Part shown: one piece after another, positions 1 to 64,000 of the stretch
How the letters are laid out: each line of letters starts with the position of its first letter
How positions within the stretch are numbered: position 1 is the first letter of the stretch
Source: Natrinema versiforme JCM 10478
GTDB lineage: Archaea; Halobacteriota; Halobacteria; Halobacteriales; Natrialbaceae
Reading direction: 5' to 3'
DNA: 64,000 bases
NCBI RefSeq assembly: GCF_000337195.1
Contig: NZ_AOID01000013.1
Span: forward strand, 91,011 to 155,010
Made by a program: the position numbers and the translations under genes
The notes under the pieces: model-generated
The model's input: only the letters and a program-made list of their open reading frames with translations
Databases searched by the model: none
What the model was told of the DNA's origin: nothing

Positions 1-370
1 CCTCTGCAGTCGTGTCTGGTTCACTATCGGTGGTCGCTCCGCCGCTGTGACGTGCAGAGAGGCCATCGAGACAGATCCAACAGCCCGCCGCGAGGAGGAC
101 GCCGCCGAACCAGAGCCCTCCTTCCCGAAGCTGGACGACACCGGCAATGACGGCGACCGAACCGAAGCCGATCCAGGAGAGCGCCGGATCGATACCGAAC
201 CTGTCGATCGCGGCTTCGCCGAGCGGCGCGACGACGGCGGCCGCGAGGACCATCCCGATGATGGATGCGTCGACGCCGAGAACGAAGAGGATGCCGCTGA
301 AACCGCCTATCGTGACGATGGCGGAGATGTCGACCCGATCGCGGAGTTGCGTCCCGGACTCGGAGACCAT
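1..370 (-). CDS. Small integral membrane protein, 3' end cut by window edge
   Basis: An open frame runs from an ATG at 370 leftwards off the window, at least 123 codons. The first residues are MVSESGTQLRDRVDIS, followed by three hydrophobic stretches: about residues 18-50 (ISAIVTIGGFSGILF onward, rich in A/V), about 64-80, and about 86-99. An acidic/threonine-rich region follows. The pattern is a small polytopic membrane protein. I do not recognise the family. It is divergent from the acyl-CoA ligase, with about 130 bases between the starts. The shadow frame on the same strand at 24-386 is arginine-rich and is not the gene. Confidence 0.7.
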   Translation of the reverse strand, partial: MVSESGTQLRDRVDISAIVTIGGFSGILFVLGVDASIIGMVLAAAVVAPLGEAAIDRFGIDPALSWIGFGSVAVIAGVVQLREGGLWFGGVLLAAGCWICLDGLSARHSGGATTDSEPDTTAE

Positions 371-466
371 TTGTTGGACTGAACACAATAACAGTGGTAA
401 GCGTTTCGCTCCCTTGAGCGGTCTATCGGGCCGATCGACCGCTCCAGCTGGGTAATATGAGGGATA

Positions 467-476
467 CAATTTTAAG
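467..476 (+). promoter_or_regulatory. TATA element for the acyl-CoA ligase gene
   Basis: CAATTTTAAG is centred about 28 bases before the ATG at 500. With the usual archaeal spacing of 25-30 bases, transcription would start at or beside the ATG, giving a leaderless mRNA, which is typical of haloarchaea and supports this start. Confidence 0.55.
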
Positions 477-499
477 CACGGCCCTCGGTACCACAAATC

Positions 500-2077
500 A
501 TGGATCTTGACACGGTCGATCAGTCCGCGCGAACGGGGAACGTCGCGAAGCTGTTCGACCAGACCGCAGCACACCACGGGGAGAGCCAAGCGATGGAGCA
601 CCACGGCCGCCGTTGGACCCACGACGAGGTCCGAGACTGGACTGCCGAACTCGCCGGCGGCCTCCACGACCTCGGCCTCGAGCCCGGCGACCGGATGCTG
701 GTCTTCCTGCCGAACTGCCCGCAGTACCTCGTCGCCTCCCTCGGCGCGTTCAAGGCCGGCGTCGAGATTTCGCCGGTCAATCCCCAGTACAAGCGTCGCG
801 AGGTGGCCTACCAGCTCGAGGACACGGCGGCGTCGGCGATCGTCACCCACCCGGCGCTGCGCGAGGTGGTCGACGAGGCGATCGCGGATGTCGGGATGGA
901 GCCCGAGATCATCACAATTCGGAGCGAGGACTGGCCACGGAACCCCGACGACCACGCGTTCGAGGACCTGCGCGGCGAGCCGACGCTGGTCGACCGCGCC
1001 GACGACGACGTCGCGCTGCTCCCCTACACGTCCGGGACGACCGGCGATCCGAAGGGGGTCAAGCTCACCCACGGCAACACGCGGGCACAGCTCCTGTGGC
1101 CGCTGACCGCCTCGAACGTTGACGTCGACCCCGAAGAGGTTCGCAGTCTGACCTGGCTCCCGCTGTATCACATCACCGGCTTCACCCACACCGCCCTTCA
1201 GCCGCTGGTCGGCGGCGGGCGGCTCTACTTCCGCAGCGCGCTCGAGTGGGACGCCCAGGAGTGTCTGCAACTCATCGAAGAGGAGGGCATCACGCACTAC
1301 GTCGGCGTGACGACCATGTACGCGGACATGGTCGAGGCCGAGGATTTCGGCGAGTACGATCTCACCAGCCTCGAGTCGGCCTCCGAGGGCGGCGCGAAGC
1401 TCTCGACGGCAGTCCAAGAGCGGTTCGAAGAGACCGCAGGCGTCGACATTTCGGAGGGGTACGGCCTCACCGAGACCCACGGCGCGACCCACACGCAGAG
1501 CGGCTCGACCTTCGGCCTGAAACACGGCACGATCGGACAACCGCTCCGGATGACCGACTGCAAGATCGTCGACGAATCGGGCGACGAAGTCCCGCCCGGC
1601 GAGGAGGGGGAACTCGTCGTCCGCGGGCCGCAGGTCATGTCGGGGTATCTCAACATGCCCGAGGCGACCGACGCAGCGTTCACCGAGAACGGCTACTTCC
1701 GGACCGGCGACATCGCCCGCCGGGACGGGAACAACTACTACGAGATCGTCGACCGCAAGAAGCACATGATCAACACCGCCGGCTACAACGTCTATCCCAG
1801 CGAACTCGAGAACCTCCTCTTGGAGCACGAGGCCGTCGCAGACGTCGCGGTCGTCGGGATTCCGGACGACCGACGCAACGAGGTCCCGAAGGCGTTCCTC
1901 GTCCCCGCCGAGGGCGTCGCCCCCGGCAGCGACGTGACGGCCGAGGAACTCACGGAGTTCTGTCTCGAGAAAGTAGCCAGCTACAAACACCCGCGCGAGA
2001 TCGAGTTCATCGAGGAACTCCCGCGGACGACCAGCGGGAAGATTCAGAAGTACAAACTCGAGGAGGGCGAGGAGTAA
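500..2077 (+). CDS. AMP-binding acyl-CoA synthetase (fatty acid--CoA ligase)
   Basis: 525 residues of the ANL adenylate-forming superfamily. It activates a carboxylic acid with ATP to an acyl-AMP and transfers it to CoA. Visible motifs in order: P-loop-like YTSGTTGDPKGVKLTH near residues 174-189; GYGLTETHGATH near 327; the hinge/ATP motif GYFRTGDIARRDGNNYYEI near 400; DRKKHMINTAGYNVYPSE near 420; and the C-terminal PRTTSGKIQK lysine motif. Length matches long- or medium-chain acyl-CoA ligases. It is monocistronic, with a leaderless-type promoter and a hairpin terminator just after the stop. The exact substrate cannot be read from sequence. It fits the fatty-acid oxidation genes elsewhere in the window. 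Confidence 0.92.
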   Translation: MDLDTVDQSARTGNVAKLFDQTAAHHGESQAMEHHGRRWTHDEVRDWTAELAGGLHDLGLEPGDRMLVFLPNCPQYLVASLGAFKAGVEISPVNPQYKRREVAYQLEDTAASAIVTHPALREVVDEAIADVGMEPEIITIRSEDWPRNPDDHAFEDLRGEPTLVDRADDDVALLPYTSGTTGDPKGVKLTHGNTRAQLLWPLTASNVDVDPEEVRSLTWLPLYHITGFTHTALQPLVGGGRLYFRSALEWDAQECLQLIEEEGITHYVGVTTMYADMVEAEDFGEYDLTSLESASEGGAKLSTAVQERFEETAGVDISEGYGLTETHGATHTQSGSTFGLKHGTIGQPLRMTDCKIVDESGDEVPPGEEGELVVRGPQVMSGYLNMPEATDAAFTENGYFRTGDIARRDGNNYYEIVDRKKHMINTAGYNVYPSELENLLLEHEAVADVAVVGIPDDRRNEVPKAFLVPAEGVAPGSDVTAEELTEFCLEKVASYKHPREIEFIEELPRTTSGKIQKYKLEEGEE

Positions 2078-2093
2078 CCGCGATTCTCTCGGG

Positions 2094-2114
2094 GCCGGTC
2101 GGGACCGGCGTTTT
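2094..2114 (+). terminator. Hairpin plus T-run between convergent genes
   Basis: GCCGGTC (2094-2100) pairs with GACCGGC (2103-2109) over a GG loop and is followed by GTTTT. It lies 16 bases after the ligase stop and touches the 3' end of the convergent MBL gene. The shape is that of a terminator; function is inferred. Confidence 0.5.
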
Positions 2115-3109
2115 CACTGCGTTTCGTAGTAGCGGATGCCGTCTTCTGTCTCGTACGAGACCGAGCCCCGGCGCTCGAGCGTTCCTACCGCGCCGAGCGT
2201 GTCCAGAACCGGTGCGTGATAGCGGACGTTCCCGACCCGCTCTTCGGCGATCGAAAGCGGCGTCGCGGGTTCGATTTCCTCGAGCGCCGCCCGCGTCTCC
2301 TCGAGGAGCGTATCCAGCCGTTCACGCGTCGTCTGAATGACTCGCTGAGGGTCCTCGAACGCGGGGCCGTGGCCGGGGAAGACGTGGGTCGCGGTCGTCT
2401 CGGCCAGCCGGTCCATGGCCTCGTAGTAGGCCTCGATCCCCTCGTAGGCCCCGCGGTCGAACCCGACCTGAAAGGCCCCGGCGCGGAACGGTTCGATGAG
2501 CGTATCGCCCGCGAACAGGACCGTCGTTCCGTTCACAGTCGTCTCGTAGCAACAGTGATCGATCTCGTGGCCGGGCGTCTCGAAGACTTCGAACTCGCGG
2601 CCATCGACGGAAACCGGCTCCGTCGGATCGAACGGCTGGACGGTTTCGGCATCGATTAATCGCCGGTCCCGCCGGCGCGACTCGAGTTCCTCCTCGAGGA
2701 TGTCGTCGCGGTCTTCACCGCGATACCCCGCCGATTTCGCCGTCTCACGGAGTACGGCGCGGACCGTCTCGAGATCGCGCTCGAGTCGCGAGATCGCCGC
2801 CTGCGAGACGTGTACCGTCGCGCCAGCGTCCCGGAGCGCCGGGAGTTGACCGATATGATCGCTGTGGACGTGAGTCACGAGGACGTGGTCGATATCGGCC
2901 GGTTCGTAGCCGAACTCGGCGAGTCCGTCCCGCAGTTCCGACTCGCCGTCCTCGCCGGGCGCGCCCGCGTCGATCAGGATCGGTTCGGGTCCCTCGAGCA
3001 GGTAGGCGGCGACGTGTTTCGGCGGCCACGGAACGTCGAACTCGAGGCGACGAATGCACGAGAGATCGGAGTCGGCCCGAACGGCACCGCACGACGCATC
3101 GGTAGTCAT
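2114..3109 (-). CDS. MBL-fold metallo-hydrolase
   Basis: 331 residues from ATG at 3109 (MTTDASCGAVRADSDL). The metallo-beta-lactamase signature THVHSDHIGQ lies near residue 78, with downstream metal ligands in TPGHEIDHCC, FAGDTLIEPF and HVFPGHGP. After the approximately 250-residue MBL core, a C-terminal winged-helix-like segment (LDTLGAVGTLERRGSVSY) completes a layout seen in LACTB2-like and other archaeal hydrolases. Substrate is unknown; thioesterase, glyoxalase II-like or RNA hydrolase activities all occur in the family. The longer frame starting at 3157 has an unlikely RRLWCWL stretch. A TATA-like CTTATGG at 3134-3141 is about 28 bases from the chosen ATG and supports a leaderless start. 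Confidence 0.88.
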   Translation of the reverse strand: MTTDASCGAVRADSDLSCIRRLEFDVPWPPKHVAAYLLEGPEPILIDAGAPGEDGESELRDGLAEFGYEPADIDHVLVTHVHSDHIGQLPALRDAGATVHVSQAAISRLERDLETVRAVLRETAKSAGYRGEDRDDILEEELESRRRDRRLIDAETVQPFDPTEPVSVDGREFEVFETPGHEIDHCCYETTVNGTTVLFAGDTLIEPFRAGAFQVGFDRGAYEGIEAYYEAMDRLAETTATHVFPGHGPAFEDPQRVIQTTRERLDTLLEETRAALEEIEPATPLSIAEERVGNVRYHAPVLDTLGAVGTLERRGSVSYETEDGIRYYETQ

Positions 3110-3269
3110 TGTCTCCAAACGTGCCAGCCAGCACCATAAGCGTCGCGTCCGTCCCACCGTCGGCGTCGCAATCAGTCACGTCTCCGTTCGCGCGGCGTAC
3201 GCAGCCCCGTGTTACCGCGGGCGGGGTACTTGATAAGACTTAATGGCCTCATGCCGTTACACGTAGGTA

Positions 3270-3794
3270 ATGGCTTTTGAGGACCTGCTCGAGGACCCGG
3301 TGATCCAGAAATATTTGCACGAGCTGGTCGGTCCCAAGGGGATGCCCGTCGCGGCGGCACCCCCGGACGGGGAAGTGACCGACGAGGAGCTCGCCGAGGA
3401 GCTCGACCTCGAGTTGAACGACGTGCGGCGCGCGCTGTTCATTCTCTACGAGAACGATCTCGCCACGTACCGGCGACTGCGCGACGAGGACTCGGGGTGG
3501 CTGACCTACCTCTGGACCTTCGAGTACGACAACATCCCGGAAAACCTCGAGGAGGAGATGTACCGGCTCCACGAGGCGCTCGACGAGCGCCGGGAGTACG
3601 AGCGCAACCACGAGTTCTACCTCTGTGAGATCTGCTCGATTCGCTTCGAGTTCGGCGAGGCGATGGACTTCAACTTCGAGTGTCCCGAGTGCGGCTCGCC
3701 GCTGGAATCGATGGATAACAACCGACTGGTCACTGCGATGGACGACCGCCTCGACGCCCTCGAGGACGAACTCAACATCGACGCGGACGCCTGA
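3270..3794 (+). CDS. tfe: Transcription initiation factor E alpha subunit (TFE)
   Basis: 174 residues. The N-terminal winged helix (about 4-88) contains DEELAEELDLELNDVRRAL and the LTYLWTFEYDNIPENL segment typical of TFE/TFIIE-alpha. A linker helix leads to a zinc ribbon with C119-x2-C122 and C138-x2-C141. A short acidic helix ends the protein. TFE binds RNA polymerase and promoter DNA, and helps strand opening with TBP and TFB. The stop overlaps the start of the next gene (ATGATGG overlap at 3794). The tfe plus DUF2110 pairing is common in haloarchaea, from general knowledge. Confidence 0.95.
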   Translation: MAFEDLLEDPVIQKYLHELVGPKGMPVAAAPPDGEVTDEELAEELDLELNDVRRALFILYENDLATYRRLRDEDSGWLTYLWTFEYDNIPENLEEEMYRLHEALDERREYERNHEFYLCEICSIRFEFGEAMDFNFECPECGSPLESMDNNRLVTAMDDRLDALEDELNIDADA

Positions 3795-4480
3795 TGGTCG
3801 TACTCGCAACCAAGCTGTACGTCGAGGGCGACGCTCGAGAGCGCTCGCTGGATTCGCTGCGCTCGCTGGTGGCAAACGAAATCGGCGAACTCGACGTCGA
3901 GTTCGAGATCGGCATCCGCCACGACGACTTCCCGTCGGTGACGATCGAGGGCGACGATGCGACCGTCGCGCGAAACGTCCTCGGCGAGGAGTTCGGCGAG
4001 ATCGTCCCCGACCTCGAGCCCGGCGAGACCTACGTCGGCACGCTCGAGTCGTGGGACGAGGACGGATTCGTCCTCGACGCGGGACAGGGTGACGGCGTGC
4101 GGATCCCGGCCGACGAACTCGGGCTCGGTCCGGGGTCGGCGACACAGATCCGCGAGCGCTACGGGCTGGTCCAACACCTGCCCCTGCGGTTCGTCTACGG
4201 CGGCGACGACGGCGAGGAGCCGTCGCGACTCGCCGAGGCGGAGCAGGATCGACTCTACGAGTGGACCCGCGGCGACGGCCGGCTCAACGTCAACAGCGCG
4301 ACCCGAGCCGAGGTCCGAGCGACGCTCAACCGCGCCGGCCACGCACAGGACTACGTGACCGTCGAACGACTCGGCCTGCTCGAGCAGAGCGTCATCTGTA
4401 CGGAAACCACCGATCCGCCGGGGCTGCTCGCAAGCGTCGGCGAATACCTCCCGGCGGAACTCCGCTGTGTCGTCCCCTAG
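3794..4480 (+). CDS. DUF2110-type conserved archaeal protein
   Basis: 228 residues, starting one base inside the tfe stop, so translation is probably coupled. It has an acidic N-terminal alpha/beta region with IGIRHDDFPSVTIEGDDATVA, then a short OB/S1-like patch (YVGTLESWDEDGFVLDAG, about 78-95). The C-terminal third carries NVNSATRAEVRATLNRAGH, reminiscent of a helix-hairpin-helix. I recognise this as the DUF2110 family found next to tfe in halophilic euryarchaea. Its biochemical role is not established. The S1-like and HhH-like patches hint at nucleic-acid binding, which is inference. Confidence 0.75.
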   Translation: MVVLATKLYVEGDARERSLDSLRSLVANEIGELDVEFEIGIRHDDFPSVTIEGDDATVARNVLGEEFGEIVPDLEPGETYVGTLESWDEDGFVLDAGQGDGVRIPADELGLGPGSATQIRERYGLVQHLPLRFVYGGDDGEEPSRLAEAEQDRLYEWTRGDGRLNVNSATRAEVRATLNRAGHAQDYVTVERLGLLEQSVICTETTDPPGLLASVGEYLPAELRCVVP

Positions 4481-4481
4481 T

Positions 4482-5225
4482 ATGAATCGACGGCTCGTTT
4501 TCGCGACGATTGCGGTCGCGTTGCTCATGACGGTAGCCGGCTGTTCGGCGATTTTCGGCGGCATCTCGGACGAGCAACTCGATCAGGAGCAAGACTACAG
4601 CGATCTGCGCGACAGCGACGCCGACGTCGCCATCGATGTCGAAGACGGGAGCGTCATCGAGAGCGGCGAGTTCCGGGCGGTCTACGACCTCAACGGAACC
4701 GATGAACTGTCGCTGTATCGGTCGGCCCTCTTCAGCGACGAGCCACTGGAGATCAATAGCGTCCGCTATTGGGCTCCCAACGGGACCGAACTGACCGGCT
4801 CGGAACTCGAGATAGAGCAGAGCCGCTCGGAGACCACCGTGCAGGTGCCCGACGAAAACGGCACGCTCGCGTTCTCGGGCGATGCCGGACGAAAGACGTT
4901 CCAGCTGCCGGCCTACGTCGAGGGCTCCTACGAGGTGACGCTTCCCGAGGGCCACCGGACGACGAACTTCCTGTTCGGAGACGTTTCGCCCAACGGGTAC
5001 GAGCGCGAGACCGTCGACGACCGGGAACAACTCTCCTGGGACGAACTCGACAGCACGATTTCGCTGCGCTACTATCTCACGCGCGATATCCCGCTGTTCC
5101 TCGGTCTCGTCGGCGCGGCCGTCCTGCTCGGCGGTCTCGGTATCGGCTACTACTACCGACAGGTCAAACAGCTCCAAGAACAGCGAGAGGAGTTCGGCCT
5201 CGACGTCGGTACTGACGACGAGTAG
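4482..5225 (+). CDS. Haloarchaeal lipoprotein with C-terminal membrane anchor (DUF5803-like)
   Basis: 247 residues from ATG at 4482, one base after the preceding stop. The N-terminus MNRRLVFATIAVALLMTVAG followed by C is a signal peptide with lipobox VAGC (Cys21). The extracellular part is acidic and rich in beta structure (about 30-195). A single hydrophobic helix (IPLFLGLVGAAVLLGGLGIG, about 206-225) and a cytosolic basic/coiled tail (YYRQVKQLQEQREE) follow. I think this matches DUF5803, but that is recall rather than a search. Function is unknown. Position as third gene after tfe and the DUF2110 gene suggests one transcript. Confidence 0.75.
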   Translation: MNRRLVFATIAVALLMTVAGCSAIFGGISDEQLDQEQDYSDLRDSDADVAIDVEDGSVIESGEFRAVYDLNGTDELSLYRSALFSDEPLEINSVRYWAPNGTELTGSELEIEQSRSETTVQVPDENGTLAFSGDAGRKTFQLPAYVEGSYEVTLPEGHRTTNFLFGDVSPNGYERETVDDREQLSWDELDSTISLRYYLTRDIPLFLGLVGAAVLLGGLGIGYYYRQVKQLQEQREEFGLDVGTDDE

Positions 5226-5288
5226 TCAGTCGCCGGCTTTTGGCCGTCCGTTCCTACCGTGCCGTCGCCGTCGAAGCCGGAACGACAG

Positions 5289-5741
5289 TCAGGAGTGGAT
5301 CGTCCGCTCGTCGAGCCAGACCACGTCGTCGCCGTCGATCTCGAGTCGTCCCTTGACGTGTGTCGTGGTCATGGCCGGTACCTCGAGCGACGCGGCGCGG
5401 ACGCGTCGGGTCACGTCGACGTCGTCGACGAGCCAGCCGTAGTAGCGGCCGTCGTCGTCGGTGACCGAAAAGACGAGGAGCTTCGGATCGTCGACCCGGG
5501 CCGCCGTGCGGAACGACGATCCGAACACCCGCGGCAGGTCGACGACTCTGACCCGTTCGCCGGCGGCGGAAAGCGTCCCCGCGTCCCACGGATCGTCGGC
5601 GGCCGCGAGCGGGTCGTCGTCCGTGACGCTGAGGACGGACGCGACCGATTCGGCCCGAACGCAATACCGCGTCTCCTCGAGGTCGAACGTCAGTACTGTG
5701 ATGGGTTCGTCGGTCCCGCCGTCGTTCGATGCCGATCCCAT
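5289..5741 (-). CDS. CheW-domain protein, divergent from cheW
   Basis: 150 residues from ATG at 5741. After a 12-residue lead, VLTFDLEETRYCVRAESVASVL starts a CheW-like SH3 pair. RVRVVDLPRVFG and LLVFSVTDDDGRYYGWLVDDV are the usual core strands of the fold, and it ends with MTTTHVKGRLEIDGDDVVWLDE. It has no kinase or receiver part, so it should act as a scaffold or adaptor binding CheA P5 or receptors. It is more diverged than the neighbouring CheW, and fused longer versions starting at 5891 look non-coding. The 197-base gap to cheW must hold both promoters. Confidence 0.82.
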   Translation of the reverse strand: MGSASNDGGTDEPITVLTFDLEETRYCVRAESVASVLSVTDDDPLAAADDPWDAGTLSAAGERVRVVDLPRVFGSSFRTAARVDDPKLLVFSVTDDDGRYYGWLVDDVDVTRRVRAASLEVPAMTTTHVKGRLEIDGDDVVWLDERTIHS

Positions 5742-5904
5742 TCTTCCTGACCGATGACCGTTCGAAAAATAAGCGTTCCGATGCACTGTACGGCGCGGCG
5801 ATAGTCGGCGGTACAGGCGTCGGAACTCCCGTTCGAACCCCACTCGAGCGAACCGGAACCCGCGGTACGGTTCGCCTCGCGATACTGTCACGGCGGAGTC
5901 AACG

Positions 5905-5910
5905 TTTTAT
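5905..5910 (+). promoter_or_regulatory. TATA element for cheW
   Basis: TTTTAT lies 29-34 bases before the cheW ATG at 5939, giving an expected leader of only a few bases. Confidence 0.45.
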
Positions 5911-5938
5911 TGGTGGGCTCTGATACACGAACAAGACC

Positions 5939-6739
5939 ATGGCCCCGGATCTCTCGGACACGCGGCTCGGAATCGATAGCGACGACGCCGACCGGACCGG
6001 CGACACCGACGGCGACGACGGCGAACAGGAGCAACTCGTCCAGTTCGTTTTCGTCGGCATCGGCGAACACCGACTCGCACTCCCGGTCGACGCCGTCAGG
6101 ACGCTGACGGAACCGCCGACGGAGCTGACACGTGTCCCGCGGTCGTCGCCAGCGATCGAGGGACTGATGGACCTCCGCGGCGAGATCACCGCGGTCATCG
6201 ATCCCCGCGTTCACTTTCCCGCCACCGATTCCCGGTCGGACCGCGAGCGACTGCTCGTCCTCGAGCGCGCGAGCGACCAGCAGTCGATCGCGATCCGGGT
6301 CGACGACGTCATCGGCGTGGAGACGGTCCCCGAAAGCAACGTCATCGACGCCGACGCGATCGCGGACAGCGATCTCTCCGGGGACGCGCTCGAACATCCC
6401 CTGATTGTCGCGCTCATCACGCAGGAACGGGAGTCGCGTGCCGATACCGGGAGTGCGGTGACCGATACGCCGGCCGACGACGCCGGGACGACGACCGAGC
6501 TCGGGATCGATGGACTCGACGGTGCGGGTAGTTCCACGGCGCTCTCGTCGGCTCGAGCGGCGAGCGCCGAGATCGGCGAGTCGGTCGGCGAGGCGTTCGA
6601 AATCGAACCGACGGAGGACGACGCCGCGGCGTCGGACGACGGGGACGAAGACGGCGAATCGACGCGGGAAGTCGTCGTCGAGGCAACCGCACTGATCGAT
6701 ATCGATCGGCTGCTACAGGCGTCGAGCCAGTCCGAGTAA
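5939..6739 (+). CDS. cheW: Chemotaxis coupling protein CheW with acidic C-terminal extension
   Basis: 266 residues. An acidic 30-residue lead precedes a full CheW domain (about 31-165): QFVFVGIGEHRLALPVDAVR, then IEGLMDLRGEITAVIDPRVHF, the typical R-G-x-[IV] motif. It couples transducer receptors to CheA. A disordered acidic insertion (about 166-245) is followed by a short final block EVVVEATALIDIDRLLQAS that looks like the last CheW strand and helix, so the insertion probably sits inside the domain rather than after it. CheW proteins are normally 140-170 residues, so this is long. Confidence 0.9.
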   Translation: MAPDLSDTRLGIDSDDADRTGDTDGDDGEQEQLVQFVFVGIGEHRLALPVDAVRTLTEPPTELTRVPRSSPAIEGLMDLRGEITAVIDPRVHFPATDSRSDRERLLVLERASDQQSIAIRVDDVIGVETVPESNVIDADAIADSDLSGDALEHPLIVALITQERESRADTGSAVTDTPADDAGTTTELGIDGLDGAGSSTALSSARAASAEIGESVGEAFEIEPTEDDAAASDDGDEDGESTREVVVEATALIDIDRLLQASSQSE

Positions 6740-6831
6740 TCGCCGTCGACGGGCCGTTCTCGATCTAGCGTTTCAGCGGTGTCTCCGGGTCGTATTCGGA
6801 CCTTATCACGACTGATAATCGGGAGACAGCA

Positions 6832-6837
6832 TTTATG
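6832..6837 (+). promoter_or_regulatory. TATA element for the cheY-cheR operon
   Basis: TTTATG lies about 41 bases before the cheY ATG, predicting a leader of about 15 bases. The 135-base gap after cheW suggests that cheY starts its own transcript. Confidence 0.4.
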
Positions 6838-6874
6838 GTAGTTGTATCTCTACGAGAATTTGGTGTACTACTGA

Positions 6875-7237
6875 ATGTCGACAGGGGTGCTCATCGTGGA
6901 CGACTCTCATTTTATGCGGAACCTCTTGCGTCAGATCTTGGAACAAGATTACCGCATTCTCGGAGAGGCGTCCAACGGCGCTGAAGCCGTCAAATTGTAC
7001 AAAGAACACGACCCCGACATCGTCATGATGGACATCGTGATGCCCAAATGCAACGGCATCAAGGCGACCGCGGCGATCAAGAAGATCGACCCGGACGCCC
7101 GCGTCATCATGTGTACGAGCGTCGGACAGCGTGAGAAAATGAAACTCGCCGTGAAGGCTGGCGCGGACGGCTACGTCACGAAACCGTTCGAAGAACCCAG
7201 CGTCAGAAAGGCCCTTTCGGACGTCGTCGCTGCATGA
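6875..7237 (+). CDS. cheY: Chemotaxis response regulator CheY
   Basis: 120 residues, a lone receiver domain. The acidic pair is in LIVDDSHFMR, the phosphoacceptor Asp in IVMMDIVMPKCNG (about residue 54), the switch Thr in VIMCTSVGQ, and the conserved Lys in YVTKPFEEP. It is phosphorylated by CheA and in archaea signals to the archaellum motor through CheF adaptors. No CheF or arl gene lies in this window. The stop overlaps cheB by four bases (ATGA), so translation is coupled. Confidence 0.95.
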   Translation: MSTGVLIVDDSHFMRNLLRQILEQDYRILGEASNGAEAVKLYKEHDPDIVMMDIVMPKCNGIKATAAIKKIDPDARVIMCTSVGQREKMKLAVKAGADGYVTKPFEEPSVRKALSDVVAA

Positions 7238-8454
7238 CGCGAGTACTCGTTGTCGACGACTCGAAGTTTATGCGGACAGTCATCGGCAACGCGCTCGAGG
7301 CGGCGGATTACGACGTCGAAACGGCAGCGAACGGCTCACAGGCGGTCGAGAGCGTCGACGCGTTCGATCCGGACGTCGTCACGATGGACGTCGAGATGCC
7401 CGAGATGGGCGGTATCGACGCCGTCGAGCAAATCATGACGTCGAATCCGACCGCGATCCTCATGCTCAGCGTTCACACCGAACGCGGCACGGAGGCGACA
7501 CTCGACGCCCTAGAACGCGGGGCCGTGGATTTCCTCCACAAACCCGACGGGTCGGATTCGCGCAACGTCGCCCACCTCACGGACGAGGTCGTCGCGAAAG
7601 TCGACGAACTCGCCGAGGCCGACGTGTCGTCGATCGCCCTCGCGCGAGCGGCCGCGACGGCCCACGCGACCCGAACGAGAGGGACCGACAGCCCGGCGCG
7701 GGGAACCGCGACCGGAAACGCCGTCGTGGGGGGCGGCTCGGATACCCGGCTCTTGTCCGACCACGGCACGAACGGGCCGAACGCCACGCCCGGCATCGGG
7801 ACCGGCTCCGAACCCGACGAGGAGACGACCCCGGTCGCCGTCGACGGTGAGCGCACGACCGCGCCGACGATCGTCATCGGCGCGTCGACCGGCGGCCCGA
7901 AGATCGTCGAACGACTGTTCGAGCAACTCCCGGCCGATCTCGAGGCGACGGTGCTGGTCGTCCAGCATATGCCGCCGGGCTTTACCGAACGGTTCGCGGA
8001 TCGACTCGACTCCCACAGCGCGTACGACGTCAGCGAAGCCGCGGACGGCGATCGACTCCGTCCCGGCGAGGCTGCGGTTGCGCCGGGAAACGCCCACCTC
8101 GAGGTGGCGAGCAACGTCGGCGACGCGCTCAGGCTGCGACTCGACCGCGATGGCGACCGGGTCCACGGCGTGCGGCCGGCGATCGACGTGACGATGGAAA
8201 GCGCCGCCGAACGGGTCTCTGACGGGCTCTGCGGCGTCGTCCTGACCGGAATGGGCCGCGACGGCGCGGCCGGGATCGAAGCGATCGCGGCCGCCGGCGG
8301 TCACACGATCGCACAGGACGAGGCGACGAGCCCGGTCTTTGGTATCCCCTGTCAGGCAATCGAAACGGGTTGCGTCGAACGGGTCGCGCCAGCCGGCGAT
8401 ATCGTCGGCGCGATCGTCGACGCGTTCACGACGGACGGTGAGAATGATGAGTGA
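7234..8454 (+). CDS. cheB: Receptor methylesterase/glutamine deamidase CheB
   Basis: 406 residues. The N-terminal receiver (1-115) has VDDSKF, the phosphoacceptor in VVTMDVEMPEMGG and Lys in FLHKPDG. A linker of about 95 residues rich in Thr/Gly/Arg follows. The C-terminal methylesterase (about 210-400) has the catalytic triad Ser218 (IVIGASTGGPK), His245 (VVQHMPPGFT) and Asp343 (GMGRDGAAG). It removes methyl groups from transducer glutamates and deamidates glutamines; CheD next door also deamidates. It overlaps cheA by about 10 bases. Confidence 0.95.
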   Translation: MTRVLVVDDSKFMRTVIGNALEAADYDVETAANGSQAVESVDAFDPDVVTMDVEMPEMGGIDAVEQIMTSNPTAILMLSVHTERGTEATLDALERGAVDFLHKPDGSDSRNVAHLTDEVVAKVDELAEADVSSIALARAAATAHATRTRGTDSPARGTATGNAVVGGGSDTRLLSDHGTNGPNATPGIGTGSEPDEETTPVAVDGERTTAPTIVIGASTGGPKIVERLFEQLPADLEATVLVVQHMPPGFTERFADRLDSHSAYDVSEAADGDRLRPGEAAVAPGNAHLEVASNVGDALRLRLDRDGDRVHGVRPAIDVTMESAAERVSDGLCGVVLTGMGRDGAAGIEAIAAAGGHTIAQDEATSPVFGIPCQAIETGCVERVAPAGDIVGAIVDAFTTDGENDE

Positions 8455-11400
8455 CTATCTGACGGACTTCGTTCAGGAGAGCGAAGAACGGATTACGGAA
8501 CTGAACAACGCCTTGCTCACGCTCGAGCGCGAGCCCGACGACGAGGCGGCGATGGAGAACATCTTCCGGATCGCACACACCCTCAAGGGGAACTGCGGGG
8601 CGATGGGGCTGGAATCGGCCAGCGACCTCGCCCACGCGATCGAGGATCTGCTCGATGCCGTCCGCCGCGACGACCTCGAAGTGACGGCGGACCTGATGGA
8701 CGTCGTCTTCGACGCCGTCGACGAACTCGAGACGATGGTCGACGAGGTCGCCGAGACCGGCGAGATCGAGACCGATCCGTCGGCGACGATCGAGGCGCTT
8801 CGCGACCACCTCGCGGACACGGATGTCGCGGGGGCTCGAATCCGGACGCCCACGGCAAGCGAGATCGACGACGTCTGTTCCCGGTTTGAGCCGCCGGCCG
8901 ACGACGCGCACAACGTTTACCTCGCGCGGCTCGCGATCACACAGCGCGAGGGTGTCAACAACGGCGAACTGGTCGTCGACGCCCTAATCGACGCGTTCGA
9001 TCTGATCGGCACCGACCCGCCCCGCGAGGCGATCGAGGCCGCGGACTACGGCACCGCCTTCGACGCGGTCTTCGGGACCGCGGTCGGCGAAGCCGCGATT
9101 TCCTCCGGCCTCGAGCCGGTCGAAGAGGTCGACGACTTCGAAATCGTCGACGTCAGCGATCAGTTCGACGGCGACGAGGCCGCCGATACAGACCAGCCCG
9201 CCGCCGATGCGGAACCCGGCGACGACATTTCGTCCGACGAAGCCCAAGACCTCGAGGTCGACGACCTGCTCGACGAGTTCAACGAGTTCGACAACTTAGA
9301 CGAGATGGTCGAAGACGTCGAGGACGAGGAACTCGACGCCTTCGAGGACATGGGCGAAGCCGGCTCGTTCGACGACTTACTCGACGAGGATGACGTCGCC
9401 GAACTCGAGGCCGAACCCGGCGAACCGCCGGCCGACTCCCTTGAGGAAGACGACGCGACTGCCTCCGACACCGCCGAAGCCGAGGCGGCGACGGACGCCG
9501 ACACGGACGACGAGGTCGACGACGCCGGTGCAGTCTTCGACGAACTCAAAGACGAGGTCGAGATGGTCGGCTTCGACGAGTTACAGGACGAACTCGAGGA
9601 GCTCGAGTTCGACGAGTTCGACGACGAGGAGGAAGTCGACATGGACGAACTCCTCGGCGAGGACGCCGACGACGACTCGTTCCTCGACGATGCCGAGCCG
9701 TCCGAGAGCGAGGTCGACGACATCCTGGTCGGCGCGGAACCGGACGAAGGAACGGAGCCATCCGAGGATGCGATCGACGAAATGCTCGTCGACGCGGACC
9801 CGTCCGATGGTGACGGCGACGACGAATCGGTCGCTGACGAGGCGACCGCTGACGGCGACACGACCGAGGCGGTCGGATCGACCGATGACGACCTCGACGA
9901 CGCCGTTGACGCCCTCGAGTTCGACTCGGACGACGCGTCGGCAGCGGTTGACGAAGACGATATGACGGCAGCGACGGACGTCGACGACGCAGCGTCCGAC
10001 GACGACCCGCTCGAGGCGTCGCCGACGGGCGAAATCGACGATGGGGACGGAGCCGACACGGCGACCGACGAGCCAGCGGGCGCGCGCGCTGCCGATGCGG
10101 TCGAGTCGGCCGAGGCCACTTCTCGAGCCGATGACGACGACGCCGTCGATTCGATCGACGATGCCGCCCCCGAAGCGGTCGAGACCGGTACCGAATCCCC
10201 AGACGCTGGCGGGACGGCTGGCCTCGAGGGCGCCGATATCGCGACAGCCGAGGCAGCCGACGATACTGCAACGGCCGCGGAATCGGACGACGTTGTGACG
10301 GCCGCGGAGGACGGAGCGGACGACGAACCGGCGACCGACTCGTTCGGCGAGTCCGCCGCGGACGACTTCGAGCCGACGGCGGCCTTCGACGACGATTTCG
10401 AAGCCGCAAGCGACGACACGGATCCCTTCGGCGACGAGGACTTCGGGGTCGATGACGACTCGTTCGACGACCTCTCGGCCGACCTGATCGAATCCGAACC
10501 GGCGTCCGACGACGACTTCGAGGTCGAGTTCGACGAGGGATCCGACGAGGCGTTCGCCGACACCGCCGAATTCGACACGGCTGATGCCGGCTTCGACTCG
10601 CCGGAGTCAGACGCCGAGGCCGACGACTCGAGTCTGCCCTCGGCCGCCTCGTTCGGCGACGATTCGACCGCCTCGGACGACGACGGCGACGACGATGACG
10701 TGGTGCGGATCGTCGACGAGCCGGAGCTGGAGATTCCGGATATCTCCCTGCCCGAGACGACCGACCGGCCGGACGCCGACGCCGAGACCGACGAGATTCA
10801 GTCGGTCCGGGTCGATGTCGAGCAGATCGACTCGCTGCTGACCCTCGTCGAGGGACTGGTGACGAGTCGCGTTCGACTCCGGCACGCGGCCGAGGAAAAC
10901 GACGGCAACTCGGCGCTCGAGACGGAACTCGACGCGCTGTCGGACCTGACGACGGACCTCCAAGAGACGGTGATGGACATCCGGCTGGTGCCGCTCGAGT
11001 CGGTGACGAACCGCTTGCCGCGGGTCGTCCGCGACATCGCCCGCGATCAGGACAAGGAGGTCGCCTTCGAGATGACCGGCGAAGACGTCGAACTCGACCG
11101 GAGTATTCTCGATCGGATCGGCGACCCGCTGATCCACCTGGTTCGCAACGCCGTCGACCACGGGATCGAGCCCCCCGAGCGCCGCGAGGAAGTCGGCAAA
11201 CCACGCGACGGGACCGTCGAGGTCCACGCCGACCGCTCGCGCGACCGCGTTACCATCACTGTCGAGGACGACGGGAGCGGGCTCGACCCCGATCGGCTCC
11301 GCTCCGAGGCCGTCGAGGCCGGTATCCTCGAGGCGTCCGAGGCGGACTCTCTCCCCGACGAGGAGGCCTACGATCTGATCTTCCATCCCGGGCTCTCGAC

Positions 11401-11929
11401 GGCCGACGAGGTGACCGACGTCAGCGGCCGCGGCGTCGGGATGGACGTCGTCAAGCGGACGGTCGAGGAGTTCGACGGCACGGTCTCGATCGACAGCGAT
11501 GAGGGCGACGGAACGACCGTCACGATGCGGCTCCCGGTGACAGTCGCGATCGACGAGATCCTCTTCGTCGAGAGTGGCGGCGAGGAGTTCGGCGTCCCGA
11601 CCAAGGCCGTGAAGGATATCGAAACGGCGACCGCGATCGAGACGATCGATGGCGATTCCATCCTCCCCGGAGAGGACGGCGACTATCCCGTTCTCTCGCT
11701 GGCCGATGTCCTCGAGACGCCGATGCCCGGTGGCAACGGCGACGGCATGGTCGTCCGCATTCGCGACGAGGTCCGGGAAGTGGCGCTGCACTGCGATCAC
11801 GTCCACGGACAGCAGGAAGTCGTCGTCAAGCCCTTCGAGGGCGTTATGAGCGGCATTCCGGGGATCAGCGGTGCGACGGTGCGGGGACGAGGGGAAGTAG
11901 TCAACATACTGGATGTGACGACACTATGA
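8447..11929 (+). CDS. cheA: Chemotaxis histidine kinase CheA with a giant acidic linker
   Basis: About 1160 residues; the start could equally be the ATG three bases upstream. The P1 Hpt domain (1-105) has the phosphorylated His44 in FRIAHTLKGNCGAMG. A P2-like response-regulator binding domain lies at about 150-225. Residues about 235-783 form a low-complexity linker of D/E/A/S/T with recurring short hydrophobic motifs. P3 dimerisation follows (VEQIDSLLTLVEGLV, about 788). P4 kinase has HLVRNAVDHGIEPPERR, DDGSGLD and VSGRGVGMDVV. P5 CheW-like ends GRGEVVNILDVTTL. Common CheA proteins are about 650-700 residues, so nearly half of this one is linker. It overlaps the end of cheB and is followed by cheC. 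Confidence 0.95.
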   Translation: MSDYLTDFVQESEERITELNNALLTLEREPDDEAAMENIFRIAHTLKGNCGAMGLESASDLAHAIEDLLDAVRRDDLEVTADLMDVVFDAVDELETMVDEVAETGEIETDPSATIEALRDHLADTDVAGARIRTPTASEIDDVCSRFEPPADDAHNVYLARLAITQREGVNNGELVVDALIDAFDLIGTDPPREAIEAADYGTAFDAVFGTAVGEAAISSGLEPVEEVDDFEIVDVSDQFDGDEAADTDQPAADAEPGDDISSDEAQDLEVDDLLDEFNEFDNLDEMVEDVEDEELDAFEDMGEAGSFDDLLDEDDVAELEAEPGEPPADSLEEDDATASDTAEAEAATDADTDDEVDDAGAVFDELKDEVEMVGFDELQDELEELEFDEFDDEEEVDMDELLGEDADDDSFLDDAEPSESEVDDILVGAEPDEGTEPSEDAIDEMLVDADPSDGDGDDESVADEATADGDTTEAVGSTDDDLDDAVDALEFDSDDASAAVDEDDMTAATDVDDAASDDDPLEASPTGEIDDGDGADTATDEPAGARAADAVESAEATSRADDDDAVDSIDDAAPEAVETGTESPDAGGTAGLEGADIATAEAADDTATAAESDDVVTAAEDGADDEPATDSFGESAADDFEPTAAFDDDFEAASDDTDPFGDEDFGVDDDSFDDLSADLIESEPASDDDFEVEFDEGSDEAFADTAEFDTADAGFDSPESDAEADDSSLPSAASFGDDSTASDDDGDDDDVVRIVDEPELEIPDISLPETTDRPDADAETDEIQSVRVDVEQIDSLLTLVEGLVTSRVRLRHAAEENDGNSALETELDALSDLTTDLQETVMDIRLVPLESVTNRLPRVVRDIARDQDKEVAFEMTGEDVELDRSILDRIGDPLIHLVRNAVDHGIEPPERREEVGKPRDGTVEVHADRSRDRVTITVEDDGSGLDPDRLRSEAVEAGILEASEADSLPDEEAYDLIFHPGLSTADEVTDVSGRGVGMDVVKRTVEEFDGTVSIDSDEGDGTTVTMRLPVTVAIDEILFVESGGEEFGVPTKAVKDIETATAIETIDGDSILPGEDGDYPVLSLADVLETPMPGGNGDGMVVRIRDEVREVALHCDHVHGQQEVVVKPFEGVMSGIPGISGATVRGRGEVVNILDVTTL

Positions 11930-11963
11930 ACGAACGCAAACACCGACACCCACGGAGAAACCT

Positions 11964-12569
11964 ATGACGATGATGGTCGATATTCGAAAGCTGAGCTTCA
12001 TAAACGAGATGGCGAAGGTCGGGACGAACGGCGTCGCCGACAACATGAGCAAACTGACCGGCGAGGACGCCCAGATGGAGGTGACAAAGACCAACTTCAT
12101 CGACGTCGAGGACATCGAGTCCCAACTCGACAGCGGGAAACGGGTCGGCGTCCGCGTCCGGCTGCTCGACCCGCCGCACGGACACATCCTCATTCTCTTC
12201 CCCGAGGCCAGCGCGAAGAAGATCACCGCGATCATGCTGCGCGACGTCGTCGACGACATGGGCGACGTCTCCGGAAAGATGGCCCGCAGCGCCGTCGAGG
12301 AGATGGGCAACATGATGGCCAGCGGCTTCATCGACGGCTGGGCCGACGTGCTCGGTCGCGCGATCGACATCGCCGCACCGCAACTCGTCTACGCGCCGAC
12401 GGAGGACATCGTCACCCGGACGGCCAGCCTCGGCGGCGACGACCTCGCCCTGTTCTTCGATTCGGACCTATCCGTCCCCAGCTACCAGATCGAAGCCGAA
12501 ATATACGCATTCCCCGACTTGGAAGAGTTCGTGGAAATGGTCAACGGCATCGACGTCCAACCCGCATGA
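11964..12569 (+). CDS. cheC: CheC-type CheY-P phosphatase
   Basis: 201 residues. The CheC fold normally has two S/D-x3-E-x2-N catalytic motifs. Here the C-terminal motif is intact: SAVEEMGN, then exactly 22 residues to Pro (about residues 111-141). The N-terminal copy in FINEMAKVGTNG has Lys where the Asn should be. One active site is therefore predicted to dephosphorylate CheY-P. CheC also binds CheD. Stop and start overlap the next gene by four bases (ATGA at 12566). Confidence 0.9.
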   Translation: MTMMVDIRKLSFINEMAKVGTNGVADNMSKLTGEDAQMEVTKTNFIDVEDIESQLDSGKRVGVRVRLLDPPHGHILILFPEASAKKITAIMLRDVVDDMGDVSGKMARSAVEEMGNMMASGFIDGWADVLGRAIDIAAPQLVYAPTEDIVTRTASLGGDDLALFFDSDLSVPSYQIEAEIYAFPDLEEFVEMVNGIDVQPA

Positions 12570-13834
12570 AACTCGACGTCAACGCACTCGGCACGTTCTA
12601 CCGGATGGCTCGAGAGGGTGCCGGCTTGGCGGCGGGCCGACTCACCCATATGCTGGGCGTCGAGACACAGGTCGGCGTGACGAAACTTAACTTCATGCGC
12701 GGCCAGGAGATCGAGCGTGATTTCGAGGATTCGACGGAGAAAGTCGGCGTTCGCGTCAAGTTAACCGGCGGGATCGAGGGCTACTCGGTCGTCGTGTTCG
12801 ACCGCGAGAACGCACTCCGGATCGTCCAAACCTTACTCGCCGAAGCGGACTCGGACTCGGAGGGCGATACCGAGCTGGGCGAGGTCGACGCCTTCGACGA
12901 GATGACCGAGAGCGCCGCGACCGAAGTCGGCCACATCATGAACAGCGGGTTCATCGACGGCTGGGCCGACGTCTTAGAGACCGTCATCGACGTCTCGACG
13001 CCGGAGTTCGTCGAGGGCCAGACCGCCGAGCCCTTCTTCGGTGATATCGACGAGGCCCCGGCCGACGACGACCTCGCCTTGCTCTTCCAGAGCCGGATCG
13101 AAACCGTCGGTACCGAAGTCGGCTTCAGCCACTACCTCTTCCCGAAACGCGAGTCGATGTCGAAGCTCCTGGAGCGACTGCGCACGAGCGAGGGCATCGA
13201 GTACGACAAACTCGACGGCTTCGACCGGATGGCCGAACGCGGTGCCGAGGAGGTCGCCAAGACGGCGACGACGCTGACCGGCATCGACACCAGCATCGAC
13301 ATCCGCCGGCTGAATTTCGTCTCGCTCGAGGCGATTCCGGAGCAGGTCGCAGACGAGAAACTCGTCGGCGTCGCCTTCGAATTCGACGGGATGCCGAGTG
13401 GCTATCTCCTCTTCCTGTTCGACGAGGAGTCCGCCCACGAGATCGTCGACGCGATGGTTCCCATGGAGGTCGACGAGGACGGCTTCGGCGAGATGGGGAC
13501 CAGCGCGATCAAAGAACTCGGCAACATCATGGCCAGCGGGTTCCTCGACGGCTGGGCGAACGTCCTCGATACGACGATCGACCACTCGACGCCGGAGTTC
13601 ATCCACGACATCGGCGCGGCCGCCGTCGACCCGGTGATCATCCAGCTCGGCGAAAACCAGGACTTTGCCTTCGTCTTCGACACGGTCGTCATGGCCGACG
13701 GCCGCGAGTTCGACTGTGAAGTGTACGCGATCCCCGACGAATCCGACCTCGAGCGGGCGCTGAACAACTTAGACGTCGATCGGATCGAAGACGCCAAGAC
13801 GACGGCGGAGTTCCAGGAAGTCGATAACGCATGA
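12566..13834 (+). CDS. Tandem double CheC protein
   Basis: 422 residues made of two CheC domains in a row (about 1-200 and 205-405). Domain 1 C-terminal motif reads SAATEVGH, with His replacing the catalytic Asn although the Pro 22 residues later is kept. Domain 2 has the intact SAIKELGN plus Pro. Both N-terminal motifs (FYRMAREGAG, FDRMAERGAE) have lost the Glu/Asn pair. So one of four possible phosphatase sites looks intact. Double CheC proteins of this kind are known in haloarchaeal che clusters. The downstream cheD overlaps by four bases. Confidence 0.88.
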   Translation: MKLDVNALGTFYRMAREGAGLAAGRLTHMLGVETQVGVTKLNFMRGQEIERDFEDSTEKVGVRVKLTGGIEGYSVVVFDRENALRIVQTLLAEADSDSEGDTELGEVDAFDEMTESAATEVGHIMNSGFIDGWADVLETVIDVSTPEFVEGQTAEPFFGDIDEAPADDDLALLFQSRIETVGTEVGFSHYLFPKRESMSKLLERLRTSEGIEYDKLDGFDRMAERGAEEVAKTATTLTGIDTSIDIRRLNFVSLEAIPEQVADEKLVGVAFEFDGMPSGYLLFLFDEESAHEIVDAMVPMEVDEDGFGEMGTSAIKELGNIMASGFLDGWANVLDTTIDHSTPEFIHDIGAAAVDPVIIQLGENQDFAFVFDTVVMADGREFDCEVYAIPDESDLERALNNLDVDRIEDAKTTAEFQEVDNA

Positions 13835-14346
13835 AAACCTACGGCACCGAACCGGGCGCACCGACGCCGGTCCAAGTCGGCATCTCGGAACTGGTCGTCA
13901 GCGATGGCGACGACACGCTCAAATCCTACGGGCTCGGCTCGTGTCTCGCCATCGCACTGTACGATCCGAACACCGGGATCGGCGGCCTCGCACACGTCAT
14001 GTTACCCGACGGAGACACCGCGGACAACAGCGACCGCAAGCCCGGCAAGTACGCCGACACGGCGATCCGCGCGCTGCTCCGACGGATGGTCGAGCAGGGA
14101 GCAAACTACACCGCCGTCGAAGCGAAAATCGCCGGCGGCAGCGACATGTTCGAGTTCGAGAGCTTCGGCGACGGCGTCGGGCAGCGAAACATCGTCGCCG
14201 CGAAAGCGGAACTCGAGAAACTCGGTGTGCCCCTCGAGGCGGAAGACGTCGGCGGCGAATACGGGCGAACCGTCGAGTTCACGCCCGGAACGGGGGTCCT
14301 CACCGTCAAGACGTCCGACGGGGACAACGGAGTGACGGAACTGTGA
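13831..14346 (+). CDS. cheD: Chemoreceptor glutamine deamidase CheD
   Basis: 171 residues. The catalytic Cys38 is in SYGLGSCLAIALYD and the His55 in GGLAHVMLPD, both hallmark CheD motifs. IAGGSDMFEFESFGDGVGQRN is the conserved central block (first part of the fold near 99-115). It deamidates transducer glutamines to glutamates and is regulated by binding CheC. It ends in CTGTGA, which contains the GTG start of cheR, a four-base overlap. Confidence 0.93.
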   Translation: MKTYGTEPGAPTPVQVGISELVVSDGDDTLKSYGLGSCLAIALYDPNTGIGGLAHVMLPDGDTADNSDRKPGKYADTAIRALLRRMVEQGANYTAVEAKIAGGSDMFEFESFGDGVGQRNIVAAKAELEKLGVPLEAEDVGGEYGRTVEFTPGTGVLTVKTSDGDNGVTEL

Positions 14347-15224
14347 TCGGCGACGGTGCCGGTGACACCGGCATTGATCCCGACGGCCACATCGTCGCTG
14401 ACGAGACCGAGACAGTCGGCGGCGACGACGAGGTCTTCGCCGACCTCCTCGCGTTCGTCGAGGACGAACTGGCGTTCGCGACGAGCCACTACAACAACAG
14501 CTACCTCGACCGACGCGTCTCCTCGCGAATGCGCCGCACGCAGTGTGAGACCTACGGCGCGTACTTCGAGAAACTGCGAACCGAGCCGGCCGAGCAGGAG
14601 GCGTTGCTCGAGGCGTTGAGCATCAACGTCACCGGCTTCTTTCGGAACCCCGATGTCTGGTCGGGGATTCGCTCGGTCCTCCGGACACTGTCGAAAAACG
14701 GGCCTCCCGTTCGAATCTGGAGCGCCGCGTGTGCGGACGGTCGAGAGCCGTACTCGATCGCGATGCTCGCTCGGGACGACCCGGAGATCGACGGCTCCAA
14801 CGTCTACGTCCTCGGGACCGACATTAGCACGCCCGCACTCGAGACGGCGCAAGCGGGCGTCTACGAGGAATCACGGACCGTCGATCTGGACGAGCAACTC
14901 TCCTTTCTGGGCGAGTACCGGCAGTACGTCGATGTCGACGGTCGAACCTATCGGATCACCGACGACGTAAAGCGGAACGTCCGCTTTCGACGCCACGACC
15001 TGATCAACGACGAGCCGAAATCGGGCTTCGACCTCGTCATCTGTCGCAATTTGTTCATCTACATCGACAACGAGTATAAACGGCCGATGCTCGAGACGAT
15101 CGCCCGGTCGCTTCGAACCGACGGCTATCTCGTTATCGGCAAAGCCGAGACGATCCCGCCGACCCTCCAGTCGTCCTTTGCCGTCCGCGAGGCTCGCTTG
15201 CGGATCTACCAGCGCGAGCGGTGA
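14343..15224 (+). CDS. cheR: Receptor glutamate methyltransferase CheR
   Basis: 293 residues from GTG at 14343, inside the cheD stop (GTGA). This start gives VIGDGAGDTGIDPDG; the longer open frame upstream is a shadow of cheD. A four-helix N-domain (RVSSRMRRTQCETYGAYFEKL) precedes a Rossmann SAM domain: ALSINVTGFFRNPDVW, RIWSAACADGREPYSIAML (usual S-x-G-x-E-P-Y region, here ADGREPY), VLGTDISTPALETAQAGVY and VICRNLFIYIDN. It methylates transducers with S-adenosylmethionine, opposing CheB. It closes the tightly overlapped che operon. Confidence 0.93.
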   Translation: MIGDGAGDTGIDPDGHIVADETETVGGDDEVFADLLAFVEDELAFATSHYNNSYLDRRVSSRMRRTQCETYGAYFEKLRTEPAEQEALLEALSINVTGFFRNPDVWSGIRSVLRTLSKNGPPVRIWSAACADGREPYSIAMLARDDPEIDGSNVYVLGTDISTPALETAQAGVYEESRTVDLDEQLSFLGEYRQYVDVDGRTYRITDDVKRNVRFRRHDLINDEPKSGFDLVICRNLFIYIDNEYKRPMLETIARSLRTDGYLVIGKAETIPPTLQSSFAVREARLRIYQRER

Positions 15225-15337
15225 GGGCGGCGAGCCGTTCCGACATGGGTCTCAGTTCCTGAACCGGCGTGCTGTCCTGTTCGCACACTGGAAGACAACC
15301 ACTCGTTACATGACGGTCCGCCGAATATCCCCGGTGG

Positions 15338-16690
15338 ATGCCTTCGCCCGACCTCCACCCGTTCGTCACCCGTGTCGGGGCACTGGTCGACGCCTCACCG
15401 CCAACCACCCGCCGGGAGACCCGGACCTTGCTCGTCGAACCCTTCCTCGAGACGCTCGGCTGGGACTGCCGTGCCGACTCGTGTATCACGGACCGGTCCG
15501 TCGATGGCACCCGACTCGAGTACGTGCCGTCGATCGATTCCGTTCCGGCGCTGTTCGTCGCCGTCGAGGCCTACGACGACTCACTCGAAGAAGCTCGAGC
15601 GAACGCGCTTCGAAAAGCGATGGCGTGGACCGGCGTCGACCGCGCGATCTACACCAACGGTCGCCAGTACCTGCTGCTTGCGGGCACGACCGACATCGAG
15701 TACCGCGCGCTCAGACTGTCCGAACTCACCGACAGCGAAGTGACGCTCGCTGACTACTCGAGGGAGACCCTCGGCCGCGGACTCGAACAGCACTCGCGGA
15801 CCCACGTCGCCCGACAACTCGCCGTCGAGCGACCGCAACTCGTCGATGCGATCGCGGATCGGCTCGCAGCGGCCACCGTTCAGGGCGACGTCTACGCCGA
15901 CGAGTTCGAGTCCGCGGCCGATCGCTTCCTCGATCGGCTGGTCGTCGCGTTCGCCGAAGACGACCCGGAACGACAGGAGCCCGCGTCGGACGTCTCGGTT
16001 CGGTTCAGCGAGTCGGCGCTCACCGACGACGGACCACCGACGGCCGCCGGAAACGATGCCGTCCCACGGTCCGGATCGAACGGGTCCCCGCCCAGTACCG
16101 GCGGTACCACCGTACCTGACAGAGACGCCGCACCGACTGACCGAGAGCACGCTGCGGGCTCGAGCACGGACGCTGGGTCCGGATCCGATGCGGACGCGGA
16201 CGACCTGGCCGGGCCCGAAGGAAATGGCGAAGCACCGTCTGCCGCTCGAGATGACGGACTGGAGCAATCGTCTGCTGCCGACGCTGAGCCCGACGCCAAC
16301 CGAGGTGGCGACAGCAGAAACGGTGACGACGGAACCACTGCGGAGACTGACGGCGAATACGTCGTCCGATTCTTCAACGACCGCGGTTCGATCGGGGCGA
16401 TCGGTCACTCCACTGCGGACGGAGCGCTCGTCGAAACCGCCGAATACCTCTTCGAACGTGGCCTCTCCGGGGTCCACGTCCCGTGGAGCCCCGACGACGC
16501 CGACGGCACCGTCCTGAATGCCCAGCCCACTCACGCTGATGGCTCACCGATGGCCGAATCGGCACAGCTCTCGAACGGTCTCTATCTCGCGACTGCGGGC
16601 GACATCGACGATCGGGCTGCTCGAGTCGAGGCGTTGGCCGCTCGAGCCGGCTTTCGGGTAATGTTGACTGGCGATTGGGAAGAAACGTAA
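15338..16690 (+). CDS. HsdR N-terminal-like (PD-(D/E)xK fold) protein, catalytic Lys missing
   Basis: 450 residues. Residues about 25-120 (TRTLLVEPFLETLGWD, GTRLEYVPSID, LFVAVEAYDDSLEEARANAL, RAIYTNGRQYLLLAG) match the layout of type I restriction R-subunit N-domains and solitary relatives, where the core reads D/E-Y, then E-A-K, then TNG-x-x-W/Y. Here E61 and E77 are kept, but the motif is EAY79 instead of EAK, so nuclease activity is doubtful. A disordered acidic/Ser/Gly stretch (about 215-345) leads to a compact C-terminal domain (YVVRFFNDRGSIGAIGHS to the end) of unknown family. It lies 113 bases after cheR on the same strand. Fold assignment is inference from motif order. Confidence 0.6.
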   Translation: MPSPDLHPFVTRVGALVDASPPTTRRETRTLLVEPFLETLGWDCRADSCITDRSVDGTRLEYVPSIDSVPALFVAVEAYDDSLEEARANALRKAMAWTGVDRAIYTNGRQYLLLAGTTDIEYRALRLSELTDSEVTLADYSRETLGRGLEQHSRTHVARQLAVERPQLVDAIADRLAAATVQGDVYADEFESAADRFLDRLVVAFAEDDPERQEPASDVSVRFSESALTDDGPPTAAGNDAVPRSGSNGSPPSTGGTTVPDRDAAPTDREHAAGSSTDAGSGSDADADDLAGPEGNGEAPSAARDDGLEQSSAADAEPDANRGGDSRNGDDGTTAETDGEYVVRFFNDRGSIGAIGHSTADGALVETAEYLFERGLSGVHVPWSPDDADGTVLNAQPTHADGSPMAESAQLSNGLYLATAGDIDDRAARVEALAARAGFRVMLTGDWEET

Positions 16691-16704
16691 TCGGAAGTCG
16701 GCTA

Positions 16705-17502
16705 TTAGTACTCGACGTCGACCTCAACCAGCGTCACGACGACCCGTCCAGACCCACTGCCATCACCGACAGCGCACACACCCGTATCGGATTCGCCCCA
16801 GTCTCCGCTCTCGAGCGTCGACTTCCACGCGTCGTCGTAAGCGCTCTCTTCGACGGAGATATTCACCTTGTCTGTGTTGTTGTAGACCTTGCTACTGCGG
16901 TTTTCGACGGACATCGTAAAGCCGAGTCCCTCGCTGCTCTGGATCGACCGGTCATCCGCTGAGACCCTGACGAGCGAGATAACTGCCGTCTCGTCGCCGC
17001 ATCGCAATTGGGGTCGTTTGCTGACGAGGCTCCACGACTCCGACTCGTGTCCCCGCATAAGACCACCACCCTCGTACGCGATTCGATCACCCTCAGAGGT
17101 ATACATGAATTCACCGAGGTTGACGGTGGCATTGGCATCACCTCCGTAATCGGCGAACAGATCGGGGTCAGTTTCGTTTATTCGGTCCCCGTCGATCGAG
17201 ATGTTCAGTGTCGTTCCGCTATCGCCGGTGCTAACCGTCCCTTCCCGCAGCGCGAGTTCGCCATAGCGTTGCTCGATTCCATCGTATCGGATGACGTCGT
17301 TGAAGTTCACGGCAAGTGCCTCCATCGCCCGGTCGGCGTTTTGCAGTTGTTCGGCCTCCTGATAGTCCTGCATAGCCTGAAACCCAGTCATCGACAACAG
17401 CGTGACGGAACTGAGGATGATCGCGAACACGAGGATGAACGCGAGCACGTCGGATACCGCACGGGAATCCCGTTGTCCTGACACAGATTGCCTTCGTCTC
17501 AT
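16705..17502 (-). CDS. Pilin-like secreted protein (DUF7289-type)
   Basis: 265 residues. The N-terminus MRRRQSVSGQRDSRAVSDVL continues into a 20-residue hydrophobic helix (AFILVFAIILSSVTLLSM). The basic R-A-V-S before the helix is the usual haloarchaeal class III (PibD-cleaved) pilin signal. The rest is extracellular-type: acidic, beta-rich, with several N-x-S/T sites (NISIDG, NETDPD, NATVNL, NRSSKV) and a Cys pair (LRCGDE, TGVCAV). It is the last gene of the pilB-pilC operon; its start overlaps the previous stop by four bases. The family name is from memory. Confidence 0.75.
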   Translation of the reverse strand: MRRRQSVSGQRDSRAVSDVLAFILVFAIILSSVTLLSMTGFQAMQDYQEAEQLQNADRAMEALAVNFNDVIRYDGIEQRYGELALREGTVSTGDSGTTLNISIDGDRINETDPDLFADYGGDANATVNLGEFMYTSEGDRIAYEGGGLMRGHESESWSLVSKRPQLRCGDETAVISLVRVSADDRSIQSSEGLGFTMSVENRSSKVYNNTDKVNISVEESAYDDAWKSTLESGDWGESDTGVCAVGDGSGSGRVVVTLVEVDVEY

Positions 17503-17990
17503 TGATTCCAGCTCCTAATTCGTATCTTATCACTTTCATAGATGATTTCGATCGTTCCGCCAGTTGCTGACGACGTTTCGTTGATATCGTTGTCAGTCTT
17601 GATCGGTACGTGAGCAACGGCGTCAGTGTCCTGTGCAGTCAGTTTCACGCAGGCAGTGTTCTCTTCAAGCAGCGGGGCGTTATTGCAGTCCGCCTGCAGC
17701 TCGACGGTGTACCGAGAACTCGCGACTGTCCGTGGATGCTCAGTCGTGAGAGTCACGGTGTCATCGGTTTCGTTCGCGATCTGATCGACGTTGCCGATTT
17801 CGTCGGCGATCCGTTCGCCGACCGTCTCGAGCGAGGAATCAGCGCTGCGCTCTGTCTCCGACTCGAGCATGGTTCCGGACGCTGTCAACAGCATGGCGAT
17901 GAGAATCGTCGTGATACCGATCGTGAGGACGTGTGTGATCGTGATCGAGACGGCGCGATCCCGCTCATCGTATCGGCCGGTTGTGGGCAT
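17499..17990 (-). CDS. Pilin-like secreted protein (DUF7266-type)
   Basis: 163 residues. DERDRAVSITITHVLTIGIT followed by TILIAMLLTASG gives the same R-A-V-S plus hydrophobic helix signal as its neighbour. The helix is followed by ETERSADSSLETVGERIADE and a beta-rich region with two Cys (ADCNNA, TACVKL). It is probably an accessory or minor pilin subunit. It overlaps the following pilin-like gene by four bases. Base composition is more AT-rich than the surrounding chromosome. Family name is recall only. Confidence 0.72.
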   Translation of the reverse strand: MPTTGRYDERDRAVSITITHVLTIGITTILIAMLLTASGTMLESETERSADSSLETVGERIADEIGNVDQIANETDDTVTLTTEHPRTVASSRYTVELQADCNNAPLLEENTACVKLTAQDTDAVAHVPIKTDNDINETSSATGGTIEIIYESDKIRIRSWNQ

Positions 17991-17991
17991 T

Positions 17992-18441
17992 TTAGGGACA
18001 CTCCGGTGTGATATTCAGTTTCTGTCTGTAACTGAGTGAATTCGAGTCGTACGCCACGGTCATAGTAACATTCTGCAAGGATCCCCCGTCAGCGGTGGCG
18101 TTGACGTTGCTGAGATTTACGGCCGTCGGTGTCGAATGTGCCGTCGTGTTTTGATAGGCAGTATTGAACGCCGAAATGTTGTCCTCTGCTAGATGCTTTA
18201 AATTATCGTTGTTATTTGTATCTGATTGGTTTTTCACCTGTACAAGCAGACAACCGACACTCTGATTGACCTCCTGCTCAATCACGTCAGCATTGCCCGC
18301 ACTTTGACTGGTTCCACCGGAGGACAGCGTCTCCGTATAGAGGACACCGTTGAAGACGACGACGATTCCCAGAATAATGAACGCAAGCGAGACCGCTCCG
18401 ATGAGGATCACCTGTGCACGGTTGTGATCGTTGCTCACCAT
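17992..18441 (-). CDS. Pilin-like secreted protein (DUF7261-type)
   Basis: 149 residues. The N-terminus MVSNDHNRAQVILIGAVSLA continues into FIILGIVVVFNGVLY, an R-A-Q plus hydrophobic helix of the pilin type. The exported part carries about eight N-x-S/T sequons in 100 residues (for example NQSVGC, NQSDTN, NISAFN, NTTAHS, NLSNVN, NVTMTV), pointing to heavy N-glycosylation on the cell surface. It ends with ITPECP. The upstream gene overlaps it by seven bases. AT content is clearly raised. Confidence 0.72.
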   Translation of the reverse strand: MVSNDHNRAQVILIGAVSLAFIILGIVVVFNGVLYTETLSSGGTSQSAGNADVIEQEVNQSVGCLLVQVKNQSDTNNNDNLKHLAEDNISAFNTAYQNTTAHSTPTAVNLSNVNATADGGSLQNVTMTVAYDSNSLSYRQKLNITPECP

Positions 18442-19052
18442 ATGACCACCCGTACCTCTACGACATCGTAGAGCGGTGTTTCGTTGCTATATGGGCTCTC
18501 AAATGGTGGATTTTCAACCTCCTGAAGATTTTCGTCGCTCGAAGCGGTCACAGTCTGATTATCGTATAGCGTGACAGTGTAGCTTGCAGTCAACGCACTG
18601 GACGGAGGGCTCCCTTGATAGACGAGGGTAGATGCGTTGTTTGTCCCTTGTGGATAAAGGTGGACATTGTAACTCCAGCCGTTTTCAGCGAACCGTCTTT
18701 CCATAATCTTTCCGAGCGTGAATTTGCTCTTGAAATCACTCGTATTGTACGTCTTATCACCATTTGGTGCAGTCGGGGGTTCTGTACCTTCGAAACCGTC
18801 TTCTCCCCAGTAGCGGACCATATATGAGAGGTTTTTGTCCTCGTCAACAGCGGAAACCAGCAGCGCATCTTGTGCTTCCTGTTGGATCTGGGCCTGTACC
18901 GTCCGGTCGGATAAGCCGCCCGTCGTCGGTGTGATCACAGCCGACTGCAGCGCGAACAGCACGGCCATCAACACGACCATCGCGCTGATGAATCCCTCGA
19001 GGGTATACGCTTGTCCGCGATCAACATCACTTTGCTCTGTGTCGAACATCAT
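18435..19052 (-). CDS. Pilin-like secreted protein (DUF7288-type)
   Basis: 205 residues. DVDRGQAYTLEGFISAMVVL plus MAVLFALQSAVITP is the signal and helix, again starting R-G-Q. The exported part has TVQAQIQQEAQDALLVSAVDE, then a Tyr/Asn/Gly-rich region and several sequons. It ends in VVEVRVVIW, the same V-x-V-W type end as the gene upstream (VVRVW), suggesting a shared packing motif. This gene is the most AT-rich of the cluster. Role: minor pilin or pseudopilin of the PilB/PilC machine, by context. Confidence 0.7.
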   Translation of the reverse strand: MMFDTEQSDVDRGQAYTLEGFISAMVVLMAVLFALQSAVITPTTGGLSDRTVQAQIQQEAQDALLVSAVDEDKNLSYMVRYWGEDGFEGTEPPTAPNGDKTYNTSDFKSKFTLGKIMERRFAENGWSYNVHLYPQGTNNASTLVYQGSPPSSALTASYTVTLYDNQTVTASSDENLQEVENPPFESPYSNETPLYDVVEVRVVIW

Positions 19053-19053
19053 T

Positions 19054-19617
19054 TCACCACACCCTCACGACAAGTCTACATGCTGGGTTACAGCGAGCAC
19101 TACTATTGTTCCCGTTACCATTCTCGTTTACGACCGTAACGATCCGAGCCGAACTAGCCGCTGCCTGTTCATCGTACACGTCACCGGTTGTCCAATTCCC
19201 AGAATCTCCGATCGTGGAATCGTTACTGAGATTCTCGATACTGACGTTTACCCGATCAATTCGAGTATCATTGGTCGCCCGAAGACCGAGTTCCTCGGTC
19301 AGATCCTCAGAATCTCCGTCGACATATCTATCGTTGAATGCCGTCGAATTAATTTCGTTGCCCGATCCCGTCGACGTGTTGTGGACGATTCGGTCCGCAA
19401 TTCGGTCAGCCTGTGCCGTCTCCGCGCCGCCGACCGTCGAGTCGAAGGGCGTCACGACCGACGGGAGAAACGAGAAGACGAAGGCGATCGCTAGCAGGAA
19501 GACGCCGATACCGATGGCGAAATCCTGCGTCGTCTGGCCCCGCCGATTCAGCGAGATCGAGATCGTCCGTGGTCGCTGGGAGTTCCCTCGCCGTTGATGT
19601 GTTTGGTTGCGTCTCAT
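19054..19617 (-). CDS. Pilin-like secreted protein (DUF7287-type)
   Basis: 187 residues. LNRRGQTTQDFAIGIGVFLL plus AIAFVFSFLPSVVTPF forms the basic R-G-Q site and membrane helix. The rest is acidic with many sequons (NTSTGS, NSTAFN, NVSIEN, NDSTIG, NNSSAR) and two Cys near the end (ARCNPACRLVVRVW). It is the first small gene after pilC, one base from it, and begins the run of five pilin-like genes. Confidence 0.72.
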   Translation of the reverse strand: MRRNQTHQRRGNSQRPRTISISLNRRGQTTQDFAIGIGVFLLAIAFVFSFLPSVVTPFDSTVGGAETAQADRIADRIVHNTSTGSGNEINSTAFNDRYVDGDSEDLTEELGLRATNDTRIDRVNVSIENLSNDSTIGDSGNWTTGDVYDEQAAASSARIVTVVNENGNGNNSSARCNPACRLVVRVW

Positions 19618-19618
19618 A

Positions 19619-21691
19619 TTAGGCCACCAGCACCCAGCCGATAAGTGCGATCGAGGAGAGTCCGATCGCGTATTTCAACCCGCTCAGCAGGTCGGCGTCC
19701 CGGATGTAGCCACAGATGAACCCGGAAATGATCGCTTGGAGGGTCACCGCGTGGAAGAACAACACCGAGAGCATATCGACGTCGATGTTCTCGCTGAGGT
19801 TCGCGCCGCTCGTCGCGCCCCCGCCTCCGGCACCGGATCCGCCTGTCTCGGCACCGCTCCCGCCGGCGTTGAGGCCGGCCATCGTATCGATAAACTGGGT
19901 TTTGAGGATCGCGATCACCGCGAGCACCGTCATGAACGTCATGATGATGATCACGATCTGCATCCGCGTTCGGGACTTTCGCTCGCGTTCGATGTCGTCG
20001 TGGTTCTCGCTCGCGGTCGCGGCCGTCCGAAGGACGTCCGAAATCTGGTTCGACGCCTCTTGGGCTTCGGTGATCAGCCGCGTCGTCCGGGCGAGTCGCG
20101 GGATGTGGTACTTGTTGTTGAACTCGATGAACGCCTCCTTGAGGCTCATCCCGTAGTTGACCTTCGTGTGCATCATCTCGAACTCGCGGGCCAGCTTGCC
20201 GTTCGTGGTGTCGGAGACGGCCTTGAGCGACTCGAGTAGCGTCAGTCCGGTGTCGTTCGAACTCGAGAGTTTGCGGAGGTCCTCGGAGAGTTTGTTGACG
20301 ACAGAGTTTCTGTGCCGAACGTTCCACTCGCGGAAGATCGCGAGGGGGATCGCGGTGATATACAGCGGCAGGTAGATGTAGAGGAACGTCCCCCAGATCG
20401 GTCTGTCGAGGAGTTCCGCCCACGACAGCGGCGCTGCGCCGTTGACAACGGCCGTGACGACGATGACCAGTGTCAGGGGAACGGTTATCGCGAGAGTGAC
20501 CAGCGGATGGTCGCGGAAGAAGAAGTGGGGGTTTCGCAGGACCTCCATCGTCTCGTAGGTCCCCTCGCGGTTCTTGATCCGGTCGAAGACGCTGTGTTCG
20601 CCGGTGAACTGCTCGACGAGTCCGAGGCTCAGCAATCCGTCGCCCTGTCCCGTTTCGGTCCGCTGATCGGTGTTCCCCATCGAGAGGTAGCCGTCGCCGG
20701 GGTCGTCGTGTTTAACCGTCGAGACGAGGACGATGAAGCCGACGCCGATCATCGGGATAAGTCCGTAGACGACCATATAGAGCATGTTGTCCGTCACGGT
20801 CGCGTCCGGGATCATCTTCATGACGACCATGATGATGATCAGAAGCAGCGGGAACAGGGACAGCGTCATGTACATCTCGCCGAACAACTCGAGGGTCTCG
20901 AGGGTGAGTTCTTGTTCCTGCTTTGCGGTGCGCATGTGCTTTTCTTTCTTATCCTGCAGGAAGCTCTCCATGTCGCCACCGCTGTTGACGATTGAGAGCA
21001 TGTCGGTCAGGAACTGCGAGAGGTCGTCGCTCGGCGTCTCGAGCGCTTGTTTTCGGATCGCCGTTCGGTAGTCGATATCGAAGTATTCGGTCTCCTTGAC
21101 GATGCTCTGGAACTCGTTTGCCACCTCGCCGTAGGTGTCGTCGGCCTGGGCCATCGCCTCGATGATCTCGAGTTGGTTCAGCCCGCCGACCGACAGGGCA
21201 TACATGAACGAGACCGAGTCGGTCAGGAGCATGTTAATCTCGCGCTTGCGGGCCGAGGCGCGCGAGTAGGGGATCGCGACCATCGATCCGAAGCCGACCG
21301 CGAAGCCGATCGATCCGAATAGCAGTCCGGTAACGAAGACGACGGCCGGAACGCGAATCATCTCGATGATATCGAGGAGCAGTCCGTGGCCGACCGGGAT
21401 ACCGATGAGCGCCTCGTTCGAGAGGAGACCGATGGCAAAGATGCCGTAACCGAGAAGCAGGCCGATCAGCCAGAGGCTGAGCCCGCTGATGAAACCGATT
21501 CCGAGCGCCCGAGAGAGGTAGAGTTCGACCGTATCCGTCATCCGGGCCTGTGCCAGTTTCGTCTCGACGTCGCTGACGAACTCGCTGTCCTCATCGAACA
21601 GCCGATCGTAGAGGGGGTAGAACCAATCACCGAGCCCGTCGGAGCTGGCCGACATGCCCGAACCGCCGCTGTCGTCGGTCTGGAGGCTCAT
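19619..21691 (-). CDS. pilC: Type IV pilus assembly membrane platform protein PilC (T2SSF family)
   Basis: 690 residues. Two type II secretion F domains are visible: the first with SVSFMYALSVGGLNQLEIIEAMA near residue 158, the second with LRKLSSSNDTGLTLLESLKA near 470 (only the first 20 residues of each block are diagnostic). Each is followed by hydrophobic hairpins: ITLSLFPLLLIIIMVVMKMI-type near 278 and MQIVIIIMTFMTVLAVIAIL near 580. The C-terminus has a Gly/Ala/Ser-rich loop and two more helices. It anchors the PilB ATPase and drives pilin assembly. It overlaps pilB by four bases. This duplicated domain layout is typical of haloarchaeal PilC. Confidence 0.88.
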   Translation of the reverse strand: MSLQTDDSGGSGMSASSDGLGDWFYPLYDRLFDEDSEFVSDVETKLAQARMTDTVELYLSRALGIGFISGLSLWLIGLLLGYGIFAIGLLSNEALIGIPVGHGLLLDIIEMIRVPAVVFVTGLLFGSIGFAVGFGSMVAIPYSRASARKREINMLLTDSVSFMYALSVGGLNQLEIIEAMAQADDTYGEVANEFQSIVKETEYFDIDYRTAIRKQALETPSDDLSQFLTDMLSIVNSGGDMESFLQDKKEKHMRTAKQEQELTLETLELFGEMYMTLSLFPLLLIIIMVVMKMIPDATVTDNMLYMVVYGLIPMIGVGFIVLVSTVKHDDPGDGYLSMGNTDQRTETGQGDGLLSLGLVEQFTGEHSVFDRIKNREGTYETMEVLRNPHFFFRDHPLVTLAITVPLTLVIVVTAVVNGAAPLSWAELLDRPIWGTFLYIYLPLYITAIPLAIFREWNVRHRNSVVNKLSEDLRKLSSSNDTGLTLLESLKAVSDTTNGKLAREFEMMHTKVNYGMSLKEAFIEFNNKYHIPRLARTTRLITEAQEASNQISDVLRTAATASENHDDIERERKSRTRMQIVIIIMTFMTVLAVIAILKTQFIDTMAGLNAGGSGAETGGSGAGGGGATSGANLSENIDVDMLSVLFFHAVTLQAIISGFICGYIRDADLLSGLKYAIGLSSIALIGWVLVA

Positions 21692-24600
21692 GAGTCGTCC
21701 TCGTCGCTGTCCGCAGCGCCGAAGATACCGCCGTTGTTCTCCGTCGACTCATCGTCGGCGTCACCTTTGAAAATCGACTCGTCATCGCTCGAGTCACCGT
21801 CTCCGTCGTCGAACAGCGAGCCGTCATCGTCGGCCTCGTCCGCGTCGTCGGTGAAAATGGACTCCGAGCCGCCGCCGAATATCGAGTCGCCCTTGCCATC
21901 GTCGCCGGCGTCGCGCGATTGCGATTCGTCGGCTGTCGGCTCGTCGTCGACTGACTCGGCCGAACCCGGGTTCGAGTCCGGTTCCGATTCCGGTTCGGCC
22001 TTGGCTATCGGTTCGTCATCGTCGTCGGACCCGTCCGGCGGGTCCGCGTCCGCGGTCCCGTCGTCGATTTCGATCGTCGGCGGTTCCCGCTCGTCGCTCG
22101 AGTCCTCCGTATTCGTGTCATCGGGAGTCGTCGACTCAACGGTGGCCGGCTCCGACCCGTCGGATTCGTTCTTGGCGTTCGAGTCCATCGTCGAATCGGT
22201 CGGCGTCTCTGTCGTCGATGCCTCGTCGGTCGTCTCCGATGCTGACTCGTCCTCGTCAGCGAGTTGCTCACTGAACCCGTTCCCATCCGACTCCCCGCCC
22301 GATTCCGGATCGAAGATCGAATCGAGATCGTCTTCCGGGAACATCGAGTCGAATCCGGAGGTGTCCGGTCGATGAGAGGCCATCGAATCGCCGGTCGACG
22401 CGGTCTCCTCGGAACCGGGACCGTCGATCTCGTCTATCGGTCCGCCCATATCGTCGAACAACCCGCCGAGATCCCCGTCTTCGGCGTCGTCATGTGGGAG
22501 AACCGCCGACTCACCCGAATCGTCCGGACTGCTCGAGCTGTCAAAACTGTCTGGCCCGTCCGAACTCGTGGCCGACGTTCCGTTCGTACCGCTCTCACCC
22601 GGTTCAGCCGCCGGACTCGTCGCACTCGAGGGACTCGCATCGACTTCCGTGTCCGGTCGGGTCGGCAGCTCCGTCTCCGGTTCCGCGGTCGCCCCAGCGT
22701 CGGCAGCCGGGCCCTCCTGCGGTTCGCTACTCGAGACATCTTGGCGGTCGGTACTGGCGTCGGCGGCGGCCAGTTCGTCAGTGGACGTGCCACTGTCCGT
22801 CGCGGCAGTCGCATCCTCGGGCTCGCCGTCAGTCGGTTCGACATCGAACCCGGAGTCTTCGCTCAGCCACGCCGGCTCGTCGCCCCCGTCGTCGCCGTCG
22901 ATCGCGAACTCGGCCGAACTGTCGCCTAACTCCCAGGCGTCCTCGTCGACGGTCTCGTCGACGTTGCCGCCGAACTCGAACTCCTCGCTGTCGGCGCGGT
23001 CGACGTCGATCGTGCTCTCTTCCTCGACATCACCGAGCGCGCTCGCGAGCCCGCTCGGTACTTCGCCGCGGAACTCCTCGAAGACCGATTCCTCGGCCCG
23101 CTCCAAGATATCCATCGAGAGGTTGTACGTCTCGCTGGTCGACTCGGGCCGGGGCACGAGTTCCTCTTTTTCGGGATCGACGTCGATCAGCACGCTCTCC
23201 ATCTCGCGGAGGTCCTCGAGGCTGTCCTCGAGTTGGCCGTTCGCGATGAGCGTGAGGATCGTATCGGGGTCGTTGATGAAGGCCTGGACCGTCGCGGCGA
23301 CCTGCGCGTACGTGTTCAGCTCGTTCTTAATGAGGTATGCGAGGATGACCTCCCGCTTGAACAGTTCCTCCTCGAGCTTTTCGTTGCTCCACCCGCGGTC
23401 GAACTGGATCTCCTCTAACGTGTTCGAGTCCCCCATCTTGAGGTACTCGTCGGTTTCGGCTTGCCACTGGTAGACGTCCTGGACGTTGATCTCGTCGTGT
23501 TCGGCCTCGTAGTGGTTAATCTCGGTCAGGGACTTGTTCCGGCGGACCTTCCGCCCTTGGACCCGGGTCTGGGTCTGGATCGAGACCAGATCCAGCGCCG
23601 TGAACATTGTCTTCGAGACGTTGATCGGGTCCGTCGTGAATCGCTTGAGGACCTCGTCGACGGAGTCGGCGTGGAAGGTGGTGTAGGTGGTGTGACCGGT
23701 CGACATGACCTGAAACAGTGTCCGGCCTTCCTCGCCACGGATCTCGCCCATCACGATGTAGTCGGGCCGCTGGCGCAGCGCGGCTTCGAGCAGGTCGAAC
23801 TCGTCGACGTCGCCCTGTTCATCGTCGGAGAACGACGGTCGCGTGACGCTCGCGATCCAGTTTCGCTGCGGCAGTTCGACCTCCCGGGTGTCCTCGATCG
23901 AGACGATCTTCGCACTCGAGGGGATAAACAGCGAGACGGCGTTCAGCGATGTCGTCTTCCCGGATGCAGTACCGCCCGCGAAGATCAGGCTCTTGTGGTT
24001 CTCGATGGCGAGCCAGAGGAAGGCCATCTCGTCCAGGCTGAACGTGTTCCAGTTGATGAGGTCGATCGGCGTGAACGGGACATCCTTGAACTGTCGGATC
24101 GTGTAGTTGGTCCCGTGGTCGGACACTTCCTCTCCGAGCGTGAGCTGGGCGCGAGAACCGTCGGGCAGGGTCGCGTCGACCTGCGGGAGCCGCTTGCTGA
24201 TCCCCTTGCCCGAGCGCTGGGCGAGTTTGACGACGAAGTCGTCGAGTTCGTCCTCGCCATGGTAGATGTTCGTGATGATCTGCTCGTACTCGGAGTGGTA
24301 GACGAACACCGGCGAGTTGTAGCCGTCGACGGAGATGTCCTCGACATTGATGTCGTGTTTGATCCCGTCGATGCGCTCGTAGCCGATGAAGTCCCGTTTG
24401 AGCAGGTAGAGCAGCTTCTCGACTTGATACTCGCTCAGCGTGTCCGGATCGTCCGCGAGGACCGCCGGCTCGGGACGGACGGAGAGCCCCTCGAGTTGAC
24501 TCGGTCCGGCGTCCTCGACTTCCGTTTCGTCGTCGTCGAGCAGTCCACGGAGCGTCTCGAGGATTCCCTCGGCCGTCTCGCCGGAGGTCGCTTCGAAGAG

Positions 24601-25605
24601 ATCATATCGCTTTAACAGCCGTCGAGTCTCGTCCTCGATAACCGTCCGGCGGCCGTCCTCGGTCGATTGTTCCTTGACACCGTCCTCGGAGTACTTGATC
24701 GCCTTCCGGAGTTTGCCCGAGAGGAACTCTTGAAGTTCGATCTCGATCTCGTTCCGGTAGGGCTCGATCATGTAGTACTTCTTCTCGTTTTCCTTCTCCG
24801 AGTGGAAAATGACGACGTAGGCGTAGGGCTTGTTCACCCAGTAGCGCTCGACTTCCTGAAAGTGAGTCTTCTTCTCGAACGGAACGGCCTTCTCGAGGTC
24901 GTAGCGATTGGAGACGGTCGTGTTGCCCGCGGCCGTCGAGAAGAACTCGTCTTCCTCGATATCTTCTTGAATGTTGACTGTTCGTTCCTCGACGATCTCG
25001 TCGAGTTCCAACGCGGCGTCGTTGCCGGCCGCGAGACGTGACTCTACCGTGTCGGGATCGAAGCCGAGGGCCTCCTCCTCGTCGTGACGAACGATCTCGC
25101 CGTCACCGTCGCGCGGGCGACTGCCGTCCTCGTCGTAGTAGTACTCCCACTTGTAGTGTTCCCAGGTCCAGGTGTCCTTGACGACCGGCGTCGTCTCCGG
25201 ATCGACATACTCGCAGAAAATCTCCCAGAGCGTGTCGGCGTCGTCGCCGGCGGTGGGCAAGACGTGATCCGTGAGGTCGTCGGGGTGGTGGCCGAGATAC
25301 GATGCCGGATCGAACTCGACCTGATTCCAGTCGTCCCCGGTCGGCACCCTCGAGCCGACGTTCTCGTCGGTATCGAGCCCGAGTTGATCGTCCGTTGCGA
25401 TCGGGTCGTCCGGGTACAGGTCGGCGATCTCGTCGCCGTGCCCGTACTCGTCCATGAACTCTTCCCACGTGTACTCGCCGACGCTGACCGCCGAATCCGA
25501 TATCGGGCCAGCCCCATGAGACCGCTCGTCTTCCGACGCAGCGTCGGATGCCTCCCCCTCAGAAAAGTCCCCGGCATCCGATTGGTCGGCCTCGTCAATA
25601 GCCAT
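21688..25605 (-). CDS. pilB: Type IV pilus/secretion ATPase PilB with a long acidic tail
   Basis: About 1305 residues from ATG at 25605 (MAIDEADQSDAG); a GTG-like start 21 bases upstream is possible. An acidic N-domain precedes the GspE/VirB11 ATPase core: Walker A FAGGTASGKTTSLNA near residue 543, Asp box SIEDTREVELPQRN, Walker B-type DYIVMGEIRGEEGR, and the His box TGHTTYTTFHADS. This powers pilin assembly through PilC. From about residue 825 the protein is a 480-residue tail of D/E/S/T with eight short S-[I/M/L]-F-like motifs (GLFDD, SMFPEDD, SIFDPE, SIFGGG, SIFTDD, SLFDDG, SIFKGD, GIFGAA). Family members usually stop soon after the core. Confidence 0.9.
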   Translation of the reverse strand: MAIDEADQSDAGDFSEGEASDAASEDERSHGAGPISDSAVSVGEYTWEEFMDEYGHGDEIADLYPDDPIATDDQLGLDTDENVGSRVPTGDDWNQVEFDPASYLGHHPDDLTDHVLPTAGDDADTLWEIFCEYVDPETTPVVKDTWTWEHYKWEYYYDEDGSRPRDGDGEIVRHDEEEALGFDPDTVESRLAAGNDAALELDEIVEERTVNIQEDIEEDEFFSTAAGNTTVSNRYDLEKAVPFEKKTHFQEVERYWVNKPYAYVVIFHSEKENEKKYYMIEPYRNEIEIELQEFLSGKLRKAIKYSEDGVKEQSTEDGRRTVIEDETRRLLKRYDLFEATSGETAEGILETLRGLLDDDETEVEDAGPSQLEGLSVRPEPAVLADDPDTLSEYQVEKLLYLLKRDFIGYERIDGIKHDINVEDISVDGYNSPVFVYHSEYEQIITNIYHGEDELDDFVVKLAQRSGKGISKRLPQVDATLPDGSRAQLTLGEEVSDHGTNYTIRQFKDVPFTPIDLINWNTFSLDEMAFLWLAIENHKSLIFAGGTASGKTTSLNAVSLFIPSSAKIVSIEDTREVELPQRNWIASVTRPSFSDDEQGDVDEFDLLEAALRQRPDYIVMGEIRGEEGRTLFQVMSTGHTTYTTFHADSVDEVLKRFTTDPINVSKTMFTALDLVSIQTQTRVQGRKVRRNKSLTEINHYEAEHDEINVQDVYQWQAETDEYLKMGDSNTLEEIQFDRGWSNEKLEEELFKREVILAYLIKNELNTYAQVAATVQAFINDPDTILTLIANGQLEDSLEDLREMESVLIDVDPEKEELVPRPESTSETYNLSMDILERAEESVFEEFRGEVPSGLASALGDVEEESTIDVDRADSEEFEFGGNVDETVDEDAWELGDSSAEFAIDGDDGGDEPAWLSEDSGFDVEPTDGEPEDATAATDSGTSTDELAAADASTDRQDVSSSEPQEGPAADAGATAEPETELPTRPDTEVDASPSSATSPAAEPGESGTNGTSATSSDGPDSFDSSSSPDDSGESAVLPHDDAEDGDLGGLFDDMGGPIDEIDGPGSEETASTGDSMASHRPDTSGFDSMFPEDDLDSIFDPESGGESDGNGFSEQLADEDESASETTDEASTTETPTDSTMDSNAKNESDGSEPATVESTTPDDTNTEDSSDEREPPTIEIDDGTADADPPDGSDDDDEPIAKAEPESEPDSNPGSAESVDDEPTADESQSRDAGDDGKGDSIFGGGSESIFTDDADEADDDGSLFDDGDGDSSDDESIFKGDADDESTENNGGIFGAADSDEDDS

Positions 25606-25752
25606 TGCGTCTACACGAACGCTCACCCTTCAAAAAATTCATCCGCCCATTACCATTTCTGATAATCCTGCGCCGGGCGATTTCGTGTACACACGAACAG
25701 GTTTTGTATAACATGGTTCTTAGTCTACATTAACTAGCTAGTAGACGGATCC

Positions 25753-25887
25753 ATGCGACCCGGCTGGTGGCATCCCGACGAAACCCGCGTCGTCGAACGG
25801 ATTCCCAAGACGGCGACTGGGAAGTTCGACAAGAAAGGACTGCGCGAAAAGCTTGACGTGGGCGACGACGAAATGGAGGACCGATGA
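25753..25887 (+). pseudogene. C-terminal remnant of an acyl-CoA synthetase
   Basis: A 44-codon frame MRPGWWHPDETRVVERIPKT, then ATGKFDKKGLREKLDVG, ends by overlapping the next ATG (ATGA). The ERIPKTATGKFDKKGLR block is the catalytic-lysine C-terminus of long-chain acyl-CoA ligases, whose full length is about 540 residues. Nothing upstream continues it: the preceding 125 bases are AT-rich with stop codons (ACTAGCTAGTAG). The gene was therefore cut by deletion or rearrangement, keeping only its coupled overlap with the SDR gene. Translation as a small peptide for coupling remains possible. Confidence 0.75.
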
Positions 25888-26651
25888 GCGATCTGTTCGA
25901 TCTCGAGGGACGAGTCGCAGTGGTAACGGGCGGCGGCCGCGGTATCGGCCGCGCGATCGCCGTCGAACTGGCGAACGCGGGTGCGGCGGTCGTTCCGAGC
26001 GCCCGCTCGACGGACGAGATCGAGGCCGTCGCCGCGGACATCGAGGCCGCGGGCGGCGACGCCGTCGCCGTTCCCGCGGACGTGACCGATCCTGACGCCG
26101 TGGGAGACGTGATCGACCGCGCGGCCGCCGAGTTCGGCGGCGTCGACGTCGTCGTCAACAACGCCGGCTTCAATCCCGACGATGCGTTGGGCCGACCCGA
26201 AGATGTCGAGACCGAGAGCCTCGATCGGGTGCTGGACGTCAATCTGAACGGGGCCTACGAGGTCACCCACGCCGCCGCCGATCACCTCCACGAGAGCGAC
26301 GGCGGCTCGGTCATCAACGTCGCCAGCGTCGGCGGACTGGTCGGGCTGCCGCGCCAGCACCCCTACGTCGCCTCGAAGCACGGACTCGTCGGACTCACCA
26401 AGAGCATGTCCTTGGACTGGGCACCGGAAGTCCGAGTCAACGCCGTCGCACCGGGGTACGTCTCGACGGAACTCACCGACGACCTCGAGGGCAACGAGCG
26501 ACTGCGCCAGTCGATCATCGATCGCACGCCGCTGGAGCGGTTCGCCGAGCCCGAAGAGATCGCCGGCCCGGTCGTCTTCCTCGCGAGCGAAGCCTCGAGT
26601 TACGTGACCGGGTCCGTGCTCGCGGCCGACGGCGGCTGGACGGCGCGCTGA
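25884..26651 (+). CDS. SDR-family 3-oxoacyl-ACP/CoA reductase (FabG-like)
   Basis: 255 residues, classical short-chain dehydrogenase. The cofactor motif TGGGRGIG is at 15-22, NNAG at 92-95, and the catalytic set is Ser148 (INVASVGG), Tyr161 and Lys165 (YVASK). The end TGSVLAADGGWTAR is typical. An Arg after the glycine motif and SARS at about 39-42 favour NADP(H). It reduces or oxidises a 3-oxo/3-hydroxyacyl thioester; substrate is not determined. Its start overlaps the remnant of an acyl-CoA synthetase, suggesting it once was second in a fatty-acid operon. Confidence 0.88.
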   Translation: MSDLFDLEGRVAVVTGGGRGIGRAIAVELANAGAAVVPSARSTDEIEAVAADIEAAGGDAVAVPADVTDPDAVGDVIDRAAAEFGGVDVVVNNAGFNPDDALGRPEDVETESLDRVLDVNLNGAYEVTHAAADHLHESDGGSVINVASVGGLVGLPRQHPYVASKHGLVGLTKSMSLDWAPEVRVNAVAPGYVSTELTDDLEGNERLRQSIIDRTPLERFAEPEEIAGPVVFLASEASSYVTGSVLAADGGWTAR

Positions 26652-26773
26652 GTTCCTACCCGGGGTTCGGGACGACCGCGTGACTGACACTCGACGATGA
26701 TGGCCCGGCTCGAACCGATCAGGTTCGGCCGCGCCGTTCCATCAGCAAAAATCGTAGTGGTTGTTGTGACCAT

Positions 26774-26816
26774 GTGGTAGTTCTCCCAACCCTTAGCCGC
26801 TGCTCCGAGCTACCAC
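26774..26816. repeat. Inverted repeat around the acyl-CoA dehydrogenase promoter
   Basis: GTGGTAG (26774-26780) and CTACCAC (26810-26816) are perfect 7-base arms 29 bases apart. The right arm ends four bases before the ATG at 26821, and a weak TATA-like CCCTTAGCC lies between them. It could be a two-half-site operator. The role is inferred. Confidence 0.35.
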
Positions 26817-26820
26817 CACT

Positions 26821-28062
26821 ATGCGATACAATGACAGCGACCGAGCGCGCGAGGTCGCCGATCGCGCCAACGCCTTGCTAGAAGAAGTCGTCCTGCCGGT
26901 CGAACGCGAGCGAGCCGGCGGAATGGCCGTCTCGAGCGGCACCATCGCGGAACTCCGCGAGGCCGCCCGCGAGTACGATGTCTACGCCCCGCAGATTCCC
27001 GAGGAGTACGGCGGGATGGGACTGTCCTTCCGGGAGTCGCTGCCGGCCTTCGAGGAGGCCGGCCGCAGCCTGCTCGGACAGGTCGCGATGCGCGTCGATG
27101 CCCCCGACGAGGGGAACATGCACCTCCTCGAGTTGGCCGGCGACGAGCTGCAAAAGGAGACCTACCTCGAGCCGCTGGTCGCGGGCGAGCTCAAGTCCGG
27201 CTTCTCGATGACCGAGCCGATGCAGGGCGCGGGGTCGGATCCGAAGATGATCCAAACCACCGGGGAGAAAGACGGCAACGAGTGGGTCATCGACGGCCAC
27301 AAGTGGTGGACAACACAGGGCGTCGAGGCCGATATCCTGATCGTGCTCGCCCGAACCGATCTCGAGGCCCACCCCTACGAGGGCTGTTCGCTCTTTCTCG
27401 TCCCGGCCGACGCCGACGGCGTCGAGGTCATCCGCGATGTCCCCCACATGGGCGGCGGTAATCGCGGCGCGTCTCACGCCGAAATTCGCTACGAGAACGT
27501 CCGCGTGCCCGACGAACACCTGCTCGGCGAACTGAACCAGGGCTTTACCCACGCCCAAGAGCGACTCGGCCCCGCCCGGCTGACTCACTGCATGCGCTAT
27601 TCGGGGATGGCCCAGCGCTCGCTCGACATCGCGAAGGCCTACGTGAGCGAACGCGAGGGGTTCGACTCCACCCTCTCGGACAAGCAATCGCTTCGCCACC
27701 GGATCGCCGACGCCGAAACGAAACTCCACATGGCCCGGACCGGCATCCGCGACGCCGCCGACCGGATCGCCGCCGGCGAGGAGGCCCGCGTCCCCGTCTC
27801 GATGTGTAAGGTCTACACCGCAAACGCCACGCAGGACGCGATCGACCTCGCGGTGCAGTGTTGCGGTGCCAACGGCATCGGGAAGGACCTCCCGCTCTCG
27901 GACTTCTACGAATCGGTCCGCCAGTTCCGCATCGTCGACGGTGCCGACGAGGTCCACCGGCGGGTCATCGCCCGCGCGGCCTTCGAGGACGTTCCCACAG
28001 AGGAACTCGAGCCGCTCACCCGCTTTGGCGACCCGAACCGAGACCGACGCGCCAACCACTGA
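26821..28062 (+). CDS. Acyl-CoA dehydrogenase family protein
   Basis: 413 residues. N-terminal helical domain with YAPQIPEEYGGMGLSFRE; beta domain with SGFSMTEPMQGAGSDPKMI and WVIDGHKWWTTQG, the FAD and substrate binding strands; C-terminal helices with RLGPARLTHCMRYSGMAQRS and VQCCGANGIGKDLPLSDFYE. The last motif resembles the FAD-binding Q-x-x-G-G region, here Q-CCGANG. The layout resembles the ACAD10/11-like or long-chain branch, where the catalytic base is not obvious in this reading. It oxidises an acyl-CoA at C2-C3 and passes electrons to ETF. It stands alone. Confidence 0.9.
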   Translation: MRYNDSDRAREVADRANALLEEVVLPVERERAGGMAVSSGTIAELREAAREYDVYAPQIPEEYGGMGLSFRESLPAFEEAGRSLLGQVAMRVDAPDEGNMHLLELAGDELQKETYLEPLVAGELKSGFSMTEPMQGAGSDPKMIQTTGEKDGNEWVIDGHKWWTTQGVEADILIVLARTDLEAHPYEGCSLFLVPADADGVEVIRDVPHMGGGNRGASHAEIRYENVRVPDEHLLGELNQGFTHAQERLGPARLTHCMRYSGMAQRSLDIAKAYVSEREGFDSTLSDKQSLRHRIADAETKLHMARTGIRDAADRIAAGEEARVPVSMCKVYTANATQDAIDLAVQCCGANGIGKDLPLSDFYESVRQFRIVDGADEVHRRVIARAAFEDVPTEELEPLTRFGDPNRDRRANH

Positions 28063-28267
28063 CGACGCGCTCGCTGTCGGTCGTTTCCGTGCTGGTTGTT
28101 GTCCGTGCCGGCTGTCTTCCGTTCGCATGGAACGATCGGCTAGAACGAGTGTGGAACGATCGGCGTTGCTCGAGATCACTCCGCTACCGCTTTGAGTCCT
28201 GTCGGTCGCTAGTCTTTCCGAGTTTCGTGTCGTATCTCGAATGTGGCCTTCTCGGCAACGACCCAGT

Positions 28268-28351
28268 GGGATTCGAACCACGGTCGCAGCGAAGCTGCTC
28301 CCTGCTTCGAATCCCGTGCCCGTTCGCTCGTCGCGTCCGCTCCTCGCAGAA
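28268..28351. repeat. T-arm-like repeats and hairpins beside tRNA-Arg
   Basis: GGGATTCGAA (28268-28277) and TTCGAATCCC (28306-28315) are a perfect 10-base inverted repeat. Inside it GCAGC/GCTGC (28286-28298) forms a small stem. GCCCGTTC (28318-28325) pairs with GAACGGGC (28349-28356), which reaches into the tRNA acceptor. Read on the minus strand, the segment contains CGTGGTTCGAATCCC, close to the tRNA T-arm CGTGGGTTCGAATCCC. It looks like a degenerate partial tRNA duplication of the kind left by tRNA-targeting integrases, or a structured trailer. Confidence 0.5.
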
Positions 28352-28424
28352 CGGGCGTGGCGGGATTCGAACCCACGATCAGAAGGTTAGGAACCTCCTG
28401 CCCTATCCGCTAGGCCACACGCCC
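28352..28424 (-). tRNA. tRNA-Arg (anticodon CCU)
   Basis: Reading the minus strand: acceptor GGGCGTG pairs with CACGCCC, D-arm GCCT/GGGC, anticodon stem GGAGG/CCTTC with loop TTCCTAA giving anticodon CCU, T-arm GTGGG TTCGAAT CCCGC, and discriminator G. The CCA is not encoded. All four stems close, with one G-T pair in the anticodon stem and one in the T-arm. It reads AGG codons. It starts only 15 bases after the tatA stop on the same strand, so a dicistronic precursor or a promoter inside the tatA end are both possible. Confidence 0.92.
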
Positions 28425-28439
28425 CGGCGCGAAAAGAAC

Positions 28440-28757
28440 TTAGTTGGTTTCCGTTTCGGGCTCCGTCTCGGTCTCCTCGTCGGTGGCGACGGGTTCCGTG
28501 TCGACGAAGTCCTCGTCTTCCTCGAGGTCGGAGTCGCTCGCGTCACCGTCGTACTCGCCGGTTTCGCGCATTTCCTCGAGTTCCGTTTCGACCTTCTCGC
28601 GCCCCTTCTGGAACTCACCCATCGCCTCACCAGTCGATCGTGCCAGCTTCGGAATCTTGTTGGCTCCGAAGAGCAAGACCGCGATGACAAGAATGATGGC
28701 GAGTTCCGGAGGCCCCATGCCGCCGGGAATGAACAGCGGTGCAATTTCGGCTACCAT
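28440..28757 (-). CDS. tatA: Sec-independent translocase subunit TatA
   Basis: 105 residues from ATG at 28757. A periplasm-side start MVAEIAPLFIPGGMGPPELA leads to one transmembrane helix (IILVIAVLLFGANKIPKLAR: the F-G-x-x-K-[IL]-P hinge is diagnostic). The amphipathic helix STGEAMGEFQKGREKVETEL and a very acidic tail follow. It forms the Tat pore with TatC for folded, twin-arginine proteins, the main haloarchaeal export route. Two predicted Tat lipoproteins are in this window. TATA at 28784-28790 sits about 30 bases upstream, supporting this start rather than 28784. Confidence 0.92.
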   Translation of the reverse strand: MVAEIAPLFIPGGMGPPELAIILVIAVLLFGANKIPKLARSTGEAMGEFQKGREKVETELEEMRETGEYDGDASDSDLEEDEDFVDTEPVATDEETETEPETETN

Positions 28758-28783
28758 CTCTATGCGTTGCTTACCCGCTGGCA

Positions 28784-28790
28784 ATTATAA
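28784..28790 (-). promoter_or_regulatory. TATA element for tatA
   Basis: ATTATAA (reads TTATAAT on the minus strand) lies about 30 bases before the tatA ATG. A CCAAAAAGG purine-rich stretch just upstream could be the TFB recognition part. Confidence 0.55.
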
Positions 28791-29059
28791 CCTTTTTGGA
28801 CCACTTAGGTAACCAAGAAGCCGCGACAGTCCGTTTGAAGAGACATTCGGATAACGGAGAGAGCCGGTCACCCTTCTCGGACATCGCATCGCAATCACCT
28901 CACGTCGTATTCGGCCCCTGCAGCAACCTTGAGGATCGAGTGGGCGAACTACAGGTTCGTATCCGATTCGACGCGGGTGGCTGATGCGTTATACGCGACA
29001 CCCGGGTAACTGGTCCGCGAACGAAACTGTCTTTCCGGCTTGCACACAATGGACCGACG
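28791..29059. other. Divergent intergenic region between tatA and the peroxiredoxin gene
   Basis: Apart from the tatA promoter, I see no coding frame with haloarchaeal character. GCGTTATACGC (about 28984-28994) is a short palindrome in the half nearest the peroxiredoxin gene and might be a control site. Confidence 0.3.
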
Positions 29060-29539
29060 ATGGTAACAACTGGAGACGCCGCACCCGACTTTACCGCACC
29101 GCTCGCAAACGGCGACATCGAGGAGTTCACGCTCTCCGAGCGCCTCGAGGACGAAGCACCGATCGTCCTCGCCTTTTTCCCCGGCGCGTTCACCGGTGTC
29201 TGTACCACCGAGATGTGTACGTTCCAGGACCGCCTGGCCGCGTTCAACGATCTCGACGCCACCGTCTACGGCGTCAGCCGCGACTCGCCGTTCACGCTCA
29301 ACGAGTTCCGCGAGCAGAACGGCCTCGAGTTCGGGCTCATCAGCGACTACAACAAGGAGATCATCGACGACTACGGGATTCCGATGGACTTCGCCGATCT
29401 GGGCGTCCACGGCGTCGCCAAGCGCTCCGTCTTCGTCATCGACGCCGATGGCGAGGTCGCCTACTCGTGGGTCAGCGACGACCCCGGCGTCGAACCCGAC
29501 TACGACGAGGTCGAGGCCGCAGTCGACGACCTCTCCTAA
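29060..29539 (+). CDS. Peroxiredoxin (AhpC/TSA family, Bcp/AhpE-like)
   Basis: 159 residues, thioredoxin fold. The peroxidatic Cys48 is in FPGAFTGVCTTEMC, with the conserved P-x-x-x-T-x-x-C; Cys53, five residues later, is a possible resolving Cys as in atypical 2-Cys types. GVSRDSPFTLNEFREQNGLE and VFVIDADGEVAYSWVSDDP complete the family core. It reduces hydrogen peroxide and alkyl hydroperoxides in the cytosol; the electron donor is unknown. It complements KatG further along. Confidence 0.9.
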   Translation: MVTTGDAAPDFTAPLANGDIEEFTLSERLEDEAPIVLAFFPGAFTGVCTTEMCTFQDRLAAFNDLDATVYGVSRDSPFTLNEFREQNGLEFGLISDYNKEIIDDYGIPMDFADLGVHGVAKRSVFVIDADGEVAYSWVSDDPGVEPDYDEVEAAVDDLS

Positions 29540-29570
29540 CGCTGCACGGACACCGCGACCGTCGCAGGGC

Positions 29571-29578
29571 TTTTTTAG
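29571..29578 (+). promoter_or_regulatory. TATA element for the HD-domain gene
   Basis: TTTTTTAG is centred 25 bases before the ATG at 29599, consistent with a leaderless transcript. The T-run may also end the peroxiredoxin transcript, whose stop is about 30 bases upstream. Confidence 0.5.
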
Positions 29579-29598
29579 TCCGCAACCGACCTACCGGT

Positions 29599-30414
29599 AT
29601 GAGCGACTCCGCTGTCGACGAGGATTCCCGTCGCGTCTATACTCCCGACGACGATCACAGCTTTCCCGACGAGAAACTAAATTCGGTCCTCGAGTTCATC
29701 GACACCGACGAGGAGATCGCGGCCTATCTCGAGGCCCAGAACATCAACGCCGTCGACCGGATGCGGTACAACGATCACGGCACTAAACACATCGAGATCG
29801 TCCGCAATCGGGCGTTGTGTCTCTACGACCTGCTCAAGGCGGGCGATGTCGATTTCAACGGCGCGCGCCAGCAGGGACTGGCCGAGGAGGACGAATCGGT
29901 CATCGTCGCGCTGGCGGCGACGCTCCACGACGTCGGCCACATCGTCCACCGCGACAGCCACGCCTACTACTCGATCCCGCTGGCCGCGGACATCCTCGAT
30001 CGGATCCTCCCCGAGTTCTACGGCGTCGGCGACGCAGTCCGGATGAAAGGCGAGGTCCTACACGCGATCCTCTGTCATCACACCGCCGAGACCCCGTTGA
30101 CCACCGAAGCCGGCGTCATCCGTGTCTCCGACGCCCTCGACATGGAACGCGGTCGCTCCCGGATCCCCTACGAGTCCGGCGGCCGTGGCATCAACACCCT
30201 CTCGAGTCAGGCCATCAGCCGCGTCTCGCTCCAGCGGGGCGACACCACGCCCGTCATGGTCGAGATCGAGATGACCAACGCCGCCGGCGTCTATCAGGTC
30301 GACAACCTGCTCAAGGCCAAACTCGAGGACTCCGGGCTCGAAGACCAGATCCGGATCGTCGCGCTCAACACGAACGAGAACCGCGAGCAGCTAGTCGAGC
30401 GGATCGAGCTCTAA
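29599..30414 (+). CDS. HD-domain metal-dependent phosphohydrolase
   Basis: 271 residues from ATG at 29599. The HD core includes NDHGTKHIEIVRNRAL (first His ligand), ATLHDVGHIVHRDSHAYYSI (the HD pair near residue 112), LHAILCHHTAETP and IRVSDALDMERGR (last Asp). These are the H...HD...H...D metal ligands of the superfamily. The C-terminal part (PVMVEIEMTNAAGVYQVDNL) is a separate alpha/beta extension. The substrate is probably a nucleotide or phosphoester, undetermined. Its stop is seven bases before the structured element at 30422. Confidence 0.88.
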   Translation: MSDSAVDEDSRRVYTPDDDHSFPDEKLNSVLEFIDTDEEIAAYLEAQNINAVDRMRYNDHGTKHIEIVRNRALCLYDLLKAGDVDFNGARQQGLAEEDESVIVALAATLHDVGHIVHRDSHAYYSIPLAADILDRILPEFYGVGDAVRMKGEVLHAILCHHTAETPLTTEAGVIRVSDALDMERGRSRIPYESGGRGINTLSSQAISRVSLQRGDTTPVMVEIEMTNAAGVYQVDNLLKAKLEDSGLEDQIRIVALNTNENREQLVERIEL

Positions 30415-30421
30415 GACCCAC

Positions 30422-30645
30422 CTTTTGCCCTGCGGTCTACCGCGCTGGTGACTTCGTCACACAGCGCGGCGTCCCTCGGCAAAAGCTGGACCAAAAGCAC
30501 TCCTCCCTCCGTTCGCTCGCGGTGCTCGCTTCACATCAGTCGTCGGCCCGCGAGCGCCTTCGGCGCTCGCGGCGGGTTTCGGGTACCTGCCTGCCCTTCC
30601 CCGAGTCACGAGTTCCTCGCAATGCTCGGAACTCGCTCCCGGCCA
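30422..30645 (+). repeat. Multi-hairpin repeat element, copy A, after the HD gene stop
   Basis: Hairpin 1: CTTTTGCC (30422-30429) pairs with GGCAAAAG (30478-30485), enclosing CCGCGCTG/CAGCGCGG and GTGAC/GTCAC (30440-30469). A fixed block AAAAGCACTCCTCC is at 30493-30506, then CAGTCGTCGGCCCGC from 30537. Hairpin 2: CCGCGAGCGCC (30548-30558) with GGCGCTCGCGG (30562-30572), whose tip can form a C(TTCG)G tetraloop. Hairpin 3: CGAGTTCC (30609-30616) with GGAACTCG (30628-30635). The same block order recurs, inverted, at 45686-45949 with different but compensating stem sequences. Not coding. I do not know this family. Confidence 0.7.
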
Positions 30646-30666
30646 TTCAGGTCAGTCGATATCTAC

Positions 30667-30891
30667 TTAGGCGAGTTCGTACCGTCCATCCTGCCGTTCG
30701 AGGTAGCCCCGGTCCCGAAGCGTTCCGGTGATCGAGAGGATCGTCCCCTTCGTGACCGCGAGGTCGTCACAGAGGTCGTCAGCGCTCGCGCCGTCGCTGG
30801 CGGCCAGATACAGGTAGACCAGCTTCGCACGCGCGGAATCGAGATCGGTTGGGATCGACACGTCGAGGTCCGTCGTCGCTGTTTGGTTCAT
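30667..30891 (-). CDS. Small winged-helix DNA-binding protein
   Basis: 74 residues. After a disordered start, SARAKLVYLYLAASDGASAD and DLCDDLAVTKGTILSITGTL form helices 1-3 of a winged helix-turn-helix, and RDRGYLERQDGRYELA is the wing. The size fits the MarR/TrmB-like mini-regulators common in haloarchaea. Target and ligand are unknown. A TATA-like element at 30915-30923 lies 28 bases from the ATG. Confidence 0.85.
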   Translation of the reverse strand: MNQTATTDLDVSIPTDLDSARAKLVYLYLAASDGASADDLCDDLAVTKGTILSITGTLRDRGYLERQDGRYELA

Positions 30892-30914
30892 ACACGACCC
30901 TGTGTGTTTCGACG

Positions 30915-30923
30915 ATAATAAAC
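30915..30923 (-). promoter_or_regulatory. TATA element for the winged-helix gene
   Basis: ATAATAAAC (minus strand GTTTATTAT) is centred 28 bases before the start, predicting a leaderless mRNA. Confidence 0.5.
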
Positions 30924-31158
30924 GTCATCTACAACGATTGTCGAAATTACGGTGGCGAGACGGCTGCTGCTACTGTCGATACGAGATGCGTCGATCGTCG
31001 AATACCCGCCGAAGTGACGAGCCAGTCGCTCGAGTCGCTGATTTCGGCGATAGTCGATCGTCGTACCACTGACTCGTGATACCGCGTCACAGAGTTCCTG
31101 CAGCCGGGAATTCGGGCGGACAGCTTTTGTGGCCTCCCTCGCGAGTACTACCAAACCG

Positions 31159-31353
31159 ATGTCGATGCAACTCACTCTCCTCGCACTGTTGACCGGACTG
31201 CTGACCGGCGTCCTGTTCGGGTCTCTCAACGTTCCGATCCCCGCCCCGCCGGAGCTCCCCGGAATGATGGGCATCATCGGCATCTACGTCGGCTACCGGC
31301 TGATCGAGCACCTCGACATCGGCGTCAATCTCCTCGAGATACTCGGCGTGTAA
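31159..31353 (+). CDS. XapX-domain small membrane protein
   Basis: 64 residues from ATG at 31159, with a second ATG six bases later. Two hydrophobic segments, LTLLALLTGLLTGVLFGSLN and GMMGIIGIYVGYRLIEHL, flank VPIPAPPELPG. The P-[IV]-P-A-P-P motif between two short helices is the XapX signature. Bacterial members lie next to xanthosine or other transport genes; the function is unknown. The gene is short and isolated. Confidence 0.8.
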   Translation: MSMQLTLLALLTGLLTGVLFGSLNVPIPAPPELPGMMGIIGIYVGYRLIEHLDIGVNLLEILGV

Positions 31354-31410
31354 CGGAAGCTGAGGCTCACGTGTGATATCGTGCGACTCGTCAACCGAAC
31401 GATCCGACTG

Positions 31411-31434
31411 ATAAAAAATCCGCTGCGACTGCGG
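31411..31434 (-). terminator. Hairpin and T-run after sdhA
   Basis: On the minus strand, CCGC and GCGG (31431-31434 and 31420-31423) can pair over a 7-base loop, followed by ATTTTTTAT. It begins eight bases after the sdhA stop and could end the sdhCDBA transcript. Confidence 0.5.
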
Positions 31435-31441
31435 TCTGCGA

Positions 31442-33280
31442 TCAGTAGCTGCGTTCTTTCGGCTCGTAGGTCTTGTTCTGGCCCTCGAGGATGACCGGGC
31501 GGTAGAAGATCGAGGGCTCGCCGTCGTCCCACGAGATGAGCGTGTGCTTGAGCCAGTTCTCGTCGTCGCGGATCTGGTTCTCCTGTCGCCAGTGAGCGCC
31601 GCGGAACTCGTTGCGCACGAGCGCGCCAAGTGCGATCGTCTCGGCGACATCGATCAGGTTCCGCGTCTCGATCGTCTGCTGGAGGTCCGTGTTGAACGTC
31701 TTCGACGGGTCGTCGACGTAGACGTCCTGGTACTCCTGTCGACACTCGCGGATGATCTCGAGCGCTTTCTTGACCCCCTCCTCGGTCCGGAAGACGTTGA
31801 CGTAGTCGGTCATCGCCTTCTGGAGTTTGGCGCGGATCTCGGCGTGCTGGACGCCGTCTTCCTTGTCCATCAGAGTGTCGACGCGCTCGCGGGCGGTCTC
31901 GACCTTTCGCTCGAGGATGCCCTCGGCGTCGGCGGTGACGCCGCCGTCCGCGGCGACGCCGCCGGACGTGTCGAGTCCCGCGTCGCCGGGCTGGACGGGG
32001 AGTTCGGTCTCGGTTTCGTCCTCGACGTCGTCGCCGTAGCCGGTCCGGATCTCGGGCTCGCCGAGGTCGTCGCCGGCGGCGTGGCGGCCGGCGCGCTTGC
32101 CGAAGACGATCAGTTCCGGCAGGGCGTTCCCGCCCAGCCGGTTGCCGCCGTGGACGGAGACGCAGGCACACTCGCCGGCGGCGTAGAGGCCATTGACGCA
32201 GGTCTGGCCGTTCTCGTCGACCTCGATGCCGCCCATCGCGTAGTGTTGGCCGGGCTTGACCGGCATCGGCTCGACGAGGCCGTCGACGCCCTCGAAGTCC
32301 TCCGCGAGGTGGAGGATGTTCTCGAGGCGGTCCATGATGCGCTCTTCGCCGAGGTGGCGCATGTCGAGGTGGACGTACTCGTCGTCGACGCCTCGGCCCT
32401 CGTTGACCTCGGTAAGTTCGGCGCGGGCAACGACATCCCGCGAGGCGAGCTCGCCGGAGTTGTTCGCATAGCCGTGCTCGAACATGAACCGCTCGCCCTC
32501 GTTGTTGTAGAGGATACCGCCTTCGCCGCGGACACCCTCGGAAATGAGGACACCCGTCGACGGCAGCGACGTCGGGTGGAACTGAATGAACTCCATGTCC
32601 TCGAGCGGCGCGCCCGCACGATATGCCATCGCGTGGCCGTCACCGGTACAGGAGACGGCGTTAGTGGTGTGATCGAAGGCCTGCCCGGGGCCGCCGGTCG
32701 CGAGGACGACGCCCTGATCGGCCTTGAAGCCTTCAATAGTGCCGGACTGGACGTCGTAGGCGACGACGCCGTGGCACTCGCGGTCGTTCGGGTCCGATTC
32801 GTTGGTGGTCGCCAGATCCATCACGTACCACTCGTCGTAGACCTGAATGCCTCGTTTGACGACCTGCTCGTACATCGTGTGCAGCAGGTGGTGACCCGTC
32901 TCGGCTCCGGCGTAGGTGGTCCGCGGGTACGAGAGTCCGCCGAACGGACGCTGGGAGACCCGGCCGTCCTCCTCGCGGGAGAACGGCATCCCCCAGTGCT
33001 CTAAGTTGATGGTCTCCTCGGGGGCGTCCTGTGCGAGGGTCTCGACCGCCGGCGCGTCGCCGAGGTAGTCCGACCCCTTCATCGTGTCGTAGGCATGGAG
33101 TTCCCAGTCGTCGCCCTCCTGGAGGGCGGCGTTGATACCGCCTTCCGCCGCGCCGGTGTGGCTGCGGACGGGGTGGAGTTTCGAGACCATCGCCACGTCG
33201 GCTCCCGCTTCGTGCGCTGCGATCGCGGCTCGGAGGCCGGCACCGCCCGCGCCGACCACGATAACGTCGTGTTCGTACAT
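31442..33280 (-). CDS. sdhA: Succinate dehydrogenase flavoprotein subunit
   Basis: 612 residues from ATG at 33280 (MYEHDVIVVGAGGAGLRAAI). The FAD dinucleotide fold GAGGAG is at 10-15, the flavin-linking histidine region in SHTGAAEGGINA, the substrate loop in QFHPTSLPSTGVLISEGVRGE, and active-site motifs include NRLGGNALPELIVFG. The C-terminal helical domain has RNEFRGAHWR. It oxidises succinate to fumarate in the TCA cycle and respiratory complex II. A longer open frame to 33394 lies across the sdhB 3' region and is not needed. It is last in the sdhCDBA order, three bases after sdhB. Confidence 0.96.
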   Translation of the reverse strand: MYEHDVIVVGAGGAGLRAAIAAHEAGADVAMVSKLHPVRSHTGAAEGGINAALQEGDDWELHAYDTMKGSDYLGDAPAVETLAQDAPEETINLEHWGMPFSREEDGRVSQRPFGGLSYPRTTYAGAETGHHLLHTMYEQVVKRGIQVYDEWYVMDLATTNESDPNDRECHGVVAYDVQSGTIEGFKADQGVVLATGGPGQAFDHTTNAVSCTGDGHAMAYRAGAPLEDMEFIQFHPTSLPSTGVLISEGVRGEGGILYNNEGERFMFEHGYANNSGELASRDVVARAELTEVNEGRGVDDEYVHLDMRHLGEERIMDRLENILHLAEDFEGVDGLVEPMPVKPGQHYAMGGIEVDENGQTCVNGLYAAGECACVSVHGGNRLGGNALPELIVFGKRAGRHAAGDDLGEPEIRTGYGDDVEDETETELPVQPGDAGLDTSGGVAADGGVTADAEGILERKVETARERVDTLMDKEDGVQHAEIRAKLQKAMTDYVNVFRTEEGVKKALEIIRECRQEYQDVYVDDPSKTFNTDLQQTIETRNLIDVAETIALGALVRNEFRGAHWRQENQIRDDENWLKHTLISWDDGEPSIFYRPVILEGQNKTYEPKERSY

Positions 33281-33282
33281 GA

Positions 33283-34155
33283 TTACCAGAATTTCAGGTT
33301 TTTCTTGACTGCTTCCCGCTTGAGCTCCTGAATGTGCTCGGTGAGCGGAATGTCCTTCGGACACACCTCGGTACAGGAGAACTGGGTCTGGCACCGCCAG
33401 ACGCCGTGTTCCTGCTCGAGAATGCGGAGTCGGTGCTCTTTGATCTCCTCGCCCTCGCGGTCGTCCATGGCGAACTTGTAGGCCTTGTTGATCGCTGCCG
33501 GGCCCAGATACTCGTTGTCGCCGGCCGCGATGTTACAACTAGACATACAGGCGCCACACCAGATACACCGCGAGGACATCTTGATCTTCTCGCGGTTTTC
33601 CGGGCTCTGGCGCTGTTCGTCGAGGTCGTCGACCGGGGGCGTGTCCTCGTCTTGGAAGTACGGCTCGACCGTGTGCATCTGGTCGTAGAAGTGGTCCATG
33701 TCGACGACCAGATCCTTGACGACCTCCTGATGAGGTAGGGGCTCGATGCGAACCGGCTGCTCGAGGTCCGAGATCTGTGTCTTACAGCCCAGTCGCTGCT
33801 TGCCGTTGACGAAGAAGGCGTCGGAGCCACAGACGGCCTGTCGACAGGAGTGTCGGAAGGTAAGCGACGAGTCGTACTCGTCGCGGGCGTACATGACCGA
33901 GTCGAGGACGGTCATCCCCTTCTCGAAGGGGACGTGGAAGTCGTCGAAGCGGGGTTCTTGCTTGCCCTCGACTTCGGGGTCGTACCGGAACACCTTGAGG
34001 TGGACCGTCTCCCCCTCGAGTTCGGCCTTCTTTTCGGCGTGGTCGTCGACCATGCCACCGCCTTTCTGCTCTTCGGCGGCCGGCGACTCCGCGCCTTTCA
34101 TCTCCGGATCTTCTGGTGCTTCCTGCGTTTCGGGTTCGGCTTGTTGTGTACTCAT
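33283..34155 (-). CDS. sdhB: Succinate dehydrogenase iron-sulfur subunit
   Basis: 290 residues. A roughly 50-residue acidic N-terminal extension (MSTQQAEPETQEAP...) precedes the 2Fe-2S domain with HSCRQAVCGSDAFFVNGKQR and the fourth Cys just after it. The C-terminal domain has the 4Fe-4S ligands CIWCGACMSSCN and the 3Fe-4S ligands in CQTQFSCTEVCPKDI. It passes electrons from FAD to the membrane quinone site. It starts two bases after sdhD. The N-terminal extension is longer than in most bacterial SdhB and is halophile-like in composition. Confidence 0.95.
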   Translation of the reverse strand: MSTQQAEPETQEAPEDPEMKGAESPAAEEQKGGGMVDDHAEKKAELEGETVHLKVFRYDPEVEGKQEPRFDDFHVPFEKGMTVLDSVMYARDEYDSSLTFRHSCRQAVCGSDAFFVNGKQRLGCKTQISDLEQPVRIEPLPHQEVVKDLVVDMDHFYDQMHTVEPYFQDEDTPPVDDLDEQRQSPENREKIKMSSRCIWCGACMSSCNIAAGDNEYLGPAAINKAYKFAMDDREGEEIKEHRLRILEQEHGVWRCQTQFSCTEVCPKDIPLTEHIQELKREAVKKNLKFW

Positions 34156-34156
34156 A

Positions 34157-34522
34157 TCAGATCATCCCTCGCATCGTGAGTGCGACGTAGGTGCCCTGTG
34201 CGACGAGGGCGAGACTCGCGATGACCAGCACTGCCAGCACGACCTTCTTTTGGGTTCCCTCGAGGCCCTGATTGACCAGCGCGTTGTAGACGCCGTTGAC
34301 GCCGTGGAACGTGGCGGTAATCAGGAACAGGACCATCGTCAGGAAGTACCCGATATTCTCCATTCGGGCCTGCGTGCCCAAGAAGGTTATCTCGTATGCG
34401 TGATTGACGAAGTGTAGGAGGAAGAAGTGGAAGGCGAGAACGACGACGAGAAACGCCGCCGTAACCCGTTGGAGGAACCAGCCGGTTCCGCCGGGCGTGA
34501 AAGAGGAGTATCGTTCCGCCAT
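34157..34522 (-). CDS. sdhD: Succinate dehydrogenase membrane anchor subunit D
   Basis: 121 residues from ATG at 34522. Three membrane helices: WFLQRVTAAFLVVVLAFHFF, NIGYFLTMVLFLITATFHGV and KKVVLAVLVIASLALVAQGT. The R-V-T start of helix 1 and the His residues in helices 1 and 2 (FHFFLLHFVNHA, TFHGVNGVYNAL) are candidate quinone/heme contacts. Its ATG shares a base with the sdhC stop (TGATG). The longer frame to 34879 is arginine-rich shadow. Confidence 0.9.
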   Translation of the reverse strand: MAERYSSFTPGGTGWFLQRVTAAFLVVVLAFHFFLLHFVNHAYEITFLGTQARMENIGYFLTMVLFLITATFHGVNGVYNALVNQGLEGTQKKVVLAVLVIASLALVAQGTYVALTMRGMI

Positions 34523-34947
34523 CAGATCCCCACCCCCGTCAGGAAGGTCGGGACGCTCGCGACGGTGATCGCACCCGTCAGTACCAGCGAGGCGTAGAAA
34601 CTCTTGTCCTGTGCCTCGAGCCCGATGCCGAGATCGACCATCAGCAGACGGAGGCCGTTCAGGATGTGGAAGACAGCCACCGCGAGCAGGCCCACCTCGA
34701 GCAGTCGGATGAGGAACAGCCCCTCGAGCCCGCCGAGCGTCGTGGTGTAGACGTCCGTCTCGTTTGCGATTGCCGCTTCGTTCCCCGCTGCGCCGATTGA
34801 GGTGCTCAACACGGCGATGTGGGTAAACAGGTAGCCGATAAGGATCCACCCGGTGAACTTGTGGAAGATCCACGCCCACATGCCGGCCGAGAACTCCTTC
34901 CAGCGACCGAAGTCCTCGATGAGACCGCGATTGTAAGACTGACTCAT
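34522..34947 (-). CDS. sdhC: Succinate dehydrogenase cytochrome b556 subunit C
   Basis: 141 residues from ATG at 34947 ([20 protein letters not shown]). Three membrane helices include [40 protein letters not shown] and [22 protein letters not shown]-x-[ST]-G and V-F-H-x-x-N-G-x-R are the SdhC family motifs; the His of the second is the likely axial heme ligand. First gene of the operon. A TATA-like element at 34989-34996 is 42-49 bases upstream, so the leader is about 20 bases. Confidence 0.92.
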
Positions 34948-34988
34948 GCGCTCATGTGGACCGTTTGACCGTGAGGGTATAGAAGTTA

Positions 34989-34996
34989 CTTTTATC
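34989..34996 (-). promoter_or_regulatory. TATA-like element for the sdhCDBA operon
   Basis: CTTTTATC (minus strand GATAAAAG) is the only AT-rich block in the 160 bases upstream of sdhC. Confidence 0.4.
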
Positions 34997-35108
34997 TCTC
35001 CTGTCGCGACTTCCGTACGAGCCGATATTTTCAGAACGAAATCTGTTTCCGCCGCGGATGCCCGAATCCATTCGGGACCCGGTTGCTGACTGTTTGACGA
35101 CCGGCCGG

Positions 35109-36203
35109 TCAGTCGTTCCGGCGGAGTTCGGACCGCGAACTCTCCGTCGTCCGCTCGCGCTCCAAGGCGGTGAGCGTGTCGTCCGAGAGACCGACGAGGT
35201 GACAGAGCGGGTTCCCCGGATAGACGACCGGGTTCTCGAGGACGCCGACGATGAGTCCGGTAAAGGGGGCCTCGACGGTGACGATGTCTTCCTCTTCCTT
35301 GAACGGGTTCGTGATGGTACAGATCACTTCGCCCTTCTCGACGAGCGCACCGCGGCCACGTTTCATGTCGACGATGCCGCCGGCGTCGGCGCGGAGCCAT
35401 GTCTTCTCGTTGTCGTCGTCGATGATGGTCCGCCAGCCGGGCCAGTGGACCGACGACTCCCGGTGGAGACCGAACTCGGCCAGCACGCTCGCGACGCCGG
35501 TGAGCGCGCGGTCGATCAATCGTCGTTGGAATCGGTGGGCTTCACCCATCTCGACGGTGATCGCGGGGATTCCGGCTTCGGTTGCCTCTCGTCGGAGCGT
35601 GCCCGAGGGACCCTCCCCCGCGATGATGACGTTAGAACTGAAGGCCTTGGCGAGTCGCCCCACGTCCGAGCGCTCCATGTTGGCCCGGACGTGGAGCATG
35701 TTCGTTCGCCCGCGCGTCGACGTATGGAAGTCGACCCCGAGGTCGCAGGGCTCGATGAAGTTCGTGAAGATCCGGTGGGCCATCCGTCTGGCACTGGTCG
35801 ACCCCTCGCGGCCGGGAAACGACCGGTTCAGGTCCCGATCGTAGATCGGTAGGTACCGCTCCTGGGCGAGGAAGCCGGGGACGTTCATCACGGGCAGACA
35901 GACCAGCGTCCCGTGGAGCACGGAGTGGTCCCAGTCGTGGGCGACCTCGCGGACGACCTCGATCCCGTTGAGTTCGTCGCCGTGGGCCGCCGCCGAGAGG
36001 AAGACCGTCGGGCCCGGCAACTCGCCGTTGATTACCGTGACGGGAATCCTGACGGGGTCCCCGAGGTACGTCTCGCTGATGCCGTATCGGATGTTCGCCG
36101 ACTCGCCGGGATCGACCCGACCGCCGTTGTACGTGAAGGGTTCGGCCGTCGCGTCGGAGCCGGACTGATCGGGCGGTTCGGTCGCCGCCACGTCGTCGCT
36201 CAT
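35109..36203 (-). CDS. Succinylglutamate desuccinylase/aspartoacylase family metallohydrolase
   Basis: 364 residues from ATG at 36203. The zinc carboxypeptidase-type domain has His74 and Glu77 ([11 protein letters not shown]), the [11 protein letters not shown] substrate loop near 124, and His160 ([12 protein letters not shown]) as third ligand; [10 protein letters not shown] supplies the catalytic Glu. The C-terminal 100 residues include [20 protein letters not shown] and [20 protein letters not shown], a barrel-sandwich-like tail common in this subgroup. It should cleave an N-acyl amino-acid amide bond; substrate unknown. It diverges from the GNAT gene. Confidence 0.88.
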
Positions 36204-36357
36204 ATCAGGTTCTCCGGCGGCACCACCGTGAATCTTCTCCCTTCGATTCCGAACGGTGCCGTGTTTTACGCTCTCGAGCGGTTCCGTGCCACTTTTTTCG
36301 GCGACATCGCGTTTCGCTCGAACACCACTGATCAGTCGCTGGGACTGTGGGCATACG

Positions 36358-36365
36358 TTTTGTAT
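36358..36365 (+). promoter_or_regulatory. TATA element for the GNAT gene
   Basis: TTTTGTAT is centred about 26 bases before the ATG at 36387, giving a leaderless transcript. Confidence 0.45.
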
Positions 36366-36386
36366 CTGGCCGTGGTACGACACAGC

Positions 36387-37139
36387 ATGGAGATTCGTGA
36401 GGCTACCAGTTCGGACACCGATGCGATTCGCTCGATCGCCCGCGACTCGCTCAGCTCCACGTATACGACGTTCCTCGCGGAGGAGACCATCGACGCCGCG
36501 ATCGAGCAGTGGTACGGCGACTCGCTCACCGAGGAACTCGAAGACGACCGCGCGCTTTTCTTGGTTGTCGAACGCGACGGGGAGGTCGCCGGCTTCTCCC
36601 AGAGCGAGGTGGTCGGCCAGCAGTCGAAGACCGGACACCTCCTCTGGTTGCACATCCACCCGGACCACCGCGGCGACGCGACGGGCGTGCGACTGCTCGT
36701 CCGCACCCGGGAAGCGTTACTCAAGCAGGGGGCCGACGCCGTTCGGTGTTTCGTCCTCGCGGACAACGAGGGCGGCAACGAGTTCTACCGCGCCCACGGC
36801 TTCGAACGGGCCGGCCAGCGCGAGGTCGAGATCGGTTCGGAGACGTTCACCGAGAACGTCTACGTCGAATCCGGCCTCGAGGGCGACGACGAGTGGGGTG
36901 CGATCGACGAGGTGTCGGTCGACGGGGAGACGGTCTACGTGAGCTACGGCGAGGCCGCCCGCGGCACGCGGTCGCCGTTTTACACGGCCTACAAGAGCGC
37001 CGACCGACACGATCGGTACGCGTGGTTCTGCGGGAACTGCGACTCGATCGACAACGCGATGGACGCGATGGGGCGGATCGAATGCAACAGCTGTGGTAAC
37101 CGACGGAAAGCGACCCGGTGGGACGCCTCGTACCTGTAG
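36387..37139 (+). CDS. GNAT N-acetyltransferase fused to a zinc ribbon
   Basis: 250 residues from ATG at 36387. The GNAT domain (1-165) has MEIREATSSDTDAIRSIARD, the acetyl-CoA strand LLWLHIHPDHRGDATGVRLL (a form of the R/Q-x-x-G-x-G/A loop) and DNEGGNEFYRAHGFERAGQR. After a spacer, residues about 170-250 form a second domain with FCGNCDSIDNAMDAMGRIEC and NSCGNRRKATRWDASYL: C-x2-C and C-x2-C, a zinc ribbon. Small stand-alone haloarchaeal zinc proteins of this kind exist (DUF5816-like, from memory). The ribbon may present the target protein or nucleic acid. Substrate unknown. Confidence 0.85.
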   Translation: MEIREATSSDTDAIRSIARDSLSSTYTTFLAEETIDAAIEQWYGDSLTEELEDDRALFLVVERDGEVAGFSQSEVVGQQSKTGHLLWLHIHPDHRGDATGVRLLVRTREALLKQGADAVRCFVLADNEGGNEFYRAHGFERAGQREVEIGSETFTENVYVESGLEGDDEWGAIDEVSVDGETVYVSYGEAARGTRSPFYTAYKSADRHDRYAWFCGNCDSIDNAMDAMGRIECNSCGNRRKATRWDASYL

Positions 37140-37638
37140 GTTCCTGTCGAAGAGTGATCGCGGTTCGAGCCGTCACACACTCGCTCTGTCTTGCTCTTCC
37201 TCGTTCTTCCTCGCTCTTTTTCTCTCACTCTCTCTCGAGGCGGTCGCTTCCGTTGCGAGACCGCGATGGGCCTCTCGTTCTCGCCCGTTTGTCTGTGAGC
37301 CACGGAGAGTCAGTTCGAAGCTAGTATCTGCTCAACCGCTATCTCATCTTTCCTCAGTAGTCACTCGAGCCGGAGTGACACGCTCGGTTACCTGTACGGC
37401 CGAATTTCGACCGTTTGAGTCGCATTACAGTCCGGTTCGTGCCCGTTCCCGTCGAACTGCCGAACTATCGGCCTCGTCGGAATCTGGTGACTATTTTCGC
37501 ACTATCGCCGCTGTTGCCGTCGGTTTCGGACTGTTGCCCCCGCATTACAATTGATCGATCCCTCGAGTCACTGAGTACGTTGGTCGCTATCCGCTTCGCG
37601 TCGGACCGCCGCGAGTGTCCCGTCGGCCTCCATCTACT
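37140..37638. other. Long intergenic region with a polypyrimidine tract
   Basis: About 500 bases without a convincing gene; the open frames here are serine/arginine-rich and lack acidic bias. From about 37177 to 37243 the plus strand is almost pure C/T with scattered G (runs such as CTCGTTCTTCCTCGCTCTTT), an unusual strand asymmetry. GCATTACAATTGATCG (about 37541) is a possible AT-rich promoter patch for the flippase gene. Confidence 0.5.
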
Positions 37639-39108
37639 ATGAACAGGGAAAACCACATCGTCAGCGGCTTCAAGGCAACGCTCGTCGCGCGCGCGGTCTA
37701 TATGGGATCGAGCGCGCTGCTAATGTTCGTCCTGTCGCGGTACCTGCTCGAGCCGGACGGGTACGGTGCGCTGTACTGGGCGATCGGGGTGTTGACCATC
37801 GTCCAACTGTTCGCGGATCTCGGACTCAGCAAGTCCGTCGCCCGGTACATCTCGGAGTACCGCGAGTCGGATCCCGGGCAGATTCCCCACCTCATCGAGA
37901 CGGTGATCACGGCCAAGATCGTCCTGCTCACGGTCGTCGGCTACGTCCTGTTGGTCTTTCACGAGCAGATCGCGATCGCGCTCGGCGATCCGGGCGCGGC
38001 CCCGTTTCTCGCCGCGGGCGTGCTCTATCTCGTCGTCTTCTCCGGAAGCACCTTTTCGCAGGTCGCGCTACAGGGCTTCAATCACCTCGGCTACAGCGCG
38101 ATCGTTCAGGCGGTCAGCGGTGCCGGTCGGTTCCTCTTTGCCGTCGCCTTCGTCCTCACGGGACTCGGTGCGCTCGGTGCCCTCTTCGGCTACATCGTCG
38201 GCTACGCCATCGCGGCCGCCGTCGGATTGGCGCTACTTTACCACGGCTTCTACGCCCGGTACGACACGGCCGAAGAGTACGAGGACGGCCTCGCGCGCCG
38301 ACTGATCGAGTACAGCATCCCGCTGACGGCGACCCGGAGCGCGAACGTCATTGACAAGCAGATCGACATCGTGCTGGTCGGCGTCTTCCTCAACCCAGCC
38401 GCGGTCGCGTTCTACACCCTCGCAAAGCAGATCACGGACTTCGTCCTCGCGCCGGCGGAGTCGCTCGGCTTTACCATCTCGCCGAACTTCGGCGAGCAGA
38501 AAGCCGCCGGCCAACTCGAGGAGGCCAGACGGATCTACGAGACCTCGCTGACGAACATCCTGTTGCTCTACATTCCGGCGGCGGTCGGCCTCGCGATCGT
38601 CGCGGAGCCGTTCCTGACGATGGTGATCGGGAACGAGTACGCGGGTGCGGTCCCCGTCCTGCAGGTGCTGGCTGGATTCGTCGTGTTGCAGGCGATTACG
38701 AACCTGACCAGCGACAGTCTGGATTACCTCGGCCGCGCCCGATCACGCGCCATCGCGAAGGGCGGGACGGCCGTCGCCAACCTCGGGCTGAACGTCCTGC
38801 TGATCCCGACGATCGGGGTCGTCGGTGCCGCGCTCGCGACGGTCGCGACCCACTCGGTGTACGTCGCGGTGAACCTCTACATCGTCCACACCGAACTCGG
38901 ACTGAACGTCACACGGATCGCCCGCACGACCGGCCTCATCTGCGTGATCACGGGCGTGATGGCCGTCTCCGTGTTGCTCGTGACCCCGCTGGTCTCGAGT
39001 CTGGTCATGCTGTTCGGGGCGATTGCCGTCGGAGCGATCACGTGGGGGGTGCTCGCGGTGATGAGCGGGCTGGTCGACCCCGGGCAAGTGCGATCGGTTA
39101 TCGGCTGA
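37639..39108 (+). CDS. Flippase (polysaccharide biosynthesis/MATE-like transporter)
   Basis: 489 residues from ATG at 37639 (MNRENHIVSGFKATLVARAV). About 14 hydrophobic helices in the MVF/Wzx arrangement. Characteristic parts: LSRYLLEPDGYGALYWAIGV in helix 2 (the L-x-P-x-x-Y/F-G signature), DLGLSKSVARYISEYRESDP, and in the second half FLNPAAVAFYTLAKQITDFV with GFTISPNFGEQKAAGQLEEA. Family members flip lipid-linked oligosaccharides or other amphiphiles across the membrane. In haloarchaea AglR-like flippases serve N-glycosylation, but no glycosyltransferases lie nearby, so the cargo is undetermined. Confidence 0.88.
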   Translation: MNRENHIVSGFKATLVARAVYMGSSALLMFVLSRYLLEPDGYGALYWAIGVLTIVQLFADLGLSKSVARYISEYRESDPGQIPHLIETVITAKIVLLTVVGYVLLVFHEQIAIALGDPGAAPFLAAGVLYLVVFSGSTFSQVALQGFNHLGYSAIVQAVSGAGRFLFAVAFVLTGLGALGALFGYIVGYAIAAAVGLALLYHGFYARYDTAEEYEDGLARRLIEYSIPLTATRSANVIDKQIDIVLVGVFLNPAAVAFYTLAKQITDFVLAPAESLGFTISPNFGEQKAAGQLEEARRIYETSLTNILLLYIPAAVGLAIVAEPFLTMVIGNEYAGAVPVLQVLAGFVVLQAITNLTSDSLDYLGRARSRAIAKGGTAVANLGLNVLLIPTIGVVGAALATVATHSVYVAVNLYIVHTELGLNVTRIARTTGLICVITGVMAVSVLLVTPLVSSLVMLFGAIAVGAITWGVLAVMSGLVDPGQVRSVIG

Positions 39109-39162
39109 GATCGTCGCCCCTGCCGGCGATCCATTGGTCCGATCTGACTGAATGAACTGCCA

Positions 39163-39170
39163 ATACTTAT
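39163..39170 (+). promoter_or_regulatory. TATA element for the RimK-like fusion gene
   Basis: ATACTTAT is centred 28 bases before the ATG at 39195 and predicts a leaderless mRNA. Confidence 0.5.
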
Positions 39171-39194
39171 CCGACGGGTCGGCGTCTACTTCGT

Positions 39195-40541
39195 ATGGCT
39201 GTTGCCGATCCCGTCACTGTCGGGGTATTGAGTCTTCATACGAGCAAGGAAACGAAAGCAATTCTCAACGCGGTCGAGGATCTCGGCCACGACAGCGAGT
39301 GGCTTCGTGCCGAGAACACGTCGATCAGCGTCCGCGACGGCAGCCCCGTTCTCGAGCCGGATGTCGACGTGATCGCGAACCGAATGCTGCTGTCGAACAC
39401 CGAACAGCCCGCCGAGGAACTCGGGCTTGCAAATACGTTCGCCCAACTGGTACCGACACTCAACGAGCCGAATTCGGTGTTGACCGCCATCCACAAGCTC
39501 TCGACGGCGGCCGCGCTGGCGTCGAACGATGTGCGAACGCCCGACGTGACGCTCGCACTCAGCGGCGATAAGTTAAACGCCGCACGGGACCGCTACGGCG
39601 AGGAGGCCGTCTACAAGACCGCGATCGGGACCCACGGCGGCGGCACGTGGAAGGTCGGCCCCGACGACCCGATCAACGCGAAGGTGGGCAACCGGTACGC
39701 TTTCCTGCAGGAACTGGTCGATCAGGAGGACGTCCGTCACCGAGACCTGCGTGTCTACGTCGTCGGCGGCGAGGTCGTCGCCGCGATGTACCGCTACGCG
39801 CCGGACAACGACTGGCGGACCAACGTCGCGCTGGGCGGCTCCGTCGAGGACGCAACCGACGACCTCCCCGAGGAAGCCCGCGAGATGGCCCAGCGCGCGG
39901 CCGATATCATCGACCTCGACTACGCCGGCGTCGACCTCGTCGAGGGCGACGAGGGTTGGTTCGTCCTCGAGGTCAACCCGACGGCGGGGTTCAAGGGGCT
40001 CTACGAGGCGACCCAGATGAGCCCGGCACCCTACATCGCGAAACTGGCGATCGAGCGCGCTGGCGGCGAGGTCGACGACGACCGCGTCCGCGAAATCTCG
40101 AACGTTCTCGACGACTCTCGGCCGGCCGCCCAGCCGCCGGAGGCGATCACGGCGGACACGGAACCCGCGATCATCGGGTACACCGAAGAGGTCGTCCTCT
40201 CCGGGACGAGCGGCTCGAAGTCCGTCCTCGCGAAGTCCGACACCGGCGCGACGCGGACGAGCATCGATACCGGCCTCGCCGCGGACATCGGTGCCGGGCC
40301 GATCAAGTCCATTACCCGCATCCGATCGGGGAGCAGTAAGCAGTCCAAGAGCCGCCCCGTCGTCGATGTCGTCGTCGGCGTCGGCGGCAACCAACACACC
40401 GTCACCGCCAGCGTCGAGGATCGCAGTCACATGGACTACCCGGTCCTGCTCGGCCGTGACATCCTCGAGAACTATCAGGTCGATGTGAGCCGACGGATCG
40501 ACAGCGACGCCGCCGATACGCCCGAAGAGGAAGAGGAGTAG
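39195..40541 (+). CDS. RimK-type ATP-grasp ligase fused to a RimB/ATP-dependent zinc protease-like retropepsin domain
   Basis: 448 residues. Residues 1-95 are the preATP-grasp part (GVLSLHTSKETKAILNAVED). The ATP-grasp core (about 95-290) has VYKTAIGTHGGGTWKV, the nucleotide Lys/Gly loop, FLQELVDQEDVRHRDLRVYV, and Mg ligands in FVLEVNPTAGFKG. From about 325 a second domain begins: IIGYTEEVVLSGTSGSKSVL, AKSDTGATRTSIDTG with the aspartyl-protease-like Asp349, and DYPVLLGRDILENYQVDV. This C-domain is the putative zinc protease/RimB family (PF05618-like), normally a separate neighbour of rimK. Ligase and protein-modifying functions are therefore physically linked. Substrates are unknown. Confidence 0.88.
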   Translation: MAVADPVTVGVLSLHTSKETKAILNAVEDLGHDSEWLRAENTSISVRDGSPVLEPDVDVIANRMLLSNTEQPAEELGLANTFAQLVPTLNEPNSVLTAIHKLSTAAALASNDVRTPDVTLALSGDKLNAARDRYGEEAVYKTAIGTHGGGTWKVGPDDPINAKVGNRYAFLQELVDQEDVRHRDLRVYVVGGEVVAAMYRYAPDNDWRTNVALGGSVEDATDDLPEEAREMAQRAADIIDLDYAGVDLVEGDEGWFVLEVNPTAGFKGLYEATQMSPAPYIAKLAIERAGGEVDDDRVREISNVLDDSRPAAQPPEAITADTEPAIIGYTEEVVLSGTSGSKSVLAKSDTGATRTSIDTGLAADIGAGPIKSITRIRSGSSKQSKSRPVVDVVVGVGGNQHTVTASVEDRSHMDYPVLLGRDILENYQVDVSRRIDSDAADTPEEEEE

Positions 40542-40606
40542 TCGATCGAGCGGTCGACGGAGAGCGCGACGCCGTAATCTGTCAGCCGCCGTCGCCACTT
40601 CCGGTT

Positions 40607-40615
40607 ACTTTATTG
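40607..40615 (+). promoter_or_regulatory. TATA element for the PRC-barrel gene
   Basis: ACTTTATTG is about 30 bases before ATG 40641 and only 18 before ATG 40629, so it favours the later start. Confidence 0.5.
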
Positions 40616-40640
40616 ATCTGTTTTCCGAATGGTGACTCGC

Positions 40641-40898
40641 ATGACAACGGTCCTCGCTTCCACCCTCTCCGAGACGCCGGTACTGGGCTCCGACGGGACG
40701 GAGATCGGCACGGTTTACAACCTGACGATGAACGTCGAGACCGGCAGGCTCGAGCGGATACTCGTTACCCCGGCGAACGACGATATTCGCGGGTTCAGCA
40801 GGAACGACGACGGCAAGCTCATCGTTCCGGCCAGCCGCATGAGCGATCTCGACGATTACCTGATCGTCGATCTGACGGACCGCGAATCGGACGGGTAG
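40641..40898 (+). CDS. PRC-barrel domain protein
   Basis: 85 residues from ATG at 40641 (MTTVLASTLSETPVLGSDGT); an in-frame ATG at 40629 adds four residues. The single domain reads VLGSDGTEIGTVYNLTMNVE, then TGRLERILVTPAND and LIVPASRMSDLDDYLIVDLT: the G-x-x-[IV]-G-x-V and [IL]-[IV]-P-x-x-x-[IV] pattern of PRC barrels. Small PRC proteins are abundant in haloarchaea; some associate with CdpB-type cell division factors or RNA processing, but nothing here assigns a role. Confidence 0.87.
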   Translation: MTTVLASTLSETPVLGSDGTEIGTVYNLTMNVETGRLERILVTPANDDIRGFSRNDDGKLIVPASRMSDLDDYLIVDLTDRESDG

Positions 40899-40992
40899 TC
40901 GACCGGCACGGCCGGCCGCCCCGTCTTCGATCGATGGCGACCGCTCGCTCCGAGACTCGAGGTCGAAGAGCGGTCAGTCGACAGTTTCGATG

Positions 40993-43291
<2,299 letters not shown>

Positions 43292-43362
43292 GCCACTGAG
43301 CGGTCGCGACGGCACTGACCCACCGCCGGCTGGAAACTGCGTTCGCTGGGGCCGACCGTCGC

Positions 43363-43387
43363 CCGGTCGGAGCGCTCGACCGGTTTT
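43363..43387 (+). terminator. Hairpin plus T-run between katG and the convergent pentad-repeat gene
   Basis: CCGGTCG (43363-43369) pairs with CGACCGG (43377-43383) over AGCGCT-type loop bases and is followed by TTTT (43384-43387). It lies five bases from the end of the convergent gene. Confidence 0.5.
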
Positions 43388-43391
43388 CGCG

Positions 43392-44693
43392 TTACTCGCT
43401 GCGGATGACGACTTCGTCGTCCGTGATTTCGGTTATCTGTGATGACTCGACCGGGTAGTCGTCGTCACCGTGGCTGCCCCAGTCCAGTCGTGCCTTGAGC
43501 CGATCCGTCAGTCCGGGCTCCGGATCGACGTACGCGGTCTGGTCCTCGACTTCGGCGACCATGCCGATCTGTTGTCCGGACTCGTCGAGGACGGCTTTCC
43601 CCTGATCGTCCCGCGAGAGTTCGACCGCCGATGCGTCCATCGGCGTGTCCATCGCCTCGTCCGTCGTTCCTGTGCCGGCCTCGGTGGCGGTACTCGCCGT
43701 CGCTTCGCCGCCCATGGTACCGCCGGCCTCGGTCTCCATTCCAGCGGTTTCCGCGGCTCCGTACTCTTCGACGTCGATGATATCGCCTTCGAGCATGTCG
43801 CTGCGAACCACTTCGGACTCGATCAGTTCGGACTCCTCGAGGACGTAGGTCAGCAGCAGTTGCTCGTCCAGCTCTTCCTCGATCAGCCGCCGCTCGATGA
43901 GTTCGCTCTGGACGGTAGCGCCCTCGGTGCGCTGGCTCTGGATGACCTCTCGCTCGATCACCTCGTCGGTCGTCACGCTCGAGCGGACGACGTCGCTATC
44001 GAGGATCGATCGCTGGACGCTCTCGAGTTCGATGTTCGTCTCGACGACGTCGCTTTCCATCTCCTGATCTTGCTCGATATCGATGTCGACGACCTCGCTC
44101 TCGACAACGTAACGTTCGACCTCTTCGATGGTGTCGAGGCGGGTCTGGTCGACGGTCACCTCGATCATGTCGTCGGAGATGAACTCGGTCTCGACGATCT
44201 CGCGCTCGACGATCTCGGAGTCGACGATCTCGCGTTCGACCAGGTCCGTGTCGACGACCTCGCTCTCGATGGTGTCCGTCTCCACGACCTCCGTCTCGAC
44301 GACCTGCGTCTCGACGATCTCCGTCGTCACCGTTTCACCTTCCTTGAGCGACTCCTCGAGTTCGTCCCGGCCGAGGTCGGCCCGCTCGAAGGCCTGCTCG
44401 CGCTCGACGACCTCGAAGAAGCCCAGCCCCTCGCCGGTCGGCTCCTCCTCGTGGTAGACGAAGACGAGGTCCTCGTCGTCGAACCGCTCTTCGAACTCGT
44501 CCCAGGAGTACTCCTCGTGGCTCTCGCCCAAATCGTCTCGACGGGTGAACGAGTGGCCGTGATCCTCGCTGTCCTGGATTCGGACCGGGACGGCGTCGCG
44601 GGCCTCCGCCCACTCCCTGATGCGTTCGGTGTCGGTGGTCATTCGCCGCTGGTTGGGTGTGTCCGGATCGGTCGGTGGTGTCTCGTTTGCCAT
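43392..44693 (-). CDS. Pentad-repeat protein with N-terminal WAE/SWDEF domain and C-terminal PRC barrel
   Basis: About 433 residues from ATG at 44693; an internal ATG at 44642 is also plausible. N-domain (about 18-95): RIREWAEARDAVPVRIQD and YSWDEFEERFDDEDLVFVYH, like a small bacterial family of R-W-A-E...S-W-D-E-F...F-x-Y proteins. Then about 220 residues of 5-residue repeats [TSR]-[EQD]-x-[VI]-[ED]: TEIVE TQVVE TEVVE TDTIE, eleven in strict register at 44166-44333, looser afterwards. A Gly/Ala/Thr linker leads to a PRC barrel (VELSRDDQGKAVLDESGQQI, YPVESSQITEITDDEVVIRS). No catalytic motif seen. Function unknown; possibly structural or stress-related. Confidence 0.8.
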   Translation of the reverse strand: MANETPPTDPDTPNQRRMTTDTERIREWAEARDAVPVRIQDSEDHGHSFTRRDDLGESHEEYSWDEFEERFDDEDLVFVYHEEEPTGEGLGFFEVVEREQAFERADLGRDELEESLKEGETVTTEIVETQVVETEVVETDTIESEVVDTDLVEREIVDSEIVEREIVETEFISDDMIEVTVDQTRLDTIEEVERYVVESEVVDIDIEQDQEMESDVVETNIELESVQRSILDSDVVRSSVTTDEVIEREVIQSQRTEGATVQSELIERRLIEEELDEQLLLTYVLEESELIESEVVRSDMLEGDIIDVEEYGAAETAGMETEAGGTMGGEATASTATEAGTGTTDEAMDTPMDASAVELSRDDQGKAVLDESGQQIGMVAEVEDQTAYVDPEPGLTDRLKARLDWGSHGDDDYPVESSQITEITDDEVVIRSE

Positions 44694-44927
44694 CTCACTA
44701 GGCCTCCCGACCGACCAGTACTTGAGTCGGGCGGGCCATCCCGTCGGCTCAATAGCTCGTTTCTCGAGCCCCCGTTTCCGGCCTGCATACTCGGGTGTGT
44801 AATAGCGAATTAGCGAACGTGTCCGGCAGTTCCGCACCCGGCTTTCGGTCTCCAATACCGGATTACCCCACACGCGATAGTCGCGTGGAACCGGAACCGC
44901 CAGTTAATCGCGGTCTCGCAGGGTGAG

Positions 44928-45518
44928 CTACTCGGACTCGTAATCCGCCCAGAGGTATCGTGTGGCGACGCTGCGGTAGGGCCGCCACTGTTCGGCGACC
45001 TCGCGCATCTCCGCTCGAGTCATCTCCTCGCCGTCGCCGTACAACCCTTCGATCGCCCGACGGACGGCGAGGTCGCCGAGGGGCAACACGTCCTCGCGCT
45101 CCAAGACGAACAGGAGGTACATGCGCGCCGTCCACGGGCCGATGCCCTTGATTTCGGTGAGGGCATCGACGACCGCCTCGTTCGAGTGGTCGGCCAGCCC
45201 CTCCCGCGTGAAATCGTTCTCGCGGAACGCGCGGGCGGCGTTGCGCAGGTACTCGACCTTGCTCCGAGAGAGGCCGGCCCCGAGCAGCGCCTCGTCCTCC
45301 GCGTCTAACACCGCTTCGGGCGTCACCTCGCCGCGGAACAGTTCGAACACGCGGTCGCGGACGGCGGCGGCGCTCGCCGTCGATAACTGCTGATTGATGA
45401 TCGAGATACAGAGCCGCTCGTACTCGTCCCAGTCCTGTTCGACGTACGGATCGTGTCGGTCGATGAGCTCCGCCATCACGGGGTCTCGACGCAGTTCGGT
45501 GTGTGCCTCCTCGAGCAT
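44928..45518 (-). CDS. HhH-GPD DNA glycosylase (AlkA/3-methyladenine type)
   Basis: 196 residues from ATG at 45518 (MLEEAHTELRRDPVMAELID). WDEYERLCISIINQQLSTAS is the family start; GLSRSKVEYLRNAARAF follows; the helix-hairpin-helix is LTEIKGIGPWTARMYLLFVL and the catalytic Asp is in LPLGDLAVRRAIEGLYG. It excises alkylated purines to start base-excision repair. There are no Cys ligands of an iron-sulfur cluster, so it is not the EndoIII/MutY type. The 260-residue longer frame adds an Arg/Pro-rich lead and is not supported. Confidence 0.9.
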   Translation of the reverse strand: MLEEAHTELRRDPVMAELIDRHDPYVEQDWDEYERLCISIINQQLSTASAAAVRDRVFELFRGEVTPEAVLDAEDEALLGAGLSRSKVEYLRNAARAFRENDFTREGLADHSNEAVVDALTEIKGIGPWTARMYLLFVLEREDVLPLGDLAVRRAIEGLYGDGEEMTRAEMREVAEQWRPYRSVATRYLWADYESE

Positions 45519-45601
45519 TCGTGTCGGTATCGCGAGAAGGGCCCGGGGAAAGATAGGCGTCTCGGTCGACGGATCAGTCGGTGTCGGCGGTTCTCGTCTC
45601 C

Positions 45602-45685
45602 CTACTCTCGATGTCGCTCGTCGGGCAGGTCGGGCTCGAGGTTCGCCAGTCGCATCGCGTTGCTCGTCACGACCCACAAATCGGT
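45602..45685 (-). pseudogene. C-terminal remnant of a heavy-metal P-type ATPase
   Basis: A minus-strand frame reads PTDLWVVTSNAMRLANLEPD, then LPDERHRE and a stop at 45602-45604. The S/L-x-V-V-T-x-N-A-x-R-L block is the typical last membrane helix of CopA-like P1B ATPases. Nothing upstream continues the roughly 700-800 residue protein: the frame runs directly into the structured repeat at 45686. I infer a deleted transporter gene whose end survived. Confidence 0.5.
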
Positions 45686-45949
45686 TGGCCGGGAACGCGG
45701 TTCGCCGCACTCACGGCGAACCGCGTAACCCGGGGGAGGGCAGGCATTTCACCGAAACCCACCGCGAGCGAAGCCGAAGGCTGAGCGAGCGGGCCGACGA
45801 CTGACTCGGAGCGAGCGGTTGCGCGGCGCTACGCGCCGCGAATAGACGAGCGGTGAAACCGCGAGTCAGCGAGCGGAGAGGAAGGAGGAGTGCTTTTGAT
45901 CGAAATTTTACCGAGGGCCGCCCTCGGCAGCCCGCAGCGTAAAATTTCG
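45686..45949 (-). repeat. Multi-hairpin repeat element, copy B, after the acyl-CoA dehydrogenase stop
   Basis: Inverted relative to copy A. Hairpin 1: CGAAATTTTAC (45901-45911) with GTAAAATTTCG (45939-45949), enclosing CCGAGGG/CCCTCGG (45911-45927). The shared block AGGAGGAGTGCTTTT ends at 45897. A middle region not in copy A carries CTGACTCG/CGAGTCAG-type arms (about 45800-45870) around CGCGGCG/CGCCGCG. Next comes the shared GGGCCGACGACTG block and the GCCGAAGGC tip (TTCG tetraloop on the minus strand). Hairpin 3: GCGGTTCGCC (45697-45706) with GGCGAACCGC (45715-45724). It starts three bases after the gene stop at 45953 and ends against the P-type ATPase remnant. Confidence 0.7.
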
Positions 45950-45952
45950 GTT

Positions 45953-47098
45953 CTAGTCGTCTAAGAGCTCCCGCGCAATCACGTTCTTCTGGATCTCTGT
46001 GGTGCCCTCGTAGATCTGGGTGATCTTCGAGTCCCGGTAGAAGCGCTCGACGGGGAAGTCGTTGACGTAGCCGGCCCCGCCGTGGATCTGGACGGCCTCG
46101 TTGGAGACATCGACGGCGACGCGGGAGGCGTACTCCTTGGCCATCGAGGCGAGTTTCGTGATGTCGTTGCCCTGATCGACGTTCCAGGCGGCCTTGTAGG
46201 TCAGGTTGCGTGCGGCCTCGGTCTTGGTCGCCATGTCGGCGAGTTTGTGCTGGATGGCCTGGAACTCCGAGATGGACTGGCCGAACTGCTCGCGGTCCTC
46301 GGCGTAGTCCAGCGCGGCCTCGAGTGCGCCTCTCGCGATGCCGAGTCCCTGCGCGGCGACGCCGGTTCGGGTGGCGTCGAAGAACTGCATCTGCTGGAGG
46401 AAGGCGGCGTCGCGGTCGCCGACGAGGTTCTCCTCGGGGACGCGGACATCGTCGAAGATTAGTTCGGCGGTGTCGGAGGCGCGGATGCCGAGCTTGCCGG
46501 TGATCTTGTCCGCGGAGAAGCCATCGCGATCGGCCTCGACGATGATCTGGCTGAAGCCGTCGTAGCGGCTCTCGGCGTCGGGATCGGTCTTACAGAGCAC
46601 GACGAAGAAGTCGCCGACGGTGCCGTTGGTGATCCACATCTTGTTGCCGTTGATCACCCACTCGTCGCCGTCCTTCTCGGCGCGGGTCGAAACCGAAGAG
46701 ACGTCCGAGCCGGTGTCGGGTTCCGAAATCGCCGCGCCGGAGATCTTCTCGCCCAGCGCGACGGGCTCTAAGTAGCGTTCCTTCTGGTCTTCGGTCCCGA
46801 ATTCGCGGATGGCCTCGGTCCCGAACGAACAGGCCATGATCGAGAGTGCGATGCCGGGGTCGTGGGAGAACAGTTCCTCGGCGATCAGCGCCGACTCGAG
46901 GGTGGAGTAGCCCGCTCCGCCGTACTCGATGGGGATCGAGGAGCCGACCAGTCCCATCTCGGCGGCTTCGTCGACGATCTCGTGGGGGAACTTCTCCTCG
47001 GTGTCGTACTCCTCGGCGTTGGGGACGATCTCGTTTTCGGCGAACCGACGGACCTCGTCGCGGATCTGCTGCTGTTCTTCGCTGAGTCCGAATTCCAT
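45953..47098 (-). CDS. Acyl-CoA dehydrogenase (short/branched-chain type)
   Basis: 381 residues, standard family length. IPIEYGGAGYSTLESALIAE, then FAD/substrate strands AAISEPDTGSDVSSVSTRAE and WVINGNKMWITNG; RVPEENLVG; the C-domain has QIHGGAGYVNDFPVERFYRD and the catalytic Glu in ITQIYEGTTEIQKNVIAREL (Y-E-G-T position). It forms the trans-2-enoyl-CoA and hands electrons to ETF. It is divergently transcribed from the hydroxyacyl-CoA dehydrogenase/hydratase fusion, 115 bases away, so the two consecutive beta-oxidation steps probably share control. Confidence 0.94.
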   Translation of the reverse strand: MEFGLSEEQQQIRDEVRRFAENEIVPNAEEYDTEEKFPHEIVDEAAEMGLVGSSIPIEYGGAGYSTLESALIAEELFSHDPGIALSIMACSFGTEAIREFGTEDQKERYLEPVALGEKISGAAISEPDTGSDVSSVSTRAEKDGDEWVINGNKMWITNGTVGDFFVVLCKTDPDAESRYDGFSQIIVEADRDGFSADKITGKLGIRASDTAELIFDDVRVPEENLVGDRDAAFLQQMQFFDATRTGVAAQGLGIARGALEAALDYAEDREQFGQSISEFQAIQHKLADMATKTEAARNLTYKAAWNVDQGNDITKLASMAKEYASRVAVDVSNEAVQIHGGAGYVNDFPVERFYRDSKITQIYEGTTEIQKNVIARELLDD

Positions 47099-47120
47099 GG
47101 ACGATCGTTACTAACGGAGC

Positions 47121-47127
47121 GATAAAG
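47121..47127 (-). promoter_or_regulatory. TATA element for the acyl-CoA dehydrogenase gene
   Basis: Minus strand CTTTATC is centred about 26 bases from the ATG at 47098, giving a leaderless mRNA. Confidence 0.5.
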
Positions 47128-47130
47128 AAG

Positions 47131-47150
47131 TTTGTAACCGCCGGTAAACA
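47131..47150. promoter_or_regulatory. Candidate operator between divergent beta-oxidation genes
   Basis: An imperfect palindrome with core ACCG-C-CGGT (47037-like spacing, actual core 47137-47145) sits just outside the TATA of the minus gene, and may control both directions. It is short, so evidence is limited. Confidence 0.3.
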
Positions 47151-47213
47151 GAACTATCGTTTCTATGAGGGGAGAGGGAAACGTTGAAACGGGACCACAT
47201 AGGATGATTGGGC

Positions 47214-49187
47214 ATGGAACTCGAGGATATCAACACCGTCGCAGTTCTGGGTGCGGGCAATATGGGCCACGGGATCGCGGAGGTCGCCGCGATGGCTGGC
47301 TACGATGTGCACATGCGCGACATCAAAGAGGAGTTCGTCCAGAACGGCTACGAATCGATCGAGTGGTCGCTGGGCAAACTCGCCGAGAACGACCAGCTCA
47401 CCGACGAGGAGGCAGACGCAGCCCTCGAGCGCGTGACGCCGCTGGTCGACATGGAGGAAGCCGTCGCGGACGCCGATTTCGTCATCGAGGCGGTCCCCGA
47501 GCAGATGGAGATCAAGAAGGACGTGTACACGGACCTCGAAGAGCACGCCCCCGATCGAGCGATTTTCGCGACGAACACCTCGAGTCTCTCGATCACCGAA
47601 CTCGCCGGGTTCACGGAGCGACCGGAGCGGTTCTGCGGGATGCATTTCTTCAACCCGCCGGTGCGGATGCAGTTGGTCGAAGTGATTTCGGGTGCCGAAA
47701 GCGCCGAGGAGACCCTCGAGGTCACGGAAGCGTTCGCCGAGGATCTCGGGAAGACGCCGGTCCGAGTCCACAAGGACTCGCCGGGCTTCATCGTCAACCG
47801 CATTCTGGTGCCGCTGATGAACGAGGCCGCGTGGCTGGTCAGCAACGACAAGGCGACCATCGCCGAAGTCGACTCGACGACGAAGTACGACATGGGGCTG
47901 CCGATGGGCAGCTTCGAACTCGGCGATCAGGTCGGCAACGACGTCAGTTACCATGTCCTCGAGTACATGAACGAGGTACTGGGCGAGGCCTACGAGCCAG
48001 CCCCGCTGCTCGAGGAGAAAGTCGCAAACGAGGAACTCGGCAAGAAGACCGGGAAGGGCTTCTACGACTACGAGGACGGCGAGGGCGTCCAGATCCCGAC
48101 CGACCAACAGTCGGAGTTCGTCAAAGAGCGGCTCCTCGCGACGATGGCCAACGAGGCCGCGAAGCTGATCGGCGGTGACGTCGCTCCGCCGGAATCGATC
48201 GACGAGGCCGTCCAGCTCGGTGCCGGCTTCCCCGACGGCCCGGTCAAACTGGTCGACGATTACGGCCTCGCGGCCCTCCACGAAACCCTCGAGGAGGCCT
48301 ACGAGGCGACCGGCCACGAGCGCTACGCGCCTGACGAATTCCTCGCCGAGCGAGCCGACGCGGGCGGCTTCTACGAGTCGGCGGACGACGCCGATGGCGT
48401 CGACTTCGAGACGATCCGCCTCGAGTACCCCGGCGACTACGTCGGCCACATCGTCCTCGATCGGCCACACCGGATGAACACCATCAGCGACGAACTGCTC
48501 GAGGAGCTCTCGGCGGCGATCGAGCAGTTAGAGGAAGACGACGAGGTCCGCGCGCTCCTGATCACCGGCGAGGGCGAGAAGGCCTTCTCGGCCGGTGCCG
48601 ACGTACAAAGTATGGCCGGCAGCGGGGCCGACCCGATCGAGGGCCAGGAGCTCTCGCGGCTCGGCCAGCAGACGTTCGGCGACCTCGAGGCCTGCGATAT
48701 GCCCGTCGTCGCGGGTATCGACGGCTTCTGTCTCGGCGGCGGGATGGAGCTGTCGACCTGTGCGGACATGCGCGTCGCCAGCGAGCGCTCCCAGTTCGGC
48801 CAGCCCGAACTCGATCTCGGCCTCATTCCGGGGTGGGGCGGCACCCAGCGGCTCAAACACATCGTCGGCGAGGGTCGCGCCAAGGAGATCATCCTCACCG
48901 CCGAGCGCTACGACGCCGAGACGATGGCCGACTACGGCTTCGTCAACGAAGTCGTCGCCAACGACGACCTCACCGAGCGCGCCCTCGAGCTGGCGACCGA
49001 CCTCGCCGGCGGCCCGCCGATCGCCCAGACGTTCACCAAGCGCGCGATGCTCGCCGGCCGCGACGACACGGAGGCCGGCCTCGAGTACGAGGCCTCCGCC
49101 TTCGGCCACCTGATGGCGACCGACGACCTGATGGAGGGCATCACGGCCTTCATGGAAGACGAGGAGCCGGAGTTCGAGGGCCAGTAA
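47214..49187 (+). CDS. 3-hydroxyacyl-CoA dehydrogenase/enoyl-CoA hydratase fusion
   Basis: 657 residues from ATG at 47214 (MELEDINTVAVLGAGNMGHG). N-terminal dehydrogenase: NAD motif GAGNMG near 14; ATNTSSLSITELAGF; the catalytic His in FCGMHFFNPPVRMQLVEVIS; and SPGFIVNRILVPLMNEAAWL. C-terminal hydratase from about 403: HIVLDRPHRMNTISDELLEE, AFSAGADVQSM, and GFCLGGGMELSTCADMRVAS with the oxyanion GGG. The order is the reverse of bacterial FadB (hydratase first), as in several archaeal fusions including crotonyl-CoA hydratase/3-hydroxybutyryl-CoA dehydrogenases. It performs hydration and NAD oxidation in beta-oxidation. Confidence 0.95.
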   Translation: MELEDINTVAVLGAGNMGHGIAEVAAMAGYDVHMRDIKEEFVQNGYESIEWSLGKLAENDQLTDEEADAALERVTPLVDMEEAVADADFVIEAVPEQMEIKKDVYTDLEEHAPDRAIFATNTSSLSITELAGFTERPERFCGMHFFNPPVRMQLVEVISGAESAEETLEVTEAFAEDLGKTPVRVHKDSPGFIVNRILVPLMNEAAWLVSNDKATIAEVDSTTKYDMGLPMGSFELGDQVGNDVSYHVLEYMNEVLGEAYEPAPLLEEKVANEELGKKTGKGFYDYEDGEGVQIPTDQQSEFVKERLLATMANEAAKLIGGDVAPPESIDEAVQLGAGFPDGPVKLVDDYGLAALHETLEEAYEATGHERYAPDEFLAERADAGGFYESADDADGVDFETIRLEYPGDYVGHIVLDRPHRMNTISDELLEELSAAIEQLEEDDEVRALLITGEGEKAFSAGADVQSMAGSGADPIEGQELSRLGQQTFGDLEACDMPVVAGIDGFCLGGGMELSTCADMRVASERSQFGQPELDLGLIPGWGGTQRLKHIVGEGRAKEIILTAERYDAETMADYGFVNEVVANDDLTERALELATDLAGGPPIAQTFTKRAMLAGRDDTEAGLEYEASAFGHLMATDDLMEGITAFMEDEEPEFEGQ

Positions 49188-49386
49188 CCGAGTCGAACTG
49201 AGCACCCAGCGATCGGATACCCGTTTGGACTGCGTTCGAATTTCGGTGTCTGTTCTCCCCCATATATCCGCTATTCGGCACAACATGAATACCGGATTAT
49301 TGACACTTGGTCACGAGATTTATCACGAAGAGGTACCATTGGTGTCCCGTGGCTGTAATCGATGAAGAGAACGGAGGGGGTACCCG

Positions 49387-49959
49387 ATGAGTGACGGGCC
49401 CGAGGTGCTCGTCGTCGACGACGAAGCTCGTCTCGCGGACCTGTTTGCCGCGTGGCTCCAAGACGAGCGTCCCGTCGCGACGGCGTACGACGGAGAGGAA
49501 GCGCTCGAGAAAATGACCGACTCCGTCGAGGTCGTTCTGTTAGACCGGCGGATGCCGGGACTGTCCGGCGACGAAGTCCTCGAGCAGATCCGCGACGATG
49601 GGTACGATACCCGGGTCGTCATGGTAACGGCGGTCGATCCGGACTTCGATATCATCGAGATGGGCTTTGACGATTACCTCGTCAAGCCGGTCTCGAAGGA
49701 CGAACTCGTCGAGATGGTCGACGATGTCGCCGACCGCTCGGACTACGAGTCGGATATCCAGGAGTACTACGCGCTTGTCTCGAAGAAGGCGCTGCTGGAG
49801 TCCGAGAAGGCAGACCGCGAACTCGCGGACAACGAGGAGTACCAAGACCTCTGTGACCGCGTCGAGGAACTCGAGCAACGAGTCGACGAAACGGTCTCCG
49901 GGATGTCCTCTCACGACGACTTCGTCGGCGCGTTTCAGGACCTCCAGTCCGAGAACTAA
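49387..49959 (+). CDS. Response regulator with HalX domain
   Basis: 190 residues. Receiver: EVLVVDDEARLADLF, phosphoacceptor Asp53 (VVLLDRRMPGLSG), Lys99 (DDYLVKPVSKDEL). The C-terminal HalX domain (about 110-190) is helical: SDYESDIQEYYALVSKKALL, then ESEKADRELADNEEYQDLCD and a coiled end. HalX is restricted to haloarchaea; its output is not settled. A clear Shine-Dalgarno GGAGG precedes the ATG, unlike the many leaderless genes here. Its stop overlaps the stop of the convergent histidine kinase by four bases. Confidence 0.92.
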   Translation: MSDGPEVLVVDDEARLADLFAAWLQDERPVATAYDGEEALEKMTDSVEVVLLDRRMPGLSGDEVLEQIRDDGYDTRVVMVTAVDPDFDIIEMGFDDYLVKPVSKDELVEMVDDVADRSDYESDIQEYYALVSKKALLESEKADRELADNEEYQDLCDRVEELEQRVDETVSGMSSHDDFVGAFQDLQSEN

Positions 49960-51923
49960 TCCGTCGTCTCGAACTCGAAGCGGGCCCCTCCGTCGTCGCT
50001 TTCGGTCGCGCCGACCGACCACCCGTGTCCCGTAGCTACTTCTCTGACGATCCAGAGTCCGATCCCCAGCCCCTCCGTCGACGACGATACCGAGGGATCG
50101 AAGAGGTTCCCGCGTCGGTCATCGGGGAGCCCCTCGCCGTCGTCTTCCACGAAGAAACCGCCGTTCGCGTCGCTTTCGTCCGTCTCGAGCGGCCCGACGC
50201 GAACCGTCTCGGTGGTTTCGCCGTGTTCGATACTGTTCCGGAAGCAGTTCTCGAGGAGTCGCAGCAGTCGCGATCGATCGGCCTCGAGCGTCCTCGTGCC
50301 CGTGACCGACAGCGTCGCGTCGGCCGTCGAGACGTGCTCCCAGGCCTCGCGCGCGGTCGACTCGAGGTCGACGGGGTCGGTGTCGGCCGCCCACTCGCCC
50401 TCGCGGGCGATCGCCAGCACGTCGTCGATGATCGACTCCATGCGGTCGAGTCCCTCGCGGGTCTTGGCGGCGTGGTCGGGGTCCCCGCTGTCCTCGAACA
50501 GGTCGAGATAGCCCTGTGCGACGCTCAGCGGGTTGCGGAGGTCGTGACTGACGATCCGCGCGAAGGCGTCGAGGCGCTCGTTGCGCTCGCGGAGTTGGCG
50601 TTCCCGGCGCTGCCGTTCGGTCACGTCCCGAAGCACGCCGACCGAGCCGAGGAACTCCCCGTCGGGAACGAGCACGGCGATCTGGGCCTCGCAGGGGATC
50701 GTCTCCCCCGGTTTCGTCTCGAGGGTCAACTCGAGGGTATCGGTGCTTCTCCCGGTCTCGAGAAGCGATCGAATGATCGATTCGCCGGCAGTGACATCCT
50801 CGCGGTCGAACAGGATCGAGGCGTGTTCGCCGAGCAGTCCCTCGCGGCTGTAGCCGGTGATCTCGACCAGCGCGTCGTTGACGGTCATGAAGTACCCCGA
50901 TTCGTCGAGGACGTACATCCCGTCGCCAGCCGTCTCGACGAGGCGCTCGTACCGGTGGAGCGCTCGTTCCTGCTGTTCGTGCCGGCCGCGGAGGGCGATC
51001 GTCTCGAGGACGTGGGACGCCGCCGCGGTCGCGTCTCGAATCGCATCCCGCTCGCGCTCGGAGATCGTATCCGTCGCGTAGACGACGGCTACCCCGTACG
51101 GTTCGTCGCTCGTAGCGAGCGGTGCGACGGCGACCGACCGGACGCCGCGCTCGAACGCGAGGTCGCCGAACGGAACGGCGTCTCGATCGGCCTCGTCATA
51201 CTGCGTAGTGTGGATGTCTCCGGTCCAGATGGCTCGCTCGAGCAGCGGCTGGTCGCCGCCGCCGACATCGAACGTTCGCCGGAGCGGCCACTCGGTGGTG
51301 TCCGTATCGGAGAGCCACGGGATGATCGCGCGTTCGCCTCGGTCGTACTCGCCGACCCACGCGAACGCGAATCGGTCGCCGTCGGTCAACTCCTCGCGGA
51401 GCACCCGCTCGACGGTGAGCGGCGACGTGGCGTCGACCAGCCGGCACCGAACGCGATTGACGAGGGTCGCGAGGTCGTCGGACCGATTCTCGAGAGCGTG
51501 AGCGCCCTCGGCGCGGGCTCCCAGGGCGGCGGTTTCAGTGCCGGTACCGGCCGCGACCGCGGCGTTCGGAACGGCGTCGGTTCGCTCGACGATCTCGTCT
51601 GCCAACCGCGCCGCGGAGTCCGTGTTGCCCGCTCGAGAACTGAGGTCCCCCACGACGGCACCCTCCTCGCCGTCGTCCGCCCAGTAGGCCATCGTCGGCG
51701 TCCCTGGAGTTTCGCGTTCGACGCCCTCGATGAGCGCCGGCACGTCCGCGACGGCGCTCGCGTCGATGATGACGGCGTCGATCGACTCTCGCTCGAGTCG
51801 CTCGATCGCCTCGGTGGGTCGCTGGGCGATGACGACATCGACGGGCGCGTCCGTCAGCGACAGCGTAATCGAGGCTCGCGTCGAGCGATCACTGCTCACA
51901 CAAAGCACACGTGGCCGACTCAT
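49956..51923 (-). CDS. Histidine kinase with pseudo-receiver, GAF and PAS domains
   Basis: 655 residues. N-terminal receiver-like domain (PRVLCVSSDRSTRASITLSL, VDAVIIDASAVADVPALIE) keeps Asp but lacks the clear Thr/Lys set, so it may be a pseudo-receiver. GAF-type sensor about 165-320 (RFAFAWVGEYDRGERAIIPW, VRSVAVAPLATSDEPYGVAV). PAS about 330-445 (YVLDESGYFMTVNDALVEIT). HisKA with ARIVSHDLRNPLSVAQGYLD (His near 460) and HATPase (LENCFRNSIEHG, VEDDGEGLPDDRRG, GLGIGLWIV). No membrane helices, so a cytosolic sensor. Convergent with the HalX regulator; a functional pair is possible but unproven. Confidence 0.92.
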   Translation of the reverse strand: MSRPRVLCVSSDRSTRASITLSLTDAPVDVVIAQRPTEAIERLERESIDAVIIDASAVADVPALIEGVERETPGTPTMAYWADDGEEGAVVGDLSSRAGNTDSAARLADEIVERTDAVPNAAVAAGTGTETAALGARAEGAHALENRSDDLATLVNRVRCRLVDATSPLTVERVLREELTDGDRFAFAWVGEYDRGERAIIPWLSDTDTTEWPLRRTFDVGGGDQPLLERAIWTGDIHTTQYDEADRDAVPFGDLAFERGVRSVAVAPLATSDEPYGVAVVYATDTISERERDAIRDATAAASHVLETIALRGRHEQQERALHRYERLVETAGDGMYVLDESGYFMTVNDALVEITGYSREGLLGEHASILFDREDVTAGESIIRSLLETGRSTDTLELTLETKPGETIPCEAQIAVLVPDGEFLGSVGVLRDVTERQRRERQLRERNERLDAFARIVSHDLRNPLSVAQGYLDLFEDSGDPDHAAKTREGLDRMESIIDDVLAIAREGEWAADTDPVDLESTAREAWEHVSTADATLSVTGTRTLEADRSRLLRLLENCFRNSIEHGETTETVRVGPLETDESDANGGFFVEDDGEGLPDDRRGNLFDPSVSSSTEGLGIGLWIVREVATGHGWSVGATESDDGGARFEFETTD

Positions 51924-52068
51924 ACCGGCCGACTCCTGATTCCCGACATCTCCATTGCGACAATTGGTCTATCGGGATACACGATACCAACAGTGATTGT
52001 TCTTTCGCCCAACCGGTACCGAACGGAAGAACGTAGTGGACGGTCCCCACTGCGGTGATTTCTGGCGT

Positions 52069-53220
52069 TCAGGGCGCTTGTCCGTAAATCAGATTGCGCT
52101 GGATCTCGTTTGCCCCCTCGTAGATCACCGGGATTCGCGCGTCGCGGAAGACGCGAGCGATCCGGCGCTCGTCTAAGACCGAGCGGCCGCCGTGGAACTG
52201 CATCCCCTGCTCGGAGACATCGACGGCCGTCTCGGTCGCCTTCGTCTTCGCCATCGCGGCCCAGTAGCCCGCATTGTCCTCGGTTGCGACTTTCTCCCGG
52301 GCGCGCCACGTGAGCGTCCGAGCGCTCTCGAACTCGACCAGCATGTCGGCGAGGCCGTGTTGGACCGACTGGAAGTCGCTGATCGTCCGCCCGAACTCCT
52401 CGCGGTCGTGGGTGAACTCCCACGCTTCCTCGATGGCGGCGGCGGCGATGCCCAGTCCGTGACCGGCGACGGCGATGCGGCCGTGATTGAAGAAGTCCGC
52501 CAGCAGCATGAAGCCGTCTCCCTCGCTGCCGATTATGTTCTCCTCGGGGATCCGGCAGTCATCGAACTCGATGTGTGCCTGCTTCGAGGCGCGCATCGCC
52601 ATCTTCTCGGGGATGTGTTCGGCCTCGTAGCCGTCGGTGTCGGTCGGCACGATGAACATCGAGTGATTGCCGTAGCGGTTGTCCTCGTCGTCGCCGGTAC
52701 GGGCGTAGAGCGTGATCCAGTCCGCCTCAACGCCGTTGCCGATCCAGTACTTCTCGCCGTTGATGACGTACTCGTCGCCGTCTTTCTCGGCCGTGGTCTG
52801 CATCCCTGCGAGGTCGCTGCCGGTATCGGGCTCCGACACCGCGAGCCCGGAGCGCTGCTTGCCCTCCGCGACCGGACGGATGTACTCCTCACACTGCTCG
52901 TCGGTGCCGTGCTCGTAGGTGATCTCGCAGCCGAAACTCGCCAACTGCAGGGTCAGCGCGATCCCCGCGTCGGCCCGGTAGAACTCCTCCGTCATCGCGA
53001 GCAACTGGGCCAGGTCCAGCCCCCGTCCGCCCCACTCCTCCGGGATGTCTTGGGCGACGAGGTTCGCCTCCCGGCCGGCCTCGAGGATCTCCTCCGGATA
53101 CTCCCCCGACTGGAAGTACTCCTGGGCGTTGGGTTCGATGTGTTCGCACGCGAACTCGCGGGCTTCGGCTTTGATCTCGCGTGCGTGCTCCGGGACGATG
53201 CTGTCGTCGAGTAGTTCCAT
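52069..53220 (-). CDS. Acyl-CoA dehydrogenase
   Basis: 383 residues from ATG at 53220 (MELLDDSIVPEHAREIKAEA). Motifs: DIPEEWGGRGLDLAQLLAMT, LAVSEPDTGSDLAGMQTTAE, YVINGEKYWIGNGVEADWIT, RIPEENIIGSEGDGFMLLAD, QFHGGRSVLDERRIARVFRD and VIYEGANEIQRNLIYGQAP, the last holding the usual active-site Glu position. It is a third, separate acyl-CoA dehydrogenase in the window with different sequence from the other two, so chain-length or branched substrates probably differ. It transfers electrons to ETF. Confidence 0.93.
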   Translation of the reverse strand: MELLDDSIVPEHAREIKAEAREFACEHIEPNAQEYFQSGEYPEEILEAGREANLVAQDIPEEWGGRGLDLAQLLAMTEEFYRADAGIALTLQLASFGCEITYEHGTDEQCEEYIRPVAEGKQRSGLAVSEPDTGSDLAGMQTTAEKDGDEYVINGEKYWIGNGVEADWITLYARTGDDEDNRYGNHSMFIVPTDTDGYEAEHIPEKMAMRASKQAHIEFDDCRIPEENIIGSEGDGFMLLADFFNHGRIAVAGHGLGIAAAAIEEAWEFTHDREEFGRTISDFQSVQHGLADMLVEFESARTLTWRAREKVATEDNAGYWAAMAKTKATETAVDVSEQGMQFHGGRSVLDERRIARVFRDARIPVIYEGANEIQRNLIYGQAP

Positions 53221-53316
53221 GTCTCCTCTCACGGACGCTCGGTGGAAATAGTCGGGGGACAATATCGCAACCCGCGACGGACTTCAGCGGGCCGAGCCGC
53301 GCTGTCCCGCCCGCCG

Positions 53317-53763
53317 CTATCGAACCATCCGCACGAACTCCGCCAGCGAGTCCGCCGCGTCGGCGTGTCCCTCGAGCAGATAGATATCCCAGACGAGATC
53401 GGCCAGGAGGTGCACGTAGAGGACGGCTCCGGTCACGATCGCCAGCGGGACGCTGGCCAGTGCGATCGACGGGACAACGACCCCGGCGATGACAACGTGG
53501 CTCAGCAGTCGCGAGAGGACGCCGACGTCTCCGGGATCGAAGATTTCGGACTGATCGGTCGCCGCTGTGCCGGGATTGGCCAGACAGAACCGAACGGCGT
53601 CCCAGTCACCGGTCTTGAACCGGGCGATGAGGAAGTGATCCAGATCGATGAAGACGCCGACTGCGGTGCCGTAGGCGACGACGATCGCGGCGGGGACGGC
53701 GTAGCCGAAGAGAGATATCGGAGCGAGTGACGCGGTCAGGAGTCCGGCGACGACGACCGACAC
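53317..53763 (-). CDS. Small polytopic membrane protein, metal-hydrolase-like motif
   Basis: 148 residues from GTG at 53763. Four hydrophobic segments, with VGVFIDLDHFLIARFKTGDW, LSRLLSHVVIAGVVVPSIAL and VLYVHLLADLVWDIYLLEGH. The D-L-D-H and H-L-L-A-D residues resemble the YdjM/DUF457 membrane metal-hydrolase class. The frame stays open upstream as IYSKHHAAVSVVVAG with K-H-H, a usual N-terminal motif in that class, but no ATG or GTG precedes it (ATT only). The true start may therefore be earlier than GTG. Function unknown. Confidence 0.7.
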   Translation of the reverse strand: MSVVVAGLLTASLAPISLFGYAVPAAIVVAYGTAVGVFIDLDHFLIARFKTGDWDAVRFCLANPGTAATDQSEIFDPGDVGVLSRLLSHVVIAGVVVPSIALASVPLAIVTGAVLYVHLLADLVWDIYLLEGHADAADSLAEFVRMVR

Positions 53764-53927
53764 GGCCGCGTGGTGTTTCGAGTAAATCGGGGCTCACCTA
53801 CGGACGACGTGTACGCGGTTCCACTAAACCGTCCCGCCGCTTTTCGATTCGGCGGACAGCAGTTATCCGCCAGTGATCGCGTCCGTCCGCGAAAACCACC
53901 CCACCACAGCCTCGAGCCCGCGCCGGA

Positions 53928-54305
53928 TCAGCCGGCGAACCCGGAGAGCAACCACTCGTCGCCGTCGCCCTCGTCGTCGGCGATACTCGGCGCGCTCACG
54001 AGGACGAAGGCGCTCTCGCGGTCGCCGTTGCGGATCTGGCGCGTCGATTCGGGCGGGATCCACAGCGCGTCGCCGGTCTCCATCGCGACCGGCTCGTCGT
54101 CGACGACGACCGTCGCGTCGCCCTCGATGAGGACGTACACTTCCTCGTGTGCGTTCTCGGTGTGGTCGTGGGGTTTGCTGTTCCAGCCGGGATCACACCG
54201 AGCCACCGTGACCCCCACCTGCTCGGTCTCGAGCGGATCGCTGAGAAAGTGCATCGCGCTCGAGACCTGCTCGACCTCCTCGTAGTTGACTTTCCGGTAT
54301 GACAT
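53928..54305 (-). CDS. Cupin domain protein
   Basis: 125 residues, one conserved cupin barrel. Motif 1: PHDHTENAHEEVYVLIEGDA, giving H-x-H...E metal ligands; motif 2: ETGDALWIPPESTRQIRNGD, where the usual His is replaced (P-P-E-S-T). The acidic C-terminus follows. It could bind a metal and a small sugar or acid, or be a non-catalytic stress protein. No neighbour context fixes the role. Confidence 0.87.
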   Translation of the reverse strand: MSYRKVNYEEVEQVSSAMHFLSDPLETEQVGVTVARCDPGWNSKPHDHTENAHEEVYVLIEGDATVVVDDEPVAMETGDALWIPPESTRQIRNGDRESAFVLVSAPSIADDEGDGDEWLLSGFAG

Positions 54306-54412
54306 GTGTCCCCATTCGGGGGGACGACAGTAAAACTACGCGTTCCGTTTCGGTCCGTGGTATTTCGTCGGCGGGCAACCTGCGATTCGTGAGATTCGAC
54401 CGAGCGGCGGCG

Positions 54413-54838
54413 CTACTCCTGTGCGAGCGGATTGAAGCTGTCGACCGGGATGACGGAGTAGTCGACGGTCAGCGCGTCCCTGGTCGCCCGAATCTTCCCG
54501 ACGAAGGTCGAGATGTCCTCGAGTTCGCCCTCGAGGACGAACAGTTCCATGCAGTAGTGGTCGCCGACGTGGCTGTGGAAGTTCGAGGCGACGAGGTCCT
54601 CGTGTTGATGGCGCAGGTGCATCATCCGCTCTTCGACGCTCGTGGTCTCGTAGTCGAACAACACCGTGACGATCCCCATGAGATCCCGGTCCTCGAGTCG
54701 GGTGTCCTCGAACTCCCCGAGGAGGTTGCGCGAGGCTTCCCTGACGACTTCGCTCCGACCGGTGTAGCCGTGTTCCTCCGAAAACTGATCGAGTCGCTCC
54801 AAGAGTTCGTCCGGCATCGAGACGCTGACGACTGCCAT
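54413..54838 (-). CDS. nikR: Nickel-responsive transcriptional regulator NikR
   Basis: 141 residues. N-terminal ribbon-helix-helix: [20 protein letters not shown], then [20 protein letters not shown]. The C-terminal ACT-like nickel domain has [20 protein letters not shown] with His88, His90 and Cys96 (HSHVGDHYC), matching the His-x-His-x5-Cys nickel site, plus His77/79. It represses nickel uptake when Ni is bound. No nickel transporter or hydrogenase/urease gene is adjacent. TATA at 54861-54867 is 26 bases from the ATG; NikR may bind its own promoter. Confidence 0.92.
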
Positions 54839-54860
54839 ATAATAACTCGGTGGGCAGAAT

Positions 54861-54867
54861 CTATTAA
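54861..54867 (-). promoter_or_regulatory. TATA element for nikR
   Basis: Minus strand TTAATAG is centred about 26 bases before the ATG at 54838, supporting a leaderless mRNA. Confidence 0.5.
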
Positions 54868-55004
54868 GGATTGCTATCGGTTGGGCAAACGCGATCCGAC
54901 TCGACAGCCGGTTCCCTCTCCCGAATTTCGGCAGTTCATGGCTCGCGTTTGATGAATTTGACCGAATCGAAACTGCTATTGCGGTTGTCTCTAGCCGTCA
55001 TGAT

Positions 55005-56150
55005 ATGTCACGGGGAGTGTCTCGACGGGAGGCCATCGCGACGATCGGGATCACCGCGGCCACGGGCGGGTGTCTCAGACCCGAATTGGGGGAGCCGAAC
55101 TCGCCGAACGCGTCGGAAGCGACGGACGACACGGTCCCGCCGACCCGGACCGATCCGCCCGCGGTCGAGGACCCGTGGACGTTCCGCGGACGGGCCGGAA
55201 TGGCGACACCGCCCACGCTGGCCGGCGAACTGCTTTTTGTCGGAAGCGTCGATAACTCGCTCTACGCGCTCGACGCTGCTAGCGGCGAACAACGGTGGTC
55301 GTTCGATGTCGGCAGCGAACCCCGACTCGTCCGCGTCGCCGGCGACGAGGTGTTCGTCACTACTTCGCGCGAAGTCTACGGCCTCGACGTCGGCTCCGGG
55401 GAGGAACGGTTCCACGCCGACGTCGGTGCCAACTTGTCGCGACCGGTCGTGACCGACGACACGATTTACGCGGCCGACGACTCGACGTTCTACGCGCTGG
55501 ACCGCAGTGACGGGAGCGAGCAGTGGTCGTTCCGTGGAAAGGGGACGTTGGGGTACGGTGCGGCCGAACGCGACGGGATCATTGTCACGACCGATCAGGG
55601 AGACGTTGACAGGTTGCCAAACGACGTCAGCACCGTTTACGGACTCGACACCGAGTCCGGCGAGGTGCTGTGGGAAACGCCGGTCGAGAACGATGCCCTG
55701 ATCTCCGAGGTCGCATTCGGTGACGGCGTCGCCACGGTCGCCGGCCGATACGGGTTGGTGGCGGGGTTCGACGCGGAGACGGGTGCGGTCGTCTGGGAAC
55801 ACTCCGTCGAAAAGAGCGGAAACCATCCGCAGACCCCGATCACCGCTCGAGGGCGCGTCTATTTCACTGTTGGCGCGACGACGTACGCGCTCGAGCAAGA
55901 CACGGGAGCGGTCGTCTGGGAGGCTCGCGGCGGTGGGAGCGACGTTCGGCATCGCGACGGACGGATCTACGTCGCACCGAACGGACTGATCGTCCTCGGG
56001 TACGACGCCGACGACGGCCGAACGCTGTTCGAGCAGCAGCTGGATCCGCGAATGGAGACCCGGCCGCCGGCGATCAGCAGCGCCGCGATCTATTACGTCG
56101 ACGGCGGAGTTCAGGCGGTACCGCGGGACAACGAGGTGCAAGCGCAATGA
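55005..56150 (+). CDS. Tat lipoprotein with PQQ-like beta-propeller, first copy
   Basis: 381 residues. MSRGVSRREAIATIGITAAT then GGC gives a twin-arginine (SRREA) signal with lipobox Cys23, so the protein is exported folded by Tat and anchored on the outside. The mature part has six to seven W-D/PQQ-like blades: SLYALDAASGEQRWSFDVG, VYGLDVGSGEERFHADVG, FYALDRSDGSEQWSFRGKG, VYGLDTESGEVLWETPVEN, VAGFDAETGAVVWEHSVEK and TYALEQDTGAVVWEARGGG. Residues for PQQ/metal catalysis are not apparent; a scaffold or BamB-like role fits. The next gene is its paralogue and overlaps by four bases. Confidence 0.88.
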   Translation: MSRGVSRREAIATIGITAATGGCLRPELGEPNSPNASEATDDTVPPTRTDPPAVEDPWTFRGRAGMATPPTLAGELLFVGSVDNSLYALDAASGEQRWSFDVGSEPRLVRVAGDEVFVTTSREVYGLDVGSGEERFHADVGANLSRPVVTDDTIYAADDSTFYALDRSDGSEQWSFRGKGTLGYGAAERDGIIVTTDQGDVDRLPNDVSTVYGLDTESGEVLWETPVENDALISEVAFGDGVATVAGRYGLVAGFDAETGAVVWEHSVEKSGNHPQTPITARGRVYFTVGATTYALEQDTGAVVWEARGGGSDVRHRDGRIYVAPNGLIVLGYDADDGRTLFEQQLDPRMETRPPAISSAAIYYVDGGVQAVPRDNEVQAQ

Positions 56151-57394
56151 CGGCGGACCGCGACGCAGACGACGATTCCGAATCCGACGTGCGAGATCGG
56201 TACCGCCGTCGAACGGCGCTCGGAACGATGGCGATCGGACTGTTCGCCGGCTGCCTCAACTTGCGGGAGGAGTCCGAGCAGGGCGACCAGTCGGACGGCA
56301 ACGCGACGGAACCGACGACCGAAACCGACGATCAGCCCGACGGGCCGACGTTGGAGACGGCCCCCGCGTACGGTCTCGAGGAGCGCTGGCGCGCGGCGCT
56401 CGAGACGGGTACGATCACGGACATTGCACAGGCGGGTCGGGACGGACCGCTCTTCGTGGGAGGTGGCGATTCGGCCACCGTCGCTCGGCTCTCGCCGTCA
56501 AGCGGAACGCGACGCTGGACCCGCTCGCTCGAGGCACCCCTTGCGAACGGGCGGGCAATCGAACCGTCGCCGTCCGGCGACGTCATCGCGGCCGCGACCG
56601 AGTCCGGAACCGTTCGACTTCTCGACGCCGATGACGGTGCCCCCCTGTGGGACTCCACGGCGACCCATACCGCGTCGATTTCCCTCTCGGTGGGGTCGGA
56701 GTCCGTCATCGTGCTCTCGGACACGACGGACGACGAAGGCGGTGCAGTCACCGCATTCGACCGAACCACGGGACGCCTCGAGTGGCGAAACACGAAAGAC
56801 GACTTCCTCGAGATTGACGACTCGCCGGTGTTGCTCTCGTCGGCCTCCGCGCCGATCGACGGCTGGGTCTTCGTCGCGGGGTGGAACGGAAGCTACAGGA
56901 TCTCGATCGACGACGGAACGATCGATGACGAGGAGTTCCGCGCCGCGTCGAACGGATGGACTATCGACGGCGATCGACTGTATATGGCCTCAATGGAGGG
57001 CATTAACGCGGTGGACCTCCCCGCGTTCGACCGCCGCTGGCGCGCGGAGTCGCTCGGTCGTGCCAACCGACGGCCCACGGTCGCCGGCGACGCCGTCTAC
57101 TTCGCCGCCGAGAACGACGGCTACTACGCGGTCGACGCCGAGACCGGGGATCGCAACTGGCGGGCTCGGTTCGTCGCGGCCGGTCGCGCTCCGCTCGAGC
57201 CCGCCGTGACCGCCGAGACCGTCTGGGTGACCGACCGCGAGCAATCGGTGTACGGGCTCGACCGGGCGACCGGTGAACTCGACGGCGTCCAAGAGTTCGA
57301 GACCGAACACGCGTCGGTCGAGGAGCTTCGAGAGCGGCGCGACGCGATTCTCGTCCTCGTTTCGGGCGAACTCAGCGCCTTCGAGTTGCCCTGA
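56147..57394 (+). CDS. Tat lipoprotein with PQQ-like beta-propeller, second copy
   Basis: 415 residues. After an acidic lead, RYRRRTALGTMAIGLFAGCL is a Tat-type signal (R-R-T) with lipobox Cys near residue 36. A Thr/Glu/Asp-rich spacer precedes PQQ-like blades such as LAVARLSPSSGTRRW-type (TVARLSPSSGTRRWTRSLEA), TVRLLDADDGAPLWDSTATH, AVTAFDRTTGRLEWRNTKDD and GYYAVDAETGDRNWRARFVA. It is a tandem paralogue of the preceding gene, coupled by an ATGA overlap, so the pair may form a heteromer on the cell surface. Confidence 0.87.
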   Translation: MTADRDADDDSESDVRDRYRRRTALGTMAIGLFAGCLNLREESEQGDQSDGNATEPTTETDDQPDGPTLETAPAYGLEERWRAALETGTITDIAQAGRDGPLFVGGGDSATVARLSPSSGTRRWTRSLEAPLANGRAIEPSPSGDVIAAATESGTVRLLDADDGAPLWDSTATHTASISLSVGSESVIVLSDTTDDEGGAVTAFDRTTGRLEWRNTKDDFLEIDDSPVLLSSASAPIDGWVFVAGWNGSYRISIDDGTIDDEEFRAASNGWTIDGDRLYMASMEGINAVDLPAFDRRWRAESLGRANRRPTVAGDAVYFAAENDGYYAVDAETGDRNWRARFVAAGRAPLEPAVTAETVWVTDREQSVYGLDRATGELDGVQEFETEHASVEELRERRDAILVLVSGELSAFELP

Positions 57395-57423
57395 GCGACC
57401 GTGTCAGTGTCGAACGGGCCATC

Positions 57424-58194
57424 CTACACGTGGTCTCTCGGGAGCAGGTCCGCGAACTCCTGGGCGGCGAGCCACTCGCAAAGTTGCACGAGCTGATCGC
57501 TCGCCGCCTCGAACAACTGTTCCCCCTTCTCCGCGGAAGCGTCCGTCTGGTCGCCTAACACGCCGTTTTCGGTGTTGTCCGCTGCGTCGTAGAACGTCCG
57601 CGAGCCGTGTTTGACCGTCTCGGCCGCCTCGACGCTCGGAATCCCGGTGTCTCTGGCCTCCTCGAGGCGGTCGTCGTGAACCAGGTCCGGCTCGAGGTAC
57701 TGGATCATCGAGGTCTCCTTCGGCCCGCCGTGGGGACCATTTTGCTCGAAGAGGTCGTCGACGAGATCCGGGATCGACTCGTCCCACATCCACTCGATCG
57801 CGTAAGCGACCTCGTCCTGCCGGAGCCGGGCTCCCACTTCCCGAAGGTGGGGGACGTTCCCGCCGTGGGCGTTCACGTAGATCACCCGGTCGATGCCGTG
57901 GGACGTGAGGTTCCGCGTCAACGACTCCATATACGACCGAAACGCCGGCGGTTCGACCCACATCGTGCCGTGGAACTGCCGGTGGTGGCCGCTGACGCCG
58001 ACGTTGATCGTCGGCGTACAGAGGTAGCCGGTTCGGTCGGCGACCTCCCGGGCGAACGCCTCTCCGATCAGGTGGTCGGTCGCCTCGGGCAGGTGGGGGC
58101 CGTGCTGTTCCGTCGAACCGAGCGGCACGAGCGCGAGCGATTCCGAGTCGAAGTACGTCTCGAGGTCGGGCCACGCTTCGTCGGCGAGGTACAT
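57424..58194 (-). CDS. Creatininase family amidohydrolase
   Basis: 256 residues from ATG at 58194 (MYLADEAWPDLETYFDSESL). Metal ligands: Glu29-x4-His34 and Asp40 (GSTEQHGPHLPEATDHLIGE), His in VNAHGGNVPHLREVG, and Glu in the EWMWDESIPDL or GPHGGPKETSMIQYL blocks. The family includes creatininase and the archaeal FAPy deformylase ArfB of riboflavin/F420 synthesis. The N-GPHGGPKET-S-M block agrees with ArfB-like members, but the assignment is tentative. The longer frame to 58461 is an Arg-rich shadow. Confidence 0.88.
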   Translation of the reverse strand: MYLADEAWPDLETYFDSESLALVPLGSTEQHGPHLPEATDHLIGEAFAREVADRTGYLCTPTINVGVSGHHRQFHGTMWVEPPAFRSYMESLTRNLTSHGIDRVIYVNAHGGNVPHLREVGARLRQDEVAYAIEWMWDESIPDLVDDLFEQNGPHGGPKETSMIQYLEPDLVHDDRLEEARDTGIPSVEAAETVKHGSRTFYDAADNTENGVLGDQTDASAEKGEQLFEAASDQLVQLCEWLAAQEFADLLPRDHV

Positions 58195-58613
58195 ACCTAT
58201 CTGTCGTGTCTGGACCACCAATAGCGTACCGCGGGAATTCGGCTCGCGACCGACTGAAAATCGAGCACCCGAACGCGGCGGATCGTCCGCCTTTTCACCG
58301 CGCGGCGTCAATATCGAAAGCGACCCGATCCGGGTTCCTGCCGCGGTTGATCGGCGGCGCTGATCTCCCCCGCGATCGGTTGGCCCCTCGGCCGCGTCGC
58401 GGCGGTCCTCTGTGCGGTGTCGCTGACCGTCTGTTACGGTTTCGCCCGGTACGGCATCCACCCGGGTCGACCGACGCCCGGAGAGCGCGTTCTCTCCGGC
58501 AGCGGCGACGGCTAATACGGACGATTAGACGGCGGTTTGACAGCACAGTCGCCTTCACACGCGAAATCAGCGGCGGCGCTGGACTTATCCGTCGGAACGG
58601 CTTCCTCTCTCTA
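58195..58613. other. Divergent intergenic region with hairpin and a start-less ORF
   Basis: About 420 bases with no clear gene. GGCGGA (58277-58282) and TCCGCC (58286-58291) form a hairpin followed by TTTT, a terminator shape though no plus-strand gene precedes it. A plus frame at 58351-58515 encodes a hydrophobic helix (VAAVLCAVSLTVCYGFARYG) and a natural-looking end RPTPGERVLSGSGDG but lacks ATG/GTG/TTG after an in-frame TGA; it may be a decayed small membrane gene. GACTTATCC (58582-58590) is the probable promoter of the kinase gene. Confidence 0.4.
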
Positions 58614-61600
58614 ATGACTGAACGGGCTGAGCCGGCGGATCTAGCCCCCTGGAACGACGGCGACGAGCGGGCGGCCTGCCAGTGGTACCGGACCCTCGTC
58701 GAGACGGTTCCGGGCGGCGTCTTCCAACTCGACGGCGACGACCGGATCGTCGCGGTCGACGACGCGCTCCTCGAGTTGACCGCCGCTAGCCGGGAGGCAC
58801 TCCGCGGCGAGCACGTCTCGGTGCTGCTCGGCGACGACGGCGTCGACGCCCTCGAGCGCGCCCCGTCATCGGGCGTCGCCACGTTCGAGCGATCGATTCG
58901 GACGGTTGCAGACACGACGATTCCCTGCGAACTACGGCTCGGGACGGTCCCTGCCGCCGACGGCCAGCAGGGGACGATCGGCATCGTTCGCGAACTCGAG
59001 CCCCGAGAGAGTGATCGGGGATCGCAGGCGGTGACGGGTGCCACGGGACCGGAGACGGGGACGAAGGCGGCCGACCGGACCGCATCGAAGTCGGACCCGA
59101 AACCGAAGCCGGAACACTCCTTCACGCCACCGCTCGAACCGATTACCGCGGTGATCGAGGAGGCCGACGTGGGCGTCTTCGTCCTCGACGACGAGTTCGA
59201 GGTAGCGTGGATCAACGACGCCGCCGAACGGTACTTCGGGCTCGACTCGAGGGACGTGATCGGCCGGAACAAACGGCGGCTGATCGACGAGACGATCAGC
59301 GAGGGGGTCGCCGACCCGGAGCGGTTCGCCGGGATCCTCGAGTCGACCTACGACACGAACAGCGACTCCGAGCGCTTCGAGTGCCACGTCACGGCGGGCG
59401 AACGTCGCGAGGAGCGCTGGCTCGAGCACCGGAGCAAGCCGATCGACTCCGGCCCGTACGCTGGCGGCCGCGTCGAACTCTACTACGACGTCACCGAACA
59501 GCACCGGCGGGCCTACCAGCTCCGCCGGCTGAACGAGGCCGTCCGCGAGTGGCTCGGTGCCGACACGCGCGAGGCGGCCGCCGAACGGGCCTGTCAGCAC
59601 CTCTCCGATATCCTCGATCTCGAGATCAACGGCGTCTTCCTCCACGATCCGGAGCGGGCGGTCCTCGAGCCGGTCGCGTGGTCCGAACCGGCCGGGGCCC
59701 TGTTCGACGATCTCCCCACGTTCGCGGCGGGCGAGGGGATCGCGTGGCGCGTCTTCGAGTCCGGCGACCCGGTGATCTACGACGATGTCACTGACGATTC
59801 CGACGTGTACAACCCCGACACGCCGATCCGGAGCGAGATCTGTCTGCCGATCGGCGACCACGGCATCGTCATCATCGGCTCCGAAGAGCGGACGGCGTTC
59901 GACGACGGCGACCGCTCGCTCGCGAAGATCGTCGCCTCGAGTCTAGAGGTAACCTTCGACCGGATCAGCCACGAACGGACCCTCGAGCGCGAGCGGTCCC
60001 AGACCGAAACCATCCTCCGGACCGCGCCGGTCGCGATCTCGGTCGAGGACGCCGACGGGAAGACGGTGCTTGCAAACCGCCACGCACAGACGACGCTCGG
60101 CCTCGGCGATCGCGAGCCGCTCGGCGAGACCGAACTGCTCGCACGGCAGACCGTTACCGACGCCGACGGGACCCCGCTCGAGCCCGGCCGCGGCCCCTCG
60201 GCCCGGGTCAGGGAAACCGGCGAACCGGTCATCGACGAGGAACTCGTCTTCGAGGACGAGACGGGCGCGCAGACGTGGTACTCCATCACCGCGGTCCCCG
60301 TCTTCGACCGCGACGGCGCGCTCGAGCGGGTCATCTCCGCCGGCGAGGACATCACGGCGCTCAAAGAACACGAGCGCCGCCTCGAGCGGCGCAAACGCGA
60401 ACTCGAGACCGAACTGAGCGAGATCCTCGGCCGCGTCTCCGACGCGTTCTACGCGCTCGACGACGAGTGGCGGTTCACCCTCGTCAACGACCGCGCCACG
60501 GAACTGCTCGGACACTCCGAGGCGGACCTCCTCGGCGAGAAGATCTGGGAGCGGTTCCCCAGCGGAACGCGGTCCGATCTCATCGACCGCTACGAGCGGG
60601 CGATGGAGACCCAGCAGCCCCAGTCGTGGGAGCGCTACTCCGACTCGCTGGACATCTGGATGGAGATTCAGGCCTACCCCTCCGAGACGGGGCTGTCAGT
60701 GTACTTCCGGGACATCTCTGACCGAAAGCAGCGGGAACAACAATTAGAGCAGTACGAGCGGATCATCGAAACCATCGATGACGGGATCTACGCGCTCGAC
60801 GAAGCCGACCGCTTCGCGATGGTCAACGACGCGTACGTCGATCTCACCGGCTACGATCGCGACGAGTTGCTCGGCAGCCACGCGTCGATCGTCGTCGACG
60901 AACCAATCATGGCCCTCGCCGAGGAGGTCGCGACCGACGAGAGCGAGGAGCCGACGCTCGAGACGACCCTCGAGACGAAATCCGGCGAGGAACGACCGAT
61001 CGAGGCGACGATCACGTCGATTACGAGCGCCGAGACCGGGTCCGGCCGGATCGGCGTCGTCCGGGACATTACCGAGCGACGAGAGCGCCAGCGCAAACTC
61101 GAGGCCAGCGAGCAGCGCTATCGCACGCTCGCCGAGAACTTCCCGAACGGGACCGTCGCCCTGTTCGACGACCAGTTGCGCTACACGGCCGCGGGCGGGC
61201 AACTCCTCGCCGACCTCGGCATCGATCAGGAGGCTGCAATCGGGCAGACGATTCACGACCGGTATCCCGACGACATGGTCGCCGATATCGAGTCCCACTT
61301 TCAGGCCGCTCTGGAGGGCGAGGAACGCACCTTCGAGATGCAGTATTACGGCCGAGACCTCCGCGCCCACACCCTCCCGGTTCGGACCGGCGACGAGGTC
61401 ACCGCCGGCATGCTCGTCGTCCAGGACATCACCGAGCGCACGAAGTACCAGCGCCGACTCGAGGAATCGAACGAGCGCTTGGAGCAGTTCGCCTACGCGG
61501 CCTCCCACGACCTCCAAGAGCCCCTGCGGATGATCACGAGCTACCTGCAGTTGATCGAGAACCGCTACGCCGACGACCTCGACGCCGACGGGCAGGAGTT

Positions 61601-62159
61601 CATCGACTACGCCGTCGACGGGGCCGAGCGCATGCGCGAGATGATCGACGGGCTCCTCGAGTACTCCCGGGTCGAAACGCAGGGCGACCCGCTCGAGCCC
61701 GTCGACCTCGACGCGGTCATCGAAGACGTCCGCGAGGACCTGCAGTTCAGGATCGAGGAAGCGGACGCCGAGATAACGGTCGACGCACTGCCCCGCGTGA
61801 CCGGCGACGCGAGCCAGCTTCGGCAGGTGTTTCAGAACCTGCTGTCGAACGCGATCGAGTACAGCGGCGACGAGCCGCCGCGGATTCACGTCGGGGGCGA
61901 GCGCGACGGCAGGAACTGGGAGATCTCGGTCCGCGACGAGGGGATCGGCATCGATCCCGACGATCAGGAGCGGATCTTTCAGGTGTTCCAGCGCCTGCAC
62001 AGCCACGAGGAACACGCCGGGACGGGGATCGGGCTCGCGCTCTGTCACCGGATCGTCGAGCGCCACGGCGGCGAGATCAGCGTCGACTCCGACCCCGGCG
62101 AGGGAGCCACGTTCTCGTTTACGCTACCGGCCGCCGACAGCGCGGACGGAGAGCCGTAG
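58614..62159 (+). CDS. Multi-PAS/GAF sensor histidine kinase
   Basis: 1181 residues from ATG at 58614 (MTERAEPADLAPWNDGDERA); the frame before it is Arg-rich. Domain order: PAS (about 25-125), acidic linker, PAS (about 180-305: FVLDDEFEVAWINDAAERYF), GAF (about 315-455: NGVFLHDPERAVLEPVAWSE), three or four more PAS domains (ISVEDADGKTVLANRHAQTT; DAFYALDDEWRFTLVNDRAT; GIYALDEADRFAMVNDAYVD; GTVALFDDQLRYTAAGGQLL), HisKA with YAASHDLQEPLRMITSYLQL (His near 965), and HATPase (FQNLLSNAIEYSGDEPPRIH, DEGIGIDPDDQERIFQVFQR, GTGIGLALCHRIVERHGGEI). No membrane helix: cytosolic sensing of redox, light or small ligands. No cognate regulator adjacent. Confidence 0.93.
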   Translation: MTERAEPADLAPWNDGDERAACQWYRTLVETVPGGVFQLDGDDRIVAVDDALLELTAASREALRGEHVSVLLGDDGVDALERAPSSGVATFERSIRTVADTTIPCELRLGTVPAADGQQGTIGIVRELEPRESDRGSQAVTGATGPETGTKAADRTASKSDPKPKPEHSFTPPLEPITAVIEEADVGVFVLDDEFEVAWINDAAERYFGLDSRDVIGRNKRRLIDETISEGVADPERFAGILESTYDTNSDSERFECHVTAGERREERWLEHRSKPIDSGPYAGGRVELYYDVTEQHRRAYQLRRLNEAVREWLGADTREAAAERACQHLSDILDLEINGVFLHDPERAVLEPVAWSEPAGALFDDLPTFAAGEGIAWRVFESGDPVIYDDVTDDSDVYNPDTPIRSEICLPIGDHGIVIIGSEERTAFDDGDRSLAKIVASSLEVTFDRISHERTLERERSQTETILRTAPVAISVEDADGKTVLANRHAQTTLGLGDREPLGETELLARQTVTDADGTPLEPGRGPSARVRETGEPVIDEELVFEDETGAQTWYSITAVPVFDRDGALERVISAGEDITALKEHERRLERRKRELETELSEILGRVSDAFYALDDEWRFTLVNDRATELLGHSEADLLGEKIWERFPSGTRSDLIDRYERAMETQQPQSWERYSDSLDIWMEIQAYPSETGLSVYFRDISDRKQREQQLEQYERIIETIDDGIYALDEADRFAMVNDAYVDLTGYDRDELLGSHASIVVDEPIMALAEEVATDESEEPTLETTLETKSGEERPIEATITSITSAETGSGRIGVVRDITERRERQRKLEASEQRYRTLAENFPNGTVALFDDQLRYTAAGGQLLADLGIDQEAAIGQTIHDRYPDDMVADIESHFQAALEGEERTFEMQYYGRDLRAHTLPVRTGDEVTAGMLVVQDITERTKYQRRLEESNERLEQFAYAASHDLQEPLRMITSYLQLIENRYADDLDADGQEFIDYAVDGAERMREMIDGLLEYSRVETQGDPLEPVDLDAVIEDVREDLQFRIEEADAEITVDALPRVTGDASQLRQVFQNLLSNAIEYSGDEPPRIHVGGERDGRNWEISVRDEGIGIDPDDQERIFQVFQRLHSHEEHAGTGIGLALCHRIVERHGGEISVDSDPGEGATFSFTLPAADSADGEP

Positions 62160-62188
62160 CCCGGTTCGAACCGCTGCAGTCAGCCAAC

Positions 62189-62198
62189 AGCTATATAT
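62189..62198 (+). promoter_or_regulatory. TATA element for the small membrane protein
   Basis: CTATATATCC lies about 30 bases before the GTG at 62227, the strongest TATA in this part of the window. Confidence 0.5.
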
Positions 62199-62226
62199 CC
62201 GACCACCTACTCAACCTGGCAAAGCG

Positions 62227-62670
62227 GTGCACGACGTGATTCCGACAACACCCGGTTCGGATCGATCCCTGCTCGTCGCCTCGCTCGCCTGTTTCGCCGT
62301 CGCCGGCGTCGCAAACGCCGCCGTCGACGGAGCCGGATTAACCCTCGGAGCGACTGCGATCGCCATCGCTGGCGTCTATTGTGTCGCTCGCTACGCCCAG
62401 ACGGTCACCCGACGAGCGCTCGCCCGGACGGCGCTCGGGTTCTGGGTCGCGTTCCTCGGCGTCGCCGGCGGGCACGCCGTCGGCCTCGAGACGATCGGCT
62501 CCGTCGCACCGGGCCCTGCGGGGGCAACCGTCGTCGCGCTCACCGCGGTCACGTGGGCGACGCTGCTCACTGCCGCTGGAGCGACGATCTTCCTCGGATT
62601 TCGGGAGTACGGCTCCCCGGCCCCGGCCGACGAACAGATGCTCGACGGCGAAACATCGGACTCGCTCTAA
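62227..62670 (+). CDS. Small four-helix membrane protein
   Basis: 147 residues from GTG at 62227 (MHDVIPTTPGSDRSLLVASL). Four hydrophobic stretches: LLVASLACFAVAGVANAAVD, LTLGATAIAIAGVYCVARYA, LARTALGFWVAFLGVAGGHA and ATVVALTAVTWATLLTAAGA, then an acidic tail. TATATATCC-like CTATATATCC at 62189-62198 is about 30 bases upstream of the GTG and supports this start. I do not recognise a family. It follows the kinase by 67 bases on the same strand but has its own promoter. Confidence 0.7.
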   Translation: MHDVIPTTPGSDRSLLVASLACFAVAGVANAAVDGAGLTLGATAIAIAGVYCVARYAQTVTRRALARTALGFWVAFLGVAGGHAVGLETIGSVAPGPAGATVVALTAVTWATLLTAAGATIFLGFREYGSPAPADEQMLDGETSDSL

Positions 62671-62759
62671 GCGACAATCGCTGTTTCTCACCGCGTCTCA
62701 CCGGTTCTCGCTGCCGAACCGCCGACGGACTCGAGACCGCGCTCGTCGCGGCGTCGGAA

Positions 62760-63428
62760 TCACTCGACGCGGTAACTCACCGCGATTCCCTCGCCCAGCG
62801 GGACGATGACCGTCTCGAAGGCCGGATCGGCTCGAACCGTCTCGAGATAGTCGATAACGCCTTTCGTGTGTCCGTTGACATCTTCCGGCGCGGTGCCCTC
62901 GGCCCACTCGAGTAAGTCGTCGAAGTCGACGACGCTCGCCGTGATCGCGTTGTCCGCGACGATGACGCCGCCGACGGGAACCATCTCGCGGACCGCCTCG
63001 AACGCGTCCGCGTAGCGTTCCTTTTGGTGGTCAATGAGGACGATGTCGAACGGGCCGTCGTAGCGGTTGATCGTCGCCATGGCGTCGCCGAGTTCGTATC
63101 GCGCGATATCGTCGTAGCCGCCCGCGGCCATGTACTCGCGGGCGAGGTCGAGTTCGTCCTCATCGACTTCGGTGAGGACGATCTCACCGTCGTCGGGCAG
63201 GGCCTCGGCGAACCAGTAGGCCGAGTAGCCGTAGCCCGAACCGAATTCGAACACGCGCTCGGCCCCGTTCAAACGGGCGACGAAGCGGAGGAACGCGCCG
63301 ACGCCGGGGCCGACGTGGGGGAACCCCTCGGCGGCGGCGAACTCGTCCATCTCGATCAGCGTCTCGTCGGGGGCCGAGCCGGCCGCGCGAACGAAGCGGG
63401 CGATCTCGTCGGTCAGAACGTCGGTCAT
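62760..63428 (-). CDS. SAM-dependent O-methyltransferase (class I, COMT-like)
   Basis: 222 residues from ATG at 63428 (MTDVLTDEIARFVRAAGSAP). The SAM motif is VFEFGSGYGYSAYWFAEALP, followed by IVLTEVDEDELDLAREYMAA, the metal/SAM region in FDIVLIDHQKERYADAFEAV and VPVGGVIVADNAITASVVDF. The D-x-x-K-x-x-Y and D-N motifs are those of cation-dependent COMT/CCoAOMT enzymes. Substrate unknown. The 267-residue version with an Arg-rich lead is not supported. Confidence 0.9.
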   Translation of the reverse strand: MTDVLTDEIARFVRAAGSAPDETLIEMDEFAAAEGFPHVGPGVGAFLRFVARLNGAERVFEFGSGYGYSAYWFAEALPDDGEIVLTEVDEDELDLAREYMAAGGYDDIARYELGDAMATINRYDGPFDIVLIDHQKERYADAFEAVREMVPVGGVIVADNAITASVVDFDDLLEWAEGTAPEDVNGHTKGVIDYLETVRADPAFETVIVPLGEGIAVSYRVE

Positions 63429-63513
63429 ACTCCCGCATACGTCCGCCAGCCCATAGGTTTCGGGGAGCGAGAACCGCGCCGACGACGGTATTCTTTTTGT
63501 TCTCGCAACCGTC

Positions 63514-63978
63514 ATGTCGACCGATATGCCCGCCGAACACCCACTCGCCGACGCCGTCGACAATCTGGTGTACGAGCCGGTACAGGTCAGCGACCACGGG
63601 ATCGATCTGACGGTCAGCGCCGTCTACGAGGTGGCCGCTCCCGGCCGACTCGACTTCGGCGGCGACGAACTCGCGGACGCCGACCTCGAGCCGGTCCCGA
63701 CGGAACTCGAGAGCCCCCACGACGAGTACGGCTGGTGGCACCTCGAGGGCGGCCAGTACGTGATCCAGCACAACGAGTTTCTCACCGATCTCGAGGGGGC
63801 GGTCCAGCTCCAGCCGCGCAACGAGTTGCTGGCCCGCGGCGGGTCCCATCCCTCGATGCAGGTGCGAGACCACCTGCCCCTGATCCCGCTGACGGTGGCC
63901 GACGGCGGCCTCCGCCTCAAGGAGAACGCACGGGTGTCGACGCTGGTACCGCTCGGCGGGTCGACTCGGCGCGAGTGA
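63514..63978 (+). CDS. dCTP deaminase/dUTPase-like protein
   Basis: 154 residues; ATG at 63526 (MPAEHPLADAVDNLVYEPVQ) may be the real start because a TATA-like TTCTTTTT is about 28 bases before it. Core: VSDHGIDLTVSAVYEV, DFGGDELADADLEPVPTELE, WWHLEGGQYVIQHNEFLTDL, VQLQPRNELLARGGSHPSMQ and GLRLKENARVSTL. This is the trimeric dUTPase/dCTP-deaminase fold as in the haloarchaeal proteins annotated deoxycytidine triphosphate deaminase. The catalytic Glu of true Dcd is not obvious, so a nucleotide-binding or dUTPase-like role should be considered. Confidence 0.8.
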   Translation: MSTDMPAEHPLADAVDNLVYEPVQVSDHGIDLTVSAVYEVAAPGRLDFGGDELADADLEPVPTELESPHDEYGWWHLEGGQYVIQHNEFLTDLEGAVQLQPRNELLARGGSHPSMQVRDHLPLIPLTVADGGLRLKENARVSTLVPLGGSTRRE

Positions 63979-64000
63979 CTCGAGAAGAATAGAACGCGAC

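Follow-up and report, generated by a model that had tools for sequence, protein, structure and literature searches.

The multi-hairpin element that follows the HD-domain gene in the window (the 64,000-nucleotide stretch of DNA analysed in this study) is a member of a modular palindromic gene-end family, the full cassette of which is about 200 nt long. About 30 copies were found in the genome of Natrinema versiforme (4.19 Mb in 72 contigs), including copies A and B of the window. Judged from its sequence, the element may be a gene-end transcription terminator/insulator that probably acts in both directions, a reading that we consider close to an even call, and termination is predicted to be strongest against antisense read-through. 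The ending of archaeal transcripts, and the way in which neighbouring transcripts are kept apart in a compact genome, are understood only in part, with T stretches making up most of the signals described. A conserved 200-nt cassette that follows gyrase, chaperonin, replicative polymerase, ribosomal and SRP RNA genes would be a discrete object for testing this.

Copies A and B in the window

Both copies described in the initial annotation were recovered in place, and their common blocks were confirmed in the window. Copy A (30418..30645, + strand) begins 3 nt past the TAA stop codon (30412..30414, +) of a gene with a Pfam HD domain (28984-30414, +), and copy B (45686..45949, - strand) begins 3 nt past the TAG stop codon (45953..45955, -) of an acyl-CoA dehydrogenase gene, assigned by Pfam. 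Hairpin 1 of copy A (30418..30489, +) is formed by the arms CCACCTTTTGC (30418-30428) and GCAAAAGCTGG (30479-30489) with one C·C mismatch, and its T4 tract (30423..30426, +), the predicted sense termination signal, lies 8 nt past the stop codon. Two A4 tracts (30481-30484 and 30493-30496), with 8 nt between them, correspond to two T4 tracts on the minus strand (30481..30496, -), which are the predicted antisense termination signal. The remaining parts of copy A, all on the + strand, are the conserved unpaired block AAAAGCACTCCTCCCTCC (30493..30510), a variable spacer or hairpin 2 region (30511..30536), the conserved block CAGTCGTCGGCCCGC (30537..30551), hairpin 3 (30548..30572; arms CCGCGAGCGCC/GGCGCTCGCGG, loop TTC) and a distal module (30588..30645), which is present only in part of the family and consists of TGCCTGCCCTTCCCCGAGTCA, hairpin 4 (30609-30635; arms CGAGTTCC/GGAACTCG) and CTCCCGGCCA. 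On the - strand, copy B comprises hairpin 1 (45901..45949; arms CGAAATTTTAC at 45949-45939 and GTAAAATTTCG at 45911-45901), a T4 tract (45944-45941) that is also 8 nt past the stop, the conserved blocks AAAAGCACTCCTCCTTCC (45880..45897) and CAGTCGTCGGCCCGC (45789..45803), and hairpin 4 (45697..45724; arms GCGGTTCGCC/GGCGAACCGC). The covariance model matches G000:C13:121423-121520 and G000:C13:136890-136964 span hairpin 1 and block 1 of copies A and B, respectively.

Within the window, AAAAGCACTCCTC occurs exactly twice, with no further site at up to 2 mismatches (shuffle expectation at 2 mismatches, 0.54), and GGGTTTCGG-N5-TGCCTGCCC also occurs exactly twice (expectation at 3 mismatches, 0.07). 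The block CAGTCGTCGGCCCGC was found twice without mismatch, and the 16 additional sites at 3 mismatches are about what chance would give (18 found versus 13.5 expected). The predicted RNA fold of copy A was better than that of all 200 dinucleotide shuffles (z -4.6), and that of copy B was better than 199 of 200 (z -4.3). The initial annotation had reported three hairpins with arms of 8, 11 and 8 bases. These hairpins are real, but the 11-base middle arm of copy A is lost in copy B and in most copies read, which retain no more than a short inner hairpin and CCGC/GCGG. Similarly, GGGTTTCGG, which had been listed among the fixed blocks, is common to copies A and B but is not family-wide. The first two blocks are also separated by a variable hairpin or a pyrimidine-rich spacer, which had been overlooked. 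Copy A sits between the HD gene and a 74-aa TrmB/HTH-like ORF (below Pfam cut-offs; 30667-30891, -), which is convergent to the HD gene.

Architecture of the family

In a full copy, the stop codon is followed by hairpin 1, a 3-nt linker, AAAAGCACTCCTCCYTCC, a variable hairpin or spacer, CAGTCGTCGGCCCGC and a small hairpin, to which part of the copies add the distal module TGCCTGCCC..CCC, a hairpin and CTCCCGGCCA. The outer stem of hairpin 1 carries TTTT in its 5' arm and AAAA in its 3' arm, and the inner hairpin is variable. The most constant features of the family are the T4 tract just past the gene and the two A4 tracts, which are U4 tracts on the antisense strand. Of 87 element host genes, 84 have a T4 tract no more than 20 nt from the stop, as compared with 24 of the 289 remaining genes of these loci; in 81 of the 87 hosts, the tract starts 4-10 nt past the stop. 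The A4-N5-9-A4 arrangement was present in 142 of 168 distinct copies, a set for which the block itself served as search bait, and in 32 of 33 model-found copies from distant families. The T4/A4 step of the hairpin 1 stem is nearly invariant, an invariance that partly reflects the preference of the search patterns and the arm filter for T-runs; pairs 2, 4, 5 and 10 exchange freely.

Several other regularities were observed. The hairpin 1 stem is near-exact apart from a C·C mismatch that has been retained. Across loci L001-L283, the 3' letter of stem position 5 tracks the last letter of the linker (C-G in 44/45, G-C in 26/27, A-T in 10/10 and T-C in 56/72). Extra multi-hairpin modules of two kinds are nested within hairpin 1 (L044, L058, L176, L221, L252 and others; L038, L055, L198 and L230); one kind, GTCGTTCG..GTGATGACGA..GAACCAC, lies at the inner loop, and the other, AATCTTCAAAAGAG..CTCTTTTGGACCTCGCGG.., lies in the 3' arm. 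Moreover, a second intergenic palindromic repeat, GCGGTTCGGAACGAACGCAGTGAGTGAGAACCGC-like, adjoins the copies at L172 (upstream) and L057 (downstream) in opposite orientations.

Distribution among haloarchaea

The block pattern gave 29 sites in the N. versiforme genome, 28 of which were judged real. A covariance model built from 21 copies gave 32 matches in this genome at E<=0.01 and 36 at E<=1, some of the latter overlapping or due to chance. The initial annotation had proposed a covariance model search of haloarchaeal genomes, and this search returned many homologues. Matches were found in 40 of 61 genomes (this genome and 60 relatives), including all 29 same-genus genomes, some with only 3 matches. 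Across the class, matches were obtained in 213 of the 391 genomes sampled, representing 57 of 86 genera, in a scan that scored up to 10 candidates per genome and may have missed weak copies. Among the matches listed, the named carriers of the block are mostly Natrinema, Haloterrigena, Natronococcus, Halovivax, Natrialba and other Natrialbaceae, plus Halobacterium, and 6 of the 80 listed block loci are chance matches in bacteria.

The 168 distinct copies analysed below come from loci found by block or model searches (L255-L283, n=29, included); this set is biased to well-conserved copies and includes orthologues. Copies less than 700 nt from the locus start or less than 250 nt from the locus end were left out, and seven chance loci were dropped (L059, L183, L191, L206, L231, L242 and L254). 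The distant-family set contains 33 copies from 14 genomes of other families, among the matches listed (34 loci minus the misplaced L295).

Placement relative to genes

As anticipated in the initial annotation, many copies lie downstream of stop codons: in 124 of the 168 distinct copies, a same-strand stop was located -5 to +4 nt from the first stem base. Of the remaining 44, 18 had a stop elsewhere between -60 and +30 nt and 26 had none there. The 124 stop-adjacent copies fall into 31 host groups, 21 of which were seen more than once, under a crude ORF rule by which at least one singleton (L203) is a false ORF. Read by eye, the host genes presumably include those for TFS, GyrB, the PolD large subunit, thermosome, ribosomal L10e, EngB, PurF and geranylgeranyl reductase. 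Of the 28 copies in the N. versiforme genome, 20 begin no more than 4 nt from a same-strand stop (19 by scoring, plus L057, in which the first hairpin is doubled). The other eight comprise one copy after the SRP RNA, three antisense copies near gene starts (S8e, S6e and L046) and four members of a short subfamily (L035, L040, L050 and L052, the last being 13 nt behind a stop). The opposite-strand gene starts upstream of L041/L078 and of L039/L076/L212/L236 are those of genes that we take to encode ribosomal proteins S8e and S6e, respectively. In distant families, 26 of 33 copies were -13 to +2 nt from a stop; for 24 of these the distance was -5 to +2 nt, and two or three of the ORFs are doubtful.

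Furthermore, the element was found behind genes that are not translated. The stem begins 10 nt past the end of the SRP RNA model in three genomes, the element lies 2 nt past the end of a tRNA-Ala gene (L309), and in L176 it directly follows an apparent duplicated tRNA-Leu 3' end. These hosts suggest that the element marks transcript ends rather than stop codons, and a stop-codon-specific function was rejected on this ground.

Among 150 listed places, neighbouring copies less than 1 kb apart comprised 10 facing pairs, 1 divergent pair, no tandem pair and 2 overlapping calls; facing copies are expected if every convergent gene has its own boundary. With a crude gene caller, which missed the HD gene in the window, the next gene was convergent for 62 of 115 element hosts versus 200 of 482 background genes (p = 0.02), a modest excess, and TGA stop codons were rare in hosts (6/122 versus 283/580 neighbouring genes). 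Only 1 of 15 same-genus gyrB orthologues without the element uses TGA, so the depletion of TGA may belong to the genes and not to the element.

Stem changes and the level of selection

The double changes in stems reported for copies A and B were borne out in the family, where pairing is indeed kept through them. In the outer stem of hairpin 1 (21 aligned copies, 315 cells), 24 cells had changed on both sides and still paired, none had changed on one side and still paired, and 8 were unpaired. RNA-level selection normally passes through G·U pairs and tolerates them. In 154 of the 168 copies (the 14 with nested inserts or misplaced arms left out, and TTT in the arm required by the filter), the outer-stem mismatches were C·C 57, T·T 14, G·U 12, G·A 12, C·T 12 and A·C 9. 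Moreover, 239 of 273 distinct hairpin stems were perfect, a share inflated by seeding on four exact pairs in a survey that spans up to 240 nt past block 1 and includes some flanking sequence; the others had 15 A·C versus 7 G·U, a comparison that is symmetric to the seeding. Thus, G·U shows no clear excess over A·C in either stem set. The sense RNA was also less stable than the antisense RNA in 158 of 163 copies (mean difference, 12 kcal/mol), which is presumably due in part to the pyrimidine-rich unpaired blocks; three of three SRP RNAs from the same loci were more stable in sense, opposite to the element.

The initial annotation had taken the double changes as a sign of selection on RNA structure, a conclusion that these data do not bear. 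Selection on sense RNA structure was rejected because of the lack of a G·U excess, the weaker sense fold and the absence of one-sided paired changes, and exact upkeep of a DNA palindrome or replacement of whole hairpins fits the stem pattern better. Two-sided stem changes without G·U intermediates can arise from the upkeep of a DNA palindrome, so that covariation statistics alone would class this element as a structured RNA, which is a warning for method builders.

Orthologous sites

Comparison of orthologous sites showed both inheritance and loss. In the gyrB-gyrA gap, the element was present in 6 of 21 same-genus genomes, and the other 15 had short spacers. Seven distinct gyrB copies from this genus and another carry the locus-specific tail GGATGCAGTGC (one with a single change); their hairpin 1 stems differ, and their hairpin 3 stems are of two types. 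Between the gyrB copy of this genome and that of another genome (G015), the sequence was 98.7% identical from block 1 on, whereas hairpin 1 was 81% identical and the last part of gyrB 92%. At the HD gene, the element was present in 9 of 21 same-genus genomes, with a remnant in one (L121). In one gyrB copy (G001, L102), hairpin 1 is decaying, and this copy and the remnant suggest that loss of the element is tolerated. Taken together, the gyrB and HD gene comparisons indicate that many copies look inherited at their sites, with losses and with rewritten hairpins. As a separate observation, base pairing is possible between the gyrB tail GCAGTGC(TT) and AAGCACT of block 1, and would enclose a larger, multi-branched structure (L056, L085, L092, L099, L102, L198 and L210).

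Relation to known systems

The assessment that no described family fits the element held as far as the searches went. With Rfam 15, only tRNA was matched in the window, and the element was below any gathering threshold; among 18 element loci, three SRP RNA genes and one tRNA were matched and never the element, and L039, L041, L076 and L078 gave nothing at E<=1. Among the matches listed, the accessible open-access PMC texts contained no description of the element. Haloarchaea, "Halo" names and Natrinema are not mentioned in the available portion of the RepRanger paper (PMC12306157), nor are "Halo" names in that of the paper on GTAG/CGTC REPs (PMC3733652), and Weinberg 2010 does not mention Halobacteria, haloarchaea or Haloarcula.

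The element resembles REP/BIME repeats, which are dispersed extragenic palindromes with many copies, a mosaic of short blocks and a frequent location near stop codons. It differs from them in its much longer conserved unpaired blocks and constant T4/A4 core, in its mostly single orientation and tight spacing, and in its occurrence past SRP RNA and tRNA genes. The GTAG/CGTC-tagged class of REPs was rejected, as GTAG occurred within 10 nt before the stem in 5 of 154 copies and CGTC in 3 of 154.

The element also resembles archaeal U-tract terminators (the T stretch of Haloferax; aCPSF1/FttA sites) in having T4 shortly past the gene, then G/A and C; its two U4 tracts, a pair like that of the aCPSF1 site, lie on the antisense strand only. 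According to the accessible parts of two reports, ordinary archaeal terminators are T stretches for which a hairpin is not strictly required (PMC8716108, PMC7237163); in contrast, the T4 of the element is embedded in a conserved palindromic cassette of about 200 nt. Like bacterial intrinsic terminators, the element has GC-rich hairpins near a T tract, and on the antisense strand the hairpins precede the T tracts; in sense, however, the T tract does not follow the hairpin but forms part of its 5' arm. A scan for bacterial-type terminators in the copy A region (window 30300-30900, both strands) gave none, and a terminator of this type was rejected.

Predicted role and alternative explanations

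The presence of one U4 tract in sense and two in antisense at the exact ends of both coding and non-coding genes led us to predict a terminator/insulator. On its way out of the gene in the sense direction, RNA polymerase would encounter the T4 tract 4-10 nt past the stop codon, or shortly past the end of a tRNA or SRP RNA, and would terminate. Hairpin 1 and the unpaired pyrimidine-rich block would aid this step, and a factor of the aCPSF1/FttA type could bind the block. A polymerase arriving in the antisense direction would first pass through the GC-rich hairpins and then, immediately ahead of the gene, through two U4 tracts, and termination there would block antisense read-through into the gene. 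The stems may diversify through exchange of whole hairpins or through fold-back (palindrome-templated) DNA copying, with both arms changing in one event, and not through stepwise compensation in RNA.

In the parts of the literature that were available, Haloferax transcripts are described as ending at T stretches with termination at a C (PMC7237163), two U4 tracts as the minimal aCPSF1 site in Methanococcus (PMC8716108), and internal operon terminators with partial termination as existing in M. maripaludis (PMC10450193). Where the element sits between gyrB and gyrA, no TATA-like promoter was seen by eye upstream of gyrA, so termination at these copies can only be partial. The sense strand carries only one U4 tract, and a terminator alone leaves the conserved blocks CAGTCGTCGGCCCGC and TGCCTGCCC unexplained. 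A wider reading, which we hold to be doubtful, is that the element is a class-wide boundary element of Halobacteria, that is, a bidirectional terminator made of DNA palindromes with free letters, which would be rewritten by fold-back copying and would insulate a conserved set of core genes and stable RNAs against read-through on either strand. That such rewritten stems mimic RNA covariation without selection at the RNA level is part of this reading and is likewise a tentative, rather unlikely proposal.

Alternatively, the element may be a mobile or formerly mobile palindromic repeat of the REP/BIME kind that settled at gene ends as the least harmful places and has no role in termination, an explanation to which we give only a limited chance. 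Three copies in the N. versiforme genome have an identical core of 147-149 nt in unrelated flanks, and the variable presence among close relatives at gyrB and the HD gene, the mosaic of palindromes and blocks and the nesting of extra hairpin modules in some copies point in the same direction. However, the recurrence of the same host genes across genera and the gyrB tail point to vertical inheritance of many copies, and random insertion does not explain the tight spacing and single orientation. Moreover, no viral contig contains the exact block, copy B gave no match in phages, and a single plasmid record, that of a 987-kb replicon of Natrinema thermotolerans, matches copy A over 36% of the length of the copy; on these results, viral or plasmid cargo was rejected as well. 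REP/BIME repeats are spread by RAYT (Y1-type) transposases, and the N. versiforme genome has three Y1 transposase (Y1_Tnp) genes, which were compared with the element by position alone.

An improbable explanation, in our view, is a 3'-UTR RNA element selected as sense RNA structure, such as an mRNA stabiliser, a processing site, a protein-binding regulon or a stop-proximal regulator of translation. It would agree with the orientation along the gene, the nearness to the stop codon, the strong predicted folds of copies A and B, the depletion of TGA in hosts and the pyrimidine-rich unpaired blocks, and the accessible part of one report states that E. coli REPs less than 16 nt from the stop affect translation (PMC12306157). 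The stem and strand-folding data described above nevertheless run against it, and the element also stands past SRP RNA and tRNA genes, which are untranslated. The attC sites of integrons also lie behind stop codons and keep structure over sequence, and the element shares both properties, with free sequence in its hairpins; yet a single-stranded DNA recombination site of the attC type is hardly credible. The hosts read as single, fixed chromosomal core genes in conserved order, the gyrB-gyrA pair is present whether or not it carries the element, no cassette array stood out in the loci read, and the conserved blocks are different.

The short subfamily

The short subfamily (L035, L040, L050, L052, L204, L214, L220 and L234) includes near-identical copies in unrelated flanks and looks recently mobile. 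The suggestion of a structured mobile repeat, made in the initial annotation, is partly right in that this subfamily looks recently copied; most stop-adjacent copies, however, have hosts that recur across species. Several copies of the short subfamily carry an extra outer inverted repeat (ACTACAG..TGC / GC..CTGTACT).
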